Shown one piece after another: positions 1 to 64,000 of a stretch of 64,000 bases of DNA. Under the pieces are notes generated by a model. The model was given only the letters and a program-made list of their open reading frames with translations. It made no database searches and was not told where the DNA came from. Each line of letters opens with the position of its first letter. Positions within the stretch are counted from its first letter, which is position 1. The translations under genes and the position numbers were made by a program. The stretch covers positions 62,001 to 126,000 of the forward strand of contig JACOEM010000005.1 of NCBI GenBank assembly GCA_024998565.1, in the 5' to 3' direction. The stretch comes from Nitrospira sp. (lineage in GTDB: Bacteria; Nitrospirota; Nitrospiria; Nitrospirales; Nitrospiraceae).

Positions 1-260
1 CGTTGTCCGGACGGCGAGTCCGGCGTGACCGAATTGGGGATGACTTCTTCTCCCACCACCTGACCGATCACCGTCTCCTGCGTCCTCAGCGTCGTTTCCT
101 GCAATGCACCGGGCCAGAATTGTCCCAGGCCGTTGATCATAATTAAGGCAAGCATCCCGGCCACCATCAACAGGCTGAGCGCCACACCGGAGGCCGTCAT
201 CCAGACGAACAGTTCCCCGCCTCGCCAAAAGTCCTTCATGAGCTTCGACCGTTCACCCAT
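1..260 (-). CDS. pstA: Phosphate ABC transporter permease PstA (N-terminal part, cut by window edge)
   Basis: Only the first 86 codons are in the window. The frame opens with ATG at 260, inside the last codons of pstC (8-nt overlap, so translation is probably coupled). It shows a short charged N-terminus, one membrane segment at about residues 17-40 and then a periplasmic-looking stretch, as expected of the long form of PstA that goes with a long PstC. PstA is the second inner-membrane permease of the high-affinity phosphate importer. The identity rests on operon position and the membrane pattern, since the transmembrane core lies outside the window. Confidence 0.75.
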   Translation of the reverse strand, partial: MGERSKLMKDFWRGGELFVWMTASGVALSLLMVAGMLALIMINGLGQFWPGALQETTLRTQETVIGQVVGEEVIPNSVTPDSPSGQ

Positions 261-2481
261 GGCTGTACTTATCCCGGAGCCGCTGACGAATGAGTTCCGC
301 CAACGAGTTGATGACAAACGTGACGATGAACAAGAGCAAGGCGGCGAGGAACAACACCCGATAGAGACTTCCGCCATGCGGAGCTTCCGGAATTTCCACG
401 GCGATATTGGCCGACAGCGTCCGAAAGCCGTTCGCCCAATTCCAATCGAGAATGGGAGTATTCCCCGTGGCCATCAGGACGATCATGGTTTCCCCGATCG
501 CACGCCCGAACCCGATCATCACGGCGGAGAATATTCCCGGGCTGGCGGACAACAGCACCAGATACAGAACGGTTTGCCAACGAGTCGCGCCCAGCGCGAG
601 CGACCCGGCGATTTGGATCTTCGGCACATTGGACAGCGCCTCTTCGGCAATACTGTAGATGACCGGGACGATGGCAAACCCCATCATGATACCGACGATC
701 AGCGCGTTGCGCTGATCGTATTCGATACCGAGCCGGGTTGAGAGCCAGGCCTTGACGTTCCCATCGAACCACCAGCCTTCGATGGTGGAATTGGCCCAGA
801 GGCAGCCGACGATTCCGAGAGCCATGATGGGGAGCAGCAGCAATGCTTCCTGACCCTGCGGGAGGTGGCGTTTCACGGACAACGGACAGAGGTACCAGGC
901 GAACGAGGCCACGACAACCAGCAGAGGCAACACCAGCGCCATACCGGCCACCGCCGGGAGCATTCGTTCAAGAAGAGGGGCCAGCCAGAGCCCGGCAAGG
1001 AAACCGAGCACCACGGTCGGCAACGCCGCCATGACTTCAATAATAGGTTTAATTTTCGCGCGCAGGTCCTGATGCATGAATTGCGAGGTGCACAGCGCCG
1101 CCAGAATGGCAATCGGCACGGCGAGAAACAGGGCGTACATCGTCCCCTTGAGAGTTCCGAATGCCAGCGGAAGCAGACCGAGCTTCGGCTCAACATCATC
1201 CGACCCGGAGGAGGATTGCCACACATGCGCCGGCTGATCGTACCCCTCGTACCAGATCTTGCCGAACAACGTCTCGAGCGTCACTTCTGGATAGGCATTC
1301 TGCACCTGGTACAGAGTCAGTTGCCCGGCCCCGTCCAACGCGATCAACCCGTCGCCTTTCGGCGCGAACGCCACGGCGCGGATCGGAAACTCACTGTTGG
1401 CCAGCCGCAACAACGTTTGAGAAGAGGTCGCATGGTGCAGGAACAGATTGCCCTTCATATCGCCGGTCACGAACCCCTTGACCCGTTGCGACGGAGCAAA
1501 CGCGGTGACCGGCGCATTGTGAGGGCGGAGGGTATGGATTTGGGTCAGTTTCCAACCGGACGGGGCATCGGCGCGTCGCACAAGTCCCCAGGTCGAGACC
1601 GCACCGTCCTCAGACATGACCACCAGGCTACGATCGCCACTCAGAAACCCCAACGTCGTGACGGCCGTCGAGGATGCGGCGACAGTATAGGCGGCCCTCA
1701 TCTCCGGCGACTCCGTCTCGGACAAGGCGACATGCACCACCTGTCCGTCCGCGGTTCCCACATACAGATTTTCAAGTAACGCATCCAGGGCGAGAGCCGT
1801 CACCGCACCTTTCGGTTGCGGCAGTTCCGTGATGATCGGATGGTCGCCCGCCACGTCATCCGCCGCTATGCGCACGACGAGCAGCCGGCCGCCCTTCGAC
1901 AGGAGGGCCAGCAGACTTCCTTGATCATTGGCCCGGTAGGCCAGCCGGACGATGGGGCTCTTCGTCAGTGGAATAGGTTGACCGGCGCGAATATGCGGGC
2001 GCTTGCGTCGCTCGCCTTGATCGGTAAATTCCGTCGTGGTGCCGACTTTCAAGAACAGGATTTCACCATCGGCTGTGCCCACGGCCAACCGCGGAGCATT
2101 GCCGCCTCCGGACGCCATCGCCGTGATCTGGCGGCTCGTTACCTGTGCCGGCATCTCCAACGGGATGGGTTGGCCCGATGCCAGATCGAAGAACTGAATG
2201 GCTCCTGATGTGAACACCTGCGCGATCTCACGATGTTCATCGACCGCCACCTGAGCCGGACCTTCGTCCACAAGCAGGGCAGGCACACTCAGGCGTTGAG
2301 TCAACTTCGCGCTCGGCGCCGTGAACAACGGGGTGACTTCGCGAAACAGAAAAAAGAAGATCCCGAGAATGCTGACGATGGTCGCCAGCCCACCGACGGT
2401 AATAATGGCCCGGGCAAGCCGATCGAACAATGTTCGGAGATGCACAGGCCTCAGCATCAGTCGGAATCGCTCCGTGATCAT
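253..2481 (-). CDS. pstC: Phosphate ABC transporter permease PstC, large form with beta-propeller-like insert
   Basis: 742 residues, more than twice the usual 300-320. After one N-terminal membrane segment (about 22-46) comes a periplasmic region of roughly 350 residues with repeated strand motifs of the WD40/propeller type (for example VGTADGEIL and VGTADGQVV). A PstC permease core follows from about residue 435, with the EAA-type loop near IAGSLALGATRW and the GRAIGETM motif. With PstA it forms the membrane channel for phosphate. The ATG shares one base with the pstS stop (TAATG), so pstS-pstC-pstA is one transcription unit. Long PstC forms are known in several phyla, but the role of the extra domain is unclear. 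Confidence 0.93.
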   Translation of the reverse strand: MITERFRLMLRPVHLRTLFDRLARAIITVGGLATIVSILGIFFFLFREVTPLFTAPSAKLTQRLSVPALLVDEGPAQVAVDEHREIAQVFTSGAIQFFDLASGQPIPLEMPAQVTSRQITAMASGGGNAPRLAVGTADGEILFLKVGTTTEFTDQGERRKRPHIRAGQPIPLTKSPIVRLAYRANDQGSLLALLSKGGRLLVVRIAADDVAGDHPIITELPQPKGAVTALALDALLENLYVGTADGQVVHVALSETESPEMRAAYTVAASSTAVTTLGFLSGDRSLVVMSEDGAVSTWGLVRRADAPSGWKLTQIHTLRPHNAPVTAFAPSQRVKGFVTGDMKGNLFLHHATSSQTLLRLANSEFPIRAVAFAPKGDGLIALDGAGQLTLYQVQNAYPEVTLETLFGKIWYEGYDQPAHVWQSSSGSDDVEPKLGLLPLAFGTLKGTMYALFLAVPIAILAALCTSQFMHQDLRAKIKPIIEVMAALPTVVLGFLAGLWLAPLLERMLPAVAGMALVLPLLVVVASFAWYLCPLSVKRHLPQGQEALLLLPIMALGIVGCLWANSTIEGWWFDGNVKAWLSTRLGIEYDQRNALIVGIMMGFAIVPVIYSIAEEALSNVPKIQIAGSLALGATRWQTVLYLVLLSASPGIFSAVMIGFGRAIGETMIVLMATGNTPILDWNWANGFRTLSANIAVEIPEAPHGGSLYRVLFLAALLLFIVTFVINSLAELIRQRLRDKYSHG

Positions 2482-3497
2482 TACCGGATCTGGCTCAGCT
2501 GCTTCTCAGCCAAGGTGGCATCGACCGGGAAGTAGCCATCCCTCAGCACGTCGGATTGCCCCTCCCTGCTGTACACGTAGGCAAGAAACTCTTTCACGAT
2601 GGGGGAGAGGGGTTTTCCCGGGGCCTGATTCACATAGATGTACAAGTATCGCCAGAGCGGATACGTGCCGTTTCTCGTGTTCGCCTGGGTGGGTTCGATG
2701 AGCGGTTGGCCGGGCTTTACCGCCAGCGGAAGCATTTTTACTCCGGACGTGGTATAGCCGATCCCGCTGTAGCCGATGCCGTAACGATCTTCGCTGATCC
2801 CTTGCACCACGGAGGCGGAGCCGGGCTGTTCCTTCACCTGATCCTTGAAGTCGCCGTTCTTGAGTGCGTGTTCCTTGAAGAAGCCATAGGTGCCGGAAGC
2901 AGAATTGCGGCCATAGAGACTGACAGGCGCAGCGGCCCAGTCTCCGGTCAATCCGAGTTGTCCCCACTTGATCAGTTCGACCGCATGGCCCTGCCTCCGG
3001 GATTTGGAAAACAGCGCGTCCACCTCTGTAACCGTGAGTCCCTTGATCGGATTGTCCTTATTGACGAAGAGCGCCAAGGCATCCACCGCGACAGGGTAGG
3101 CAGTCGGCGGGTACCCGAACTTCGTTTCGAATGCATCGATCTCGCTCGACTTCATCGTCCGCGACATGGGACCGAGTTGAGCCGTGTTTTCAATGAGCGC
3201 AGGCGGCGCCGTGCTGGACCCCTTCCCCTCGACTTGAATTTTCACATTGGGATATTGCTTGCGGAATCCCTCCGCCCACAGCGTGATCAAGTTGTTCAAG
3301 GTATCGGAGCCGATGCTGTTGATCGTTCCGGAGACGCCGCTGACCTTACTATAGGACTTGAGCTTGGTATCGACGCTTCCCTGTTCGATGACAGCGACAG
3401 GCTCAGCGGCACCGGCTGTCCAAAGATCGGTCGTCATGAACGAACCCAACACTGCGAGCGTCACGCTCATACAGACTCGGCGGGCGGATAAGGACAT
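2481..3497 (-). CDS. pstS: Phosphate ABC transporter substrate-binding protein PstS
   Basis: 338 residues with an N-terminal signal peptide ending near the Ala-rich TAGAAEP. The phosphate-site signatures are the SIGSDTL loop and YGRNSASGTYGFF, matching the Arg and Ser-Gly-Thr ligands of E. coli PstS. The protein catches phosphate in the periplasm and delivers it to PstCA. The start is set at ATG 3497 because GGAGGAG lies 7 nt before it; a TTG at 3515 is in frame but would put that ribosome-binding site inside the gene. A row of Pho-box-like half-sites lies 90-120 nt upstream. It is the first gene of pstSCA. Confidence 0.95.
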   Translation of the reverse strand: MSLSARRVCMSVTLAVLGSFMTTDLWTAGAAEPVAVIEQGSVDTKLKSYSKVSGVSGTINSIGSDTLNNLITLWAEGFRKQYPNVKIQVEGKGSSTAPPALIENTAQLGPMSRTMKSSEIDAFETKFGYPPTAYPVAVDALALFVNKDNPIKGLTVTEVDALFSKSRRQGHAVELIKWGQLGLTGDWAAAPVSLYGRNSASGTYGFFKEHALKNGDFKDQVKEQPGSASVVQGISEDRYGIGYSGIGYTTSGVKMLPLAVKPGQPLIEPTQANTRNGTYPLWRYLYIYVNQAPGKPLSPIVKEFLAYVYSREGQSDVLRDGYFPVDATLAEKQLSQIR

Positions 3498-3586
3498 GTG
3501 CGCACTCCTCCACAAAAGTATCTATAAAAGTATGCATCACACTTCGAGTGTGTACACGACAGCATACGGTGATGCGATTTCACCTT

Positions 3587-3616
3587 GTTCACAGCTGTGT
3601 TACCGGCCTGTTAACT
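3587..3616 (-). promoter_or_regulatory. Pho-box-like direct repeats upstream of pstS
   Basis: Three half-sites of the GTTAAC/GTTAC/GTTCAC type begin at 3587, 3599 and 3610 on the plus strand, spaced 12 and 11 bp. Tandem half-sites with 11-bp period are the known layout of PhoB sites. They lie 90-120 nt before the pstS ATG. PhoB-type binding is inferred from this geometry and from five similar sites in the window. Confidence 0.65.
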
Positions 3617-3682
3617 CTTCTGACGACATGGGGCTCCGGCTGTTGGTTGCGCTGAGCAGCCGACTGCTGCCATGACTGAGCC

Positions 3683-3890
3683 CTAGCAGGATGCGGAAAA
3701 AGTCCGCCAGCGGCGTTCTCGCATCGCTCAGCGGCTCACCGTACGGCACGAGTACGATTCGCCACTTCGCTCGCTGCGGCCTTGCTGGACGGCCTTTTTG
3801 CTCATCCTGCGGCCGATTCTGATACCGACACGCCACGTGAGCTGATCGCGGCGTATTGCGGAACAATCCAGTTTTTCCACAGCCTGCTAG
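3683..3890. repeat. MITE-like inverted-repeat element, copy A
   Basis: A 125-bp core (3686-3810) has inverted ends: GCAGGATGCGGAAAAAG on the left, and GCAGGATGAGCAAAAAG read from the right on the other strand. An extra matching end, CTAGCAGGCTGTGGAAAAA, reads inward from 3890. The core interior matches the element at 47115-47239 in opposite orientation, including the stretch TACGATTCGCCAC and the segment around GGCCTTGCTGGACGGCC. No transposase is encoded, so this is a non-autonomous, MITE/REP-like sequence between pstS and the next gene. Confidence 0.75.
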
Positions 3891-3994
3891 ACTAGAAACG
3901 CGAGGACTCCAGATTCGCCCGCCGGCGACGCAAGGGAGGCAAAGCCAGGCCTTGACCGGCGCATGGGCTAGTTGTCTCGTCGTCATGCGGCCGC

Positions 3995-4711
3995 TCAGAC
4001 GGCCGGTCCGCATCCCGCCAGGCCCTTTTGATGAACCCATCGGAGCAGCTTTAACCGGGTGCTGATGCCAAGTTTGCCGAACAGATTGGTCAGGTGATGA
4101 CGGACAGTGATGGTGGAGATGTGAAGGCGGTCGGCAATGTCTTTGTTGGACAGACCTTGTCCGACCAACAGGGCAATCTCCTGTTCACGATCGGTCAAGG
4201 GAGAATCAAGGCGTTCAGGCAAGGAGGGACTCGCAGGGTCCCGACAGTCGGTCGTTTCTCTGCTATCCGACGAGGTCGGGTCGTTGCGCTCCTGTCGCCG
4301 GGACGTTCCGGGGAGCCTGCGGAGGTAGTCGACGGTTGCGAGCAGGACCTCCACCGGTTGAATGTTCAATACAATGCCGTCGATGCCGGACAACAGGAGC
4401 CCGCCGGTACCGTGCCTGTATTCCATGGCACTGATGGCGATGATTCTGATCGTCGGAACGGAAATCCGCACCTTCCGCACCAGGTCTGCGATGTCGATTT
4501 CTGACTCAAGCACCACAATGAGCGCCCGGGGCTTCTCGCGTGCGACGATCTCCTCCGCGTCCGATGCGTTGATCGCTTCCCCAACCAGCCTGACGTGCGG
4601 GTGAGTCGTCAGGACGGCCTGCAGGCCGAGACGGACGAGATCACTCTTGCAGACGGTCGCCAGGGCAATTGAATAATCGGGTGGTTCTCGTTCGCTCACT
4701 GGACCCATCAT
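3995..4711 (-). CDS. LuxR/NarL-family regulator with degenerate receiver domain
   Basis: 238 residues from the chosen ATG. The C-terminal 65 residues are a clear GerE/LuxR helix-turn-helix (LTDREQEIALLVGQGLSNKD, then STITVRHHLTNLFGKLGIS). The first about 125 residues have the length and strand pattern of a receiver, but the acidic pair is absent (VCKSD), the phospho-acceptor Asp is replaced in VVLESE, and the conserved Lys is replaced in VLNIQP. It probably works without phosphorylation. ATG 4711 is preceded by AGGCAGGA; an in-frame ATG at 4750 and GTG at 4780 lack good ribosome-binding sites. It lies in the phosphate island without a neighbouring histidine kinase. Confidence 0.85.
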   Translation of the reverse strand: MMGPVSEREPPDYSIALATVCKSDLVRLGLQAVLTTHPHVRLVGEAINASDAEEIVAREKPRALIVVLESEIDIADLVRKVRISVPTIRIIAISAMEYRHGTGGLLLSGIDGIVLNIQPVEVLLATVDYLRRLPGTSRRQERNDPTSSDSRETTDCRDPASPSLPERLDSPLTDREQEIALLVGQGLSNKDIADRLHISTITVRHHLTNLFGKLGISTRLKLLRWVHQKGLAGCGPAV

Positions 4712-4742
4712 TCCTGCCTGAGGTCTACCGCCTTCTGCCTCG

Positions 4743-5054
4743 TTACGCATGGGATGAGGCCGAAAGGCGATCGAGGCCACCTTGCCTCGTATCTGCGGCT
4801 TGTGAGAGCGTCAACCGTTCGGCCTCCAGCCAATCTTGGCGATCATGCCCGTCCTGCCGTCCCCGGCGCTGATACAGCTCATAGGCCAGTTTCTCAATGC
4901 GTATCCTGATCTCCTCGGCCGCTGCCATGCCGCCGGTTGGTTGCGGTTGCCGGTCGCGGACCGGCCGTGGGCGGGCAGACGCCTTCTTGGCCGACTTGGA
5001 GGGGCTACCTTTCTGCTTACTGTCTGCGGTTGACTTGATCCGTCGTTGTGCCAT
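4743..5054 (-). CDS. DUF2934-family small protein
   Basis: 103 residues. A basic, low-complexity Lys/Ser/Ala-rich first half is followed by a segment (about 48-85) with the DUF2934 pattern: an IEKLAYELYQRRG helix, then a His-Asp...DWLEAERL motif. The start at 5054 has AGGAGA seven bases upstream; the open frame runs further 5' but without such support. The function of DUF2934 is unknown, and the basic tail suggests nucleic-acid or polyanion contact (inference). It lies 31 nt upstream of the LuxR-type regulator on the same strand and may be co-transcribed with it. Confidence 0.7.
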   Translation of the reverse strand: MAQRRIKSTADSKQKGSPSKSAKKASARPRPVRDRQPQPTGGMAAAEEIRIRIEKLAYELYQRRGRQDGHDRQDWLEAERLTLSQAADTRQGGLDRLSASSHA

Positions 5055-5269
5055 CGCTGAATCTCCTGCTTGCATCGAACTGAGCCTTCCCCCTTCCGAC
5101 AGAAACGCATCGCTCGGACAATACGCACGCATGGGATTGTCGAGATTCTCCCGGAACCGTTCCACGATACGATTGTGAGGACGCCGAGTCGCTCGCCACT
5201 CGGGGGCCTCTCTGGGCAAAAGTCTTACCCAGGACCTGCGTTGCGCTCAGGCCAGTCCTCTGGCTGTCC

Positions 5270-5440
5270 TTACAGAGGGTCGGCTCGCGCGGACTCGTTG
5301 TCTTGCGCAAGGTCAGGAGACGCACCTGATCCGGCACTCACGAGGTGAATCGTCATGAACGGACCTAAGACCGTAAGGGTGAGGTTGGTGCCACCTTGCT
5401 CCGACGGCAGGGGCGTATGATTATTGCTCCATGAAAACAT
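5270..5440 (-). pseudogene. Truncated pstS-like ORF (56 residues)
   Basis: A 56-codon frame opens at ATG 5440 with a strong ribosome-binding site (GGAGGA, 7-nt spacing). Its residues 20-38, LTLTVLGPFMTIHLVSAGS, closely resemble the PstS signal-peptide region VTLAVLGSFMTTDLWTAGA of the gene at 2481-3497. After the signal-like part the similarity stops, and the frame ends at a TAA after a short hydrophilic tail. A Pho-box-like repeat lies 66 nt upstream. It looks like the 5' end of a decayed pstS copy that kept its promoter and translation start; a small exported peptide is the other option. Confidence 0.55.
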
Positions 5441-5504
5441 TGCGCTGTCCTCCGTGTGGGGAGGCCAGCATAGAGGCGCGACATTTCATGAGAGTCACTG
5501 TTTC

Positions 5505-5521
5505 TTTAACATTCGGTTAAG
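5505..5521. promoter_or_regulatory. Pho-box-like direct repeat
   Basis: Two TTAA-centred half-sites (TTTAACA and GTTAAGC) begin 11 bp apart, with TTAA at 5506-5509 and 5517-5520. They sit between the divergent truncated pstS ORF (start 5440, minus) and the PhoB-like regulator (start 5658, plus). The distance to the minus-strand ORF fits the other sites better. Confidence 0.55.
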
Positions 5522-5657
5522 CCGGACCATTTCTGGATAATGTTCATGAAGCCGTATGCGCTGCGGCGAAAGCCGCCAAGACTTTTACTGTCGAAGTAAC
5601 CTCTTCGCAATGCGGCCTTGAGGAAGGCGAAACAGATCAACCGTAGGGTCTGTTGCT

Positions 5658-6362
5658 ATGGTTTCTATGATCGTCCAGATCATCGAAGACGAGCCGCTCC
5701 ACGCCGACCTCCTGGACCGCGCGTTGCGCCAGGCCCAATTCGCGACGACGCTTGCCGCGGATGGTGAGAGTGGATGGCGTGACGCGCAGCGACTGCTGCC
5801 TTCGTTGATTCTTCTCGACTTGATGCTGCCGGGTCTCAGCGGCCATGAGGTCTGTCGCTTAGTCCGACGCACGCCTTTAACACGCCATATCCCGATCATC
5901 ATGCTGACGGCCGTCGGAACAGAAGCAGACCGTATTGCCGGCCTTGAAATGGGAGCAGACGACTACGTGGTGAAGCCGTTCAGCCCGCGGGAGGTCGTGT
6001 CGCGCGTCCATGCCGTACTGCGCAGAGTCCATGAGACACGTCGTGAGGCCCCTGTTCTGTTTTCCGATACCTCCATCACAATGGAGGGGCCTTACTTCGT
6101 CGTGTCCTTGCAGGAACGGCAAATCACCGTTTCGAACACAGAGCTGAGGCTGCTTCAATACCTGTTGACTCGGGATGGGGAATTGGTGCGCGGCGATGAA
6201 CTGCTGAACCTTCCAGGCGAGGAGCCCGGGAGCATGAACAGAGAGGAACTCGATCACCGTGTTCGCTTTCTTCGACGAAAGCTGGAGAACAGCGGTACGG
6301 GATCGATTGAGATTTTTCCGGGGTTTCGTTATCGCTTCCTGGCCCATCCGAGGCCAACCTGA
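5658..6362 (+). CDS. OmpR/PhoB-type response regulator with intact receiver
   Basis: 234 residues. The receiver (about 4-122) has every key residue: the acidic pair in IIEDEP, the phospho-acceptor Asp in LILLDLMLPG, Thr in IIMLTA and Lys in YVVKPFSP. The C-terminal half (about 135-232) is a winged-helix Trans_reg_C-like domain ending in GFRYRF, with a less typical recognition region than most family members. A DNA-binding phosphorylated regulator is expected, and PhoB is the natural guess given the island, but no histidine kinase gene is adjacent. Two ATGs (5658, 5667) are possible and neither has a strong ribosome-binding site. Confidence 0.88.
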   Translation: MVSMIVQIIEDEPLHADLLDRALRQAQFATTLAADGESGWRDAQRLLPSLILLDLMLPGLSGHEVCRLVRRTPLTRHIPIIMLTAVGTEADRIAGLEMGADDYVVKPFSPREVVSRVHAVLRRVHETRREAPVLFSDTSITMEGPYFVVSLQERQITVSNTELRLLQYLLTRDGELVRGDELLNLPGEEPGSMNREELDHRVRFLRRKLENSGTGSIEIFPGFRYRFLAHPRPT

Positions 6363-6491
6363 CACAACCGGCCGGAATACCGCCTCATTCGGAAAGCTGC
6401 GGCACTCAACCACAACTACCCGGCGGGGACAGGCTTCTACTGGAATGCCCTGCCTTGATCAAGGAGACCCTTGATGCTTGTCACGCAGGGA

Positions 6492-6731
6492 TCAGCCGAC
6501 GCAGGCTAAGACCCTCGCCCTCGACGAAATCCGTTCGATCTCGTACTCAAAGCCTCTTCGAAGCAGAATGATTTCTCCGCGTCGGCTCAGCTCGTCGACG
6601 GTCTTAAAGACCTGGTTCCAGCTGAGCTCCGGCAGCAGGGTCACGACCTGCTCCAGCGTCAGGGATTTTCGCAGGCATACGAGATCGAGGATCAGACCTT
6701 CGCTGGTGGGGGAAATGGATGGATGCACCAT
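6492..6731 (-). CDS. Small winged-helix-like protein
   Basis: 79 residues. The pattern LDLVCLRKSLTLEQVVTLLP, then a helix with SWNQVFKTVDELSRRG and a basic hairpin IILLRRGFEYEI, resembles a minimal winged helix of the MarR/ArsR type, without further domains. It may be a small transcription regulator of the phosphate island (inference). The start at 6731 has AAGGAGG seven bases upstream; the longer open frame from 6764 has no comparable signal. It runs opposite to the response regulator at 5658 and its 3' end lies 129 nt from it. Confidence 0.65.
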   Translation of the reverse strand: MVHPSISPTSEGLILDLVCLRKSLTLEQVVTLLPELSWNQVFKTVDELSRRGEIILLRRGFEYEIERISSRARVLACVG

Positions 6732-6893
6732 GGCACGCCTCCTTGTTGGGAATCCTTCACTCACCCTTGTCGCAGACCCGGGTAACTGTGGAGTCGGCGA
6801 TCACGTGCAGACAGTAACATGGGGAAACCGTATGTCTATGCAATCAACGCCGCATCAATTCTGAGTTAACTCGTTCCAGGGATCGCCTCGCCG

Positions 6894-7403
6894 CTAAATC
6901 TCTTCGCGGCCGCAGAACGATCCTCTCCCGGTTCCGTCGCCTTGCGCCGGCGAACAACGCACCGCCACCACCCGAATCGCTCCGAGTGCCAGGAGAATGG
7001 CTCCAAGCGAGAGCAGCTTCATATGGTCCGCATCCTTGAACCAGAGAGAAATGATTTCCGTCAACATGACCACGAGGATCGTATCGACGATGAAGGTGAC
7101 TTTGACGCGACCTTCTGAAAAATAGGTCAGCGTGGTCTTGAACACTTCCACGACCGCGAGAAGGATCAGCGTATCAACAATAATCTGCCGGAGCCCGATC
7201 TCCACCGGGGCATGCAGCAACAGTGCGATATCCAGAAAGGTTTTGACGACCCCGCCGGTCAAGGCGATGAGGATCGTCAGAATGAGCAGGCTGAGGACTG
7301 CCTTGATCCCTTTCATCCAGAGTTCGGTAAGATCGGTATCGATGGCACGCCCCATGAAATCCGAAAAGCGATGGACTCGGGGTTCTGAATTCATGAATGT
7401 CAT
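6894..7403 (-). CDS. psiE: PsiE-family phosphate-starvation-inducible membrane protein
   Basis: 169 residues with four hydrophobic segments (about 30-52, 62-82, 97-115, 122-142) in the arrangement of the PsiE family, including the conserved-looking VVEVFKTTLTYF and EIISLWF stretches. E. coli psiE is under PhoB control; its molecular role is not known. AAGGAG lies 8-9 nt before the ATG. A 38-codon membrane-peptide gene precedes it on the same strand by 58 nt, and a Pho-box-like repeat lies upstream of that gene, so the two are probably one phosphate-controlled operon. Confidence 0.85.
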   Translation of the reverse strand: MTFMNSEPRVHRFSDFMGRAIDTDLTELWMKGIKAVLSLLILTILIALTGGVVKTFLDIALLLHAPVEIGLRQIIVDTLILLAVVEVFKTTLTYFSEGRVKVTFIVDTILVVMLTEIISLWFKDADHMKLLSLGAILLALGAIRVVAVRCSPAQGDGTGRGSFCGREEI

Positions 7404-7461
7404 TCGCAGAATCTCCTTCTTGTCTTCTGAGGGTACGCTTCATATCGGACACGATGCGCTG

Positions 7462-7578
7462 TTACTCATATTTGATCATGATGGACCACAGGCCAATAAA
7501 AAGTCCGACAAGCAAGAGCATGGCGAGATGAAACGCGTCGTTTGAGGATGATGACATCAAGAAATCGGCAGCCGACAT
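7462..7578 (-). CDS. 38-residue single-pass membrane peptide upstream of psiE
   Basis: A 38-codon frame from ATG 7578 to TAA 7462. AGGAGG lies seven bases before the ATG, the best ribosome-binding site in this stretch. The peptide has a polar N-terminus with a serine run (residues 9-12) and one hydrophobic segment, about residues 18-35 (HLAMLLLVGLFIGLWSIMI), then a charged KYE end. No family is recognised. Position between a Pho-box-like site and psiE suggests a small partner or modulator of the PsiE-like protein (inference). Confidence 0.65.
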   Translation of the reverse strand: MSAADFLMSSSSNDAFHLAMLLLVGLFIGLWSIMIKYE

Positions 7579-7673
7579 AAGCGACCCTCCTGGTTATAAA
7601 TAAAAATGATACCCATCGAAGCAGACTCTTTCTTGAGTATATGGAGGCGCTGTTCCGGGAAGATCACTGCTTA

Positions 7674-7690
7674 GTTACAGCGTTGTTACT
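7674..7690 (-). promoter_or_regulatory. Pho-box-like direct repeat upstream of the membrane peptide and psiE
   Basis: Two GTTAC half-sites begin at 7674 and 7685, exactly 11 bp apart (GTAAC when read on the minus strand). The site is 96 nt before the 38-codon gene. Confidence 0.6.
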
Positions 7691-7785
7691 TCTAAAGCAT
7701 CACCGTGAGACTCCATGAGGACGCCCTCAAGTGCCCAACCTCACCTGACTCACGATTTACACCTTTGAGCCCGCACGGCCCAAGA

Positions 7786-7803
7786 GTTAACACCGAGTTA
7801 ACA
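7786..7803 (+). promoter_or_regulatory. Pho-box-like direct repeat upstream of the first PstS-like gene
   Basis: Two identical GTTAACA half-sites at 7786-7792 and 7797-7803, 11 bp apart. This is the clearest example in the window. A weaker AATT-centred continuation in the same 11-bp phase follows to about 7824. The ATG of the PstS-like gene is 125 nt downstream. Confidence 0.7.
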
Positions 7804-7927
7804 TCTCGCTAATTGATCAGCAATTCACCGCGAGTACCCTGGAACCAGTTATAGACAACATGTTGTTGTTTTTTCTCAAGAGAGCAATCCAATGAGCGGC
7901 AACCATCACTTCATACGGAGGCGTCAG

Positions 7928-9085
7928 ATGACACGACAGCAGCAGACAGGTTCCCAACATCACACAGGCACTCGTTCGGTTTGCACCGCGCTGGCCGCCG
8001 TCGCGGCGCTGGCACTATTCGGAGACTATGCGGCAGCAGAACATGCGGGAGGCCCGGAACGGCCCACCGCAGACACCTCTCTGGTTGCGTATGAGCCGGT
8101 AAAGGGGATCGAAGGGCGACTGACGATCACGGGTTCAGATACGATGGCGCCGCTCATGGATCGACTGGCCAATGAATTCACGCGGCTGCATGGCTATCCC
8201 AAGGTGAATCTCTTTGTGGAACATCCAGGGACCAATCCGGCGATGCGGCAATTCCTCCTGAAATATTCCAATCAGCGTCGCGGCGATAAAGCTCGTACCG
8301 GTAACACCGGAGCTGGGTTTCCTGAAATTCTTGCTTCATCTCGCGCCATGACGCCTGAGGAGCGTGCCATCTTCACATCGCAAAACGGTCATGAGGTGAT
8401 TGAGATTCCGATCGCGATGGATGCCGTCGCACTCTACGTGAGTCAGCAGAATCCCGTTCAGCATTTGACGCTGGTTCAGGCTGATGCGATGTTCGGCAGC
8501 GGACGCAAACAAGGCGCCGCCGAGGACCTAAACACCTGGGGCGCTGTGGGCGTGACAGAATGGCCATCCCAACCGATCCACCTCTATGGGCGTACCCGGA
8601 ACTCTGCAACGCACGATTTCTTTGCGCAAAATGTGTTGAAGGGCGGCGCCTTCAAGCCGCAAATCCAGGAAGTTCCTGGAACGGCAATGGAAATGCTTGC
8701 CGTGGCTCGAGACCCGCAGGGAATCGGCTATGCGGGTATCGGGTATGAGAATTCGTTCGTCAGAATGGTTCCGCTAGCGCAGAGCGCGAACAGCCCTGCC
8801 GTGGTCCCAACCGCCGAATCGGTGATGAATGGAACCTATCCTCTGAGCAGGACTCTGTATCTGTACATTAATCAAGATCCGACGGAAGCCATTGCGGACC
8901 CGCTCCTTCGCGAGTTTCTTAAGTTCGTCAATACTCGTGAAGGACAGCAAGTCGTTGCGGATGCAAAGTTTTATTTGCTCCCGAAGGAACGGATCATGCA
9001 AAATCTGACTCTTATCCAGGGGCCGACTACTACCGCCAAGCTCATGGACGCAGGGAAGCGGACCATGACGGTTCTGGCCGAATAG
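7928..9085 (+). CDS. PstS-like phosphate/anion-binding protein, first of a tandem pair
   Basis: 385 residues with a signal peptide ending near DYAAAEH. The core has the PstS loops ITGSDTM and GYAGIGYEN, but the ligand loop that reads SGT in PstS is here NSATHDFF, and there is an Arg/Lys-rich insertion after the EHPGTNPAM region. It is a periplasmic binding protein of the PstS class; altered affinity or a binding role without a transporter is possible. The start at 7928 has GGAGG six bases upstream; an earlier in-frame ATG at 7892 lacks this. A second copy follows after 115 nt, and no permease or ATPase gene is adjacent. Confidence 0.85.
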   Translation: MTRQQQTGSQHHTGTRSVCTALAAVAALALFGDYAAAEHAGGPERPTADTSLVAYEPVKGIEGRLTITGSDTMAPLMDRLANEFTRLHGYPKVNLFVEHPGTNPAMRQFLLKYSNQRRGDKARTGNTGAGFPEILASSRAMTPEERAIFTSQNGHEVIEIPIAMDAVALYVSQQNPVQHLTLVQADAMFGSGRKQGAAEDLNTWGAVGVTEWPSQPIHLYGRTRNSATHDFFAQNVLKGGAFKPQIQEVPGTAMEMLAVARDPQGIGYAGIGYENSFVRMVPLAQSANSPAVVPTAESVMNGTYPLSRTLYLYINQDPTEAIADPLLREFLKFVNTREGQQVVADAKFYLLPKERIMQNLTLIQGPTTTAKLMDAGKRTMTVLAE

Positions 9086-9200
9086 CGAGAAGTCGAATGT
9101 TGAACGGCGATCATAGCAGTGCGGCCGTTCCGAGCGTCACCGGCCACACTGATCGTGTACTTCATGAGCAGACATGTTATGTCTGTAAGGAGGAGCGACG

Positions 9201-10349
9201 ATGAGTATCAGTCGCATCAGGAGTATTGGGCCGACATTTGTGCGAGCCACCGTCTGTTCCGTTATCACCGCCACCCTTCTCAGCAGCGGCGGCGCCTGGG
9301 CAGAACGTGCCAGCGTGGCAGAGAATCCTACCATCGACGGATCCCTGACCGTCTATGAACCAGTCAACAAACTTGAGGGAAAACTGACGATCACGGGCTC
9401 CGACACCATGGCTATGCTGACGGATCAGCTGGCCTTCGAATTCACGCGGATATATGGTTATCCATCGGTCAATATCTTTGTTGAACACCCCGGATCAAAC
9501 TTCGCGATGCGAGAGTTTCTTGTGGGTTTCTCGAAGCAACGGCGAGGTGATAAGTCCAGGAGCGAAGGACATGAGGCAGCTGCATATGCAGATATTCTGG
9601 CCTCGTCACGGGTGATGACGCCGGAGGAACGGGGACATTTCAAGTCGCGATATGGTCATGATGTGCTGGAGATTCCGATCGCGTTGGATGGCGTTGGAAT
9701 CTACGTGCATGCCGCGAATCCTATCCCGCAGCTTACCCTGCAACAAGTCGACGCCATTTTCAGTTCCAGCCGAAAGTTAGGATGGCCCTCGGACATCACG
9801 AGCTGGGATAAGGCCGGTGTCGAAGAATGGTCGTCGCGGGATATCCATCTGTATGGGAGAGATTCAAAATCGGGAACGCGTGAGTTTTTCGTTCAAACCG
9901 CCTTAGGCGGCGGCACGTTGCGGTCCGACCTTCACGAACAGCCGGGGTCTGCAATGGAAATTCTGTCCATTGCCCGCGATCCGCAGGCCATTGGATATGC
10001 CGGCATCGGCTACCAGGGCTCCTTCGTCAAGGTGGTGCCGATTGCAGCACAAGCCAATGGGCAAGCGGTTCTACCGACTGCGGAAACCGTGACGGATCAT
10101 CGGTATCCGCTCAGCCGAAAGTTGTATCTCTACGTCAACCATGAACCGGGCAAGAAATTCGAGAACCCGGTGCTCCGCGAGTTTCTTCTGTTCGTCAATA
10201 GTCGGCAGGGACAGGAAATCGTGAGCAAGGCCCAATTTTATCCTGTCACCAAAGAACAACTCGCTCAGAACCTGGTCTTGATTCAAGACAAGGCGACTAC
10301 AGCGGGGTTGGAGTCGAACCACCGGTCTGGCAAGGTCCTTCCTGAATAA
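9201..10349 (+). CDS. PstS-like phosphate/anion-binding protein, second of a tandem pair
   Basis: 382 residues, similar along the whole length to the protein at 7928-9085 (shared ITGSDTMA, VNIFVEHPGSNFAMREF, ASSRVMTPEER and IGYAGIGY segments), so the pair arose by duplication. Unlike the first copy it keeps a canonical RDSKSGT phosphate loop. A signal peptide ends near GGAWAE. AAGGAGG stands eight bases before the ATG. Divergence of the ligand loop between the two copies suggests they differ in affinity or ligand. It is followed by a lipoprotein gene after 61 nt. Confidence 0.85.
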   Translation: MSISRIRSIGPTFVRATVCSVITATLLSSGGAWAERASVAENPTIDGSLTVYEPVNKLEGKLTITGSDTMAMLTDQLAFEFTRIYGYPSVNIFVEHPGSNFAMREFLVGFSKQRRGDKSRSEGHEAAAYADILASSRVMTPEERGHFKSRYGHDVLEIPIALDGVGIYVHAANPIPQLTLQQVDAIFSSSRKLGWPSDITSWDKAGVEEWSSRDIHLYGRDSKSGTREFFVQTALGGGTLRSDLHEQPGSAMEILSIARDPQAIGYAGIGYQGSFVKVVPIAAQANGQAVLPTAETVTDHRYPLSRKLYLYVNHEPGKKFENPVLREFLLFVNSRQGQEIVSKAQFYPVTKEQLAQNLVLIQDKATTAGLESNHRSGKVLPE

Positions 10350-10410
10350 CGCTCGCCTTCATCAAGCTGTTCAGGTATACGTAGCCACTTCATTGTGGAG
10401 GGTCGCGACA

Positions 10411-11142
10411 ATGCGCGTCCCTCCACTCCGTCAGCATCACCGTTCCAAAGGCTTTACTATGATCCAATTTCCTCCAGCATTCAGATGTTTCGTCTTCATA
10501 CTTGGCCTGAGTGTTTCCGCTTGTACTGCCGGCCCAGCACCCCGGGTTCTCTATAAAGATGCGACTACGGTCGTCCAGGTTCAACATGATGCTCATGCCC
10601 AGTCGGGCAACAGCCATCCCGCGACCCTTTCCGTTCAGACTATCAAACAAGTGCTCACGGGACTGCGCGTACAACGGCGTGGAGATATCGTGCTGAGTCT
10701 ACTGACGGGAGAGGAGGAAGCCGTACCCGCTTTTTCGAACGGAGAGATAGACGATCTCGCACCGAGAATCGGTCAAGCCTTGGCAAATGCCACACCGACG
10801 GAACTCGTCGGGTTCTATCGTCGGGTTTCCGATTCCGGTCTTGGACTTGGCGTGACCTCCGGTGGCGCCCTGGTCAGAGACGGGCTCCTGTATGTTGTTC
10901 TCGCCAACCATCGGTCGAGGTTTTCCGATGCCATGAGAGAGGGGTTGTCCTATGAGGTAGATCCCGTCCGCGACCCGCTTCTTTCCTTGCGATCCCGTGC
11001 ATTCAAACTATCCTTTGTCACGGATAGAGCTGTTGCTCATCCAGTCAAACCATGGGATTACATCGACTCCGGAAAAGTTGTGGCCCTGGATATTCAGACG
11101 CTGACGAGTCTTTTCGAGACCGCACCGCCGTCCCACCGATAA
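10411..11142 (+). CDS. Secreted lipoprotein of unknown function in the phosphate island
   Basis: 243 residues from ATG 10411, which is preceded by GGAGGG. A hydrophobic segment is followed by a lipobox-like VSAC at about residue 40, so the mature protein should be a membrane-anchored lipoprotein. The longer n-region is unusual, and an ATG at 10459 would give a more standard signal. The body has mixed alpha/beta composition with no recognised domain. It lies directly after two PstS-like genes on the same strand, which hints that it works with them, perhaps as their anchor or outer-membrane partner (inference). Confidence 0.7.
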   Translation: MRVPPLRQHHRSKGFTMIQFPPAFRCFVFILGLSVSACTAGPAPRVLYKDATTVVQVQHDAHAQSGNSHPATLSVQTIKQVLTGLRVQRRGDIVLSLLTGEEEAVPAFSNGEIDDLAPRIGQALANATPTELVGFYRRVSDSGLGLGVTSGGALVRDGLLYVVLANHRSRFSDAMREGLSYEVDPVRDPLLSLRSRAFKLSFVTDRAVAHPVKPWDYIDSGKVVALDIQTLTSLFETAPPSHR

Positions 11143-11646
11143 TCATCAGCACCCAAACGCTTCCCTCTTCTCTCCCTGGAAAGAGCATCCCTGCAGCCTC
11201 ATCCGATTTACCGGGCGGTCATAGACCGGGGGATGCTCCCTGCCTCGTCTCGCCTACGCTGCCCCGTTTTGAGCAGGAGCTTCCTTGCCGCGTTCTGTTA
11301 GGCTTCGCGCGGCCTTGCCCTCTGAAATCTCCCCGACGCTCAGCATTGGAGCCGCTACCTACTAATATCCAATAGGGGAGAGGCGATGAGTCCTGCCGGC
11401 AAACCAGAAGCAAACTGACGCGCCGCAGTTTACAGGGGCGGGGCACTGTCTCGGTGTCAGTCAGTCGTCGTGGGGAATGCGCCGCTCTCGCCTCACTGTA
11501 AGCGGTCCCAGCTCGCAGCGACGGAGAGGGCCGATGATTTCTGGAGAGCCGCAAGGCAGGGGATCAGAGGGTGTCCTGCAGGTCCGGCCATCTGCGGGAG
11601 CCAGTATCGAGCAACTATACCGCTCGATACCGGCTCATCGGGCAGG
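11143..11646. other. Intergenic stretch between convergent lipoprotein and porin genes
   Basis: About 500 bases with no gene I can support. The short open frames here have no ribosome-binding site and lie partly antisense to one another. The only structure seen is a perfect 9-bp inverted repeat near the porin end, listed separately. Confidence 0.5.
11604..11630 (-). terminator. Hairpin downstream of the porin gene
   Basis: GTATCGAGC at 11604-11612 and GCTCGATAC at 11622-11630 form a perfect 9-bp stem with a 9-nt loop, 17 nt after the porin stop codon. There is no clear T-run, so it may be a Rho-dependent stop or an mRNA 3'-end stabiliser. Confidence 0.45.
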
Positions 11647-13158
11647 TTAGTTGAAGAAATACTGGATTTGGAACCGAAGCCAATGGCCGTACAATTCATC
11701 CTGCGAGCGATTCAACGCAAGAACGGTGGTGTCCAATCTGTCATGAAGTGAGTATTCCGACACGAGTCGGAGGTGCGTATCGGGTTCCCACACCAGACCG
11801 AAGTTCCACATCGTATTGTCGGCGGCTGCGCCTTGAAAGTTCTTCATGCCGCCGTGGTAATAGCTATACCGCACATACGGCGTCAATTGGCCTACATCGG
11901 AGTAGCGCCAGGTATAGTTGGCCTGGGCATACCCGCCATGGAGTTCCTGTTCTGCGACAAAGCCCTGCGCATTACGCTCTGGTCCGCGACCGACCGTATA
12001 TTCCCCCTGGAATCCCCAGGGTTGTGGAGGGGTGAAGATATACGCGGTGACACGTTGATCCTGGATTTCACACCCGCCGTGTGTCAGGACTTTAGCGCAA
12101 CGAGAACCGGATGTACTGGTTGGGGCTCCGACGTTTTGCACATTGTAGATTCCGGTGAAGGCAAGGACACCGGCTTCCAGGAGTCGTCCGTTAGGCAACT
12201 CGAACGGGTAGGAGAGTTTGGCGCCGAAATGTTTGTCCCGGTTTCGTTCGATTTGGTTGCGGCCTTGTCCATTGTAGACCATGATGCCGAAGACCCCGTA
12301 ATCTCCAGGGCCATTGTGGTATGTGGTCATGGTTGCAAACCGTTCTTGAGCGATCTTTGGGCTCCAATAGTACGCGAGACCGAAGTCTCGCTCACCGGGA
12401 GCGCCGGTCTGAATGGACTCAGACCGATCCAATTCTTGTCGTTGACTGCTGGACCGATAGGTGTCGAACGAGTTGGGAACTCGTTGCAAACCGGCGCGGA
12501 TCCGATGTTCCTTATTCTTGGTTATATAATAATCTGCATAGGCGTCGACCATTTCTGCATTGGATGTCTGAAACCCGTTGCCTTCATAGGCACCCTGTAG
12601 GAAGAATGAGATGCGATCGGACATTTGGCCTTGAAAAACCATACGAATGCGGCGATAAAAGAAATCGCCGTTGTTATTGTTCGAGAAACTCTCTCCTTGC
12701 TGATTGGTCAGATTATTCTGAGATCGCGTGGAGTATCGGAACTGGGCGTACCCATTGACGTTGATGCGCTCGAACCATCGGGGACTGGCGCGAAATTGCC
12801 CTTCGGTCAATCGTTCAAATGTGCGCCGTTCCTCCTCGGCCTTCGTGCGGAGCCATTCGTCACGGGAGATGAGGTTTTTCTCTAATAGGAGATCTTCTAA
12901 AGGGGTGCTCTGCAAAGGCAACCCTGCCCCCATTCCGGCCGATGGTCTGATGTTGGCATCCGTAGGCGCCACAGGAACTCCCTGTGCGACGTTCATTTCC
13001 ATACCGGACCGCTGAGTCTCCACGGCAGACAGCTCCTGCGCTGAAGCCTGAATCCACGTGCCGACCACTGTCATCACACACAACGCCGCCACACAACTTC
13101 CGCTGCGGAGATTGCCTCTCTGCCATCGAGCCCCTGTACCTCTTGAAACCAGCTTCAC
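11647..13158 (-). CDS. Phosphate-selective porin O/P family outer-membrane protein
   Basis: 503 residues. A signal peptide (about 1-40, ending QASAQE), a helical segment (about 75-115) and then a barrel built of alternating strands, ending in a terminal aromatic (YFFN), fit the OprO/OprP family. Such porins admit phosphate or polyphosphate across the outer membrane. The start is GTG with AAGGAGG five bases before it. A Pho-box-like repeat lies about 94 nt upstream, in line with phosphate control. It is transcribed toward the lipoprotein gene and ends at a hairpin. Confidence 0.82.
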   Translation of the reverse strand: MKLVSRGTGARWQRGNLRSGSCVAALCVMTVVGTWIQASAQELSAVETQRSGMEMNVAQGVPVAPTDANIRPSAGMGAGLPLQSTPLEDLLLEKNLISRDEWLRTKAEEERRTFERLTEGQFRASPRWFERINVNGYAQFRYSTRSQNNLTNQQGESFSNNNNGDFFYRRIRMVFQGQMSDRISFFLQGAYEGNGFQTSNAEMVDAYADYYITKNKEHRIRAGLQRVPNSFDTYRSSSQRQELDRSESIQTGAPGERDFGLAYYWSPKIAQERFATMTTYHNGPGDYGVFGIMVYNGQGRNQIERNRDKHFGAKLSYPFELPNGRLLEAGVLAFTGIYNVQNVGAPTSTSGSRCAKVLTHGGCEIQDQRVTAYIFTPPQPWGFQGEYTVGRGPERNAQGFVAEQELHGGYAQANYTWRYSDVGQLTPYVRYSYYHGGMKNFQGAAADNTMWNFGLVWEPDTHLRLVSEYSLHDRLDTTVLALNRSQDELYGHWLRFQIQYFFN

Positions 13159-13251
13159 ATGTTCCTCCTTCCTACGGAATGTTTAAAGAGTATTCCATTC
13201 ACAACGCGCGGCGAAGTATCGTCCTGAAACATGTCTCCCAATTCAGGAACT

Positions 13252-13270
13252 TGTAACATCCGTGTAAACT
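13252..13270 (-). promoter_or_regulatory. Pho-box-like direct repeat upstream of the porin
   Basis: Half-sites TGTAACA at 13252 and TGTAAAC at 13263 (plus-strand reading), 11 bp apart, 94 nt before the porin start. Confidence 0.6.
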
Positions 13271-13617
13271 ATTGGCAGGTTGTTCTGGATTTCGTCTCCC
13301 ATTCGTATGATCCATGATGGTTCGCCGCAGCAGCGAGCCGTCGCGCCCTAAGAGGCCCACGACGGCAGGAAGGATGAGAGTCTTCGTAAACGAGTTGTTG
13401 AACGGGTGAGTAATGAACGCCTCCGCAGAACCGCTTATCCGCGTCTGCAGCAGGAGCCATCATGCATAATGCGGGCGCTTGAATAAATTGTGCCGTGATC
13501 TGTTGGGAAATAGAGTAAATTCTTCAACACAATGCAGCAGACTCTTACGACAAACGCGCAGCCGAGCGTCAGGTTCCTGACCTCTTTAGTTGAGGAAACT
13601 ACAGGTTGCAGCGAGAA

Positions 13618-13633
13618 GTAACGCAGCTGTAAC
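13618..13633 (+). promoter_or_regulatory. Pho-box-like direct repeat upstream of the second OmpR-type regulator
   Basis: Two GTAAC half-sites begin at 13618 and 13629, 11 bp apart, 68 nt before the ATG at 13701. The arrangement suggests that this regulator is itself a phosphate-regulon member. Confidence 0.6.
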
Positions 13634-13700
13634 GTCCGGGCAATCAATCGACAATAAATGCCTACTAGGATACGAAATCTATGTGTGAAGGCTTAGACAT

Positions 13701-14390
13701 ATGACGCGCGCTGCGAACTCCATTCTATTGGTTACCGCCGACACTGCCGCTACCCACAACCTGGAGAAGGTCTTGAAGCCGAATGGCTATAATCTTAACG
13801 TGGCGGCAACGGTCACATCCGCACTGAGCGAAATCCGGCGGCACTCTCCGATGCTGATTCTTGTGGATCGAGAAATCCTCGCCAAAGAAGCGGGACATCG
13901 AGACCAGTTCCCTCCTGCTATCCCCATCATCGTGCTTCAGCCATTCGACAAGTCATGCGGCCCGGATGATTGCCTCACCGAACTGGAGGATGGATACGAC
14001 CTTGTGTTTTGTTCCCCTCATTACCGTGAACTACTCGCGCACATCCGGGCGATACTTCGCCGGCACAATATGACGTCGGAATCGCCATCCGTGCTCCGCG
14101 TCCAAGGCCTCGCTATGGACACCGCCCGCCATGAGGTGACGGTCGGGGGAGCCCTCGTCGAACTCACACCGAAGGAATTTCGTATTCTCCATCAATTTCT
14201 CCTCTCACCGGGTGTCGTGCTGTCGAGGCAAGATCTGCTCAACCGTGTCTGGGGGGAGGACTATGCCCTCGAAGAACATGCGCTGGATGTTCACATTCAT
14301 TCGTTACGCCAGAAAATCGAAGCAGATCCTGCCAAGCCGATTTTCATCGTCACCATTCGCGGGGTCGGATACAAACTCCAGAGCCCCTGA
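13701..14390 (+). CDS. OmpR/PhoB-type regulator with atypical receiver
   Basis: 229 residues. The C-terminal winged helix is canonical (LTPKEFRILHQFLL, DVHIHSLRQKIE, IRGVGYKL). The receiver half is altered: the acidic pair after strand 1 is replaced by VTADTA, the Asp in LILVDRE is kept, and the switch Lys is replaced in LVFCSPHY. Metal-dependent phosphorylation is therefore doubtful, and it may be controlled by expression level, ligand or heterodimerisation. A Pho-box-like repeat lies upstream, and the porin is divergently transcribed from the far side of the same intergenic region. Confidence 0.85.
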   Translation: MTRAANSILLVTADTAATHNLEKVLKPNGYNLNVAATVTSALSEIRRHSPMLILVDREILAKEAGHRDQFPPAIPIIVLQPFDKSCGPDDCLTELEDGYDLVFCSPHYRELLAHIRAILRRHNMTSESPSVLRVQGLAMDTARHEVTVGGALVELTPKEFRILHQFLLSPGVVLSRQDLLNRVWGEDYALEEHALDVHIHSLRQKIEADPAKPIFIVTIRGVGYKLQSP

Positions 14391-14629
14391 CCATCTTCTT
14401 CCGGCTTTCTCCCTTCCCCACACACTACTTATGTTTCCGCGGACCGCTGCCAAGTTCGCCCCGAAGTGAGAGTGAGGGGGTATAGGAAACATTTCCCGGA
14501 ATGGGCAGAGGGGTGGCGAGTGCATCGTCAGGGCAGGTAACAGAACCAATGATGGGTGAGGAAGAGGAGAGGATCAGCCTGCTCAGACCCGGCAGGCCGT
14601 CGATGGACAGGTACCGATGCGGTGGAGAG

Positions 14630-15013
14630 TTAAAACTCGTCCACCGACACCGGCTGCAACAGATCCCGTACTGAAAGGACCCCCACGATCGCGCCGCTCT
14701 TCAGGACACCCAGATGGCGGGTGTGGTGATGTTGCATGAGATCGGCCGCTTCCGTAATCGAACGGCGCTCATCCAAGCTGATGACTGGGCTGCTCATGAT
14801 CGATTCCACAGGAACAAAATGCACCGGCCTGTTTTCACCCACGACTTTTCGAACGATATCGGACTCGGTCACGATGCCGACTACACGGTCGTTCTGCTCG
14901 ATAAACACGCTGCCGACGTGGCGCTCGTTCATCACTCTGGCTGCGTCCGCCGCGGAAGTACCGGCCGGCACCGTCACCAGTTTCTTCGTCATGAGATCAC
15001 TGACTGTCACCAT
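14630..15013 (-). CDS. CBS-domain-pair protein
   Basis: 127 residues consisting of two CBS domains (about 7-60 and 72-124), with motifs such as VGIVTESDIVRKVV and VGVLSVRDLL. Stand-alone CBS pairs bind adenosyl ligands (AMP, ATP, SAM) and act as energy sensors; the target here is unknown. ATG 15013 is chosen because AAGGAGG lies seven bases upstream, whereas the open frame starting at 15043 runs through that site. It sits between the phosphate island and pal, with no obvious operon partner. Confidence 0.88.
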   Translation of the reverse strand: MVTVSDLMTKKLVTVPAGTSAADAARVMNERHVGSVFIEQNDRVVGIVTESDIVRKVVGENRPVHFVPVESIMSSPVISLDERRSITEAADLMQHHHTRHLGVLKSGAIVGVLSVRDLLQPVSVDEF

Positions 15014-15224
15014 ACTGTATCCTCCTTGTTGAATGTGTGTCATCGGCGGCTGTTTCTCACCTTGCCGATGCTCTAACAGGGAGGATATTCCTGCTACGTT
15101 CCAGGCGGGTTAGGCTTCCGTAAATTCTATGTTACGAATGGGGTCGACGTAGAATGCGGGAGGAGAGGCGCGGCACAGGCGAGAATCACCCGTGCCGCGC
15201 CGTGAGGGAACTGCCGGGGGACGA

Positions 15225-15800
15225 CTACTCTTTCACCACGAAGTGGACGCTGCGGTTCTTCTGCCAGCAGACCGGATTGTGCTGGAGACACAACGGCCGG
15301 TCTTTTCCGTAACTAGTGACATCGACCTGGAGCTGATTGATGCCCAACGATTCGAGGTACCGTTTCACGGAGAGAGCTCGCCGTTCCCCCAACACCAGAT
15401 TGTATTCGGAGGTCCCGACTTCGTCGCAACGGCCTTCCAGCAACACCTTGGTCACCCGGTTGTCTTTCAAGCGCTTGGCATTGGCCTCGACCGCCGTGAG
15501 CGCATCGTCCCGCAGGACGTATTGGTCAAAATCAAACAGCACATCCGGGAACGGAATGTTCTGTTCCCCGGTCGCATTCCGCGCGGCCATCTCCACCGAT
15601 CGTAACGGCACCGGCGCCGGTTCGGGCGGGGCGGGGATTTCCTGCACCGGAGCCGCAGCCACACGCTCCTCCGCGCGGGGTTTCGGTGGAGTCGCCGTCG
15701 CTCCTCCGCTGGTTCCCGATTTGCTCGCGCAGCCGTCAAGAAACAGGGGGCCGGCGACGGCAAGCAATCCGAGCAGGACAAACGGGCGCAAACGTATCAT
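15225..15800 (-). CDS. pal: Peptidoglycan-associated lipoprotein (Pal/OmpA C-like)
   Basis: 191 residues: a signal peptide with lipobox LDGC (Cys at about residue 24), a Pro/Ala-rich linker, and an OmpA-like peptidoglycan-binding domain (about 85-190) with VLFDFDQY, LEGRCDEVGTSEYNLVLGERRA and VTSYGKDRP motifs. Pal anchors the outer membrane to peptidoglycan with the Tol system; tolA/tolB are not in the window. GGAGG lies seven bases before the ATG. A TTGCCC-17-TATTCT promoter candidate lies upstream. Confidence 0.9.
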   Translation of the reverse strand: MIRLRPFVLLGLLAVAGPLFLDGCASKSGTSGGATATPPKPRAEERVAAAPVQEIPAPPEPAPVPLRSVEMAARNATGEQNIPFPDVLFDFDQYVLRDDALTAVEANAKRLKDNRVTKVLLEGRCDEVGTSEYNLVLGERRALSVKRYLESLGINQLQVDVTSYGKDRPLCLQHNPVCWQKNRSVHFVVKE

Positions 15801-15844
15801 GAAAACCTCCGGCGCTAGATGGGTTCGTGGAGTGGACGAGGCAC

Positions 15845-15873
15845 AGAATAATCAAATCGAACGAACAGGGCAA
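15845..15873 (-). promoter_or_regulatory. Candidate sigma70-type promoter of pal
   Basis: On the minus strand, TTGCCC (15868-15873) and TATTCT (15845-15850) are separated by 17 bp, about 45 nt before the pal ATG. Confidence 0.5.
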
Positions 15874-15874
15874 G

Positions 15875-18800
15875 TTACTTCTTCGCGGCACAGCAATCGT
15901 AGACGCGTCGCGAATCCGACAACGGCTCCCACCGTAAGATCTGCAACGCATCGTCCACGTAGGCCGGCGTGCGCATTCCGTTGAGCACGGACGTGACACC
16001 CGGTGTACTGGCGAGAATCCACAGCGCCTTCTGCGACAAGGTCGCGTTGCGTCTCTGTTCAGGCAACAGCGGATCGATGGTTCGATGCAGGTCTTCGGCG
16101 CGCAGACGGCTGCGTTCACTGGCTTCCCGATGCAACGTTCGCAGGAGCGCGAGAAGCTCCGGTACGTACCGGTCACGCCAGGCTTCCCACTGCTCAGCCA
16201 CGGTACCCGTAAACGCTTCGGAGAGCGCGCGAAGCACCTGATTCACGTGGGGTGCAATCATCTGCGTTTCAATTTGTTCCCAATGTTCCAGGCCCTGCAC
16301 CTGCGTGCGGATGCGGTTCAGTTCATCGGCCCATCGGAAAAAGTCTGCGGGAAGCATGCCTTGGCCGCTGTGGGCCACCGCCGGCGCAAGATCCTTTCGA
16401 TACTCTTCTTCCAACCGGGCAACCTTCTGTCGCTGCGTTTCGAATTCCGCCTCCGGTGCCGGCACCGGCACATCGGCCAATCGTACCACGCCGCCGCGCT
16501 GGGCCGGCATGGCGTTCAGCGGACGATTCACGAGCACCGCGACACGTTCCCTGATGGCTTCATCCAGCAAGGTGCTGCCGTTGCCCGGACCCGTATTCTT
16601 GATCAGCGCTGCGCCGGCCTCGTGCACATTCATCGGGCACTGCAAGACCGTGAAATGGTGATCGGACGCGCCGACGTTCTTCGCCGCCGCCTGCGCGGCT
16701 TCAATCATGCGGGACAACGACGTGGCGCCGGGTTCATCCGGAGAGGCCGTGGACGTGTTGGACGACACCCCGTACCCGCGCAGACGGCCTGCTTCGACCT
16801 GCCTTTCGCAATACTCGAATGCCAGTTGCAATCGCGCGTAAAACTCATCGCGCAGCGCGGACAGCTCCCGTTGTTCACCGGCGCCGAGCCGGGTCGCATG
16901 AGACAGGAAATACTCCGGGTTGTGGAGCAAACAGACATCCAGCGTCGCCAATCCCAGGCGATCGAGCGACAGCGTCAATTGATCGGCCAGGAAATCCGGA
17001 TGGATGCAATGCCAGATGTCGTCGCCGTACTTCACCATGTCCGGATAGGGCTTGCCGGATTTCTCCCGCGTCTTGGCCTGGGCCAGATTCTGGCCCTGCA
17101 CATAACCGATCTTCGACACGACGATGATTTCCTCGCGGGCCACTTCACCGGCACGCATCAATTGCTGGAGGACCGAACCGACCACTTGCTCGCTCTCGCC
17201 GTCCATGTAATTCGTCGAGGTGTCGATCAGGTTGCAGCCTGAGCGAATCGCCTTGATCAAGGCTTCTCGATGCTCCGCTTCCCGTTGACCGACCCGGTAG
17301 GTGCCGAATCCGAGACGGCTCACCGTCAGCCCTGTCGCCCCGAACGGCCCGAACCCATGGGCCAAGGAGCCGGCCCCGGTGGCATCGTGGATCGTCCTGG
17401 CCGCGTAACCGGCCGTGCCCTGAACGGTCGCGGCTCCCGGATACAAATTTCCACTCAAGACCTTCTGCTCGGGCGCAGCCAACGACGGTGCAGCTTTGTG
17501 CGACGGATCGACCAGGGCAGGGAGATCCGCGGGGTCGGTGATCGGTTGTCGGCAGGCAAAATTCCGGCAGACATACAACGCCGACTTGCCGCCGACCAGA
17601 GCCTTCCCCTGCAAGAGCGGATGGGTCGCTTCGGGCTGCTGCGACTCGCGATAGGCGATGACACGATTCGGAATGTAGGTCCGGCTGACTGCAGCGCGCA
17701 ACGCGACGGTGTTGAAATCGCCGGATGCCCCGATGACGGCAATTTCTACCGGGCCGCTGGTCAACAAATCGACGACGATCAGACTTTTTGCAAATGCGCG
17801 CGGGTAGCGGGCAATCTGGCGTCCATAGGCGCGCACAGCCGCCGCCGCCGCCTGCCGGAAATCCTCCCGCCCGAAGTGATAGGACAATCGGGCCAGCGCC
17901 GCTGCCGCCACAGCATTCCCGCTCGGGGTGGCTCCGTCGGGACCTTCACGACTGCGCATGATCAGGGCTTCGTGGCCCGTGGCCGTGGTGAAGAATCCGC
18001 CCTGTTGACTGTCGGAGAAATCCGCCAGAATGCGCTCCGCGAGCCGCACCGCCGCAGCCAGGTACCGCTCGTTGCCGCCTGCTTCATAGGTGTCGATCAA
18101 ACCCTCGGCAAAATAGGCATAGTCTTCGAGGTACGCATCCAGGTGGGCTGTGCCCGCGCGATAGGTCCGCAGAAGTCGTCCATCCGGCTTGGACAGCGTG
18201 CTCAGGAGAAACTCGCAGGCGCGTTCGGCGGCAGCCCGATATCGCGGCATGTCGAACACCCGCCCGGCTTCCGCCATGGCGCTGATCATCATCCCGTTCC
18301 AGGCCGTGATGACCTTATCGTCGAGTCCGGGCGGAACGCGTTTCGCGCGCGCCGCATAGAGCAACGGCTTCACTCGATCGATGGTCTCTTGTAAGTCCTC
18401 GACGGTCACCCCCAGTTCCTTCGCCACCGACGTAATGGACTTGGCCGTATGCAGCACATTCTTGTGCTCCCAGTTGCCGCCCGGTGTGACATCGTAATAG
18501 GCACAGATTCGCCGCACATCCTCATCGTTCGAAAGCACCGCGCGAATTTCCTCCGGCGTCCAGACGAAGAATTTGCCCTCCACCCCTTCGGAGTCGGCAT
18601 CGGTTGCGGAATAGAACCCGCCCTCGGGGGACGTCATTTCCTTCAGAATATAATCGAGGGTCTCACAAGCCACGCGGCGGTAGTTCGGGTCGGCCGTCAC
18701 CTGAAAGGCCTCGACATAGACGCGAGCCAGCAGAGCGTTGTCGTACAGCATCTTCTCGAAATGGGGCACCAGCCACCGGTCGTCGGTGGAGTACCGCGCG

Positions 18801-19573
18801 AAGCCGCCGCCGATCTGATCGTAGATGCCGCCGGCCGCCATAGCATCCAGCGTGGTACGGACCATCGTAAGCGTATGCGGATCCTTCGTGCGGTGATAAC
18901 AATGGAGTAACAGTGAGAGCCCGGTGGCAGGGGGGAATTTCGGAGCGCCGCCGAATCCTCCGAGCTTCGCATCGAAGTCCTCCGCAAACTGAGTCACGGC
19001 CATGTCGAGTTCGGCTTCGCCGACCGTGGTCGGGGAAGGGGCGTGACTGCCGTCCTGCAGGCGCGCCGTGAGCGTGGCCGCTTGCGCGACGACGCCCGCA
19101 TGATCCTTTTCCCAATACTCGGCAATTTTCTTAAGCAGAGTCGGAAAACCAGGACGGCCCCATCGATCCTCAGGCGGAAAATAGGTCCCGGCAAAAAACG
19201 GTTTCTGATCGGGAGTGAGGAACACGGTCATCGGCCAGCCACCCTGATTCCGGTTCAATGCCAGCGTGGCTTGCATATAAATTTCGTCGAGATCGGGCCG
19301 TTCCTCGCGATCGACTTTGATGCAGACGAAATGCTGATTCATCAGCCGGGCGATCGCCTCGTTCTCAAACGATTCCCGCTCCATGACATGACACCAATGG
19401 CAGGAGGAATACCCGATGGAGAGCAGGATCGGTCGCTTCAGCTTCGCCGCCTGGGCCAAGGCCTCCGGACCCCAGGGATACCAATCCACCGGGTTATAGG
19501 CATGTTGCAGGAGATAGGGACTGGTTTGCTGTATGAGGCGATTCGGCTCGCGGCCGGCGGTTGTGCTGGTCAT
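15875..19573 (-). CDS. Fusion of DUF255/YyaL-type thioredoxin-fold protein and aldo/keto reductase
   Basis: 1232 residues in one uninterrupted frame. Residues 1-165 form the DUF255 thioredoxin-like domain with [16 protein letters not shown] (CxxC). Residues about 200-620 look like the alpha/alpha-barrel of the YyaL/SPATA20 family. After an Ala-rich linker, residues about 740-1230 match an aldo/keto reductase, with [15 protein letters not shown] (Asp and Tyr of the tetrad), the Lys in VVSKIGY and the His in LLHNPEYF. YyaL-type proteins are normally 600-700 residues and separate from reductases, so the fusion is unusual. The function of either half is not established. The gene is upstream of pal on the same strand. 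Confidence 0.88.
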
Positions 19574-19647
19574 GCGCGAACCGTATCACGCACCGATTGA
19601 ATGGGTCAATGAAGCGGAGGGGAGAAGGAGCGGCAGCCGCGCGAGGC

Positions 19648-19690
19648 AAAAAAATTGGCCCGCGCCGGCATCCGGAGTCGCGAGCCAATT
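19648..19690 (-). terminator. Intrinsic terminator of the lysine-rich repeat protein gene
   Basis: Read on the minus strand, a stem with arms TTGGCTCGCG and CGCGGGCCAA (one mismatch) and a GC-rich loop is followed by seven Ts. It starts 31 nt after the stop codon at 19721, which is textbook intrinsic-terminator form. Confidence 0.8.
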
Positions 19691-19720
19691 TAGACTACGA
19701 AAGAACGTCGGAAGCGGGGA

Positions 19721-19945
19721 TCAGTGTCCGCCCTTCTTTTCGTCCTTCTTTTTGTCTTCGCCGAACACGGTCTGGGACAGGTGTCCGCCCTTCTTCTCTT
19801 CCTTCTTCTTGTCATCGCCGAAGAGGGTCTGGGAGAAGTGGCCGCCCTTCTTCTCTTCCTTCTTCTTGTCGTCGCCGGCAAAAGACGGGGCGGTGAATGC
19901 AACGAGAATGGCTGCCGCTACGAATGCAAATAGAGCACGCTTCAT
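19721..19945 (-). CDS. Small secreted lysine-rich tandem-repeat protein
   Basis: 74 residues: a signal peptide (about 1-23, ending SFA) and then nothing but repeats. Two 19-residue units, GDDKKKEEKKGGHFSQTLF with minor changes, and a third unit cut after GGH. The mature protein is highly charged, probably disordered, and carries three Gly-Gly-His motifs that could bind metal (inference). No family is recognised. AAGGAGG before ATG 19945 decides the start, as the open frame runs 28 codons further 5'. It has its own terminator and a candidate promoter. Confidence 0.75.
   Translation of the reverse strand: MKRALFAFVAAAILVAFTAPSFAGDDKKKEEKKGGHFSQTLFGDDKKKEEKKGGHLSQTVFGEDKKKDEKKGGH
19724..19876 (-). 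repeat. 57-bp coding tandem repeat (2.7 copies)
   Basis: The DNA encoding residues 24-74 of the secreted protein repeats with a 57-bp period, two full copies and one 39-bp partial copy. Synonymous and non-synonymous differences are few, which suggests recent expansion or ongoing homogenisation. Confidence 0.8.
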
Positions 19946-20383
19946 GGAAACCCCTCCTTGAAAGGTTGAGAATATAAGTGCCCACCACAAGGGCGCGCCG
20001 AGGGTAGCCAACCTGTCAAAAAAAGTCAACGAAACTCTTCACCATCTTGTTTCGCCTACGCAGAAAGCCCGGCAGGGCCAGGGCCACCCCCCTGGAGAAC
20101 CGCTCCAGCACCCCCTCTGGTTGGATTCGAAACTAATCTGAATTCTCAAGAGGATATGAGTTGAACATCAACGAATGATTGCGCCTTCATCTTCTTCAGA
20201 CTTGCCCATGGTTCAGGCGTTACCGTCTCTGCGACTCTGCCTGCATCGACGGTCTTTGGCGACAGGTTCTAATCGGTGGGACGCGGCATCCCTGCGCAGC
20301 GAACAAGCCCGATGATCCACGCCCGCGCGTGACCCACTGTGATACACTCATGAACAAGGCCACTCACCTCCGGGTCGCAGCCT
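19946..20383. other. Intergenic region between divergent repeat-protein and malic enzyme genes
   Basis: About 440 bases. The minus-side part contains the promoter candidate at 20001-20029. I see no supported gene in the rest. TACACT near 20343 could be a -10 for the malic enzyme, but no good -35 is placed before it. Confidence 0.4.
20001..20029 (-). promoter_or_regulatory. Candidate promoter of the repeat-protein gene
   Basis: On the minus strand TTGACT (20024-20029) and TACCCT (20001-20006) are 17 bp apart, about 55 nt before the start at 19945. The -10 match is weak. Confidence 0.35.
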
Positions 20384-21826
20384 ATGACCACCGATGACAT
20401 CGGTCCCTATTCCAACTACCGCCTGACCGTCCGCCTCGCACTCCTCAACAAACCGGGTATCTTCGCAAAAGTCGCCGGCCTGCTGGCCGAAGAGGGGGCC
20501 AACCTCGGGGCCGTGGATATCGTGTCAGCCAATGCCGAACGCATGATCAGGGACATTACCTTCGACGTGCAGAATGAGGCCCACGGAGAACATGTCCTCG
20601 AACGCCTCGAAGCCCTGCCGGAAGTGAATGTGCTCTCGGCATCCGACCGGATTTTCCTCCTCCATCTGGGAGGAAAGATCAGAGTCCAGAGCAAAGTCCC
20701 GGTCAATACGCGCAACGTCCTCTCGATGATCTACACTCCCGGCGTCGGACGCGTCTGCCAGGCCATCGCGAAAGACCCCTCGAAAGCCTATGCCTTCACG
20801 ATCAAGAGCAATAGCGTGGCCGTCGTCACCGACGGGTCTGCGGTACTGGGTTTGGGCAATCTCGGTCCCGCCGCCGCGCTTCCGGTGATGGAAGGCAAGG
20901 TCATGTTGTTCAAGGAATTGGCGGGCATCGACGCCTGGCCGATTTGTGTTGCCACCCAGGACCCTGATGAAATCATCCGCATCGTGCGCGGCATCGCCCC
21001 CGGTTTCGGCGGCATCAACCTGGAAGACATCAGTGCCCCGCGTTGCTTTGAAATTGAACGCGCACTCAAGACATCCCTCGACATTCCCGTCATGCACGAC
21101 GATCAACATGGCACGGCCGTTGTCCTCCTGGCTGCGCTCACCAATGCCTTGAAGGTGGTCGGAAAACGGATGGAAGATGTCCGGATCGTCGTGAACGGTC
21201 TGGGCGCGGCCGGAACCGCCTGTTGCCGCATTTTGCTTGCCGCCGGGGCATCCCATCTCATCGGGTGCGACAAAGAAGGCATCGTGCTGATGGGTGATGC
21301 GGAGGAACTGCGAACCTGCCGCACCGATCTTCACGCCTGCATCCGTCGGGATCAGCCGCGCGGGACGCTCCACGATGCCTTGAAGGGCGCCGACGTGTTC
21401 ATCGGGCTCTCCGTGGGCAATGTGCTGAACCGGGAGGATCTCGAACGGATGAATCAGGACCGGATCGTCTTCGCGATGGCCAACCCCGATCCGGAGATCG
21501 AACCGAAGGTGGGCGATGAGGCCTCACGGATCTTTGCCACCGGACGGTCGGACTTTCCCAACCAGATCAACAACGCCCTGTCGTTTCCCGGAATTTTCCG
21601 CGGGGCGCTCGACGTGCAAGCCAGCGAGATCAACGAAGCCATGAAGCTGGCGGCGGCCGAGGCTATTGCCGGTTGTGTGCCGGCCGAAGCCCTGTCGGAG
21701 GACTACATCATCCCCAGCGTGTTCGATCGCGACGTGGTGCCGCGCGTCGCGAAGGCAGTGGCCGCGGCTGCACGCGCAACCGGCGTGGCCCGCCGCCGTA
21801 TCCGGATCGACGACGACCTCCGCTGA
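20384..21826 (+). CDS. NAD(P)-dependent malic enzyme with N-terminal ACT domain
   Basis: 480 residues. Residues about 10-90 form an ACT domain (LTVRLALLNKPGIFAKVAGL...). The rest is the malic enzyme core: YTPGVGRVC, IKSNSVAVVTDGSAVLGLGN, the metal site in LEDISAPRCFEIE, HDDQHGTAVV, and the Rossmann motif VNGLGAAGTA. It converts malate to pyruvate and CO2 with reduction of NAD(P), or works in reverse, linking C4 acids to pyruvate. The ACT domain suggests allosteric control by an amino acid or similar small ligand. The gene stands alone, upstream of an antiporter gene with a 147-nt gap. Confidence 0.92.
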   Translation: MTTDDIGPYSNYRLTVRLALLNKPGIFAKVAGLLAEEGANLGAVDIVSANAERMIRDITFDVQNEAHGEHVLERLEALPEVNVLSASDRIFLLHLGGKIRVQSKVPVNTRNVLSMIYTPGVGRVCQAIAKDPSKAYAFTIKSNSVAVVTDGSAVLGLGNLGPAAALPVMEGKVMLFKELAGIDAWPICVATQDPDEIIRIVRGIAPGFGGINLEDISAPRCFEIERALKTSLDIPVMHDDQHGTAVVLLAALTNALKVVGKRMEDVRIVVNGLGAAGTACCRILLAAGASHLIGCDKEGIVLMGDAEELRTCRTDLHACIRRDQPRGTLHDALKGADVFIGLSVGNVLNREDLERMNQDRIVFAMANPDPEIEPKVGDEASRIFATGRSDFPNQINNALSFPGIFRGALDVQASEINEAMKLAAAEAIAGCVPAEALSEDYIIPSVFDRDVVPRVAKAVAAAARATGVARRRIRIDDDLR

Positions 21827-21973
21827 CCGTGCAACCGTCATCTCCCTCCCGTTTCTTTTCTTGCTTGGCGTAGTCCTCCCACCCCATGTACAGTACGCAC
21901 ATATTCTGATGAACCGGTTCGTCCGTGCGTCATCCCTCGTCGGGGTTCGCCGCGACCGCCCTGAAAAATCACC

Positions 21974-23233
21974 GTGACGCCAACCACAATCGAAATGATC
22001 GGGACCGCTCTGTTCGTCGTCGCGATCCTGCATACCTTTTCCACCGCATTTTTTGAGCACCTGGCCCATACAAGACCGGCGCATGCCGGGCTGTGGCACT
22101 TGCTGGGGGAAGTCGAAGTCGTCTTCGGCTTCTGGGCGCTCGTCCTCATCGCCGTCATGTTCGTCACGGATGGGCCGGCGGCCGCCACACAGTACCTCGA
22201 CTCACGCAACTTCACGGAACCGCTGTTCGTCTTCGCCATCATGGTCATCGCGGGCACGCGCCCGATTCTGCATGCCGCCACGAGCGGAGTGCGGCTGCTC
22301 AGCAAGGCCCTCCCGCTGCCGCACAATCTGAGCGCCTATTTCACCATTCTGACACTGGTGCCGTTGCTGGGGTCGTTCATCACCGAACCGGCAGCGATGA
22401 CCCTGGCCGCCCTGATGCTGCGCGACCGGTTTTTTCAGCACGGCCTGTCGAAACCCTTGAGGTATGCCACCCTGGGAGTGCTGTTCGTGAATGTTTCGAT
22501 CGGCGGGACACTCACACCGTTTGCCGCGCCTCCGGTCTTAATGGTGGCCGGCACCTGGCACTGGGACTTCCCGTTCATGATGGGAAACTTTGGATGGAAA
22601 GCCGCAGTCGTGGTGGTCGTCAATGCGCTGGCTGCGGCACTGCTGTTCCGTAGGGAGCTCTGTCGAATCTCTGCAGAGGGCCGTGAAACGGCACATGGCA
22701 GGGTGCCCTTCACGATGGTCGTGCTGCACCTGGTGTTTCTTGGCATAGTGGTGCTCTTCGCCCATCACCCGGTGATGTTCCTGGGAGTTTTTCTGTTCTT
22801 CCTGGGTGTCGCCCAGGCTTACGAACGACATCAGGATCGTTTGATCCTGCGCGAGGGCTTACTGGTGGGATTCTTTTTGGCAGGCCTGGTCGTGATGGGC
22901 GGGCAGCAGCAGTGGTGGTTGCAACCGGTCCTGCTGAGCATGAGCAACGATGCAGTGTTTTTCGGGGCGACTCTCCTCACGGCCTTCACCGACAATGCGG
23001 CGCTGACCTATCTCGGGTCGCTTGTGGAAGGGTTGTCGGATGGATTTAAATACGCGCTGGTGGCCGGCGCAGTCACGGGCGGCGGCCTGACTATCATCGC
23101 CAATGCGCCGAACCCGGCCGGCGTGGCCATGCTTCGCGGCCACTTCGAGGATGAGTCCATCAATCCGCTGGGACTCTTCCTGGGTGCGTTGCCACCCACC
23201 ATTCTCGCTGCGCTCGGGTTCTGGTGTCTGTAG
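21974..23233 (+). CDS. Putative Na+/H+ antiporter (PF07399-like)
   Basis: 419 residues, about 10-11 hydrophobic segments over the whole length, with the pattern of the putative Na+/H+ antiporter family (EHLAHTRPAHAGLWHLLGEVEVVFGFWA; GSFITEPAAMTLAALML; TDNAALTYLGSL). Acidic residues within membrane segments (Glu near 140, Asp near 340) are candidates for ion coupling. The start is taken as GTG 21974; an ATG at 21995 is also possible. It is an inner-membrane transporter whose ion specificity is inferred from the family only. Confidence 0.78.
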   Translation: MTPTTIEMIGTALFVVAILHTFSTAFFEHLAHTRPAHAGLWHLLGEVEVVFGFWALVLIAVMFVTDGPAAATQYLDSRNFTEPLFVFAIMVIAGTRPILHAATSGVRLLSKALPLPHNLSAYFTILTLVPLLGSFITEPAAMTLAALMLRDRFFQHGLSKPLRYATLGVLFVNVSIGGTLTPFAAPPVLMVAGTWHWDFPFMMGNFGWKAAVVVVVNALAAALLFRRELCRISAEGRETAHGRVPFTMVVLHLVFLGIVVLFAHHPVMFLGVFLFFLGVAQAYERHQDRLILREGLLVGFFLAGLVVMGGQQQWWLQPVLLSMSNDAVFFGATLLTAFTDNAALTYLGSLVEGLSDGFKYALVAGAVTGGGLTIIANAPNPAGVAMLRGHFEDESINPLGLFLGALPPTILAALGFWCL

Positions 23234-23343
23234 GCTGATCCCTTTCCTGGCAGGATGCTCTGCTCTTATCGAAGCGCAAACGGTTGTGCTAAGATGCCCA
23301 CGACCTTGCCGGAACCCTGGAGGTTCGCGCCCAACGAGGATTT

Positions 23344-23973
23344 GTGGCCTTTTCAACCAATCGCCTGTTTAAATATCAGCGAGGCATGCGACGGCGCATC
23401 GGTATGTTGCGCGCCAAGAATGTCGACAGCATGGAGTTTGCCGTCGATTTCATGATGCAGGAACGGGTCGACAGTTACTTCCGCATCGAACCTGGGCTCG
23501 AAGAAGTCGAACGGTCGCTGCAGCAGATCGAAGACGAATTGGATCTCGTGAAGGATGTCTCGGGCGCCATTCGGCTGGAGTCGCGATTGGAGTTCGTCGA
23601 AGACCGCTGGGACGAACTCGACAGCGAAGTGCGGGAACGTCCTCGCCGCCGGCGCCGCAAAATCAATCTGGCCGACTTCCTCAAGGCCGCGGGAGGGGAG
23701 GGAAGTCCCACCGGCGCGACCAATGAAGTCACCAATGCGTACGATGCCTACCAGATTCTGGGTCTCGAGTTCGGCACTCCGCTCGCCGATGTGACCACCT
23801 CCTTCCGTCAACGTGCCAAAGAATTGCACCCCGATGCGCGCAACGGCGACCGCAGTTCAGAACCAGAGCTCCGGCGCATCCTCGAAGCCTATCAATTCCT
23901 CAAAGAGTACTTGAGCCTGAGCAACACCGAACCGCCGATTTCACGCGGGGCGGAATATCGTCCCACTGAGTAA
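23344..23973 (+). CDS. J-domain protein with C-terminal J domain
   Basis: 209 residues. A basic N-terminus and a helical, probably coiled-coil segment (about 55-100) precede a very basic patch RPRRRRRK. The last 70 residues are a J domain: DAYQILGLEFGT, helix II, the HPD motif in KELHPDAR, and helices III-IV. J domains stimulate DnaK ATPase; no zinc finger or client-binding domain of DnaJ is present, so this is a class III co-chaperone with an unusual C-terminal J domain. GTG 23344 is used; ATG 23386 is an alternative. The stop lies 3 nt before rnd, suggesting an operon. Confidence 0.75.
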   Translation: MAFSTNRLFKYQRGMRRRIGMLRAKNVDSMEFAVDFMMQERVDSYFRIEPGLEEVERSLQQIEDELDLVKDVSGAIRLESRLEFVEDRWDELDSEVRERPRRRRRKINLADFLKAAGGEGSPTGATNEVTNAYDAYQILGLEFGTPLADVTTSFRQRAKELHPDARNGDRSSEPELRRILEAYQFLKEYLSLSNTEPPISRGAEYRPTE

Positions 23974-23976
23974 CCC

Positions 23977-25182
23977 ATGGCCACACTGGAACCGGATCAG
24001 ACCTTCATTACCTCCGACGATGCCCTCGATGCCCTCTGTGATCAACTCCTCAACAGTTCGGTCATTGCCATCGATACCGAGTTTATGGGGGAGGAGCATT
24101 TCATCCCCCGCCTGGAGTTGATTCAGGTCGCGGCGGAAGGGGTGGCCGCGGTTATCGACTTTCCCGCCGTGCAAGAGACCGCGCCGATGGCCCGATTCTG
24201 GGAGCTTGTCTGCGATGCCCGCATCGAAAAGGTGCTGCATGCGGGACGGCAGGACCTGGAACTGTTCGCACACCATGCCGGGCGTCTGCCGAAGCCCTTT
24301 TTCGATACACAGATCGCCGCCGCCATGGTCGGGTACGGCGCGCAGACCGCCTATGCCAACCTGGTCCAGCGCGTCCAGGGCGTGAAACTCGACAAGGCCC
24401 ATACATTTACGAATTGGAGCCAGCGGCCGCTGAGCCGCGAGCAGCTGGTCTATGCCCTGGACGACGTGACCTTCCTGCTCCCGGTGCACCGGCATCTCCG
24501 GCAGAAATTATCCGTGATGGGTCGCGCGGAATGGGTGGATGAGGAATTCGCCCGTTTGGAAGTCTCTCTTGGCGCACAGGCGCGGGACCCCCAGGAGCGG
24601 TATCAACGCATCCGTGGATGGGACAGCCTCAAACCACGCGCGGCCGGTGTCCTGCGCGACTTGGCGGCCTGGCGTGAAGGGGAGGCCCGGCGGCGCAACG
24701 TCCCGCGGGGACGAGTGATGCGTGACGAGGTGCTGGTGCAGCTGGCCCGTCAAACGCCGCGCACGCTGGATCAATTGCGCGGCATGCGGGGAATGTATTC
24801 GTCGGAAGTCGAACGGAACGGGCAGGCGCTGCTCGCCACCATGCAGCAGGCGCTGGCGCGACCGGAATCCGAATGGCCCGAGGTCCCACGCGATCGCAAG
24901 CCGGATCCCGAATCCACCGGCGTGCTGGAGCTGCTGCAGGCTGTGCTGAAGTCCCGTGCCTCTGTGGAGAACATCGCCCCCACGCTGATCGCCACCACCG
25001 GTGACTTGCAGGCCCTGGTCGAACGGGCGTCACCAGTGGAAGAAATGGACATCCCCGTGTTACGGGGCTGGCGACGGCAACTGGTCGGAGAAACACTCCT
25101 CAGCGTTCTATCCGGGGACCTGAAGGTGTGGATCGACCCGCAACTCGGCAAGCTCCGCTTCGGCCATCTCGATCACGCGTAA
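23977..25182 (+). CDS. rnd: Ribonuclease D
   Basis: 401 residues. The DEDD 3'-5' exonuclease domain (about 5-200) has AIDTEFMGEE (Exo I), FAHHAGRLPKPFFDTQIAAAM (Exo II region) and YALDDVTFLLP (Exo III). One or two HRDC-like domains follow (about 215-300 and 310-385). RNase D trims tRNA 3' ends in the cytoplasm. The length is close to the E. coli enzyme (375). It follows the J-domain gene by 3 nt and may be translationally coupled to it. Confidence 0.92.
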   Translation: MATLEPDQTFITSDDALDALCDQLLNSSVIAIDTEFMGEEHFIPRLELIQVAAEGVAAVIDFPAVQETAPMARFWELVCDARIEKVLHAGRQDLELFAHHAGRLPKPFFDTQIAAAMVGYGAQTAYANLVQRVQGVKLDKAHTFTNWSQRPLSREQLVYALDDVTFLLPVHRHLRQKLSVMGRAEWVDEEFARLEVSLGAQARDPQERYQRIRGWDSLKPRAAGVLRDLAAWREGEARRRNVPRGRVMRDEVLVQLARQTPRTLDQLRGMRGMYSSEVERNGQALLATMQQALARPESEWPEVPRDRKPDPESTGVLELLQAVLKSRASVENIAPTLIATTGDLQALVERASPVEEMDIPVLRGWRRQLVGETLLSVLSGDLKVWIDPQLGKLRFGHLDHA

Positions 25183-25192
25183 CCTCCCCCGT

Positions 25193-25435
25193 CTACCGCG
25201 TCGCCCTTCCTGCGGTCTGAGCGCGGCTCTGAGTCCGACGCTCTTTCCACAATCCCAACAACAACGTCAGCAGGGCCAGACCGATTTCGTCGGCCAGCGG
25301 GATCACGTCCGGCACAATGATGTCCGCCAGGGTAAGGACGGCGAACAGCACAAAGAGAGACGGAAAGCGAAGGTTGAGCCGCTGCAGAATCCTCCCGAGC
25401 AACGACACGCGATCAACGGAACTGAATGCAAACAT
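25193..25435 (-). CDS. DUF6116-like small membrane protein
   Basis: 80 residues. After a short amphipathic N-terminus there are two hydrophobic segments (about 26-46 and 52-67) joined by an acidic, Pro-containing stretch, then a basic tail KERRTQSRAQ. This fits the short DUF6116-type membrane proteins; their function is unknown. GGGAGGG before ATG 25435 sets the start; the upstream open frame is Arg/Cys-rich and looks non-coding. It converges with rnd (10-nt gap). Confidence 0.65.
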   Translation of the reverse strand: MFAFSSVDRVSLLGRILQRLNLRFPSLFVLFAVLTLADIIVPDVIPLADEIGLALLTLLLGLWKERRTQSRAQTAGRATR

Positions 25436-25517
25436 AGGCCCGGCCCTCCCTGATGTCGACCCGGCGCCGCTGCAGGAGCGTCTGCGGCAGCGCCAGGCTC
25501 CCACGTTTCTGAGAAGA

Positions 25518-25868
25518 TCAGAGCATCTTGGTGATCGTGTCGGCCGGGCGCGCCAGCATGGCCTTATCGCCCTTTTCGACGAGCGGACGTTGAATCAAAT
25601 CCGGATGCAGGACCATCAGGTCGAGCAGATGGTCCTCGCTCATTGCCGGGTCGGCCAGCTTCAGCGACTTGTAGAGATCTTCTTTCGTGCGCAGGACCTC
25701 GCGAGCCGTTAGTCCGGCTTTCTGGAGCAGGCCTTTGAGTTGGCTCTTTGTGAACGGTTGCTCATAATAATTGATCGCCTTGAACGGTTGGCCGCTCTCG
25801 CGCACGATCCGCACGGCCTCGCGACACGTCGAACAGGTGGGTTTCTGATAGATTGTGATCTCCGCCAT
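25518..25868 (-). CDS. ArsC/Spx-family thioredoxin-fold protein
   Basis: 116 residues. MAEITIYQKPTCSTCREAVR has the ArsC/Spx CxxC active site at about 12-15, followed by PFKAINYYEQPF, the LRTKEDLYK segment and DLIQRPLVEKGDKAMLARP, matching the arsenate reductase-related family. It may reduce arsenate with glutathione/glutaredoxin or have another thiol role; there is no ars operon here, so arsenate specificity is not shown. ATG 25868 is the natural start of the fold, although the AAGGAG is farther away than usual. Confidence 0.85.
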   Translation of the reverse strand: MAEITIYQKPTCSTCREAVRIVRESGQPFKAINYYEQPFTKSQLKGLLQKAGLTAREVLRTKEDLYKSLKLADPAMSEDHLLDLMVLHPDLIQRPLVEKGDKAMLARPADTITKML

Positions 25869-25901
25869 GCTTTCAGCCTTGCTCCTTCTTCGTAGGTTCT
25901 C

Positions 25902-25930
25902 TTGACGCAAATTTTTGACCTGTGTTACAT
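25902..25930 (+). promoter_or_regulatory. Candidate promoter of the CxxC protein gene
   Basis: TTGACG (25902-25907) and TTACAT (25925-25930) with 17-bp spacing, 41 nt before the ATG at 25971. Confidence 0.4.
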
Positions 25931-25970
25931 GGACACACGAGACTTCACCCTAGAGCGATACTGTTGACCT

Positions 25971-26348
25971 ATGCCGATTTTCGGAACCGACACCAGCGAT
26001 CAGGCCGGCAAATTTTCCTGTGCGTCAGCGACGCAACGCACCCTGAAAGATCTGCGCACCAAACGCAAGGGGCAGCCGGTGTTTGTCGTCGGGCACCGGC
26101 TGGAGCGGAAAGGCAAGGAAGCCACCTTTGAAGTGTTCAATGATCGCCTGGCCATCATTCGCTTCGATGACGAGGTCAAGCTAGGCTATGATCCCTTTGA
26201 ACTCCTGCTCCCCACCGAGATCGACGAGCAAGGGGTGGCATACTTCGAAATCCGCACCTGCCGCCAGTGCGAGCAATTCTTTCCGCTCACGGCCGACGAA
26301 TGCGACGCCGACGAAGAACCGACCGTCTGTCCCGACTGCGCATCCTAA
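25971..26348 (+). CDS. Hypothetical protein with C-terminal zinc-ribbon-like cysteines
   Basis: 125 residues. A beta-rich middle (QPVFVVGHRLERKGKEATFEVFNDRLAIIRF) is followed by CRQC and CPDC pairs separated by an acidic loop of about 23 residues, an arrangement able to hold a zinc ion. No family is recognised. It is divergent from the ArsC-like gene and has a promoter candidate of its own. Its 3' flank is occupied by a degenerate inverted-repeat element. Confidence 0.6.
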   Translation: MPIFGTDTSDQAGKFSCASATQRTLKDLRTKRKGQPVFVVGHRLERKGKEATFEVFNDRLAIIRFDDEVKLGYDPFELLLPTEIDEQGVAYFEIRTCRQCEQFFPLTADECDADEEPTVCPDCAS

Positions 26349-26362
26349 CGACCACCTCCCGG

Positions 26363-26504
26363 GATGCGCAAAAAGTCCGTCCTCCTGGTCCGTCGTTCGT
26401 GAAACCTCGATCGTCTTTCGTTTCAGCCCCATTGCAGTTCCCGACGAGATGCGCTTCACGTTTTACGGATGTCGAGAACGCCGCTGGCGGATTTTTTCCG
26501 CATC
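26363..26504. repeat. MITE-like inverted-repeat element, copy B (degenerate)
   Basis: The ends are inverted copies of GATGCGGAAAAA(G/A)TCC. Read on the minus strand, the right arm continues as CGCCAGCGGCGTTCTCG, identical to the left arm of copy A at 3694-3720. The interior differs from copies A and C. It fills the gap between the convergent genes ending at 26348 and 26509. Confidence 0.65.
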
Positions 26505-26508
26505 GTAA

Positions 26509-26898
26509 CTAGTCTGCCAACGGGGCAATTTCCACCGCTTTTTTAATCAAGCAATCCCCGGCATACCCCTGCAGCGCCATCGGCAGCATACTGGCATCGA
26601 GCACCCGTGCCGAGGTGACTTTGAATCCGTCTCCCATCTTCATCCCTTCAAGCTTAAGGGCATGACAGACTTCCAGCGTGCGCCAGACGGGATTCCCGAG
26701 GATCAATTCTCCGGGCAGAAGTTTCAAGTCGGAGACGGCGCCATCAAGCAGCGCCTTGGCCGACACGCGCGACCTGTCTTTCGGCACATCGCTGACGACG
26801 GCAAACACGACCGTGTCGTCATCGGCCCAGACCGGGACGAACAGACTCAGTGTCAGCGATGTCACAATTCCCCACGTCCGCAAGCGGAACCAGCTCAT
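26509..26898 (-). CDS. Hypothetical secreted protein
   Basis: 129 residues with a Sec signal peptide (about 1-25, PVWADDD) and a mature domain containing two cysteines (CHALKLEG and GDCLIKK) that could form a disulfide. No family is recognised. Its start is 3 nt after the stop of the small membrane protein gene at 26902-27138, so the two are probably co-transcribed. Confidence 0.6.
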   Translation of the reverse strand: MSWFRLRTWGIVTSLTLSLFVPVWADDDTVVFAVVSDVPKDRSRVSAKALLDGAVSDLKLLPGELILGNPVWRTLEVCHALKLEGMKMGDGFKVTSARVLDASMLPMALQGYAGDCLIKKAVEIAPLAD

Positions 26899-26901
26899 GC
26901 C

Positions 26902-27138
26902 TCACCTCGTGGTTGCGTACGGAGACTGATTGGAAGGGATCCGGCGATCAGCGGACGGGGCTTCTGCGGGCGCGACCGGGATCGATCCGGCGCCGGGTCC
27001 GCCGTGACTCAAGGTGCTGCGCCCGATGCGTGGTTCAACCGGAGAGGCTGCCGGTCGTTCATCGCGCCCGAGCATGAACAAGGCCACGCCCAACACCAGA
27101 AGCCCGAGTAGGATAAGGATCCGTGTCACACCGCTCAC
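26902..27138 (-). CDS. Small membrane-anchored hypothetical protein
   Basis: 78 residues from a GTG. One hydrophobic segment (about 6-23, ILILLGLLVLGVALFML) is followed by a Pro/Ala/Ser-rich tail expected in the periplasm. No family is recognised. It lies immediately upstream of the secreted protein gene at 26509-26898. The ribosome-binding site is weak, so the start is uncertain. Confidence 0.45.
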   Translation of the reverse strand: MSGVTRILILLGLLVLGVALFMLGRDERPAASPVEPRIGRSTLSHGGPGAGSIPVAPAEAPSADRRIPSNQSPYATTR

Positions 27139-27361
27139 TCAATGCCTCACAACGAGTCACACGTCGTTCAGTGAGTATGCCAAGCGGGCCGCACCAATTC
27201 AAGGTGAGAGCTGAGTCGGCACCGTGGATCATGGTAAGCTCAGCCAGGCACGTGTGTGGACAGTGGCGTCGAAGCAGCGGCACGCGGGAGGACATCTCCA
27301 GGCGCCGGATGCATACGTGGTGGGTCATCATTCGTGTTGTTGAAGAGAGGAGAGGGAGACT

Positions 27362-28495
27362 ATGCCGCACGACTTCATGCCGGGGCTTGCCGGTGTTCCT
27401 GCCGCAAAATCAGCGATCAGCGATGTCGATGGAACGCGAGGAGTACTTGAATATCGCGGCATCCGCGTTGAGGAACTCTGCCAGCACTCGTCGTTTCTCG
27501 AAACGAGTTATCTGCTGCTGTTCGGTCGATTGCCGACTGCGCCTGAGCTCACACAATGGGTGGATGACGTCACGCATCACCGGCGCATCAAATTTCGCAT
27601 CGTCGATCTATTGAAGGTGATGCCCGAGCATGGGCACCCCATGGATGCGTTGCAGGCGGCCGTCGCGGCACTCGGCATGTTCTACCCGGGCCGCAATGTG
27701 AAGGACGTGGCCAACAACTACTGGTCGGCAGTCCGACTGATCGCCAAACTCCCCACCATCGTAGCCGCCTGGGCGCGCCTGAGACGCGGAGACGAGTACA
27801 TCCCGCCGCGGGACGATTTGCCGTTTTCCGATAACTTTCTCTATATGCTGACCGAAACCGTTCCGCATCCGCTGTGGAGCGAAGTCTTCGACGACTGCCT
27901 GATTCTGCACGCCGAACACACCATGAACGCCTCGACCTTTGCCGGCATGGTGACGGCTTCCACCCTGGCCGACCCGTATACCGTAGTGGCCTCCTCGATC
28001 GGCGCGCTGAAGGGCCCGCTGCACGGCGGCGCGAATGAAGAGGTCGTGATGATGCTGAGAGAAATCGGCACCCCGGCTCAAGCCCGCGCGGCAGTCGAAG
28101 CCAGGCTGGAAGGGAAACACAAACTCATGGGGTTCGGGCACCGGGTCTATAAGGTGAAAGATCCGCGCGCGACCGTGCTGCAGGACCTCTGCATGCGTCT
28201 CTTCAACGTCTGTGGAACGTCTCCGCTGTATGAAGTGGCGGTGGCGGTGGAGCAACTCGCGGGTGAGCGACTGACGGACAAAGGGATTTACCCGAACGTC
28301 GACTTTTACTCCGGTATCATCTACGACAAGATGGGCATCGAGGTGGATCTCTTTACGCCGCTGTTCGCCATGGCGCGAGTGAGCGGGTGGCTGGCGCATT
28401 GGCTGGAGCAATTACGGGAGAACAAACTCTATCGGCCCGACCAGATCTATTCCGGCGAACATGACCGGCACTATGTGCCGATCGACAAGCGGTAG
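27362..28495 (+). CDS. gltA: Citrate synthase
   Basis: 377 residues, the length of the short (non-E. coli) citrate synthases. Catalytic signatures are HAEHTMNAST (His near 183), GPLHGGANE (near 220), GFGHRVYKVKDPR (near 258) and DFYSGIIYDKMG with the catalytic Asp near 314. It condenses acetyl-CoA and oxaloacetate to citrate. The ATG follows GAGAGGGAGACT. With fumarase and malic enzyme nearby it belongs to the central carbon cycle; in an autotroph using the reductive TCA cycle it could work in either direction (inference). A 2-methylcitrate synthase role cannot be excluded from sequence alone. Confidence 0.93.
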   Translation: MPHDFMPGLAGVPAAKSAISDVDGTRGVLEYRGIRVEELCQHSSFLETSYLLLFGRLPTAPELTQWVDDVTHHRRIKFRIVDLLKVMPEHGHPMDALQAAVAALGMFYPGRNVKDVANNYWSAVRLIAKLPTIVAAWARLRRGDEYIPPRDDLPFSDNFLYMLTETVPHPLWSEVFDDCLILHAEHTMNASTFAGMVTASTLADPYTVVASSIGALKGPLHGGANEEVVMMLREIGTPAQARAAVEARLEGKHKLMGFGHRVYKVKDPRATVLQDLCMRLFNVCGTSPLYEVAVAVEQLAGERLTDKGIYPNVDFYSGIIYDKMGIEVDLFTPLFAMARVSGWLAHWLEQLRENKLYRPDQIYSGEHDRHYVPIDKR

Positions 28496-28506
28496 TGGAG
28501 TGACGG

Positions 28507-28596
28507 TTACTCCGTGCGACCGATGAACCACCACAAGACAATCGATGTCACAAACATGATACCGCCGAGCAGCGCATAAGACATGTATTCCAGCAT
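28507..28596 (-). CDS. 29-residue single-pass membrane peptide
   Basis: A 29-codon frame from ATG 28596 to TAA 28507. GGGAGG lies eight bases before the ATG. A single hydrophobic segment (about residues 8-25, ALLGGIMFVTSIVLWWFI) is followed by GRTE. The form resembles small accessory subunits of membrane complexes, but no family is recognised. Its 3' end lies 12 nt from that of gltA, on the opposite strand. Confidence 0.5.
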   Translation of the reverse strand: MLEYMSYALLGGIMFVTSIVLWWFIGRTE

Positions 28597-28784
28597 GGTC
28601 ATCGCCTCCCTGTGTGAAGGGGGCTACTAAATAATGCCGGGGGTCCCAATGTCAAGACCCCGTCGCCGACTTTAACTCTTCCGGCCCGGGCCTTGACTTC
28701 AGCAGCGTGGATATTACCTCCTTTCTAGTACGTAGGATGTTCCAAGTGAACGGCGTCAACACATCCACACAAGGAGGTTCCACC

Positions 28785-29240
28785 ATGGCGATTGTACGAT
28801 GGGATCCGTTCAGGGAATTGGAGGAGATGTCCGACCGGTTGAACCGGATGATTGCACGACCCTCAACCGGTACGCCTACCGGGCAGGGGAAGGAAGTCAT
28901 GACCGTTGCCGACTGGACCCCGACCGTCGACATCAGCGAAACCGAAAGCGAGTATGCCATTAAGGCTGAGCTTCCGGAGGTGAAAAAGGAAGATGTGAAG
29001 GTCACGGTCGAAGATGCGGTCCTCACCATTCAGGGTGAACGGAAACAGGAAAAGGAAGAAAAGGGCAAGAAGTACCATCGTATCGAACGGTCCTACGGTC
29101 GGTTTGTACGGAGCTTCACCCTTCCCGATTCGGTCGACGAGAGCAAGGTGAGGGCAGAGTATGCGGATGGTGTTCTGCACCTGCATCTCCCGAAATCGGA
29201 GAAGGCGAAACCGAAACAGATCGACGTCAAGATCTCCTAA
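28785..29240 (+). CDS. Hsp20/alpha-crystallin small heat-shock protein
   Basis: 151 residues. The N-terminal arm starts MAIVRWDPFRELEEMSDRLN, as in many bacterial Hsp20 proteins. The alpha-crystallin domain (about 45-140) has TPTVDISETESEYAIKAELP, the VTVEDAVLTIQGERK strand and the closing motif GVLHLHLPKSE. It binds unfolding proteins without ATP. ATG 28785 has AAGGAGG seven bases upstream and decides the start against a longer open frame from 28707. A strong terminator follows. Confidence 0.93.
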   Translation: MAIVRWDPFRELEEMSDRLNRMIARPSTGTPTGQGKEVMTVADWTPTVDISETESEYAIKAELPEVKKEDVKVTVEDAVLTIQGERKQEKEEKGKKYHRIERSYGRFVRSFTLPDSVDESKVRAEYADGVLHLHLPKSEKAKPKQIDVKIS

Positions 29241-29263
29241 CGAGATCCGATACCATGAGAAGG

Positions 29264-29295
29264 AAGGCCCGCCCCCGGCGGGCCTTTTCTTTTTC
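29264..29295 (+). terminator. Intrinsic terminator of the hsp20 gene
   Basis: AAGGCCCGCC (29264-29273) and GGCGGGCCTT (29277-29286) form a perfect 10-bp stem with a 3-nt loop, followed by a T-rich tract, 24 nt after the stop. Confidence 0.9.
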
Positions 29296-29479
29296 ACCAT
29301 CCCGCCTGCCATCGCATCACCATCTCACCGCCTCACCGTCGGCCCGGGCCGCTTGGTTCACGGACAGGTGAGCGCAATTTCCACTCCCGGACGCAGCCAT
29401 GCTTGTGCTTCCGCACGGGGACCGTTTAAGATGCGCGGCTCCAGCACGTCAACCGCCAGGTAATCGAGGAGACCCGACG

Positions 29480-30934
29480 ATGAAGAAAGCTTCGCGCACA
29501 ACCGGCACCGCCGCATCCATGACCACCTCCACGCGCATGGAGCGCGACACGATGGGAGAACTGCCGGTTCCCTCCAATGCCTATTATGGGGTCCAGACCG
29601 CCCGCGCGATCGAGAACTTCCCGATCAGTTCGCTTCGTATTCCCCGCGCCATGATCCGGGCCATGGGACTCATCAAACGCGCCGCCGCCTCGGTGAACCA
29701 CTCGTTGAAACTGCTCGACAAGAAACCGGCCGACGCCATCGTTCGGGCCGCCACCGAAGTGGTGGAGGGGCGCCTGGATGCCGAATTCCCGGTCGATATT
29801 TTCCAAACCGGCTCCGGCACCTCGACCAATATGAACACCAACGAAGTCATCTCCAACCGGGCCACGGAACTGCTCGGCGGCGCCAGAGGCAGCAAACTGG
29901 TGCACCCGAACGACCATGTGAACCTGGGCCAATCCAGCAACGACGTGGTTCCGACCGCCATCCACATTGCAGCCTCGGAAACGATCCAACGGCAATTGAT
30001 TCCCGCGCTCACCCGGCTGCAGAAGGCGCTCAACGGCAAAGCCCGCGAGTTCGATAAGATCGTCAAGATCGGCCGGACCCACTTGCAGGATGCAACGCCG
30101 GTCCGGTTGGGACAGGAATTCGGCGGCTATGCCAGACAGATCGAGCTGGGCATCGCACGGATGAAGCGGGCTCAGGCGGCCCTCAGCGAAGTAGCCCTGG
30201 GAGGCACCGCCGTCGGCACCGGACTCAATTGCCATCCGAAATTCGCCGGCAAGGTCATGGCCATCATTTCGAAGGAAACGGGCTGCGCTTTCAAGGAAGC
30301 CGTCAACCACTTCGAAGGACAGTCCGCCCAGGACTCATTGGTCGAGGCCAGCGGGGAATTGCGCACCCTGGCGGTCAGCTTGATGAAGATCGCCAACGAC
30401 ATTCGCTGGCTCGGGTCAGGTCCGCGCTGCGGACTCGGCGAGATCAATCTTCCGGAAACCCAGCCTGGCTCCTCCATCATGCCGGGCAAAGTCAATCCGG
30501 TCATTGCGGAATCCGTCACCATGGTCTGCGCCCAAGTGATCGGCAATGACGTCACGATCACCGTGGGAGGCCAGGCGGCTAATTTCGAGTTGATCGTGAT
30601 GCTGCCGGTGATGGCCTACAACCTGCTGCAATCCATCGAGCTGCTGGCAACGGCCTCGACAAACTTTGCGGTGAAATGCATCGAAGGCATCAAGGCCAAC
30701 GAGGAACGCTGCAAGAGCTTGATCGAGGAAAGTCTCGCCATGTGCACCGCGCTCGCCCCGGTGATCGGCTACGAGGCGGCCGCAAAACTTGCCAAGGATG
30801 CCTATAAGTCCGGCAAGACCGTCAGGGAGGTGGCTCGTGAACAAAACGTGTTACCGGAAAAACGACTCAGCCAGCTCCTCGATCCATGGCGCATGACGCA
30901 AGCCGGCGGACCGGTCGGCAGTGCAGGCGGGTAG
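29480..30934 (+). CDS. fumC: Class II fumarate hydratase
   Basis: 484 residues of the fumarase/aspartase superfamily: GSGTSTNMNTNEVISNRA, VHPNDHVNLGQSSNDVVPTA, the catalytic His in IGRTHLQDATP (near 195) and the GSSIMPGKVNPV signature (near 329). Class II fumarases interconvert fumarate and malate without an iron-sulfur cluster. Aspartate ammonia-lyase is very similar and is the main alternative; the TCA context favours fumarase. ATG 29480 is preceded by GAGGAG; the open frame further 5' is not supported. It starts with an extension of about 20 Thr/Ser-rich residues. Confidence 0.88.
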   Translation: MKKASRTTGTAASMTTSTRMERDTMGELPVPSNAYYGVQTARAIENFPISSLRIPRAMIRAMGLIKRAAASVNHSLKLLDKKPADAIVRAATEVVEGRLDAEFPVDIFQTGSGTSTNMNTNEVISNRATELLGGARGSKLVHPNDHVNLGQSSNDVVPTAIHIAASETIQRQLIPALTRLQKALNGKAREFDKIVKIGRTHLQDATPVRLGQEFGGYARQIELGIARMKRAQAALSEVALGGTAVGTGLNCHPKFAGKVMAIISKETGCAFKEAVNHFEGQSAQDSLVEASGELRTLAVSLMKIANDIRWLGSGPRCGLGEINLPETQPGSSIMPGKVNPVIAESVTMVCAQVIGNDVTITVGGQAANFELIVMLPVMAYNLLQSIELLATASTNFAVKCIEGIKANEERCKSLIEESLAMCTALAPVIGYEAAAKLAKDAYKSGKTVREVAREQNVLPEKRLSQLLDPWRMTQAGGPVGSAGG

Positions 30935-31004
30935 GCGACTGCCGGACCGGCTCATCGGGCGTGACAATCCGCCAGAGGGTGGTTCACCGGGGCGGTCGGC
31001 GATT

Positions 31005-31034
31005 TTGACAGCCCGAGGAACCCTGTGCTAACGT
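31005..31034 (+). promoter_or_regulatory. Candidate sigma70-type promoter of the FAD oxidoreductase gene
   Basis: TTGACA (31005-31010) and TAACGT (31029-31034) with 18-bp spacing, about 80 nt before the ATG. An AT-rich leader with a short palindrome (GACCGTTCGACGGTC, around 31058-31072) follows. Confidence 0.55.
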
Positions 31035-31115
31035 GCGCAAAATTTTTAAACTTTCGACCGTTCGACGGTCTTCGTCATTAATAATTCACTTTCGATATAG
31101 ATTGAAGGGTAGATA

Positions 31116-32486
31116 ATGAGCGCAACCGGTTCTGAGACAAGCGGGCATGTCGTCATCGTCGTGGGCGCAGGCCCGGCTGGAATGGCCCTGGCCAAGAAGA
31201 TGGCGGATGCAGGCCACGAGGTCATCATTCTCAATCGCGACATCAAGTTCGGCGGATTGGCCGAGTACGGGATCTTCCCCAGTAAGCTCAAGCTGCGCGG
31301 CGGGTTGAAGAAGCAATATTGGGAGATGCTCGAGCAGCCCAATGTCCACTACTTCGGCAACGTCTCCGTCGGGCAGGGGAAGGACCTCACGGTTGAAGAT
31401 TTGCGCGGATTGGGTGCCAGCGCCGTCGCCTTTTCGATCGGCGCGCAGGGGACCAAAGCCATTGGGGTCGAAGGAGATTCCGCCAAGGGCGTATTTCACG
31501 CCAAGGACGTGGTCTACCACTTCAACCGCCTGCCTGGCTTCGGCGACCGTCCGTTCGACATGGGAAAACATGTCGCCATCATCGGCGTCGGCGACGTCAT
31601 GGTCGACATCGCCCACTGGTTGATCAAGTATAAGAAGGTGGAGCGCGTCACCGCCATTGCCCGCCGGGGGCCGGTCGAGCGCAAATACAACCCGAAAGAA
31701 ATCCGGGCCGTCTGCACCAACATGGATCAGGACGGCATCGCCACAGAGTTCGCCCGCATCAAGGACCGGCTGGCCGCAGTCGGTCAGAATGCCGACGAAG
31801 TGCTGGCGAGCATGACCTCAGAATTCACCAAGTGTGAACCGACGGGCAGCCCCTCCAAGATGGGATTTCGCTTTCTCGCCTCTCCTAAACGTGTGCTGGT
31901 CGACGCCAACAATCGCGTCCGCGCGCTTGAGATGGAAGAAAATAAGCTGGAGCCGAAAGGGGACGACACTGCCGCCGTCGGACTCAAACAATTGTACGAG
32001 TTTCCGGTCGACAGCGTGGTGTTCGCCGTGGGCGACCGGGTGGATGAAACCGTGGGGCTCCCCTATAAGAACGGCGTCTACGTCACCAACCCGAACAAGA
32101 CCGGAAACGATCCGGACGATTCCCTCTTTCAAGCGTATGACGAGAAATCAGGACAGATCGTTGAAGGCGTCTTTCTCGCCGGATGGGCCCGCAAAGCCAG
32201 CGAAGGTCTGGTGGGTATCGCCAAGCGGGACGGGGACTGGTGCGCGGAAGTAATCACCCGCTACCTGGCGACTCAAACGACACGCTCACGGGGAACGATG
32301 GATGGAGTGCTCGCGAAACTTCACACCATCCTCAAGGAGCGAAAGAGCCGGCCGGTGGACCTCGAAGGACTCAAGGTGCTGGATGCAGTGGAGAAAGCGC
32401 ATGCCGCCTCTCCCGACGCGATCGGGGAGTTTAAGTTTGCATCGAACGCCGACATGTTGGCCCACATCGAACGGGGGCGCGGCTAG
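31116..32486 (+). CDS. FAD/NAD(P)-dependent oxidoreductase, ferredoxin-NADP reductase/adrenodoxin reductase-like
   Basis: 456 residues. FAD-binding VVGAGPAGMALAKKMADAGH (about 15-34), GLAEYGIFP as in the glutamate synthase small subunit/adrenodoxin reductase group, and a second nucleotide-binding motif IIGVGDVMVDIAHWL (near 155) in place of the usual GxGxxA/G. The C-terminal GVFLAGWARKASEGLVGIAK resembles the closing FAD motif of FprA-type enzymes. It most likely moves electrons between NAD(P)H and ferredoxin or a similar carrier. No partner ferredoxin gene is adjacent. Confidence in the fold is high, in the exact substrate low. Confidence 0.82.
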   Translation: MSATGSETSGHVVIVVGAGPAGMALAKKMADAGHEVIILNRDIKFGGLAEYGIFPSKLKLRGGLKKQYWEMLEQPNVHYFGNVSVGQGKDLTVEDLRGLGASAVAFSIGAQGTKAIGVEGDSAKGVFHAKDVVYHFNRLPGFGDRPFDMGKHVAIIGVGDVMVDIAHWLIKYKKVERVTAIARRGPVERKYNPKEIRAVCTNMDQDGIATEFARIKDRLAAVGQNADEVLASMTSEFTKCEPTGSPSKMGFRFLASPKRVLVDANNRVRALEMEENKLEPKGDDTAAVGLKQLYEFPVDSVVFAVGDRVDETVGLPYKNGVYVTNPNKTGNDPDDSLFQAYDEKSGQIVEGVFLAGWARKASEGLVGIAKRDGDWCAEVITRYLATQTTRSRGTMDGVLAKLHTILKERKSRPVDLEGLKVLDAVEKAHAASPDAIGEFKFASNADMLAHIERGRG

Positions 32487-32507
32487 CCGCGCCCCACTCG
32501 ACATTCC

Positions 32508-33368
32508 TTACCCGTCGCCCCATTTCAGCTTTTCCCGCAGCACCTCATAATAGCTACTTTCCGGGAAACGGATCAGTCTGGTCATGTGCTCGAAAGCCCG
32601 GATCTCCACCGTGTCGCCCTGGGTCAACGCGACTCCCACCTGGCCGTCGAGTGTCGCCATCGCCCCATCATCCTTACTGGTCAAAGCCACTTCGATTTCT
32701 GCAGTGGCGGGCACAATCAGCGGTCGATGCGTGAGTGTGTGGGGGCAGATCGGCGTCAGGATCAATGACGGAACCGCCGGGCTGATGATAGGACCGCCGG
32801 CTGACAGCGAGTACGCGGTCGATCCCGTCGGCGTGCTGATGATCAACCCGTCTCCGCGCAGGTTCGTGACGAACTGCCCCTGAATCGAGATCTTGAGTTC
32901 GATCATCCGCGCGAGCGTGCCTTTGCTGATGACGACATCGTTTAAGACGACTCCGCGGGCGACCGTTTCGCCGTGCCGGTGCACGTGCGTCTTCAACATC
33001 AGTCGCTCGTCGAGCACGAAGTCGTTGGCGAATACCCGCTCAAGCGACGGGTATAAATTCTCCAAGACAACTTCGGTCAAGAATCCAAGGCCGCCCATAT
33101 TCACACCGAGAATCGGAATGCCGCGCTCGCCGGCCAATCGCGCCGCATTGAGCATCGTGCCGTCGCCCCCCAACACAAGCAGGACATCGGCCTTGCTGGC
33201 GAGCTGTGGCTTTTGAAACCCGCCTTGCTCGCCAAGCAAAGTCGTGGCGGTCGTATCCAAGAGCACGTCGATGTTCCGGGAACGAAGCCAAGTGACCACG
33301 GCCTGCACGGTGCTTTTCACTTCCGGAAATTTGGGTTTCGTCAGAATTCCGATGCTTTTGCTTTTCAT
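32508..33368 (-). CDS. nadK: NAD kinase
   Basis: 286 residues with LLVLGGDGTMLNAARL (GGDGT motif, near 70-80), NDVVISKG, and RGDGLIISTPTGSTAYSLSAGGPI (NAD-binding). It phosphorylates NAD to NADP in the cytoplasm. The length matches the family. It is convergent with the FAD oxidoreductase gene (21-nt gap). The ATG lacks a strong ribosome-binding site. Confidence 0.95.
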   Translation of the reverse strand: MKSKSIGILTKPKFPEVKSTVQAVVTWLRSRNIDVLLDTTATTLLGEQGGFQKPQLASKADVLLVLGGDGTMLNAARLAGERGIPILGVNMGGLGFLTEVVLENLYPSLERVFANDFVLDERLMLKTHVHRHGETVARGVVLNDVVISKGTLARMIELKISIQGQFVTNLRGDGLIISTPTGSTAYSLSAGGPIISPAVPSLILTPICPHTLTHRPLIVPATAEIEVALTSKDDGAMATLDGQVGVALTQGDTVEIRAFEHMTRLIRFPESSYYEVLREKLKWGDG

Positions 33369-33536
33369 AAGTAGGACCGCGATGCGCTGAGATGAGGTGC
33401 GGGTCGAAAGGTGCGGGATTGTATCGGGATGATTCTTTGACTGTCAAACAACCGAGCGACAGTACTCGACAAAACCCAGTCGCGTACACATGCGATTCAC
33501 CAGTCGTAGCGCGCCGTTCGCGATTCGCTCAATACC

Positions 33537-33565
33537 TTGACACCCCATATTGTGGTAGTTAGAAT
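33537..33565 (+). promoter_or_regulatory. Sigma70-type promoter of clpC
   Basis: TTGACA (33537-33542) and TAGAAT (33560-33565) with exactly 17 bp between them, 89 nt before the clpC ATG. No inverted repeat of the CIRCE or CtsR type was seen. Confidence 0.75.
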
Positions 33566-33654
33566 CACATCATCAGTATTTTCGAGCCTTTGAATTGCAT
33601 CAATTCACTCAGCTAAGGCTTCTCTTACAGACCCCATCACCATAAGGAGGCGGG

Positions 33655-36084
33655 ATGTTCGAACGGTTCACGGACAAGGGTCGCAAGATCATCATCCTGG
33701 CACGTGAAGAAGCCGAGCGCCATCAGAACGATTACCTGGGCACCGAGCACCTGGTGTTGGCCATCCTTCGCGAGACGGATGGGATTGCGCTGATGATCCT
33801 CAAGAAAATGGGGCTTTCCACCGAGCAGATTCGGCTTGAAATCGAGCGGAATCTCCCGGGCGGGGGCACAACGATGACCTTCGGGGAAATTCCTTTCAGC
33901 CCGCGGGTCAAGAAAGTCATCGAGTACGGGGTGGAAGAAGCCCGCTTACTCGGTCATAACCACATCGGCAGCGAACATCTGCTGCTGGGTCTCCTTCGGG
34001 AGGAAGAAGGCATCGGCGGAAAGATTCTCCGGAGTCTGGGCGCCAACCTCCTCACCGCCCGGCAACTCACTGTGACCTTCCTGCGTAAGTCTGCCCCGCG
34101 CGAGCGGGATCGCAAGAGCAACACACCGGCACTCGACGAGTTCGGGCGCGACCTGACCCAGCTGGCCCAAGAGGGGCAGTTGGACCCGGTTATCGGTCGC
34201 GCGGATGAAATCGAGCGCGTCCTGCAGATTCTCAGCCGCCGATCGAAAAACAATCCGGTGCTCATCGGCGAATCCGGCGTGGGAAAGACAGCCATCGTCG
34301 AAGGACTCGCACAGCGTATCATCGCGTCGGAAGTCCCGGACAATTTGCTGTCCCGTCGCGTTATCGCACTCGACCTGGGCTCGCTGGTGGCCGGCACGAA
34401 ATACCGCGGCCAGTTTGAAGAGCGACTCAAGGTCGTGATGAAGGAGATCGTGCAGGCCGGGAACATCATTATCTTCATCGACGAATTGCATACGTTGGTC
34501 GGGGCAGGGGCGGCAGAAGGCTCGATCGATGCCTCCAACATGCTCAAGCCGGCGTTGTCCCGCGGTGAGATTCAATGCATCGGCGCCACGACGCTCGACG
34601 AATACCGTAAACACATCGAGAAGGACGGCGCGCTCAAACGTCGCTTCCAACCCATTCACGTACAGCCGCCCAGCACGGATGAAACGGTGCGGATCATCCA
34701 GGGTTTGCGGGACCGGTACGAGGAACACCATGGGGTGGAAATTACGGAAGACGCTATCGTGGAGGCCGTTAAGTTAGCGGATCGTTATATTACCGACCGG
34801 TTCCTGCCGGACAAGGCGATCGATCTGATCGACGAAACCGGATCGCGGGCGAAGTTGCAGACCTACGCGCTGCCGACTGAACTCAAAGCGCTGGAGCAGG
34901 AGCTCAAGAAAATTTCTCGCGATAAAGAGCTGGCGATCTCAATGCAAAACTTCGAGGAAGCCGTCCGCCATCGCGAAGAAGAAGAGCGTCTGCGAAAGCT
35001 CCTCGATGAGTCCAAGCGGGAGTGGAAAAAGAATCAGGAGAAACACAAGCCGACCATCGGCAAGGAAGAGGTCGCCTATGTCGTGTCGAAGATGACCGGC
35101 ATTCCGCTCTTTAAGTTGGAAGAAGAAGAATCCAATAAACTGCTCCGCATGGAAGAATTCCTCCACAAGCGGGTCATCGGACAGAACGAGGCTATTTCGG
35201 CGGTGGCGCGTGCCATTCGTCGATCCAGAGCGGGTCTCAAGGAAGCGAAGAAACCCATCGGGTCCTTCATTTTCCTCGGCCCGACCGGTGTCGGAAAGAC
35301 GGAATTGGCGAGGACGCTGGCGGAGTTCCTCTTCAACAGCGAAGACGCGCTGATCCGGATCGATATGTCCGAGTATCAGGAAAAGTTTACGAGTTCGCGC
35401 CTCTTCGGAGCCCCTCCCGGATACGTCGGCTACGAGGAAGGCGGACAGCTCACTGAAAAGGTTCGACGCCGTCCCTATTCGGTCGTGTTGTTCGACGAAA
35501 TCGAGAAAGCGCATCCGGATGTGTTCAACGTCCTGCTGCAGGTGCTCGACGACGGTGTTCTCACGGACAGCCTGGGCCGAAAAGTCGACTTCAAGAACAC
35601 GGTCGTGATCATGACCTCGAACATCGGCACGAAGATGATCCAAAAAGGCGTGTCGCTCGGATTCCAGAATGATGAAAAGGGCGGACAGGCCTTGCGTCGT
35701 AAGGAAGACGTGATGGGAGAACTCAAGCGTTCGTTCAGTCCGGAGTTCTTGAACCGGATCGACGAAATCGTGATCTTCCATTCCCTGGAGAAGGAACACT
35801 TGATCCACATCCTGGATATCCTGCTGCACGAGCTGAATCTCCGCCTGATCGACAAGAGCGTCAGCATCGAGGTGGACGACGAAGTGAAGCAGTGGCTCAT
35901 CAAGGAAGGATACGAACCGCTCTACGGTGCGCGCCCGATGCGTCGTATCATCCAACGAGCCATCGGCGATCCCCTGTCTGAAGAACTCATCAAGGGTCGC
36001 TTCAAGGAGAACAGGAAGATCAAAGTCGTACTGCGCGACGGCGCGCCGGCCTTCATCGAGCAAGAAGCGATGGCAGGCGTCTAG
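33655..36084 (+). CDS. clpC: ATP-dependent Clp protease ATP-binding subunit ClpC
   Basis: 809 residues. Two Clp-N repeats (about 1-145), AAA+ module 1 with GESGVGKTA (near 205) and Walker B IIIFIDELH, a short middle domain with a UVR-like helix pair (NFEEAVRHREEEERLRKLL, near 430), AAA+ module 2 with GPTGVGKTE (near 542) and VVLFDEIEKAHPD, and a Clp C-terminal domain. A hydrophobic-Gly-Phe loop (SLGFQ) near 668 fits ClpP docking. ClpC unfolds substrates for ClpP. AAGGAGG stands before the ATG. No mcsA/mcsB/ctsR genes are next to it. Confidence 0.96.
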   Translation: MFERFTDKGRKIIILAREEAERHQNDYLGTEHLVLAILRETDGIALMILKKMGLSTEQIRLEIERNLPGGGTTMTFGEIPFSPRVKKVIEYGVEEARLLGHNHIGSEHLLLGLLREEEGIGGKILRSLGANLLTARQLTVTFLRKSAPRERDRKSNTPALDEFGRDLTQLAQEGQLDPVIGRADEIERVLQILSRRSKNNPVLIGESGVGKTAIVEGLAQRIIASEVPDNLLSRRVIALDLGSLVAGTKYRGQFEERLKVVMKEIVQAGNIIIFIDELHTLVGAGAAEGSIDASNMLKPALSRGEIQCIGATTLDEYRKHIEKDGALKRRFQPIHVQPPSTDETVRIIQGLRDRYEEHHGVEITEDAIVEAVKLADRYITDRFLPDKAIDLIDETGSRAKLQTYALPTELKALEQELKKISRDKELAISMQNFEEAVRHREEEERLRKLLDESKREWKKNQEKHKPTIGKEEVAYVVSKMTGIPLFKLEEEESNKLLRMEEFLHKRVIGQNEAISAVARAIRRSRAGLKEAKKPIGSFIFLGPTGVGKTELARTLAEFLFNSEDALIRIDMSEYQEKFTSSRLFGAPPGYVGYEEGGQLTEKVRRRPYSVVLFDEIEKAHPDVFNVLLQVLDDGVLTDSLGRKVDFKNTVVIMTSNIGTKMIQKGVSLGFQNDEKGGQALRRKEDVMGELKRSFSPEFLNRIDEIVIFHSLEKEHLIHILDILLHELNLRLIDKSVSIEVDDEVKQWLIKEGYEPLYGARPMRRIIQRAIGDPLSEELIKGRFKENRKIKVVLRDGAPAFIEQEAMAGV

Positions 36085-36144
36085 CGCGAGCGGAGAACGT
36101 GACGAGAGGATCGACTCTTCGTTGAGATCCTAGAGACCACCCGG

Positions 36145-36179
36145 CAACCCCCGCGGTCCGCAACCGGATCCGGGGGTTG
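36145..36179 (+). terminator. Terminator hairpin downstream of clpC
   Basis: CAACCCCCG (36145-36153) pairs with CGGGGGTTG (36171-36179), with additional pairing inside the loop, followed by TCCCATTTT. It starts 60 nt after the stop. Confidence 0.65.
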
Positions 36180-36332
36180 TCCCATTTTACGGCAGGATCA
36201 GTTGTTGACCAAATTTCCTTACGAGCAGCACCCGTCACAGTGCGCGTCCACTGCGCCTGATCTCGCCCCGTGGAATGGCGCGCCCATGCATAACCAGGTT
36301 CACACGCCGTCACCCTGTCGGCGGTTTTCCCG

Positions 36333-37391
36333 ATGAAGCCTCCTGCATCCACGACGATTCTCGGCATTGAAACGTCCTGCGACGAGACTGCCGCAGCGGT
36401 GCTCGACGGTGAAGGGCATGTCCTGGCCAACGTGATTTCTTCCCAGCAAACCGTCCATGAACGGTTCGGCGGGGTGGTGCCTGAATTAGCCTCGCGTGCT
36501 CATATTCAGAATGTGGATCACGTCACACGTCGGGCTCTGGACGCAGCGGGCCTCACCTGGCAGGATCTCGGCGCCATCGCCGTCACCCAAGGTCCAGGCC
36601 TGGCCGGCGCCCTGCTGGTGGGGATCAGTTATGCCAAGTCCTTAGCCTACGCGCTGGGCATTCCACTGGTCGGCGTGAGTCACCTCGAAGGCCACATCGC
36701 TTCAGCCTGGATCGACCGCCCGTCATTCCCCAGGACCTGCGTAGTCTTGATCGCCTCGGGCGGGCACACGCATCTCTTCCACGCAAAGGACGATGGCGGC
36801 TTCCACTTGATGGGACGAACGATCGACGATGCAGCAGGCGAAGCATTCGATAAGGGGGCGCAAATGCTCGGGCTCGGATACCCGGGTGGACCGCTCATCG
36901 ACGCGGCGGCCAGAAAGGGCAGTCCGACGGCCGTGCGATTTCCCCGATCGCGCGTGAGAACCGGCCAACTGGATTTCAGCTTCAGCGGTCTCAAAACGTC
37001 CTTGCTCTATCATCTCCAGCGCATGGATCAGCAAGCCATCACCCGACAACAGGCCGACCTGGCCGCCGGGTACCAGGAAGCGATCGTGGACGTATTGGTC
37101 CGCCAGACTTTCGCGGCCGTACGACAGGCAGGGGTCTCAGCCCTCGCCGTCGTCGGCGGCGTCTCAGCGAATTCCAGGCTGCGAGCACGATTGGCGGAGA
37201 GGGCAGGCGAGGAGGGGATTGAATTGGGCCTCCCGGCACTCTCATACTGCACAGACAATGCGGCCATGATTGCGGCGGCAGGGCAGCGGGCACTGGAGCA
37301 GGGCAGGCTGGCATCATTCGAGTGCGAGGCGATGCCGAACTATGCGTTGCCGGCAGCGGCGGGCGGCGCAACGATGCGTCGTAAATCCTAA
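36333..37391 (+). CDS. tsaD: tRNA N6-adenosine threonylcarbamoyltransferase TsaD
   Basis: 352 residues of the Kae1/TsaD family: GIETSCDETAAAVLD (1-30), the metal-binding HLEGHIASAW (near 112-120), IASGGHTHL, the glycine-rich GEAFDKGAQMLGL, and SALAVVGGVSANSRLR with the C-terminal CTDNAAMIA. With TsaB/E/C it makes t6A37 in ANN-decoding tRNAs. The ATG has only a weak ribosome-binding site. The stop is followed after 25 nt by hflX, so tsaD-hflX-nth-yicC-gmk-rpoZ-coaBC may form one long unit. Confidence 0.96.
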   Translation: MKPPASTTILGIETSCDETAAAVLDGEGHVLANVISSQQTVHERFGGVVPELASRAHIQNVDHVTRRALDAAGLTWQDLGAIAVTQGPGLAGALLVGISYAKSLAYALGIPLVGVSHLEGHIASAWIDRPSFPRTCVVLIASGGHTHLFHAKDDGGFHLMGRTIDDAAGEAFDKGAQMLGLGYPGGPLIDAAARKGSPTAVRFPRSRVRTGQLDFSFSGLKTSLLYHLQRMDQQAITRQQADLAAGYQEAIVDVLVRQTFAAVRQAGVSALAVVGGVSANSRLRARLAERAGEEGIELGLPALSYCTDNAAMIAAAGQRALEQGRLASFECEAMPNYALPAAAGGATMRRKS

Positions 37392-37416
37392 CCTTCGAGT
37401 ATCAAGGAGCACCACC

Positions 37417-39111
37417 ATCCCTACCATTCACGGTCACGTCACCGGCCTCAAAGCCAGTCACCTCGCGGCATTGGAGCGACTCTATCGACGACGTGTGCCG
37501 CCCTCACTCGTTCTCACGGCCGAGCTCGCGCGCACGACCAGTCAGTTGACGCGGGAGATTCGACGTCCCATCGGCCTCCTGATCACTCGCCGCGGTGTCA
37601 TCGAACAGGTACTCGTGGGAGCCGGTTGCGCGCCGACCTTTGAATCGCTGGCGAAGTTCAGAGTCGGATCGCATGCCCTCCGCGGTCTCCGGTTGATTCG
37701 CACACATCTCCACGATGACCCGTTGAGCCAGGACGATTTGACCCATCTGGCGCTCCTGAGATTGGACCTGATCGGAGTCCTGGGAGTAGACGAAACGGGC
37801 GAACCCAGCCGGCTGCATCTGGCGCATCTTCTCCCACCCAATCAGCAGGGAGAAGTCTGCCGACTCCTGAAGCCGGTTCCGTTCCATGATCTCGAACTTC
37901 AACTGGACATCTTCCTCCATGGGCTCGATAGCGATTTGCAGCGAGCGGACAGCACCCATGACGTCGCCGGAGGGAGCGAATCCGCCATTCTGGTCAGCGC
38001 GGCTCCCAGGAGTCACGCCGAGCAGCAAGAGCATTTGGAAGAACTGAATGAACTGGCCGAATCCGCCGGGGTCCGCGTGCTGGATCGCATCGCCCAGCGC
38101 ACCCACGAAGGCTTCGAGCGATACTTGCTCGGAAAAGGCAAACTGAAAGAGGTGGTGATGCGCGCGCTCCAGAAGGGAGCCGACCTCGTGATCTTCGACC
38201 AGGATCTCGCCCCGGCGCAAGCCCGCGCCATTTCCGAGGTGACGGATCTCAAAGTGATCGATCGCACGCAACTCATTCTGGATATTTTCGCCCGGCGTGC
38301 CCATACCCGCGAAGGCAAAGTTCAAGTGGAGCTGGCGCAGCTTCGGTATCTCCTGCCGCGACTGTCCGGACATGGTACCTCGTTGTCGCGACTTGGAGGC
38401 GGAATCGGTTCTCGCGGCCCCGGTGAAACCAAGCTGGAAACCGATCGCCGCCGCATCCGCGATCGCATCGCGCACTTGGAGCGGGAAATCGATGACGTGG
38501 CCCGCCATCAAGATCAACGCCGATCCCGACGTGTGCGCCAGGGGCTTCCGATCCTGTCCATCGTCGGCTACACCAATGCAGGCAAATCGACGCTGCTCAA
38601 CTCCCTGACCCAGAGTCAGATCCCGGCCCAGGATCGGCTCTTTGAAACCCTCGACACGACAAGCCGCCGCCTTCGTTTTCCTCATGACCGCGAAGTCATC
38701 GTGACTGATACGGTAGGGTTCATCCGGGATCTCCCCAAAGATCTGGTGGGGGCCTTCCGCACCACGCTGGACGAATTGCGGGATGCCGACCTGCTCCTGC
38801 ATGTGGTCGATGCGTCGGCCCCCAACGTCGATCAACAAATCACCGCCGTCGAAACCGTCCTGCAATCGCTCAACTTGGATATAATTCCCCGCGTGATGGT
38901 CCTGAACAAGTGTGACCGCCTCTCGGCACACGAAGCCGGCGTCCTCTGCGAGCGGTATCACGCGATCGGAATCTCGGCGCCGAACCGTGAGACGCTGCGT
39001 CCGTTGATCGCGCACCTCGAAACCCTCTTGCCCGCCGTCCCGACATTCCCGGGACAGGAGGAAGATCTCGACCAGCCACCCCAGGACCTGGCGCTTGCAT
39101 CTCACTCCTGA
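37417..39111 (+). CDS. hflX: GTPase HflX, apparent non-canonical ATC start
   Basis: 564 residues from the proposed start. The N-terminal HflX domain has GKGKLKEVVMRALQKGADLVIFDQDL and the Gly-rich RLGGGIGSRGPGETKLE. The GTPase domain has G1 GYTNAGKST, G3 DTVGF and G4 NKCD. HflX binds 50S subunits and rescues stalled ribosomes. There are about 170 extra residues ahead of the usual HflX domain, which is a known longer form. AAGGAG lies seven bases before ATC 37417, and no ATG/GTG/TTG is in frame between the tsaD stop and TTG 37471. The longer open frame from 37270 would overlap tsaD by 120 bases. Confidence 0.88.
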   Translation: MPTIHGHVTGLKASHLAALERLYRRRVPPSLVLTAELARTTSQLTREIRRPIGLLITRRGVIEQVLVGAGCAPTFESLAKFRVGSHALRGLRLIRTHLHDDPLSQDDLTHLALLRLDLIGVLGVDETGEPSRLHLAHLLPPNQQGEVCRLLKPVPFHDLELQLDIFLHGLDSDLQRADSTHDVAGGSESAILVSAAPRSHAEQQEHLEELNELAESAGVRVLDRIAQRTHEGFERYLLGKGKLKEVVMRALQKGADLVIFDQDLAPAQARAISEVTDLKVIDRTQLILDIFARRAHTREGKVQVELAQLRYLLPRLSGHGTSLSRLGGGIGSRGPGETKLETDRRRIRDRIAHLEREIDDVARHQDQRRSRRVRQGLPILSIVGYTNAGKSTLLNSLTQSQIPAQDRLFETLDTTSRRLRFPHDREVIVTDTVGFIRDLPKDLVGAFRTTLDELRDADLLLHVVDASAPNVDQQITAVETVLQSLNLDIIPRVMVLNKCDRLSAHEAGVLCERYHAIGISAPNRETLRPLIAHLETLLPAVPTFPGQEEDLDQPPQDLALASHS

Positions 39112-39144
39112 CCTCTGCACAATTGGCCGCCACTACACCGCATC

Positions 39145-39816
39145 ATGAAAGTCGCCACAACAGATCAACCGGCCGGCGTCACGGCCAAACGCCGCCTCGC
39201 ACGGATGTTGACCGCATTACGCGCGACCTCACCGGCCATGAAAGTCGAACTCGACCATCGCACGCCCTGGGAGTTGCTGGTCGCCACGATCCTGTCGGCT
39301 CAATGCACCGATCAGCGAGTGAATCAGGTCACCCCGAATCTCTTCCGACGCTATCAGCAACCTCACGAGTACGCTTCGGCCGACCCCGCGGAATTGGAAG
39401 CCCTCATCCGGCCGACCGGGTTTTTCAAAACGAAAGCCAGGAACCTCATCCACTGTGCGAAGACCGTGGTCGAGCAGTTCCACGGAGAGGTTCCCGATAC
39501 GATGGACGCACTCACCACGCTACCGGGAGTAGGGCGAAAGACCGCGAATGTTCTCCTGGGCAACGCATTCGAGAAGCCGGCCATCGTGGTCGATACGCAT
39601 GTGAAACGAGTCGCCTGGCGGCTCGACCTGACCCGCCATACGGATCCCGAAAAGATTGAAATGGATCTGCAACGCTTACTGCCGGCAGACCAGTGGACGG
39701 AAGGATCGCAACGGCTCCTGCTGCATGGCCGCTACATCTGCCTGGCACGCACACCGAAATGTCGGCACTGTCCGATCTATGCCGATTGCCATTGGAAGGG
39801 GAAAGTCGCACGATGA
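39145..39816 (+). CDS. nth: Endonuclease III (DNA glycosylase/AP lyase)
   Basis: 223 residues. The helix-hairpin-helix LPGVGRKTANVLL carries the catalytic Lys, IVVDTHVKR carries the catalytic Asp, and the C-terminal cluster CLARTPKCRHCPIYADC has the C-x6-C-x2-C-x5-C spacing of the [4Fe-4S] site. It removes oxidised pyrimidines from DNA. The length matches the family with a short N-terminal extension. Its TGA overlaps the ATG of yicC (ATGA). Confidence 0.96.
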   Translation: MKVATTDQPAGVTAKRRLARMLTALRATSPAMKVELDHRTPWELLVATILSAQCTDQRVNQVTPNLFRRYQQPHEYASADPAELEALIRPTGFFKTKARNLIHCAKTVVEQFHGEVPDTMDALTTLPGVGRKTANVLLGNAFEKPAIVVDTHVKRVAWRLDLTRHTDPEKIEMDLQRLLPADQWTEGSQRLLLHGRYICLARTPKCRHCPIYADCHWKGKVAR

Positions 39817-40691
39817 TTCGAAGCATGACGGGATATGGAAAAAAGGACGGCACGTCACAGAAAGCCGGGGTCACCGTGGAGATCCGTTCGGTCAATCACC
39901 GCTTTCTCGAAGTCGCAGTCAGGCTGCCCCGCTCGTTGGCGCAGCTGGAGGACCAGGTTCGAAAAACCGTCCAGCAACGCTGCCTCCGCGGACGAGTCGA
40001 CGTGTCGGTTTCGATCCATTCCGCAGGCGGCAGCCTGAAGACCGTGCAGATCGATCAGGCATTAGCCAAGCAGTATCATGCGGCCCTCAAGAAGCTGCAG
40101 AAAACGCTGGGGCTGCGCGGAGCGGTGGATGTCTCCACGCTGGCAGGATTCCGGGACATCCTGTCCGTTTCCGATGAGCCGGTCGATGCCGGGCAACTGA
40201 CGAAAACCGTGCTGCGGGTACTGGGTGGGGCGTTGACAGACCTTGAGAAGATGCGCCGACGGGAAGGGGAGGCGCTCGCCAAAGACCTGGTTCTCCATCT
40301 GGATGCAATCCGGGAGGCCAAGTCCACCGTGGCGGAAAAGGCTCCGGTACTGGCCAAGCATGCATTTGAGCGCATGAAAGGCCGCATTGAGTCCCTGTTG
40401 CAGGCCGAATTGCCGGATCCGGCCCGGCTCCAACAGGAACTGGCGGTGTTTGCCGACCGTTCGGACATCTCAGAAGAATTGGTCAGACTTGAGTCACATA
40501 TGCTACAGTTCGACCAGCACCTCCACAGTAAGGAATCGGTGGGGAAGACTTTGGAGTTCCTCCTCCAGGAAATGGGGCGGGAAGTGAACACTATCGGCTC
40601 AAAAGCCAACGATGCCGACATCGCCGCGTTGGTGGTCCGGATGAAAGCCGAACTGGAAAAATTGCGCGAACAAGTTCAGAATGTCGAATAG
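39813..40691 (+). CDS. YicC/YloC-family endoribonuclease
   Basis: 292 residues starting MIRSMTGYGK, the hallmark N-terminus of the family, and ending with the conserved EVNTIGSKANDADIAALVVRMKAELEKLREQVQNVE. The central YicC_N domain and the C-terminal DUF1732 are both present. E. coli YicC is an endoribonuclease acting on some small RNAs. The start overlaps the nth stop by four bases. The gene precedes gmk and rpoZ, the usual order in many bacteria. Confidence 0.95.
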   Translation: MIRSMTGYGKKDGTSQKAGVTVEIRSVNHRFLEVAVRLPRSLAQLEDQVRKTVQQRCLRGRVDVSVSIHSAGGSLKTVQIDQALAKQYHAALKKLQKTLGLRGAVDVSTLAGFRDILSVSDEPVDAGQLTKTVLRVLGGALTDLEKMRRREGEALAKDLVLHLDAIREAKSTVAEKAPVLAKHAFERMKGRIESLLQAELPDPARLQQELAVFADRSDISEELVRLESHMLQFDQHLHSKESVGKTLEFLLQEMGREVNTIGSKANDADIAALVVRMKAELEKLREQVQNVE

Positions 40692-40721
40692 TGTCGGCCC
40701 TGTGCCGCCATCGAACACCCT

Positions 40722-41438
40722 ATGAGTACCGCGCCCGTTTCATCCAACGACAAACCACCTCAAGTACGGCGGGGTATTTTGTTTATCATTTCGGCTCCAT
40801 CGGGGAGCGGGAAGACGACGTTGTGCAAACAGATCACGGCCAATGTTCCAGGATTGTGGCATTCGATCTCGTACACCACGCGCAAACCGCGCCCGGGCGA
40901 GGTGGACGGACAGGATTACTATTTTCTCGATGAGCCGGCCTTCCGCCAGATGATCGATCGGAATGAATTCGTCGAATGGGCGCATGTCTATGGCAATTTG
41001 TACGGCACGCCGCGCAAGATGCTGACCGAGAAAATGGAACAGGGTATCGACGTGCTGCTCGAAATCGATGTGCAGGGCGCGCGCTCGGTGAAAAAAAAGT
41101 TTGAAGACGGCGTGTACATTTTCATTCTGCCGCCCTCGTTCGACACCCTGCGGACGAGACTTCAGAATAGAGCGGGGGACTCGCCGGACGAAATTCAACG
41201 CCGCCTGCAGAAAGCCAAGGAAGAGGTCTGGAGCTACCGGGAGTACTACTACATCGTCCGGAACGACGACCTGAAGCAATCGTTGAAAGAGCTCGAGAGC
41301 ATTTTCCTGGCGGAACGGATCAAAACCAAACGCCTGAACATGACGTGGTTGGAAGAAAAATTTATTCTCGACAAAGAGGGCAAGCAGGGGAATTCCTCCT
41401 CGGCCCCCGCATCAAAGGAGCACTTGCATCATGGGTGA
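40722..41438 (+). CDS. gmk: Guanylate kinase
   Basis: 238 residues. P-loop SAPSGSGKTT (about 23-32), the GMP-binding segment HSISYTTRKPRPGEVDGQDY, and LEIDVQGARSVKKKF follow the family order. It converts GMP to GDP with ATP. The C-terminal about 30 residues after the lid/LID-proximal helices are an extra tail. The last codons overlap the rpoZ start by eight bases. Confidence 0.95.
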   Translation: MSTAPVSSNDKPPQVRRGILFIISAPSGSGKTTLCKQITANVPGLWHSISYTTRKPRPGEVDGQDYYFLDEPAFRQMIDRNEFVEWAHVYGNLYGTPRKMLTEKMEQGIDVLLEIDVQGARSVKKKFEDGVYIFILPPSFDTLRTRLQNRAGDSPDEIQRRLQKAKEEVWSYREYYYIVRNDDLKQSLKELESIFLAERIKTKRLNMTWLEEKFILDKEGKQGNSSSAPASKEHLHHG

Positions 41439-41793
41439 AATGTTAAGTTTGTTACCGGAATACGCCACCGGGGAGTTTGATTCACGCCACCGGCTGGTGA
41501 TCGTCGCCGCGCAGCGGGCGAAACAACTCGTGCAGGGCGCGCGCATGGCGGCGGCATCGAAGTACACGAAAGAAACGAGCATCGCACTCGACGAAGTCCT
41601 TCGGCACAAGGTCAAATTCCTGATCGGACAGGAAGCCCGCGAGGCCATCAAAGAATCCAAGCGGGTCAAGGAAGGGGAGACGGAGCGCCTGGCCATGATG
41701 ACCGGAGAAGACGCCAAGGAAATCAAGAAGGAATTGAGCGTCTACGTCGACGACACCGTCAAGCCCGCCCCTGCGCCGGAGGGCGAGGAGTAG
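41431..41793 (+). CDS. rpoZ: RNA polymerase omega subunit
   Basis: 120 residues. DSRHRLVIVAAQRAKQLVQGA is the conserved omega signature, followed by TSIALDEVLRHKVKF. The charged C-terminal half is longer than in E. coli (91 residues). Omega helps assemble core RNA polymerase and is part of a ppGpp site in some bacteria. AAGGAG precedes the ATG inside gmk. Position after gmk supports the call. Confidence 0.92.
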   Translation: MGEMLSLLPEYATGEFDSRHRLVIVAAQRAKQLVQGARMAAASKYTKETSIALDEVLRHKVKFLIGQEAREAIKESKRVKEGETERLAMMTGEDAKEIKKELSVYVDDTVKPAPAPEGEE

Positions 41794-41802
41794 CCCCGCT
41801 TC

Positions 41803-43062
41803 GTGCAGACCACCGGCCCCTTACTCACCGGTGTCCGCCTTGTACTCGCCGTCACGGGGAGTATTGCCGCTTATAAGGCCGTCGGGCTCTTGCGCATGCT
41901 CCGTCGCGAAGGCGCAACGGTGAACGTCGTCATGACGGCAGGAGCCTGCCGCTTCGTGACTCCGCTGACCTTCGAGGTGTTGTCCGGTTCCCACGTGGCA
42001 ACCGACCTCTTCGAAGCCCACCAGGAAATGCTGCACCTCTCCTTGCCGGAGCAGGCGCAGGCTATCCTGATTGCCCCGGCTACAGCCAATTGTCTGGCCA
42101 AAGCCGCGCTCGGGCTTGCCGACGATCTCCTCTCGACCATGCTCCTCACTACACAATGTCCCGTGATTTTCGCGCCGGCCATGGACGGGGATATGTGGCA
42201 ACACCCGACCGTCGTGGAGCACGTGGCCACGCTGCGAACACGCGGCGCAGTCATCGTCGAACCAGAAGAGGGCCCGCTGGCCTCAGGCCGTTCAGGGCAG
42301 GGACGGCTGGCCGATGAAGCACGAATCCTTTCGGCACTCCAGGCCGCGCTCCACCCGCGTCGGGATTGGTCCGGTCGCCGTCTGCTCATTTCCGCCGGCC
42401 CTACGCAGGAAGCCATCGACCCCGTGCGGTTCATTTCCAACCGGTCCTCCGGAAAGATGGGATATGCGCTCGCCCAAGCCGCGCAGGCACGCGGCTCGGA
42501 GGTCCTACTGGTCTCAGGCCCCACGGCCCTGACCCCGCCGGCCGGCGTGGAGTTATGTCCAGTGACAACGGCTGAGGAGATGCGCAAGGCTGTCATCAGC
42601 CGGTTTTCCTGGAGCGATACCGTCATCATGGCGGCCGCCGTGGCGGACTTTCGCCCGACACAACCCGCTGCACAGAAACTCAAAAAGCGACGGAGTCCCG
42701 TCACCAGCCTGGAGTTGTCGCCGACCGACGATATTCTCAGGGAATTGGGCGAGCGCCGGACGACACAGGTGCTCGTGGGGTTTGCGGCGGAAACTGAGGA
42801 TCTGCTTGCCCATGCGCGGGAAAAGCTGCAAGCTAAGGGCGTCGACCTGCTGGTCGCCAATGACGTGACGGCAGCAGGATCGGGCTTCGGGTCGGACACG
42901 AATCGCGTGTTCATCCTGGATCGTGACGGCCGCGCGGAGGAACTCCCCCTGTTGCCCAAGCGTGAGGTCGCAGACCGTATTTTGGACCGGGTCCTGACCC
43001 TACCGACCGGCCGAAGGTCGACGAAGCCAGCCGCAGGAACAGGGACCCATCGCAAGGAGTAG
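41803..43062 (+). CDS. coaBC: Bifunctional phosphopantothenoylcysteine decarboxylase/phosphopantothenate-cysteine ligase
   Basis: 419 residues. The CoaC flavoprotein half (about 1-185) has VTGSIAAYKAV, APATANCLAKAALGLADDLL and the catalytic-type PAMDGDMW region. The CoaB half (about 190-400) has ISAGPTQEAIDPVRFISNRSSGKMG, MAAAVADFRP and VGFAAETED. Together they perform two successive steps of coenzyme A synthesis. A GTG start lies nine bases after rpoZ and the gene ends three nt before the next, consistent with an operon. Confidence 0.95.
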   Translation: MQTTGPLLTGVRLVLAVTGSIAAYKAVGLLRMLRREGATVNVVMTAGACRFVTPLTFEVLSGSHVATDLFEAHQEMLHLSLPEQAQAILIAPATANCLAKAALGLADDLLSTMLLTTQCPVIFAPAMDGDMWQHPTVVEHVATLRTRGAVIVEPEEGPLASGRSGQGRLADEARILSALQAALHPRRDWSGRRLLISAGPTQEAIDPVRFISNRSSGKMGYALAQAAQARGSEVLLVSGPTALTPPAGVELCPVTTAEEMRKAVISRFSWSDTVIMAAAVADFRPTQPAAQKLKKRRSPVTSLELSPTDDILRELGERRTTQVLVGFAAETEDLLAHAREKLQAKGVDLLVANDVTAAGSGFGSDTNRVFILDRDGRAEELPLLPKREVADRILDRVLTLPTGRRSTKPAAGTGTHRKE

Positions 43063-43065
43063 GGC

Positions 43066-43743
43066 GTGGCTTCTTCATCGCGTATCGATCCATCGACCGC
43101 CGCCGAAATCGACCGCCTGGCCACAGCCGTCGCCAAGGACCCCCGCTCGAAAGAATTTCTCCCCCTCGCGGACGAATACATCAAAGTCGGCATGTGGCAA
43201 GAAGCGGCAGGCGTGCTGGAAGACGGCCTCAAGGTGTATCCGGGATTTGTCACCGCCATGGCGGCATTGGGGCGGGTGTACGATCAATTGGGACAGCCGG
43301 TAAAAGCGAAGGCTATCCTTGAAGATGTTGTCAAACAACGCCCGGACAATCTTCGCGCACACCGGATTCTCGCCAGGCTCTATCAGGCCGAAGGAAACAC
43401 CGACTCAGCGTTGGTGTCCTGCACCGCCATCCTGAACGCCAATCCATTCGATGACGAGGCGATCGCGATCAAACGGAGCATCACCGGTACCCCTGACGTT
43501 CCGCCGCCCGCGAAGCGCGAGAAGAAACGCATCGGTGCCGAGCCGAGACCCGACTCAGCAAAAGTTGCGACTCCCGTCACGTCCGCTTCCGAACCAGCCG
43601 TATCCTCGTCATCCCCGGCATCTGCACCGGTTTGCGAAACCGCGCTCCAGCCGCTTTCTGAACCGCCTGCCGTGAAACATGCAGCTGCGATCGCGCGACT
43701 GGAAGCCTGGCTGCAAACCATTCACGCTCAACGCGTTCACTGA
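43066..43743 (+). CDS. TPR-repeat protein with Pro/Ala-rich tail
   Basis: 225 residues from GTG, with AAGGAG eight bases upstream. Residues about 25-130 contain three tetratricopeptide-like helical pairs (PLADEYIKVGMWQEAAGVLEDGL; AMAALGRVYDQLGQPVKAKAIL; AHRILARLYQAEGNTDSALVSC). A low-complexity Pro/Ala/Ser tail follows. No signal peptide is seen, so it is probably cytoplasmic and mediates protein contacts. It follows coaBC by three bases. Confidence 0.8.
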   Translation: MASSSRIDPSTAAEIDRLATAVAKDPRSKEFLPLADEYIKVGMWQEAAGVLEDGLKVYPGFVTAMAALGRVYDQLGQPVKAKAILEDVVKQRPDNLRAHRILARLYQAEGNTDSALVSCTAILNANPFDDEAIAIKRSITGTPDVPPPAKREKKRIGAEPRPDSAKVATPVTSASEPAVSSSSPASAPVCETALQPLSEPPAVKHAAAIARLEAWLQTIHAQRVH

Positions 43744-43793
43744 CTCATCACCTCCGCCGGATGCCCCTTCATCCCGGCCCCCCGGAACAACGT

Positions 43794-43822
43794 TTGACCC
43801 ACTCCTGGCAGCCTGTTAGAAT
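43794..43822 (+). promoter_or_regulatory. Sigma70-type promoter of aroQ-efp-accB
   Basis: TTGACC (43794-43799) and TAGAAT (43817-43822) with exactly 17 bp spacing, 64 nt before the aroQ ATG. Confidence 0.75.
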
Positions 43823-43885
43823 GCCGCCGCTGCTGGCATCTCTATCCATTGCAGCCTACTGACAACGGGGGCGCGCGACAGACAC

Positions 43886-44383
43886 ATGCTGCGGCTGCTA
43901 GTGCTTCATGGTCCCAATCTCAATCTCCTGGGAACGCGAGAGCCATCCATCTACGGACAGGCCTCTTTGCCCGACATCAACAAGTCGATTGTCCGTCGCG
44001 CAGGCGAGCGGGGGATCGCGGTGCAGACCAAACAGACGAATGTAGAAGGGGAACTGGTCACCTGGATTCAGAATGCCAGGGGCCATTTCGACGGCATCAT
44101 CATCAATCCGGCCGCGTATACCCATACCAGCATCGCAATTCGCGATGCGATCGCCGCCGTCGCCCTGCCGACGGTCGAAGTGCATCTGTCGAACATCCAT
44201 CAGCGGGAGGAGTTTCGCCATCACTCCTTCATCGCCGGCGTCGCCTTGGGACAGATTTCCGGATTCGGTCCCACCGGCTATCTACTGGCGCTGGACGCAT
44301 TGGCCGCGCACCTCGAGGCCGGAGGCAAGGCATCACGCCCCCGGACGGCCCCGAAGAATAAACCCACGGCTTCGCGCCGTTGA
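43886..44383 (+). CDS. aroQ: Type II 3-dehydroquinate dehydratase
   Basis: 165 residues. [20 protein letters not shown] is the family N-terminus with the active-site Asn/Arg/Tyr; [32 protein letters not shown] and [16 protein letters not shown] complete the active site. It dehydrates 3-dehydroquinate in the shikimate pathway. A charged C-terminal tail of about 20 residues is extra. It heads the aroQ-efp-accB series, a common bacterial arrangement. Confidence 0.95.
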
Positions 44384-44408
44384 ACTTGTTGTACCAAGGA
44401 GAGTTGTT

Positions 44409-44969
44409 GTGATTTCGACCGCAGAGTTTCGGAACGGCAGCCCGTTAATGGTAGAAGGCCAACCTTTTTATATCGTGGAATTCCAGCACGTCAAACCCGG
44501 CAAGGGCGGGGCATTCGTCCGGACGAAGCTGAAGAGTTATCTCTCCGGCAACGTCCTCGACAGAACCTTTCGTTCCGGAGAAAAATTCGAAACCCCGCAG
44601 ATCGAAGAATGCGACATGCAGTTCCTGTATGCCACGAACGATTCCTACACGTTCATGGATACGGAGACGTATGAGCAGTCGACCTATGAGAAGAGCCAGT
44701 TGGGAAGCAACGCCGATCTGCTCAAAGAGAACATGATCGCCAAGATCCTGATCTACGAGCACCGGCCGATTACGGTCCTGCTGCCGAACTTCATTGAACT
44801 CAAAGTGGTCGACGGTGAACCGGGCGTGCGCGGGGACACAGCCTCAGGCGGCAATAAGCCGGTGATCGTCGAGACCGGCGCCACGATCAAGGTGCCGCTC
44901 TACCTGGAAATCGGGGAAACGATTCGCATCGATACGAGAACCCGTGAATTTGTGGAGCGCGTGCGTTGA
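44409..44969 (+). CDS. efp: Elongation factor P
   Basis: 186 residues from GTG 44409, with AAGGAG seven bases upstream; longer open frames in this phase overlap aroQ and are not supported. [19 protein letters not shown] holds the tip Lys, which in many species is modified. The OB domains end in the conserved [17 protein letters not shown] helps ribosomes make Pro-Pro bonds. No epmA/epmB genes are nearby. Its stop overlaps the accB start. Confidence 0.96.
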
Positions 44970-45541
44970 GCTCATCAGGTAAAAAGATAGGAAAAGGCCG
45001 GGGAGCCGGAAAGCCGATCGTCCTGCCGAGCGCCTTTGCGCCTCGATCAACGGCCGCTGAGACACTGCTCTCTCCGGACCAGGCCGCGCAGATTCAACAA
45101 TTGGCTGACCTGCTCAAGCGCAACCATCTGACCGAGTTGGAAATCGAGCGCAGCGGAGTCCGTATCCGCATCCGGCATGAGCCGGTGGTTCGAACGACGA
45201 CGGCCCAGACGGTGGAGACCGTTACGAACCAGTCAACATCGACCGGGACGACCCCGGCGGCGCAGACCCGTCCGCCCGCAGAAACGGATGGCCAGGTCAC
45301 GATCACGTCTCCCATCGTCGGCACCTTCTATCGCTCGCCCTCACCCGATGCAGACCCGTATGTGGAAGAGGGGGATTACGTGAGGAAGGGCCAGGTGCTC
45401 TGTATCGTCGAAGCCATGAAGCTCATGAACGAAATTGAGTCCGAGGCCGACGGACGGATCACGAAAATACTGGCGGAGAGTACGAAGCCTGTCGAGTATG
45501 GACAACCTCTCTTCTTGATAGACCCCAACGCCACGCCCTAG
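44966..45541 (+). CDS. accB: Biotin carboxyl carrier protein of acetyl-CoA carboxylase
   Basis: 191 residues. The start is TTG, overlapping the efp stop (TTGA). After a Gly/Lys-rich N-terminus, a helix ([24 protein letters not shown]) and a Pro/Thr-rich linker, the biotinyl domain (about 110-188) has [23 protein letters not shown] and the biotin Lys in [13 protein letters not shown]. It carries carboxybiotin between AccC and AccAD for malonyl-CoA synthesis. It is separated from accC by 179 nt. Confidence 0.93.
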
Positions 45542-45720
45542 CCGACGCGATCAAGCGGGTTCATGGCGGGACGGTCCGGGGATACGTTCCTCACGCATGT
45601 GAGTCCGACGGCAGGCGACACATGCCGGATCATGCAACGGAACCGGGTCAGGTCTTACCCGTGGCAGAGCAAACCGTAAAACCAGGCGGACACAAACAGT
45701 GACCCGCTCCGGAGTATCCT

Positions 45721-47070
45721 GTGTTTAAGAAAGTGTTGGTTGCCAATCGTGGAGAAATCGCCCTACGGGTGATTCGCGCCTGTAAAGAGCTCGGCGTCAA
45801 AACCGTTGCGATCCACTCCGAAGCCGATGCCGCAAGCCTGCATGTCCGGGCAGCGGACGAACATGTCTGCGTCGGCCCGCCGGAAGCCGCCCTCAGTTAC
45901 CGCAATATCCCCAACGTGCTGAGCGCAGCCGAAGTCACCGGGGCCGATGCCATCCATCCCGGCTACGGGTTCCTGTCCGAGAACGCACACTTCGCAGAAG
46001 TGTGCGAATCGATCGGCGTCAAATTCATCGGCCCGACCTCCGAAAACATCGCCCTGATGGGGGACAAATCAAAGGCACGGGAAGTGGTCGCCAAGAAGGG
46101 CCTCCCGGTCACCCCCGGCAGCCCCGGCGAACTCCGAAGCGAACAGGATGCCCAAGAGGCCGCCAAGACTATCGGCTTCCCCGTGATCATCAAGGCCTCC
46201 GCCGGAGGGGGCGGACGGGGCATGCGTGTCGTGAACAAACCGGAAGAACTCGCACGGGCATTTCAAGCGGCGCAAGCCGAAGCGAAATCCACCTTCGGTC
46301 ACGACGGCGTCTATCTCGAGCGCTACTTCCTCGAACCGCGGCACATCGAAGTACAAATCGTGGCGGACAATCGCGGCCATGTGGTGCATCTCGGCGAGCG
46401 GGATTGTTCGATCCAACGACGGCATCAAAAACTGGTGGAAGAAACTCCTTCGCCGGCCATCGATGAAGGCTTACGGCGCGAAATCGGCCGGGTGGCCGTC
46501 CAGGCCGTGAAAGCCATTCGGTACTGCAACGTCGGGACGGTGGAGTTTCTGCTGGATAAGGATCGGAACTTCTTCTTCATGGAAGTGAACACCCGCATCC
46601 AGGTCGAGCACCCCATCACCGAAATGGTGACCGGGATCGACCTCGTGAAGGAACAGATCCGGATCGCCTCAGGCATGCCCCTCTCGTTCAAGCAGCCGGA
46701 CATCAAGTTGAACGGTCACAGCTTCGAGTGCCGGATCAATGCCGAAGACCCGGAAAAGTTCACGCCCTGTCCAGGCCAGATCACCAAATATTCCGCCCCT
46801 GGTGGCTTTGGCGTGCGTGTCGACTCCGCGATGGAACCGAACGCCGTGGTCGTCCCGTACTACGACAGCCTGATTGCCAAATTAATTACGCACGGACGTG
46901 ACCGCCAGGAAGCCATGGCACGGATGCGTCGCGCACTCGATGAATTTGTCATCGAAGGCATCAAGACGACGATCCCGCTCCATCGGAGAATTTTCAACGA
47001 TCCCGATTTCCAGAAGGGACATGTCTCCACGACATTCCTTGACCGCTTTCTTGCCGGCCAGTCCTCCTAA
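45721..47070 (+). CDS. accC: Biotin carboxylase subunit of acetyl-CoA carboxylase
   Basis: 449 residues from GTG, the standard length. [24 protein letters not shown], the ATP-grasp glycine loop [34 protein letters not shown], and the [14 protein letters not shown] active-site segment are all present. It carboxylates biotin on AccB using ATP and bicarbonate. Pyruvate or 2-oxoglutarate carboxylase subunits are close relatives, but the accB context supports fatty-acid synthesis. Confidence 0.93.
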
Positions 47071-47114
47071 CGGTTTGCCGACACACAGATTGCATATATC
47101 CATGGGGATCACCG

Positions 47115-47239
47115 GCAGGCCGTTCAACATGGCCGTCCAGCAAGGCCGCAGCAAGCGACGTGGCGAATCGTACCCCTGTCGTGCGGTGAACCATGGAGCG
47201 ACGCGAGAACGCCGCGAGCGGACTTTTTCAACGGCCTGC
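47115..47239. repeat. MITE-like inverted-repeat element, copy C
   Basis: 125 bp, the same length as the core of copy A and in opposite orientation. Ends are GCAGGCCGTTCAACA on the left, and GCAGGCCGTTGAAAAAGTCC read from the right on the other strand. The interior matches copy A around GTACGATTCGCCAC and CTGCGGCCTTGCTGGACGGCC. It fills the gap between accC and thiE and ends a few bases before the thiE ribosome-binding site. Confidence 0.75.
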
Positions 47240-47253
47240 TAAACAGGGAGCCC

Positions 47254-47916
47254 GTCACGTCTCAGCCCAGCCGACAATCGCTCCTGAAGGGGCTCTATCT
47301 CGTACTCGACCCCACGGTCAGGCCGGATCGCCCGCTGCCCGATCTCCTGCGTGAAGCCGCCGCGCACGGTGTCCGGCTCTTTCAATACCGGGACAAACAG
47401 GCCACGATGAAAGAGGCCTATGCGAAGGCGCTCGCGTTGCGTCAGGCCGCAACCGACGTCGGCGCCCTCTTGATCGTCAACGATCGCTGCGATCTGGCGA
47501 TGGCCGTGAACGCGGACGGGGTACATCTGGGGCAGGAAGACCTTCCCATTGTTTACGCCAGACAATTGCTGGGGCGTGAAAAAATCATCGGGCTCTCGAC
47601 GCACAATGCCGCTCAGGTGCGCGAAGCCGTCATCGCACAGCCCGACTACGTGGGATTCGGCCCGATTTTCAGCACGTCCACAAAAGCCGATCACGACCCG
47701 GTGGTCGGTCTGGAAGGATTACGCGCCGGACGCGCATTGACCACGCTGCCGATGTTTGCGATCGGCGGCATTACGGCTGAGTCGGTTGGCGAAATTATGG
47801 CGGCAGGGGCGGATGGTGTGGCAGTGATCTCTGCGATCCTCAAGGCTCCTGACCTCGGCGCGGCGATCCGGACATTCCAACGGCATTTGCCCATACCAGA
47901 TCCGCAAGCTCCCTGA
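47254..47916 (+). CDS. thiE: Thiamine-phosphate synthase, start codon unclear
   Basis: About 220 residues. The TIM-barrel motifs are present: KGLYLVLDP, LFQYRDKQATMKEAY, LIVNDRCDLA, VHLGQEDLP, IGLSTHN, VGFGPIFSTSTK and FAIGGITAESVGEIMAAGADGVAVISAIL. It joins the pyrimidine and thiazole moieties of thiamine. The first ATG in frame is 47407, which would remove the first strand and the QYRDK region; upstream only non-ATG/GTG/TTG codons exist. AGGGAG precedes GTC 47254 and ACG 47257, and one of these may serve as start. The 3' end overlaps bioD by 77 bases on the other strand. Confidence 0.85.
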   Translation, partial: VTSQPSRQSLLKGLYLVLDPTVRPDRPLPDLLREAAAHGVRLFQYRDKQATMKEAYAKALALRQAATDVGALLIVNDRCDLAMAVNADGVHLGQEDLPIVYARQLLGREKIIGLSTHNAAQVREAVIAQPDYVGFGPIFSTSTKADHDPVVGLEGLRAGRALTTLPMFAIGGITAESVGEIMAAGADGVAVISAILKAPDLGAAIRTFQRHLPIPDPQAP

Positions 47917-48610
47917 TCGGGCTGCCCTGCGCCATCATTTCGACGGCGCCGGACCAATCAGAGCCAAGGCGCGGCTGGTAGAGCAACGGTCCCAACACTG
48001 GAACACCGGCGCGCTCCCGCAACAGCGCGACCGTTGACGCACATTGCTCCTGCTGCGCTGGGGTGGCGGCCAACGCCGTCTCGTTCAACACGACGGCCAT
48101 CACTGCGCAGTGACGTTGCCGAAGGCCCTCCAGCGTCAGCAGCGCATGATTGATGCCCCCTAGTCCGGCCCGCCCCACAAGCACGACGGGCAGCCCGATC
48201 CGGCCGATCAAGTCGCGCATATCCCAATCTTTTCCTATCGGCACGAGCAGACCACCGGCGCCTTCAACCACAACACAAGAGTACCGGGACGCAAGCCGTT
48301 CGTAGCGTCCCATGATCTCCTGCATCTCGATCACGCGCCCTTGGGCGGATGCAGCGGCGAGGGGAGCAAGCGGCGCGAGAAGCCGGTAGGGAGACACCTC
48401 TTCGATCCCATCGGATATTCCCGCCGCAGCCAGGAGTCGCCCGGCATCGCTCTCACCCAGTTGCCCGGGAAGTACACCGGTCTCGACCGGTTTCATCACC
48501 CCGACAGGACAGCCCATCTGGACCAGCCTCCGGACCAGCGCGGCGGATACGACGGTCTTCCCGACACCGGTATCCGTACCGGTGACAAACACCCCTTTGG
48601 TTATGCCCAT
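47840..48610 (-). CDS. bioD: Dethiobiotin synthetase
   Basis: 256 residues. P-loop FVTGTDTGVGKTVVSAAL, VMKPVETG, VVEGAGGLLVPIGKDWDMRDL and VVLVGRAGLGGINHALLT match BioD in order. It forms the ureido ring of dethiobiotin, an ATP-dependent step of biotin synthesis, next to the biotin-dependent accBC genes. The C-terminus runs about 25 residues beyond the usual fold and overlaps thiE convergently. bioA/B/F are not in the window. Confidence 0.93.
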   Translation of the reverse strand: MGITKGVFVTGTDTGVGKTVVSAALVRRLVQMGCPVGVMKPVETGVLPGQLGESDAGRLLAAAGISDGIEEVSPYRLLAPLAPLAAASAQGRVIEMQEIMGRYERLASRYSCVVVEGAGGLLVPIGKDWDMRDLIGRIGLPVVLVGRAGLGGINHALLTLEGLRQRHCAVMAVVLNETALAATPAQQEQCASTVALLRERAGVPVLGPLLYQPRLGSDWSGAVEMMAQGSPIRELADLVWANAVGMSGSPRRGQEP

Positions 48611-48640
48611 TCTTTTCCCGCCTCACAAAATTCGTCACAC

Positions 48641-48724
48641 GTGAAACGTCAAACGTCACAAGCTCCCAGAAAAGTAGCCTTCTCTAGTCCCACATTTCAC
48701 CTTTCACCATTCACGTTTCACGAC
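48641..48724. repeat. Intergenic GTGAAACGT/ACGTTTCAC repeat cluster
   Basis: A short tandem GTGAAACGTCAAACGTCAC unit on the left and TTTCACCTTTCACCATTCAC/ACGTTTCAC units on the right form an imperfect inverted arrangement about 35 nt apart. Similar units recur at 54615-54683 and 62966-63105. Confidence 0.55.
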
Positions 48725-48761
48725 GACTCAGAACGAAGCTGGGGCCGTTTTCAGCATCCTG

Positions 48762-49520
48762 CTAGAGAACGCGACTGTCCAGGTTCCACACTTGCCCCGA
48801 CATGTCGGAGAGCTGCGCGAGCTGGCAAATTGTCCTGCTCACATCGGCCAGGTTCGAAACACGTCCCAGCACATGGTCGTCGAGCCGTTCACCGGTTGGA
48901 AACGAATCACCCGCCATGCGCGTTTGCTGCCAGCCGGGACAGACCAGATTCACGCGAACATTATGCGGTCCCCATTCCCGCGCCGCGGTCTTCACCAACC
49001 CGATGAGCCCCGCCTTCGACGCGGCGTAGGCGGCTTGGCCGTTCGTCCCCTGCAATCCGGCAACGGACCCGATGACGACGATGGACCCACCGCCCAGCGT
49101 CATCATGTCGTCCACCGCAGCGGTCATGCAGCGATAGGTGCCCGTCAGATTCGTATCGATGATCTGTTGCCATGCTTCTTCCGGGCAATTCACCAGCAGG
49201 TGCTTCGACGCGATGCCGGCATTACAGAGCATGGTGTCGAGCCGGCCCCGCTGCGCCCGGATCGCATCAAACATCGTCTGGACCTCATGGCTCGACCGTA
49301 CATCCGCCTGGTAGAGGGCACCCTGGCCGCCGGCCCGCGAAAGCAGCGCGAGCGTCTCTTCAGCTGCCGGCCGTTGGCGGAAGTAATGCACCCCCACCCA
49401 ATACCCGGCATGGGCGAAGGCCAGACAGAGCGCACGACCGATTCCACCGGACCCACCGGTCACCAGTACCGTGCGGCGTTCACGAACATCCTGAGCTGCG
49501 GGAGATAATGCAGGCATCAC
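48762..49520 (-). CDS. Short-chain dehydrogenase/reductase (FabG-like)
   Basis: 252 residues. VTGGSGGIGRALCLAF (NAD(P) binding), LCNAGIASKH, the catalytic Ser in VVIGSVAGLQG and Tyr-Lys in AAYAASKAGLIGL, and NLVCPGW follow the classical SDR order. 3-oxoacyl-ACP reductase is a reasonable guess but the substrate is not determined by sequence. The stop TAG lies in the CTAGCAGGATGCTGAAAA end of a MITE-type sequence (48741-48765). It is upstream of bioD on the same strand, 151 nt away. Confidence 0.87.
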   Translation of the reverse strand: MMPALSPAAQDVRERRTVLVTGGSGGIGRALCLAFAHAGYWVGVHYFRQRPAAEETLALLSRAGGQGALYQADVRSSHEVQTMFDAIRAQRGRLDTMLCNAGIASKHLLVNCPEEAWQQIIDTNLTGTYRCMTAAVDDMMTLGGGSIVVIGSVAGLQGTNGQAAYAASKAGLIGLVKTAAREWGPHNVRVNLVCPGWQQTRMAGDSFPTGERLDDHVLGRVSNLADVSRTICQLAQLSDMSGQVWNLDSRVL

Positions 49521-49626
49521 GGCGAGCGATTATGAGAGGAGGCACAGGAGAAGGCAAGGCGGGATCTGCCGGCTTGCTGCTGCGAATCGGGTATGATACC
49601 GTGATTTTTTTGACTGGAGGACAGCC

Positions 49627-50532
49627 GTGATCGTTCAGAACTTCGTGCGCTCGACCGTGGTCGCAGTGGGAATATGCGGGCTCCTGGGCATCCTGTCGGC
49701 TCCAGGCCAGGCCCGGGCCACGGAGGCAGGACAGACCATCGCTCAGTCTGCCGACTATTTCCCCGACACCGTCGGCACACGGTGGCAGTACCGCGGACAG
49801 ATCTCGGAAGGCCCTCTCCAGACGATCGAGAACAAATACTTCTTCAACGTCTCGTCGGTGACCGGAACCCGCACTCTCAAGGGCGGCGTCGTCGTCAACG
49901 TGTTTCATGACACCAACCCGGGCAACCACGGCGCATCCGACAGCTTTTACCGCCGCGATGCGGCCGGCGTGGTGTACTACGGCTCCGAGCCGGGCACGCC
50001 ATTGGAGAAGCAACTCGTGCCGTATCAAATCATCCGGTTCCCGATGAAAGTCGCCCAGTCCTTCCAACAGTTCAATCGCACTGACATCGATTTCGGCAGT
50101 GATATCGATGGGGACGGCACCAACGAACATGTGGACGTTGAAGGCGTCTCAACGGTGATCGGTCAGGAATCGATCACGGTGCCCGCCGGCACATACCCTG
50201 ATGCCGTGCGCGTGGAGGCGCGAATGACCCTCAAGATTCAGCTCTCCTCCGCAGACCGGACGGCAGTCGGCACCGATGTGATGACGGCCTGGTTCGCCAA
50301 GGGCGTGGGGCTGGTGAAGTATATCGAACGGCAGGAACTGGCCGCACTGAAAGAAGACCGGGGCAATATCACCGATATCACGGAAGAACTGGAAGAGGTC
50401 AGCATAAAGTCCGCGCCGGCCCTACAGGGTCGGAGCGAATCCACGCCGGAGGGTTTGCTCGCTGACGACACGCGCGACCATAAATTGTTTCAGGTACTCT
50501 TCGCCCCCGGCCTTCGCCCCTATACCCGATAG
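49627..50532 (+). CDS. Hypothetical secreted protein
   Basis: 301 residues from GTG; GGAGG lies eight bases upstream. A signal peptide (about 1-32, GQARATE) is followed by a beta-rich body starting SADYFPDTVGTRWQYRG, a pattern seen in secreted DUF-type beta proteins of unknown function, with an Asp-rich DFGSDIDGDGTNEHVD segment that could bind calcium (inference). The C-terminal 37 codons overlap the 3' end of putA on the other strand. Confidence 0.7.
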   Translation: MIVQNFVRSTVVAVGICGLLGILSAPGQARATEAGQTIAQSADYFPDTVGTRWQYRGQISEGPLQTIENKYFFNVSSVTGTRTLKGGVVVNVFHDTNPGNHGASDSFYRRDAAGVVYYGSEPGTPLEKQLVPYQIIRFPMKVAQSFQQFNRTDIDFGSDIDGDGTNEHVDVEGVSTVIGQESITVPAGTYPDAVRVEARMTLKIQLSSADRTAVGTDVMTAWFAKGVGLVKYIERQELAALKEDRGNITDITEELEEVSIKSAPALQGRSESTPEGLLADDTRDHKLFQVLFAPGLRPYTR

Positions 50533-53391
50533 CCTGTGGCCGCCGAACGGTTGCCGACCGACCAGAGCCCCGGTAATCGAACGGTTGATGTAGAGATTGC
50601 CGACATCAAACGCCTGACGCGCCAGCTCGATATGCCGGGGACTGCGCGAGTAGAGTCCCCCGGTCAAGGCGTAGGCGGTACCGTTGGCGAGCTGAAGCGC
50701 CTGTTCGAACGATGATGCCCGCATCACGGCCAGCACGGGGCCGAAAATTTCTTCCTGCGCCAGGCGGTGAGTCGGCTCGATTCCTGCGATGACCACCGGT
50801 CCCAGGGCATAACCGGGGCCCTCCATCGACCGATCGACCACCACCCGGCCTTCGCGGCGCCCGATCTCCAAGTACTCCCGAATCCGTTTCTGAGCCCGCC
50901 CGTCGATCACCGGACCGAGCTGGGTGGCCGGATCCTCAGCCGCGCCGATGCGCAAACTCATCACCGCATCGGCCAGCCGTTGGATGAACGCATCGTGAAT
51001 CGAATCCAGGAGGATCACACGTGAACAGGCGGAACATTTCTGTCCTGCATAACCGGTACACGATTGCACCACACCGGTGACGGCTTCATCGAGATCCGCC
51101 GTGTCATCGACGATGATGGCATTTTTCCCCCCCATCTCCGCGATGACGCGTTTGACGAACTTCTGTCCCGGTTGTTGCAGCGCAGCGGCCTGCACCATAC
51201 CTAATCCCACGTCCTTCGATCCGGTAAAGGCAATCGTCGCGACAGAAGCCTGAGTCACCAGCTCCCGTCCCACGTCGGGACCACCCGGCACGTACTGCAG
51301 AACACCCGCCGGCACCCCGGCCTGCTTCAGAAGCATGGCAAGCCGGTAGCCCATGATCGACGCGCGCTCGGACGGTTTGAACAAGACCGGATTACCGGAG
51401 ACCAGAGCCGCCGCGACCATACCAGTGGGAATGGCGAGCGGAAAATTCCACGGCGCAATCACAACGGTGATCCCGCGCGGACTCCAGAACAACTCGTTCA
51501 ACTCACCGGGATACCGGCCCAGGCGGGGCGGCGGCTCAAGCTGCTCCATTTCTCCGGCGTAGTACTCCAGAAAATCGATCGCCTCGGCCACATCCGCATC
51601 GGCCTCGCGCCAGGGCTTGGCCTCCTCGAACAGTTCCCAGGCCGCCAACTCCCAACGTTGCTCGCGCATCAATGCAGCGGCCTTCCGCATCACGGCGACC
51701 CGTTCCGCAACCGTCCGATGTTTCCATTCCTCTGCATGAGACTCAGCGACCTTCAAGAGACCAGCCACGTCGGCAGGCCGATAACTCTGGACGATGTCGA
51801 CCAGTTGTTCCGGCTGACTGGGATTGAAGGAACGTACATCCGCTCCCGTCGGGAGATGGGTATTCAGCTTCGAGACCTCAAGCCGCTGCCCCAATTGTTT
51901 GCGCACGTGATCGATGGCCTCGGCCATGGCGGCCCGAACGTCGTCTCGTGAAAAATCCGCCACTGGCTCGTTTACAAATGGAGCGGCCTCGACGCTGGAA
52001 AAACGCGTCATCGAAGAAGGAGGTGATGGGGGAGTCGCCACGGGCGGAGACAGCAACAAAGACAGAGGCTGCGACTCCACATATTCCTTCCGCAGGAACG
52101 ATTCGTTCGACGTGTTCTCCAACAACCGCCTCACCAGATAGGCCATGCCGGGAAGGAGTTCTCCGACCGGGGCATAGAGCCGGAGCCTCCGGCCACGATC
52201 ACTCATGGCATGCTGAAACGGCTCCGCCATACCGTAGATCATCTGATACTCCCAGGCATTCGACGGCAACTTGAGCGCCTCGGCCACCGCTTCGACCACG
52301 GCCAGGCTGCGAAGGTTGTGCGTGCCGAACGCCGGCCGGATCACCTCGCTTTGCTCCAAGAGCAATCGAACGAGCCGCTCGTAGTTCACATCCGTCTGCG
52401 CCTTCTGCTCGAACAGCGGCATCGGCCAGCCACGTTGCCGATAACGAATCGCGTCGGAGTCCCAATAAGCGCCCTTCACGAGCCTGATCGTGACGGGTAC
52501 CAGCCGCTCCCTGCTCCAGGCCAACAGCCGCTGCACATCGTCATACGTATCGGTGCGATAGGCCTGCAGCGCAATCCCTGCATGGGGAAACGTTCGGAAG
52601 GGTTCTTCCATAAACAGGCGCATGAAAATCGAAAGAATCAGCTCCTTGGTGTCCGCCTGTTCCATATCGAAAATGACCGAGGCGGGGAGCGTGCCGGCAA
52701 GATTCAACAACGGCCGCAGGCGGGCAGCGACTGCGCGATAGCTGGATTCGGGATCGATGGGATCGAGCTGCGAATAGAGTGCCGAGATCTTGATCGACAA
52801 TTGCACGCGGGGCAGGGGACCAAGGTGATCCCGTTCGAGTAACGGCGCAGGAGACCAAGCGGGACAGGCCTCACCGAGGGCCTGCAAAGCCGCGAGGCAA
52901 CGATCACGATAGGCATCCGCCTCTCGCTCGCTGACACTGGCTTCACCCAGTAGATCCACCGAAAAAGCCCGCCCGTCCTCCCATAACTTATGGAGCGTCG
53001 GAACGGCCTGCTCGATGGACGCACCGGCGATGAAACTGGTGGCCATCTGCTCCACCTGATGCCGGATGGCCTTTCCACTGAGCGATGCGCCGAGCTTGGT
53101 GGAGGCAAGCGCCTTGAGTCCCCATTGGGCACCGAAGAGGTGTGCGCTCATCTCGCCGAAATATTCCTCGGCCAACTGCACGACCCGTGCATCGTCGTGC
53201 AACGAGGGCAGGACATCGATAAACCGGAACAGTTGCGCCTTGAACGCGGGATCTTTCATCGCCAGGTTGATGGCCGCCTGCGACCACCAACGGGAATCGA
53301 ACAGGCCTGGCGCCCGCCCGCCGGAACGCCGGGCCAGGTCTTCACCGATCGCGCGGATACGGGGTTCGAGCAGGGCAGGGTCGAGAGGCAT
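50422..53391 (-). CDS. putA: Bifunctional proline dehydrogenase/L-glutamate-gamma-semialdehyde dehydrogenase
   Basis: 989 residues, the length of short PutA forms without the N-terminal DNA-binding domain. The FAD-linked proline dehydrogenase barrel (about 100-440) has SIKISALYSQLDP, RLVKGAYWDSD and YGMAEPFQHAM. The aldehyde dehydrogenase half (about 500-960) has VIAPWNFPLAIPTGM, FTGSKDVGL, VIAEMGGKNAIIVDD and the catalytic Cys in YAGQKCSACSRVIL. Together they oxidise proline to glutamate. AGGAGG five bases before ATG 53391 sets the start. Its 3' end overlaps the secreted protein gene by 111 bases. Confidence 0.94.
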   Translation of the reverse strand: MPLDPALLEPRIRAIGEDLARRSGGRAPGLFDSRWWSQAAINLAMKDPAFKAQLFRFIDVLPSLHDDARVVQLAEEYFGEMSAHLFGAQWGLKALASTKLGASLSGKAIRHQVEQMATSFIAGASIEQAVPTLHKLWEDGRAFSVDLLGEASVSEREADAYRDRCLAALQALGEACPAWSPAPLLERDHLGPLPRVQLSIKISALYSQLDPIDPESSYRAVAARLRPLLNLAGTLPASVIFDMEQADTKELILSIFMRLFMEEPFRTFPHAGIALQAYRTDTYDDVQRLLAWSRERLVPVTIRLVKGAYWDSDAIRYRQRGWPMPLFEQKAQTDVNYERLVRLLLEQSEVIRPAFGTHNLRSLAVVEAVAEALKLPSNAWEYQMIYGMAEPFQHAMSDRGRRLRLYAPVGELLPGMAYLVRRLLENTSNESFLRKEYVESQPLSLLLSPPVATPPSPPSSMTRFSSVEAAPFVNEPVADFSRDDVRAAMAEAIDHVRKQLGQRLEVSKLNTHLPTGADVRSFNPSQPEQLVDIVQSYRPADVAGLLKVAESHAEEWKHRTVAERVAVMRKAAALMREQRWELAAWELFEEAKPWREADADVAEAIDFLEYYAGEMEQLEPPPRLGRYPGELNELFWSPRGITVVIAPWNFPLAIPTGMVAAALVSGNPVLFKPSERASIMGYRLAMLLKQAGVPAGVLQYVPGGPDVGRELVTQASVATIAFTGSKDVGLGMVQAAALQQPGQKFVKRVIAEMGGKNAIIVDDTADLDEAVTGVVQSCTGYAGQKCSACSRVILLDSIHDAFIQRLADAVMSLRIGAAEDPATQLGPVIDGRAQKRIREYLEIGRREGRVVVDRSMEGPGYALGPVVIAGIEPTHRLAQEEIFGPVLAVMRASSFEQALQLANGTAYALTGGLYSRSPRHIELARQAFDVGNLYINRSITGALVGRQPFGGHRLSGIGAKAGGEEYLKQFMVARVVSEQTLRRGFAPTL

Positions 53392-53777
53392 CGGTTCCTC
53401 CTGAACCAGAATGAGAGGCTCTCTGCAGTATACACCGCAGCGCACGACTTGAATATTTGAGGGCAAATAGGCTGCTGTCGATCTTACGCAGAATGGATTT
53501 CGCATCGTTCCCGGGAACAGCGGGATACGGATTTAGCTCACCACAGGCACGCGGAGTCGAGCGTACGCCACTCACGGAACCGGCATAGGCCTATCGCCTC
53601 CGGCGAACGATTTCTTCAGGCCGCCCTGGTTAATCGGCCGTTGTGTCATCTCACGACACTTCTTCGCTTGAAAATCCGCCTGCCGCTCCGGTAGCATGCG
53701 CCGTTTGCCTTGACCCACACCATTTGCATGGCGGTGCACTGTGGCGAAGAGTTGCGCACAGGTTCCGAAGGAGTACG
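53392..53777. other. Intergenic region between divergent putA and desaturase genes
   Basis: About 385 bases. The short open frames have no ribosome-binding sites and I support no gene here. TATACT near 53430 (minus strand) could be a -10 for putA with a poor -35. Nothing repeat-like was seen. Confidence 0.4.
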
Positions 53778-54611
53778 ATGGCCGACTCGACCACACAATC
53801 CGTCTGCTGGGGCACTGTGGCCCTGTTTACTGCACTCACGGTGCTGACCTTCGTCGGCGTCCCGCTCTTCGCCTACTTCTATGACTACACTCTCCTCGAC
53901 TGGGTCCTGCTGGCCGTCCTCTATATCGTAACCGGCATGGGGATCACGGTGGGCTATCACCGCATGATCACCCATCGCAGCTTCGAGAGTCATCCCTGGG
54001 TCAAAGCCTGCCTGCTGGTGATGGGCGGATGGGCCGTGCAAAACTCGGCCCTGCTCTGGTGCGCCGATCATATCCGCCACCATGCGCACACGGACGAAGA
54101 AGCCGATCCCTACAATGCCTCGAAGGGATTCTGGCACAGCCATGTCGGCTGGTTGTTTTTCGATACCCCGTATCGTGAGGACCGATTTGCCGCGAAACTA
54201 CGTACCGACCCAATGATCATGTGGCAACACCGGTATTACTGGGTGATCGTGGCCTCCGGCTTCCTGCTACCATTTGCGCTGGGATACCTGAACGGTGGCT
54301 TCACCAGCGGGCTGGGCTGCTTCCTGCTCGCCGGCGTCCTGCGAACCGTGCTGGTCTTGAACTCCACCTTTACAATCAACTCGCTCTGCCATATGGTCGG
54401 CACCCAACCCCACGGCACGCAGGACAGCAGCCGCGATAGTTGGTTGATCTCATTCGTCAGCTTCGGCGAGGGCTATCACAACTATCACCACACCTATTCG
54501 CACGACTATCGAAACGGATCGAAGTGGTACAACTTCGACCCGTCGAAATGGTTGATCTATTCGTTGTCGTTGTTCGGCCTGACGTATAACCTGCACAGGG
54601 AACGCACCTAG
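53778..54611 (+). CDS. Membrane fatty-acid (acyl-CoA/acyl-lipid) desaturase
   Basis: 277 residues with four membrane segments. The three histidine boxes of the di-iron desaturases are present: HRMITH (near 58), HIRHHAHTD (near 98) and EGYHNYHH (near 232). It introduces a cis double bond, most likely delta-9, into membrane acyl chains. GAAGGAG before ATG 53778 decides the start against the longer open frame from 53643. It ends with a hairpin followed by a T-run. Confidence 0.92.
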   Translation: MADSTTQSVCWGTVALFTALTVLTFVGVPLFAYFYDYTLLDWVLLAVLYIVTGMGITVGYHRMITHRSFESHPWVKACLLVMGGWAVQNSALLWCADHIRHHAHTDEEADPYNASKGFWHSHVGWLFFDTPYREDRFAAKLRTDPMIMWQHRYYWVIVASGFLLPFALGYLNGGFTSGLGCFLLAGVLRTVLVLNSTFTINSLCHMVGTQPHGTQDSSRDSWLISFVSFGEGYHNYHHTYSHDYRNGSKWYNFDPSKWLIYSLSLFGLTYNLHRERT

Positions 54612-54639
54612 CAGGCGTGAAGGGTCGGGCGTGAACGGT

Positions 54640-54695
54640 GAAACGTCCCTCGCGTCGTCACTGACTATTCCCGGGACGTTTCGTCCCTCTTTTTT
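54640..54695 (+). terminator. Terminator hairpin downstream of the desaturase gene
   Basis: GAAACGTCCC (54640-54649) and GGGACGTTTC (54673-54682) form a perfect 10-bp stem, followed shortly by a run of six Ts. The arms also belong to the GTGAAACGT repeat type found elsewhere in the window. Confidence 0.65.
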
Positions 54696-54824
54696 ATCCC
54701 GTCCTGTTCTACCCAGCAGCGCTCTGCGTCTACTGGCCCATTTCTTTTCCTCGTGGCGATAGCTTAATATGCGATGAAGCCCGCGAATTCCATCCGGACC
54801 CGCGAGGCGGCAGGAGGCAGATCT

Positions 54825-55712
54825 ATGGCAGAACAACAAGGTGGCGCACCGCATCAAGACGAAGCGGCCGCCAAGCCCAATATCATTCCCGGCGTGAAAC
54901 ATGTGGTCGCCATCAGCAGCGGCAAGGGCGGCGTCGGAAAATCCACCGTGTCGGTCAACCTGGCCGTCGCCCTCGCCCTCACCGGAGCCAAGGTCGGATT
55001 GCTGGACGCCGATATCTACGGACCCAACATTCCGATGATGATGGGCGTCGAAAAAACACCTGAACAGAAAGACGGCAAGATCGCCCCGGCGGAGAGCCAT
55101 GGCGTCAAACTGATCTCCATGGGATTTTTTGTGCCGGAAGATACCGCCGTCGTGTGGCGTGGTCCGATGGTGCACACCGCCATTCAACAGCTCTTCCGGG
55201 ACGTTCTCTGGGGCGACCTGGATTATCTGTTGATCGACTTGCCGCCGGGAACCGGCGACGCGCAACTGACACTGACCCAGCTGGTGTCCCTGTCGGGCGC
55301 CGTCACCGTCACGACCCCGCAGGAAGTGGCGCTGCACGATGTGCGCAAAGGCATGATGATGTTCCAGAAGGTCAACGTGCCGCTGCTCGGCATCGTCGAG
55401 AACATGAGCTTTTTCCTCTGCGGTCATTGCGGCGAACGCACCGAGATCTTCTCCCATGGCGGCGGAGAACGGGCCGCGGAGAAACTGGGTATTCCCTTCC
55501 TTGGACGGGTGCCCATCGATCCGGCCATTCGCGCCGGCGGCGATACCGGGAACCCGATCGTGGTCGCCAAACCGGATTCACCGCAAGCTCAGGCGTTTCG
55601 GGAGATCGCCGCGAAGCTTGCGGCAGCATTGCAGACGGGCGAGGCAGGGGCGGCGAAGAGCCGGATCGCCAGTCTGCTGGATAAAATCAAACGACCGGCG
55701 ACGGGAAATTAA
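54825..55712 (+). CDS. Mrp/ApbC-type iron-sulfur cluster carrier ATPase
   Basis: 295 residues. The deviant Walker A motif [17 protein letters not shown] (near 30), the [13 protein letters not shown] switch, [10 protein letters not shown], and the conserved FLCGHCGE CxxC pair (near 200) define the Mrp/NBP35 family. It holds and transfers Fe-S clusters in the cytoplasm. There is no N-terminal DUF59 domain. GGAGG seven bases before ATG 54825 is used, rather than ATG 54774. A Rieske protein gene follows after 43 nt. Confidence 0.92.
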
Positions 55713-55755
55713 CCGGAACCGGATCAAGGAAGATGGACGCACTCAGGGAGGATGT

Positions 55756-56061
55756 ATGGGCGAGTTGATTAGAATCGCGGGAACCGCCGACGTGAAGCCG
55801 GGCGCCGGCATGGTGGCGGAAGTGAACGGCAAGGCGATTGCGGTGTTCAATGTGGATGGCGCGTTTTATGCCATCGACAACACCTGTGTGCATCGCGGCG
55901 GCCCGCTGGGTGAAGGCGATGTGGTGGGTGATGTAGTTGCCTGTCCATGGCACAACTGGGAGTTCAACGTGAAGACGGGCGCTTGCATCAACAACCCTTC
56001 GGCAAAAGTGACTGCGTACGAAGTCACGGTCGAGGGCACCGATATTAAAGTCCGGCTGTGA
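55756..56061 (+). CDS. Small Rieske [2Fe-2S] ferredoxin (NirD-like)
   Basis: 101 residues. CVHRGGPLGEGDVVGDVVACPWHNWEF holds the C-x-H and C-x2-H ligands of a Rieske cluster. The short, soluble form matches NirD or dioxygenase-type ferredoxins; no nitrite reductase large subunit or oxygenase is adjacent. It may pass electrons to an unknown partner. GGAGG five bases before ATG 55756 sets the start within a longer open frame. The upstream Mrp gene could supply its cluster (inference). Confidence 0.9.
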   Translation: MGELIRIAGTADVKPGAGMVAEVNGKAIAVFNVDGAFYAIDNTCVHRGGPLGEGDVVGDVVACPWHNWEFNVKTGACINNPSAKVTAYEVTVEGTDIKVRL

Positions 56062-56135
56062 CGCAAGACCGGCTCGTGCCGGTCGGACAGGCACGGCAAT
56101 GAATGTTCCCGGCACCACAGTGAATGGAGGCTCCG

Positions 56136-56504
56136 ATGGCAGACAATACGCTGACCCCGAAACACATTGAGATCGCCGAAACCTTCGTGCGGCTCTACGT
56201 CTTTCTGACACAGTATATCGACCGCTGCGAAGATGAAGCCGCGCGCAAGGAGTACCCGGAGGCAGAACTCCAAAAGCACCTCGGCGAAACCCGCGCCAAG
56301 ATGATGGAGATCCTGAAGGTGAATCCCGTCGTCAAGGGCAAGGTGGAAAAGGAATGTGAACGGGTCCTCGCGCTGGGCAGCAAGTGTCTGATGGGCGGGA
56401 CCGAAAAGGTGGCCGCGCTGGATGTGCTGGGAGCCGAGCGGGTCATTCTCAAGAACAAAACCATCGCCTTGAGCGATCTGTTAGCCGTGTATCGCGCGCT
56501 GTAG
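56136..56504 (+). CDS. Conserved-looking hypothetical protein
   Basis: 122 residues, almost fully helical by composition (ETFVRLYVFLTQYIDRC; ETRAKMMEILKVNPVVKGKVEKECERVLALG), with three Cys in helices. No family is recognised and no signal or membrane segment is present. GGAGG stands before ATG 56136. It is preceded by the Rieske gene and followed after 7 nt by another small gene, so it may belong to the mrp-Rieske unit. Confidence 0.6.
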   Translation: MADNTLTPKHIEIAETFVRLYVFLTQYIDRCEDEAARKEYPEAELQKHLGETRAKMMEILKVNPVVKGKVEKECERVLALGSKCLMGGTEKVAALDVLGAERVILKNKTIALSDLLAVYRAL

Positions 56505-56511
56505 TCGTTCG

Positions 56512-56865
56512 ATGTCCACCCCGGCTGGAGAGAAACACCAACTCGCCGGTTTCGACGCCAGGGAACGAGGGTTCAATCGTCCCGTGGAATTCGTACGGAC
56601 AGCCTCGGGGTACCAGGCGACGTTGCGGTACGAAACCACACACATCGTGACCCCGGAGGCACCGAGCGCAGGCGAGGCCCTGCAGCAATTGATTACCACC
56701 CTCCAGCAACAGGGGTACACCCAACTGCGCAGCCAGCAGAGTTATCGCGACGGCATCTACCTCGGCTCGCAGGAGCTGTGGGTGGAATATCCGGACCGGC
56801 AGGCCGCCCCGGAAGTCGGACTCCTGGGCCTGCTGAAGAAGTGGCTCGGCCGCTCACCGGGTTGA
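56512..56865 (+). CDS. Hypothetical cytoplasmic protein
   Basis: 117 residues. A beta-strand pair (VEFVRTASGYQATLRYETTHIV), a helix (AGEALQQLITTLQQQGYTQLRSQ), a further strand pair and a C-terminal hydrophobic-basic stretch LLGLLKKWLGR. No family is recognised. It lies 7 nt after the helical protein gene and probably shares its mRNA. The end of the unit is marked by a new promoter at 56901. Confidence 0.55.
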   Translation: MSTPAGEKHQLAGFDARERGFNRPVEFVRTASGYQATLRYETTHIVTPEAPSAGEALQQLITTLQQQGYTQLRSQQSYRDGIYLGSQELWVEYPDRQAAPEVGLLGLLKKWLGRSPG

Positions 56866-56900
56866 GGGCCGCCACAAACTCCACACCGCCCCCGGCGACG

Positions 56901-56929
56901 TTGACTCTCCTCCGCCTCACGCCTATAGT
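56901..56929 (+). promoter_or_regulatory. Sigma70-type promoter of the DUF4124-like gene
   Basis: TTGACT (56901-56906) and TATAGT (56924-56929) with exactly 17-bp spacing, 75 nt before ATG 57004. Confidence 0.75.
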
Positions 56930-57003
56930 CCATTCCAGATCAGCAGCCTGATCGTTCGACCGTCAGCCTTCACCAGACAGGATCCGGCACCGGAGAATTG
57001 ACG

Positions 57004-57450
57004 ATGCGCTGGGTTCACGTCCTGCTTCTCACTCTCGTCGCGTTCCTCCTGCCTGGCATGGCAACCGCCAAGGTCTATCGTTGCCAAGGCGCCAATGGCA
57101 GCACCGTCCTGACGGACCAGCCGAAGGGCAAGCCGGGCTGCGTCGCCATCGACACCGCCACCCCCCCGCTCCCGGGAGGGTTCACCCCTCCCGTCGAGCC
57201 GACCGAACCGGCACAGATGGAACTACCGGCGAATGCGACTCCGCCGTCCGTGTCGGCCGCACCGATGGTTCCGCGCCAACCCGGTCCCGGCGATCCCGCG
57301 TTATCGCCGTCCGGTTCGAGAGACACCCCCGAGAAGGCCGCACCCGAAGCGCAACGTTGCTCACCACGCGTCAACCCCCTGAATCCCTTCGCCGGAATGA
57401 ATTGCTCACCGGCATCCGGCGATCCCCCGGCAGAGAACAAGAACCCGTAG
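57004..57450 (+). CDS. Secreted DUF4124-like protein
   Basis: 148 residues. A signal peptide (about 1-21, MATAKVYR) is followed by a short DUF4124-type motif KVYRCQGANGSTVLTDQPKGKPGC, then a long Pro/Thr/Ala-rich, probably disordered stretch and a Cys-Pro-rich end. DUF4124 proteins are periplasmic with unknown role. ATG 57004 is set by GGAG eight bases upstream; a TTG at 56998 is also in frame. It has its own promoter and is separate from the following operon. Confidence 0.7.
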   Translation: MRWVHVLLLTLVAFLLPGMATAKVYRCQGANGSTVLTDQPKGKPGCVAIDTATPPLPGGFTPPVEPTEPAQMELPANATPPSVSAAPMVPRQPGPGDPALSPSGSRDTPEKAAPEAQRCSPRVNPLNPFAGMNCSPASGDPPAENKNP

Positions 57451-57481
57451 CCCCTCGTCGCGCGCAGCGCCACAGGCTCGA

Positions 57482-57510
57482 TTGACTCTCCCGAAGCCCC
57501 TTCATATAAT
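57482..57510 (+). promoter_or_regulatory. Strong sigma70-type promoter of the MutL-like operon
   Basis: TTGACT (57482-57487) and a perfect TATAAT (57505-57510) with 17-bp spacing, 38 nt before the first gene. It is the best promoter match in the window. Confidence 0.85.
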
Positions 57511-57548
57511 GCCGAAACGAACCGTTTAAGCTGATCTCACAAGCACTT

Positions 57549-57923
57549 ATGTCTGCCTTCTCCGCTGGTTTTTTATCCCGTCGCGCACAGGATCTTCGAG
57601 CCGGTCTCCGGCACGCGTTTGCCGTGCGTCCTGAACAAGCCGCCTTCACGATCGAAGACCTGGCCCTGCTCGAACGGGTCGCCGACGCCGTCGTCTCGCG
57701 CGGCATGGCCGCACCGGCCACGTTGTTTCTCGAGTCGATGGGCCCCATGAACTTTCTCGGCAGCCAGGCGCTGCACTTCCTGGCTCCCGTCGTAGAATGT
57801 GTGCTGACCGGCACGGAGATCGCGCAGATCGCGCGCCTGCTGGAACGGCGCGATTCCATTCACCGACTGACCGCCCTCATCGAAGCCAAGGCTGCGGCTC
57901 CCAAAGGAGCGCCCGCTCGATGA
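57549..57923 (+). CDS. Small hypothetical protein, first gene of the MutL-like operon
   Basis: 124 residues. Mostly helical, with hydrophobic segments that look amphipathic rather than membrane-spanning (TIEDLALLERVADAVVSRG; GPMNFLGSQALHFLAPVVECVL; TEIAQIARLLERR). No family is recognised. Its stop overlaps the start of the MutL-like ATPase (ATGA), so the two proteins are probably made together and may interact. Confidence 0.65.
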   Translation: MSAFSAGFLSRRAQDLRAGLRHAFAVRPEQAAFTIEDLALLERVADAVVSRGMAAPATLFLESMGPMNFLGSQALHFLAPVVECVLTGTEIAQIARLLERRDSIHRLTALIEAKAAAPKGAPAR

Positions 57924-59770
57924 CGGAACAGCCTCCTTCGCCTGCGGCTTCAGCAGTGACTCATCCTCTGAACGTCATCGTCGCGACCGATTGCGGCAGC
58001 ACCACCACCAAAGCCATTCTGATTGAAAAGGTCGGGGAGGAGTATCGCCAGACCTACCGTGGTGAAGCACCGACGACCGTCGAAGCCCCCTTCGAAGACG
58101 TGACCCGCGGCGTGCTCAACGCCATTGCCGAAATCGAAGAACTTTCCGGCCGGACCATTCTCGACGGCGACCGCATCATCACTCCCAATCACGCAGCACA
58201 AGGCGATCCCAAACGAGGCGTGGACATTTACGTGTCCACCAGCAGCGCCGGCGGCGGATTGCAGATGATGGTCACCGGCGTGGTGCAGAACATGACCGGC
58301 GAGAGTGCTCAACGCGCCGCCCTGGGCGCCGGCGCCATCGTCATCGACGTCTTGGCCTCCAACGACGGACGGCTGCCCTACGAGAAGATCGAGCGGATTC
58401 GAACCATGCGCCCGGACATGATCCTGATGTCCGGCGGCACCGACGGCGGCGCCGTGACCCATGTAGTGGAAATGGCCGAGTACATTGCCGCCGCCGATCC
58501 GCGACCGCGCTTCGGCAGCACCTACCGGCTGCCGCTCGTGTACGCCGGCAACACAGACGCCAGGCCGCAAATCAAAACCATTCTCGGCGAGAAGACCGCC
58601 TTGGATTTTGCCGACAATATCCGGCCGGTGCTCGAGCGCGAAAACCTGGCGCCGGCCCGCAACAAAATCCACGACCTGTTCCTCGAACACGTTATGCAGC
58701 AGGCTCCCGGCTACAAAAAACTGATCGAGATGGCGGGCGCGCCCATCATGCCGACTCCGGCGGCGGTCGGCGTCATCATGGAAACCATCGCCAAACGCGA
58801 AGGCATCAACCTGATCGGCGTCGATATCGGCGGCGCCACCACCGACGTCTTCTCGGTGTTTAACGGACTCTTCAACCGCACGGTCAGCGCCAACCTCGGC
58901 ATGTCCTACAGCATTTCGAACGTGCTGGCGGAGGCGGGGCTCGACAACATCATGCGCTGGGTGCCGTTTACCATCGACGAACAGACCCTGCGCAACCGCA
59001 TCAAGAACAAGATGGTGCGGCCCACGACGATTCCGCAGTCGCTCGACGAACTGCAGATCGAACATGCCATCGCCCGCGAGGCTCTGCGGCTGGCGCTGAT
59101 CCATCACAAATCACTCGCCACGGGGCTCAAGGGCATTCAGCAGGAGCGCACCATTTCCGATGTGTTCGAGCAGCGGACGTCCGGCAAGACCCTGATCGAT
59201 CTGTTGAAACTGGACTTGATCGTCGGCAGCGGCGGCATCCTGTCGCATGCGCCGCGCCGTATCCAATCCATGCTGATGATGGTGGATGCCTATGAACCGC
59301 TCGGCGTCACGACGCTGTCGGTCGATAGCATCTTCATGATGCCGCATCTCGGCGTGCTCTCCACCGTGAACGAGCAGGCTGCGACCGACGTATTCGTGCG
59401 TGATTGCATGGTCTATCTCGGCACCTGCATTGCGCCCATCGGGCAGGGGAAAGACGGGGAGCGCTGCGCCGACTATGAAATCGCGCTACCGGATGGACGA
59501 ATCGAGAAGGGCCAGCTGGCGTTCGGAGATCTCAAACTCTTTGCCTTGACGCGGGAGCAGCAGGCCACAGTGACGATGCAACCGGCCAAACAGATCGACC
59601 TCGGGAACGGACCGGGACAGTCGTTCACAAAAACGGTGACGGGCGGCGTGGTCGGCCTCATGCTCGACGGCCGTGGTCGCCCGTTACAATTACCGGGTGA
59701 GCAGGCAGCCCGCGTCGCCATGCTGACCAGATGGTACCAGGCGGTCGGCTTGTACCCGGCGGGGAGCTGA
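57920..59770 (+). CDS. GlmL/MutL-type ASKHA-fold ATPase without glutamate mutase
   Basis: 616 residues. Two phosphate-binding motifs of the actin/Hsp70/acetate kinase fold are seen, IVATDCGSTTTKAIL (near 23) and GVDIGGATTDVFSV (near 303), plus MSGGTDGGAV and IVGSGGILSHAPRR adenosine-type loops. This is the family of MutL/GlmL, encoded with coenzyme-B12 glutamate mutase in clostridia. No mutE/mutS or B12 gene is present here; the neighbours are membrane proteins. The role in this setting is unknown; an ATP-driven chaperone or assembly factor for the membrane complex is one idea (inference). The start overlaps the preceding stop. Confidence 0.85.
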   Translation: MTEQPPSPAASAVTHPLNVIVATDCGSTTTKAILIEKVGEEYRQTYRGEAPTTVEAPFEDVTRGVLNAIAEIEELSGRTILDGDRIITPNHAAQGDPKRGVDIYVSTSSAGGGLQMMVTGVVQNMTGESAQRAALGAGAIVIDVLASNDGRLPYEKIERIRTMRPDMILMSGGTDGGAVTHVVEMAEYIAAADPRPRFGSTYRLPLVYAGNTDARPQIKTILGEKTALDFADNIRPVLERENLAPARNKIHDLFLEHVMQQAPGYKKLIEMAGAPIMPTPAAVGVIMETIAKREGINLIGVDIGGATTDVFSVFNGLFNRTVSANLGMSYSISNVLAEAGLDNIMRWVPFTIDEQTLRNRIKNKMVRPTTIPQSLDELQIEHAIAREALRLALIHHKSLATGLKGIQQERTISDVFEQRTSGKTLIDLLKLDLIVGSGGILSHAPRRIQSMLMMVDAYEPLGVTTLSVDSIFMMPHLGVLSTVNEQAATDVFVRDCMVYLGTCIAPIGQGKDGERCADYEIALPDGRIEKGQLAFGDLKLFALTREQQATVTMQPAKQIDLGNGPGQSFTKTVTGGVVGLMLDGRGRPLQLPGEQAARVAMLTRWYQAVGLYPAGS

Positions 59771-59948
59771 GAGCCGAATGCCGGGAGCAGATGGCGTAGA
59801 GCGTATGGTGAAGAGCGGGGAGCATATGGGAGAGGACGACGAGAGGCGAGGCCGCGAGGCGCGAGAGCCCCGAGTCCTACCGGAAGTTGTACGGTGAGGG
59901 GAGCGAGCAACTGAGAACGAAGCGGTAGGGCATTTTCAGCAACCGATT
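59771..59948. other. 178-bp spacer in the operon with purine-rich repeats
   Basis: No gene seen. The spacer is purine-rich and has short repeated units (GAGCGTATGG / GAGCATATGG and GAGGCGAGG / GAGGCGCGAG). It interrupts otherwise tightly coupled genes and could hold an RNA-processing site or a small internal promoter, none of which is clear. Confidence 0.4.
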
Positions 59949-61073
59949 ATGGCGCATTCGTATACACCAGGTCTGACCGTCACCGAACGAACCACCGTTC
60001 GCCGGAGGCGTATCCTGCCGCTGCCCGGGACCGTCCTGGTCAAGGTGGGGGACGCGGTGCACGCCGATACGGCGGTGGCCCGCGCCGAGTTGCCGGGCAA
60101 GGTCGTCCCGCTCAACCTGGCCAACCAGCTGGGCATCGCGCCGGATGAGATCAACGACTACCTGATCAAGAAGGAAAACGATGCCGTCCAGAAAGACGAC
60201 GTGCTGGCGGAGAATAAACCGTTCATCAAATGGTTTAAGACGGAAATTCGCTCGCCCATCACCGGCAAGGTGGAGTCCGTCTCCACCATCACCGGGCAGA
60301 TTCTGTTGCGGGAACCACCGCGGATCCTCGAATTGCGCGGCTACATCGACGGCTCGATCGTCGACGTGCACCCCGAACAGGGCGTGACGGTCGAAACCTC
60401 CTGCAGTCTGGTGCAGGGCATCTTCGGCATCGGCGGGGAGACCAGCGGAGAATTGGTCATGGGTGTCACGGCGCCGGATCATCCCCTGATGCCTGAGCAG
60501 TTGACGCCGGCGATGAAAGGTAAGATCGTGATCGGGGGCGCGTTCCTCTCCGCCGCCACCATGACCCGCGCGAAGGAACTCGGCGTCATCGGTCTCGTCG
60601 TCGGCGGGATTCACGACAAAGATCTGCGCGCGCTCCTCGGGTATGATCTGGGCGTGGCCATTACCGGCACCGAGCAGGTGGGCTTCACGTTGATCCTGAC
60701 GGAAGGCTTCGGCACGATCCCGATGGCGCCCAAGACGTTTGCGTTGCTGTCCGCCCAGGCCGGGCACAAGGCCTCTGTTTCTGGCGCGACGCAAATCCGC
60801 GCCGGCGTGATTCGTCCGGAAATCATCATTCCACAGACCTCACACACCGCCGCCCGGCCGGACCGGGTCGAGCGCGAAGGGATTCAACTCGGCGATCCCG
60901 TGCGGATCATCCGCGATCCGTTGTTCGGCAAGATCGGGGCAGTGTCCGGATTGCCGTCGGAGCTCAGAGCGATCCCGACGGAAAGTGAAGTCCGCGTACT
61001 CGAAGTCCGCTTTCCCGACGGCACGACCACCGTGGTGCCCCGCGCCAACATCGAAGTGATCGAGGGAGCATGA
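59949..61073 (+). CDS. Uncharacterised protein with barrel-sandwich-like N-terminus
   Basis: 374 residues, no signal or membrane segment. Residues about 18-130 have the strand pattern of lipoyl/RnfC-N barrel-sandwich folds (ILPLPGTVLVKVGDAVHADTAVARAELPGKVV; IRSPITGKVESVSTITGQILL), but no lipoyl or biotin Lys motif. A Gly-rich central part (KGKIVIGGAFLSAATMTRAKELGVIGLVVGGI) resembles a nucleotide- or ligand-binding Rossmann-like segment. The end (GDPVRIIRDPLFGKIGAVSGL...) has a KOW-like look. It ends in an ATGA overlap with the next gene. The function is unknown. Confidence 0.75.
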   Translation: MAHSYTPGLTVTERTTVRRRRILPLPGTVLVKVGDAVHADTAVARAELPGKVVPLNLANQLGIAPDEINDYLIKKENDAVQKDDVLAENKPFIKWFKTEIRSPITGKVESVSTITGQILLREPPRILELRGYIDGSIVDVHPEQGVTVETSCSLVQGIFGIGGETSGELVMGVTAPDHPLMPEQLTPAMKGKIVIGGAFLSAATMTRAKELGVIGLVVGGIHDKDLRALLGYDLGVAITGTEQVGFTLILTEGFGTIPMAPKTFALLSAQAGHKASVSGATQIRAGVIRPEIIIPQTSHTAARPDRVEREGIQLGDPVRIIRDPLFGKIGAVSGLPSELRAIPTESEVRVLEVRFPDGTTTVVPRANIEVIEGA

Positions 61074-62317
61074 TCCGCATACAGCCTCGCCTTCGCATTC
61101 TGTCCCTCGCCATCGCGATGCTCGCGTGCCTCCCGTCGCTCCTCTTGGCACAGACCCTCCCGCAGCAGCTTCGGGTCATCGACACACCCAGCGACGGAGG
61201 AGGCAGCCTCACGGTTCTCTGGGCTCCCTCGGCCAGCGACAGCGCCGCATGGAAGTATCAAATCCTGCTGCATGAGGGCAGCGTGCCTTCCGACCCATCC
61301 GCATGGAAAGTCGTGGCGGAATTTCCGTCCAACACCCGCTATGTCCGCGAGGGCAAGACCGCCTGGTGGACAAGATCCGGCGCCCCCGGCGACCACATCT
61401 TCCTGCTCAAGAACGGAAAAGGCATCGAGCTCAAGGCGGCCCAGTCCTACGCCGTCACCGTCGCGGCGATGAACGGCCAGGAACGATTCATCGCGTTGCC
61501 GATCGTCGCCTCGCCTGAACCGAACTGGATGAACTGGAACCAAGTGAACAACCTGGTGCTGGCCTTGATGTTCGGCGGCATCGTGTTTTACGCCATCAAC
61601 CTGGCCAAGCGGAAAGAGATCTTCTTACGGCGTATTCCCGGGCTGGATGCCGTCGATGAAGCCATCGGGCGCGCCACGGAATTGGGCAAGCCGATCCTCT
61701 ACATGACCGGGGCGCACGACATGAACGACCCTTCGACCATCGCCGCCGCCGTCATCCTGGGGCGCGTGGCCAAGAAGGCCGCCGCGTATGAGACCGAGTT
61801 GCTGGTCCCGCACCGCGAGCCGATCACCATGGCCGTCTGCCAGGAAATTACCAAACAAGCGTATATGGAAGCCGGCAAGCCGGATCTCTTCAAGGACGAC
61901 GCGAACTTTTTCATTACGAGCGACCAGTTCAGTTACACCGCGGCGGTAGACGGTATCATGCTGCGCCGAAAACCGGCGGCCAACTTTTTCATGGGCTCAT
62001 ACTTTGCCGAATCGCTGTTGCTGACGGAAACCGGCGCCAGCACCGGCGCGATTCAAATCGCCGGGACCGACTCCGATCACCAGCTGCCGTTCTTCGTCAC
62101 GACCTGCGACTACACCCTGATCGGCGAAGAACTCTATGCCGCCAGCGCCTACCTGTCGAAAGAGCCGATCCAGATCGGCACCCTGCGCGGCCAGGACTTG
62201 GGCAAGGCGTTCGTCTTGGGCGTGATCGGAGTCGGAACGTTGCTGGCCACGCTCGCCGTCATCACCGGCAACAACTGGGCGCAACCGCTGCTCGACCTCT
62301 TCAAGGATCTCAAATGA
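61070..62317 (+). CDS. DUF6754-like membrane protein
   Basis: 415 residues. A signal peptide or first membrane segment (about 1-28), a beta-sandwich (fibronectin-like) domain outside (about 35-145), a membrane segment (near 163-181), and a cytoplasmic-looking domain with GKPILYMTGAHDMNDPSTIAAAVILGRVAKKAAAYETELLVP, then a C-terminal membrane segment (near 378-400). This resembles DUF6754 proteins, of unknown role. The start and stop both overlap neighbouring genes (ATGA), indicating translational coupling in the MutL-like operon. Confidence 0.78.
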   Translation: MIRIQPRLRILSLAIAMLACLPSLLLAQTLPQQLRVIDTPSDGGGSLTVLWAPSASDSAAWKYQILLHEGSVPSDPSAWKVVAEFPSNTRYVREGKTAWWTRSGAPGDHIFLLKNGKGIELKAAQSYAVTVAAMNGQERFIALPIVASPEPNWMNWNQVNNLVLALMFGGIVFYAINLAKRKEIFLRRIPGLDAVDEAIGRATELGKPILYMTGAHDMNDPSTIAAAVILGRVAKKAAAYETELLVPHREPITMAVCQEITKQAYMEAGKPDLFKDDANFFITSDQFSYTAAVDGIMLRRKPAANFFMGSYFAESLLLTETGASTGAIQIAGTDSDHQLPFFVTTCDYTLIGEELYAASAYLSKEPIQIGTLRGQDLGKAFVLGVIGVGTLLATLAVITGNNWAQPLLDLFKDLK

Positions 62318-62964
62318 TGTTCCTTCGCCGACAGTTGCCGTTGCTCATTACGATGGTCACCGGCCTCGTCATGGCCGCGCAGTACTACGTGCCGCATCCG
62401 GCCTCGGAACAACTGCTGACCACCGTGACCAAATGGCTGCAGATCATCGGCGGCTTCGCGCTCGTGCTGGGCATTACCAGCCTCTTTCACGTGCATGCGT
62501 CCAAAATCCGGCGGAAGGAAGCCGGATGGGCCTACAGCCTCGTCCTCTATGTCGGCATGCTCGGCACCATCATCGTGGGGCTCTGGAACGGCGGCAAGGA
62601 AAGTATCGACGGGGCGCTGACGTCTTTTGGATGGGTCTACTCCTACACCCTCGTGCCGCTGCAAGGGACCATGTTCGCGATCCTGGCTTTCTTCATCGCC
62701 TCCGCCGCCTACCGGTCGTTCCGGGCGCGCAGCCGCGAGGCGGCGGTATTGTTGGTGGCCGCCGTCATTGTGATGATGGGCCGGGTGCCGCTCGGGGAAT
62801 ACCTGTTGCCGATCAGCGGGGACCTCTCCAGCTGGATTCTGAATGTCTTAAACGCGTCTGTGCGGCGCGCCATTTTGATCGGCGTCAGCCTGGGCGCGAT
62901 CGCCCTCTCGTTCAAGATCATCTTCGGCGTCGAGCGGTCGTATCTGGGCGGAGGCAAAGAATAA
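62314..62964 (+). CDS. Polytopic membrane protein of the MutL-like operon
   Basis: 216 residues with six predicted hydrophobic segments (about 9-25, 38-55, 72-92, 110-132, 143-165, 183-205). No transporter signature is recognised. The start overlaps the DUF6754-like stop by four bases. A 152-nt spacer with GTGAAACGT-type repeats follows before the next gene, which continues the series on the same strand. Confidence 0.75.
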   Translation: MMFLRRQLPLLITMVTGLVMAAQYYVPHPASEQLLTTVTKWLQIIGGFALVLGITSLFHVHASKIRRKEAGWAYSLVLYVGMLGTIIVGLWNGGKESIDGALTSFGWVYSYTLVPLQGTMFAILAFFIASAAYRSFRARSREAAVLLVAAVIVMMGRVPLGEYLLPISGDLSSWILNVLNASVRRAILIGVSLGAIALSFKIIFGVERSYLGGGKE

Positions 62965-62965
62965 C

Positions 62966-63105
62966 GCGTGAGACGTGAAAGGTTAGAGGTGAAACGTAAG
63001 TGCCCTCCTCTCGACTCTCTACCGTCTGACGTTTTACGTTTGACGTTTCACGGGGCACGGAGTGCCCGCTTTCCCTTTCACGTTTCACCTTTTACGTTTC
63101 ACGTC
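62966..63105. repeat. GTGAAACGT/ACGTTTCAC repeat cluster with hairpin
   Basis: Many short units, such as GACGTGAAAGG and GAGGTGAAACGTAAG on the left and GACGTTTTACGTTTGACGTTTCAC and TTTCACGTTTCACCTTTTACG on the right, give an imperfect long inverted repeat. Between the right-hand units is a hairpin GGGCAC-gga-GTGCCC (63053-63067). It fills the spacer inside the operon. Related clusters lie at 48641-48724 and 54615-54683. Confidence 0.65.
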
Positions 63106-63116
63106 CGGGAGCAAGC

Positions 63117-63962
63117 GTGACCTTCGCTGAACGCATGTTGCGGATCGACCGGCGGATCATCTTTCTGGTGATCGGTCTCTGTACGCTCCTGCCGTTGCTC
63201 TTTCCCGTGGGACTGCCCATCAAGATTTCGTCGGAAGTGCGCGGGGTCTACGACTACATCGAAGGTTTGCCCGAAGGGTCGGTCTTCCTGTTATCGCTGG
63301 ACTTCGATCCCGCGTCCAAACCCGAGCTCTATCCGCAGGCCATCGCGATCCTGCGTCATGCCTTCAAGAAGAATCTGCGCGTGGTCGCCATGACCCTCTG
63401 GGTGTCCGGAACCGGGTTGGCCGATCAAATCCTGTCGCAAACCGCGAAGGAAGCGGGCAAGGAAAACGGGAAGGACTATGTCTTCCTGGGCTGGAGTCCC
63501 GGCGGCAGCGCCGTGATCCTGAACATGGGGCAGGACCTCTACAACGCCTTCCCGGCGGACTATGGCGGCAAGGCAACCAAGGGCCTGCCGGTGCTGGCCG
63601 GGGTGCAGAACCTGCGCGATGTGACCTATGCGGTGAGTTTGGGTGCAGGCAATCCCGGGGTCGAAGCCTGGTACGTCTTCGGCAAGGACAAATATAAGTT
63701 CGAACTCGGAGGCGGCTGCACCGGCGTCATTGCGCCCGGCCTCTATCCGTTGCTACGCAGCGGCCAGATCAACGGCTTGATCGGCGGCTTGCGCGGAGCG
63801 GCGGAATACGAAACCTTGATCGGGCAGAAGGGGAAAGCGGTCGCCGGGATGGATGCGCAATCGGCCACGCACCTCGCCATCATCGTGCTCGTTGCCATCT
63901 GTAACATCTTTTACTTCTCGTTGCGGCGGCAGCAGCGCCGGCACGACGGGATAGGATCGTAG
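63117..63962 (+). CDS. Membrane-anchored hypothetical protein of the MutL-like operon
   Basis: 281 residues from GTG (GGGAGCAAGC upstream). A first membrane segment (about 14-32) and a last one (about 254-271) flank an alpha/beta domain with SVFLLSLDFDPASKPELYPQA and GLADQILSQTAKEAGKENGKDYVFLGWSPGGSAVILNMG. No family is recognised beyond its neighbourhood. A partial gene begins 5 nt after the stop. Confidence 0.72.
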   Translation: MTFAERMLRIDRRIIFLVIGLCTLLPLLFPVGLPIKISSEVRGVYDYIEGLPEGSVFLLSLDFDPASKPELYPQAIAILRHAFKKNLRVVAMTLWVSGTGLADQILSQTAKEAGKENGKDYVFLGWSPGGSAVILNMGQDLYNAFPADYGGKATKGLPVLAGVQNLRDVTYAVSLGAGNPGVEAWYVFGKDKYKFELGGGCTGVIAPGLYPLLRSGQINGLIGGLRGAAEYETLIGQKGKAVAGMDAQSATHLAIIVLVAICNIFYFSLRRQQRRHDGIGS

Positions 63963-63966
63963 CCGC

Positions 63967-64000
63967 ATGGATCTTTCGTTCGACGTCATTCTCGGCGCCT
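63967..64000 (+). CDS. Partial gene, start of the next operon member
   Basis: The first 11 codons (MDLSFDVILGA) are in the window, 5 nt after the previous stop. The hydrophobic beginning suggests another membrane protein but this is only a hint. Confidence 0.4.
   Translation, partial: MDLSFDVILGA

Follow-up and report, generated by a model that had tools for sequence, protein, structure and literature searches.

A retained pstS 5′ end in Nitrospira and its possible role as a phosphate-controlled small membrane protein

The window analyzed here, 64,000 nucleotides of a Nitrospira sp. contig (JACOEM010000005.1, positions 62,001 to 126,000), raises the question of why a short frame that resembles the signal-peptide region of PstS should stand, under a phosphate-type promoter, ahead of a complete pstS gene. 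An earlier note on this DNA had put the matter as a choice between a pstS duplicate that lost its body and a short, phosphate-induced exported peptide that has been retained. Our findings address the structure of this frame, its descent, the selection acting on it and the function that its product may have.

The stub frame, its neighbors and its promoter

The frame (ORF56, hereafter the stub) occupies positions 5270-5440 of the minus strand, with an ATG at 5440, 56 sense codons and a TAA at 5272-5270, and a Shine-Dalgarno sequence GGAGGA (5448-5453, minus strand) stands 7 nt before the ATG, as the earlier note had described. This site reads GGAGGA in four of the five genomes that carry a stub and AGAGGA in G019, and the stub start in G008 is a weaker TTG. 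The further suggestion that the ribosome-binding site was kept from pstS proved incorrect: the Shine-Dalgarno and ATG of pstS are both mutated, and the stub, which is read in the pstS frame, begins 8 codons earlier, within the former pstS leader, at a new site and a new start. A relic of the pstS Shine-Dalgarno is still recognizable at 5423-5430 of the minus strand (GGAGCAAT, aligned with GGAGGAAT in the pstS genes of G014 and G026). In the same alignment the former start codon of pstS (5414-5416, minus strand) falls on codon 9 of the stub; it now reads ACG, as it does in four of the five stubs, and ATA in G020. Codons 19-40 (5321-5386, minus strand; NLTLTVLGPFMTIHLVSAGSGA) comprise the pstS-derived hydrophobic core and a putative cleavage region, and codons 49-56 (5273-5296, minus strand) encode the invariant peptide ESARADPL, in which the only changes are synonymous ones at A51, D54, P55 and L56. 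A three-codon frame, ATG-GAG-CAA-TAA (5432-5421, minus strand), lies across the stub start in another reading frame; in the alignment each of the five stub genomes has a three-codon frame here, closed by TAG or TAA.

On the minus strand the stub is followed by a gene for a DUF2934 protein (4743-5054, with a probable start at ATG 5054 judging from the sequence), a LuxR-type regulator identified by its GerE domain match (3995-4780), full-length pstS (2481-3497), which probably starts with the ATG at 3497 and is preceded by a Pho-box-like repeat of its own at 3615-3599, and pstC. Opposite and divergent lies the gene of a PhoB/OmpR-type response regulator (5658-6362, plus strand), which matches the PhoB model TIGR02154 with an E value of 3e-51 but stays below the curated cut-off of that model. 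The Pho-like promoter, stub, DUF2934, LuxR and pstS are all codirectional in four of the five stub genomes; in G008, pstS comes directly after the stub, and the DUF2934 and LuxR genes are missing from the locus. The 742-residue PstC (253-2481) has weak beta-propeller (WD40-like) matches in the part that precedes the permease, and it has full-length matches in many relatives. The interval between LuxR and pstS contains a repeat of about 128 bp (3685-3815) that is dispersed in the genome, with 47 matches there at E up to 0.001 and nine nearly full-length copies, itself included, at 91% identity or more. Two extra binding proteins (7892-10349) are 86-88% identical to the versions in G023, whereas in the other stub genomes even the closest proteins share just 44-49% identity with them; the locus is therefore a mosaic.

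Upstream of the stub we found the 11-bp-phased repeat CTTAACcgaatGTTAAA (5505-5521, minus strand), which is common to the pstS promoters of the genus, and a putative -10 element, TATGCT (5467-5472, minus strand). Alignment of 14 pstS 5′ ends places the GTTAAC repeat and the TATGCT-like element at the same distance in the stub promoter as in pstS promoters, in agreement with the Pho-box-like promoter that the earlier note had claimed. The repeat corresponds to the description of a PHO box as two direct repeats of 11 nt given in PMC4415409, and it may serve in phosphate control through putative regulator binding. No sigma-70 consensus promoter was called within 4900-5660. Within the window, TTAAC-N6-TTAAC with up to one mismatch gives 7 strand-hits versus 0.58 expected, and such sites precede pstS, the stub and the binding-protein gene at 7892. 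Across the genome, the stricter pattern GTTAAC-N5-GTTAAC is not enriched (2+2 strand-hits versus 3+3 in a reversed control), so that the case for a Pho box depends on where the repeat lies and on its conservation rather than on counts. The only perfect GTTAAC-N5-GTTAAC site of this genome, GTTAACACCGAGTTAAC (7786-7802), which matches on both strands, precedes the binding-protein gene at 7892.

Descent from pstS and place in the genus

Over 70 nt the stub DNA is 84% identical to pstS in both G014 (E 5e-15) and G028 (E 3e-15), and profile matching gives E values of 3e-10 and 2e-10. A search of 29 genomes of the genus, our own included, matched the stub region whole in five (G000, G015, G019, G020 and G008) and over 35-70 nt in six more; five of these partial matches fall in the signal-peptide codons of a full-length pstS, and the sixth, a weak one in G003 (E 9e-4), lies at its pstS by coordinates. 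Ahead of the core, stub and pstS align over 57 nt with no gap, the G015 stub being identical at 33 of 57 positions to the pstS of G026 (z 6.2) and at 28 of 57 to that of the window (z 4.2); this comparison gave P < 0.05 for eight of the 14 pstS and not for the other six (G001, G002, G003, G007, G009 and G021). The stub thus keeps the pstS leader, gap-free to the closest of the 14 aligned 5′ ends. DNA identity, a leader in register and the relic Shine-Dalgarno and start codon all indicate that the stub and the pstS 5′ end share an ancestor, and on sequence grounds the resemblance to the PstS signal region, first seen as a likeness between peptides, is homology at the level of both DNA and profile, not chance. 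Together with the promoter, this strongly supports the earlier reading of the frame as a pstS remnant. No family match to the frame was obtained, and the phosphate-binding PBP domain (PF12849 or TIGR02136) is absent from it.

Other explanations were also considered. An origin from PstS2, the binding protein encoded opposite the regulator in G023, G002, G014 and G028, is rejected, as its N-termini are unrelated and it is the pstS N-termini that match. Gene conversion by a copy in the same genome is not supported, with no second DNA match to the stub region there at E up to 0.001. A DNA-level element within the signal codons, in place of coding constraint, is rejected for pstS, as the fourfold-site identity of 0.50 in the core is close to the 0.44 of the mature part in the 10 pstS that this comparison covered (G023 was left out).

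The place of the stub is that of pstS in many relatives. By coordinates, a full-length pstS directly faces the response regulator in 14 of the 29 genomes (G001, G003, G005, G006, G009, G010, G011, G013, G016, G017, G018, G022, G025 and G027), so the absence of pstS from this locus in relatives, which the earlier note would have held against its own reading, is not what we found. That place is taken by the stub in five genomes and by PstS2 in four (G002, G014, G023 and G028, in the last over two contigs); among the other six, the regulator is broken in G004 and G021, G026 is rearranged, and no such pair was seen in G007, G012 and G024. The pstS downstream of the stub carries a signal sequence of another kind in four of the five stub genomes (VLVFSxLYALIVMPxxC), like that of G004, G006 and G016, and its 5′ end therefore looks like the newcomer; the downstream pstS of the window genome has a signal sequence resembling that of G023. 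Across the genus, two unrelated kinds of N-terminal signal are found on a nearly identical mature PstS (L024, L025, L022 and L023 versus the window gene at 3497), a sign of 5′-end replacement. A scan of the genome contigs revealed no additional stubs (nine loci, three of them the known stub loci). In five species plus G023, the trees of PstC, the pstS body and the membrane protein are discordant with each other and with the regulator tree, so no single species tree is assumed.

The stub is best read as the original pstS 5′ end, still in place, which is the simplest account, with recombination steps that we infer. In an ancestor of the five Nitrospira species, pstS would have received a different promoter and signal sequence further downstream, while the old promoter, leader and signal-peptide codons would have remained at the ancestral place beside the regulator gene. 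The old start would then have been lost and replaced, 8 codons ahead of it, by an in-frame start with a new Shine-Dalgarno, and a stop after 56 codons would have closed a small gene. The two pstS-type 5′ ends in tandem could also have come from a tandem duplication of pstS after which the upstream copy lost its body, a proposal that concerns origin only and is compatible with any function. We consider this improbable, as past the stub stop there is no trace of a pstS body (matches there do not exceed 16 nt), the downstream 5′ end belongs to the other kind in four of the five genomes, and no relative has two full tandem pstS genes among the loci mapped. The layout is better suited to an original 5′ end at its ancestral place than to the bodiless duplicate that the earlier note had offered.

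Selection on the frame and the possible function of its product

The stub has the same stop and the same length in all five genomes, with no indel, and further downstream 39 of 184 columns are gapped in the four genomes compared. An open frame by itself is unremarkable, because it would stay open by chance with a probability of 0.27, or 0.20 with the start codon, when only substitutions are considered. The pattern of changes within it is more informative. Codons 2-56 hold 29 changes, 16 synonymous and 13 nonsynonymous, where random placement gives 67% nonsynonymous (P 0.0075), and the same test was not significant in the other two forward and the three reverse frames (P 0.57, 0.85, 0.69, 0.059 and 0.93). 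A codon model fitted on a FastTree topology from the concatenated neighbors gave an omega of 0.28 for the stub (2dlnL 11.2, LRT p 8e-4) and 0.145 for codons 19-56. Codons 2-18, with an omega of 0.69 (p 0.57), are compatible with neutrality, and codons 41-56 on their own are not significant (P 0.23). The hydrophobic segment of codons 19-40 shows six synonymous and no amino-acid changes across the five genomes; this segment was chosen after inspection, so a scan statistic over all codons was used, which gave P 0.0018 for a 22-codon run without amino-acid change and P 0.013 for such a run with six synonymous changes. When each genome was left out in turn, the placement test gave P values of 0.005-0.053, the weakest being that without the window genome. 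Mean dN/dS was 0.265 for the stub, compared to 0.148 for the regulator, 0.116 for PstC and 0.157 for the membrane protein. As judged from only five sequences and about 30 changes, the stub peptide evolves under purifying selection, strongest in the hydrophobic core and seemingly without constraint on the N-terminal part. The conservation and dN/dS check that the earlier note had called for thus finds the 5440-5270 frame in five of the 29 genomes and under constraint, and the stub has the properties of an intergenic small ORF (56 codons, intergenic, dN/dS below 1). Of the choice posed in that note, both halves hold in part, as the frame is a remnant and is also under selection; what does not hold is that the two exclude each other.

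A decaying relic, i.e., functionless leftover DNA that is recognizable as the species are close and whose synonymous bias is a small-sample accident, would accord with the lack of detectable constraint in codons 2-18, the considerable chance of an open frame, the absence of the stub from 24 of the 29 genomes and the TTG start in G008. However, none of 400 neutral simulations (omega 1) produced an omega as low as that of the stub, six synonymous changes and no amino-acid change fell in 22 successive codons, and the two flanking non-coding stretches have evolved twice as fast (0.158 and 0.154 versus 0.073 in the stub). The old start, moreover, was replaced by a new one and not simply lost. We therefore regard such a relic as unlikely, though we acknowledge that the third-position distance of the stub, 0.105 versus 0.147-0.228 in neighboring genes, counts against the explanation that we prefer.

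That explanation, to which the combined evidence from sequence inclines us with a little better than even confidence, is that a retained pstS 5′ end now encodes a small protein that is controlled by phosphate and targeted to the membrane. When phosphate is scarce, the PhoB-like regulator would bind the GTTAAC repeat and switch on the stub, alone or together with DUF2934 and LuxR. The hydrophobic core inherited from pstS would direct the 56-residue product to the inner membrane, where it would act as a membrane-bound or exported small protein that probably adjusts how phosphate is taken up or sensed. This proposed function draws on selection, promoter and sequence; family, solved-structure and RNA searches with the stub returned no match giving a function. 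A classical Sec signal peptide has a positive n-region, a hydrophobic core and small residues at -3 and -1. The core of the stub has a mean hydropathy of 1.72 over 12 residues, and VSA-G is, by eye, a possible cleavage site. The positive charge before the core has been lost, leaving a net charge of -1 in the window stub and 0 in G015, and for this reason the product may function poorly as a signal peptide or act as a membrane anchor, with export putative. That the stub is kept as a separate frame in five nitrite-oxidizing relatives suggests that the leftover gained its own job.

A small phosphate-controlled membrane protein appears likeliest, and next we would place a translated leader, whose frame is kept as its translation, perhaps with pausing at its end, controls the downstream genes of a shared transcript in the manner of SecM-type or CutF-type leaders, while the peptide has no further task. 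The codirectional order of promoter, stub, DUF2934, LuxR and pstS in four of the five stub genomes suits such a leader, as does the invariant ESARADPL end. All five stubs terminate in RADP-Leu-stop, so that a motif resembling RAPP lies close to the C-terminus, and PMC10987492 includes RADP in its set of motifs taken from leaders that cluster with SecM; any of the 25 listed motifs would occur in the last 15 residues with a composition-based chance of about 0.006, though the motif was noticed after the fact. That an exported leader can sense a nutrient is known from CutF (PMC9973294). The hydrophobic core, however, ends near residue 36 and the motif lies at 52-55, about 15 residues on, compared to more than 40 in a published screen (PMC7897499). 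The next start is about 215 nt downstream (DUF2934, in the window) or 187 nt (pstS, in G008), the RNA from the stub end to DUF2934 is no more structured than shuffled sequences (z -0.74), and no Rfam element was found in the stub region. Furthermore, pstS has a Pho-like repeat of its own, and G008 keeps the frame though DUF2934 and LuxR are both missing, which speaks against a role solely as their leader. We consider a leader of this kind rather unlikely, and we give even less credence to an elaborated version, in which the severed pstS signal peptide, still under its Pho promoter, became a phosphate-controlled regulatory leader with an arrest-type RADP-Leu-stop end whose translation or membrane insertion would report phosphate-uptake or export capacity and adjust the downstream regulator genes and the pst operon; this we find very doubtful.

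Comparison with known systems

As a small membrane protein or otherwise, the stub is a traceable case of small-gene birth from the severed front of a known gene and not from random intergenic DNA. In its history a nutrient-type promoter and a hydrophobic core were kept, the start codon was replaced and the peptide later came under selection. If its product is functional, it would be a new component of phosphate control in Nitrospira. None of the titles returned by our searches of the open PMC library describes a comparable case.

The SecM, ApdA/ApdP and RQH arrest leaders, as presented in PMC7897499 and PMC10987492, share with the stub an N-terminal hydrophobic signal and a RAxP-type end by the stop codon. 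Unlike these Sec-linked leaders, the stub has a spacer that is too short and no secA, secDF or yidC directly downstream, where DUF2934, LuxR and pstS, or pstS alone in G008, are found instead; arrest is putative. The CutF leader of cutO (PMC9973294) likewise combines a short frame with a signal segment and lies ahead of genes related to a nutrient; the stub differs from it in lacking DUF2946 (no Pfam match) and in having no masking stem-loop shown near its stop. Small DUF1127 proteins, according to PMC12501420, bind PhoR, and very short proteins can thus tune the Pho system, although the stub itself has no DUF1127 match. With pstS (TIGR02136 / PF12849), the stub shares a homologous promoter, leader and signal-peptide codons, as well as the place that pstS holds in 14 of the 29 genomes; in contrast to pstS, it is without the binding-protein domain, has a new start and Shine-Dalgarno and ends after 56 codons. 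The Entero67K small ORFs (PMC11188072) are, like the stub, intergenic frames of 15-70 codons with a hydrophobic segment and a dN/dS below 1. The main text of PMC11188072 contains no words starting with remnant, pseudogen, truncat or decay. Entero67K is a set from Enterobacteriaceae, whereas the origin of the Nitrospira stub can be traced to a named gene.
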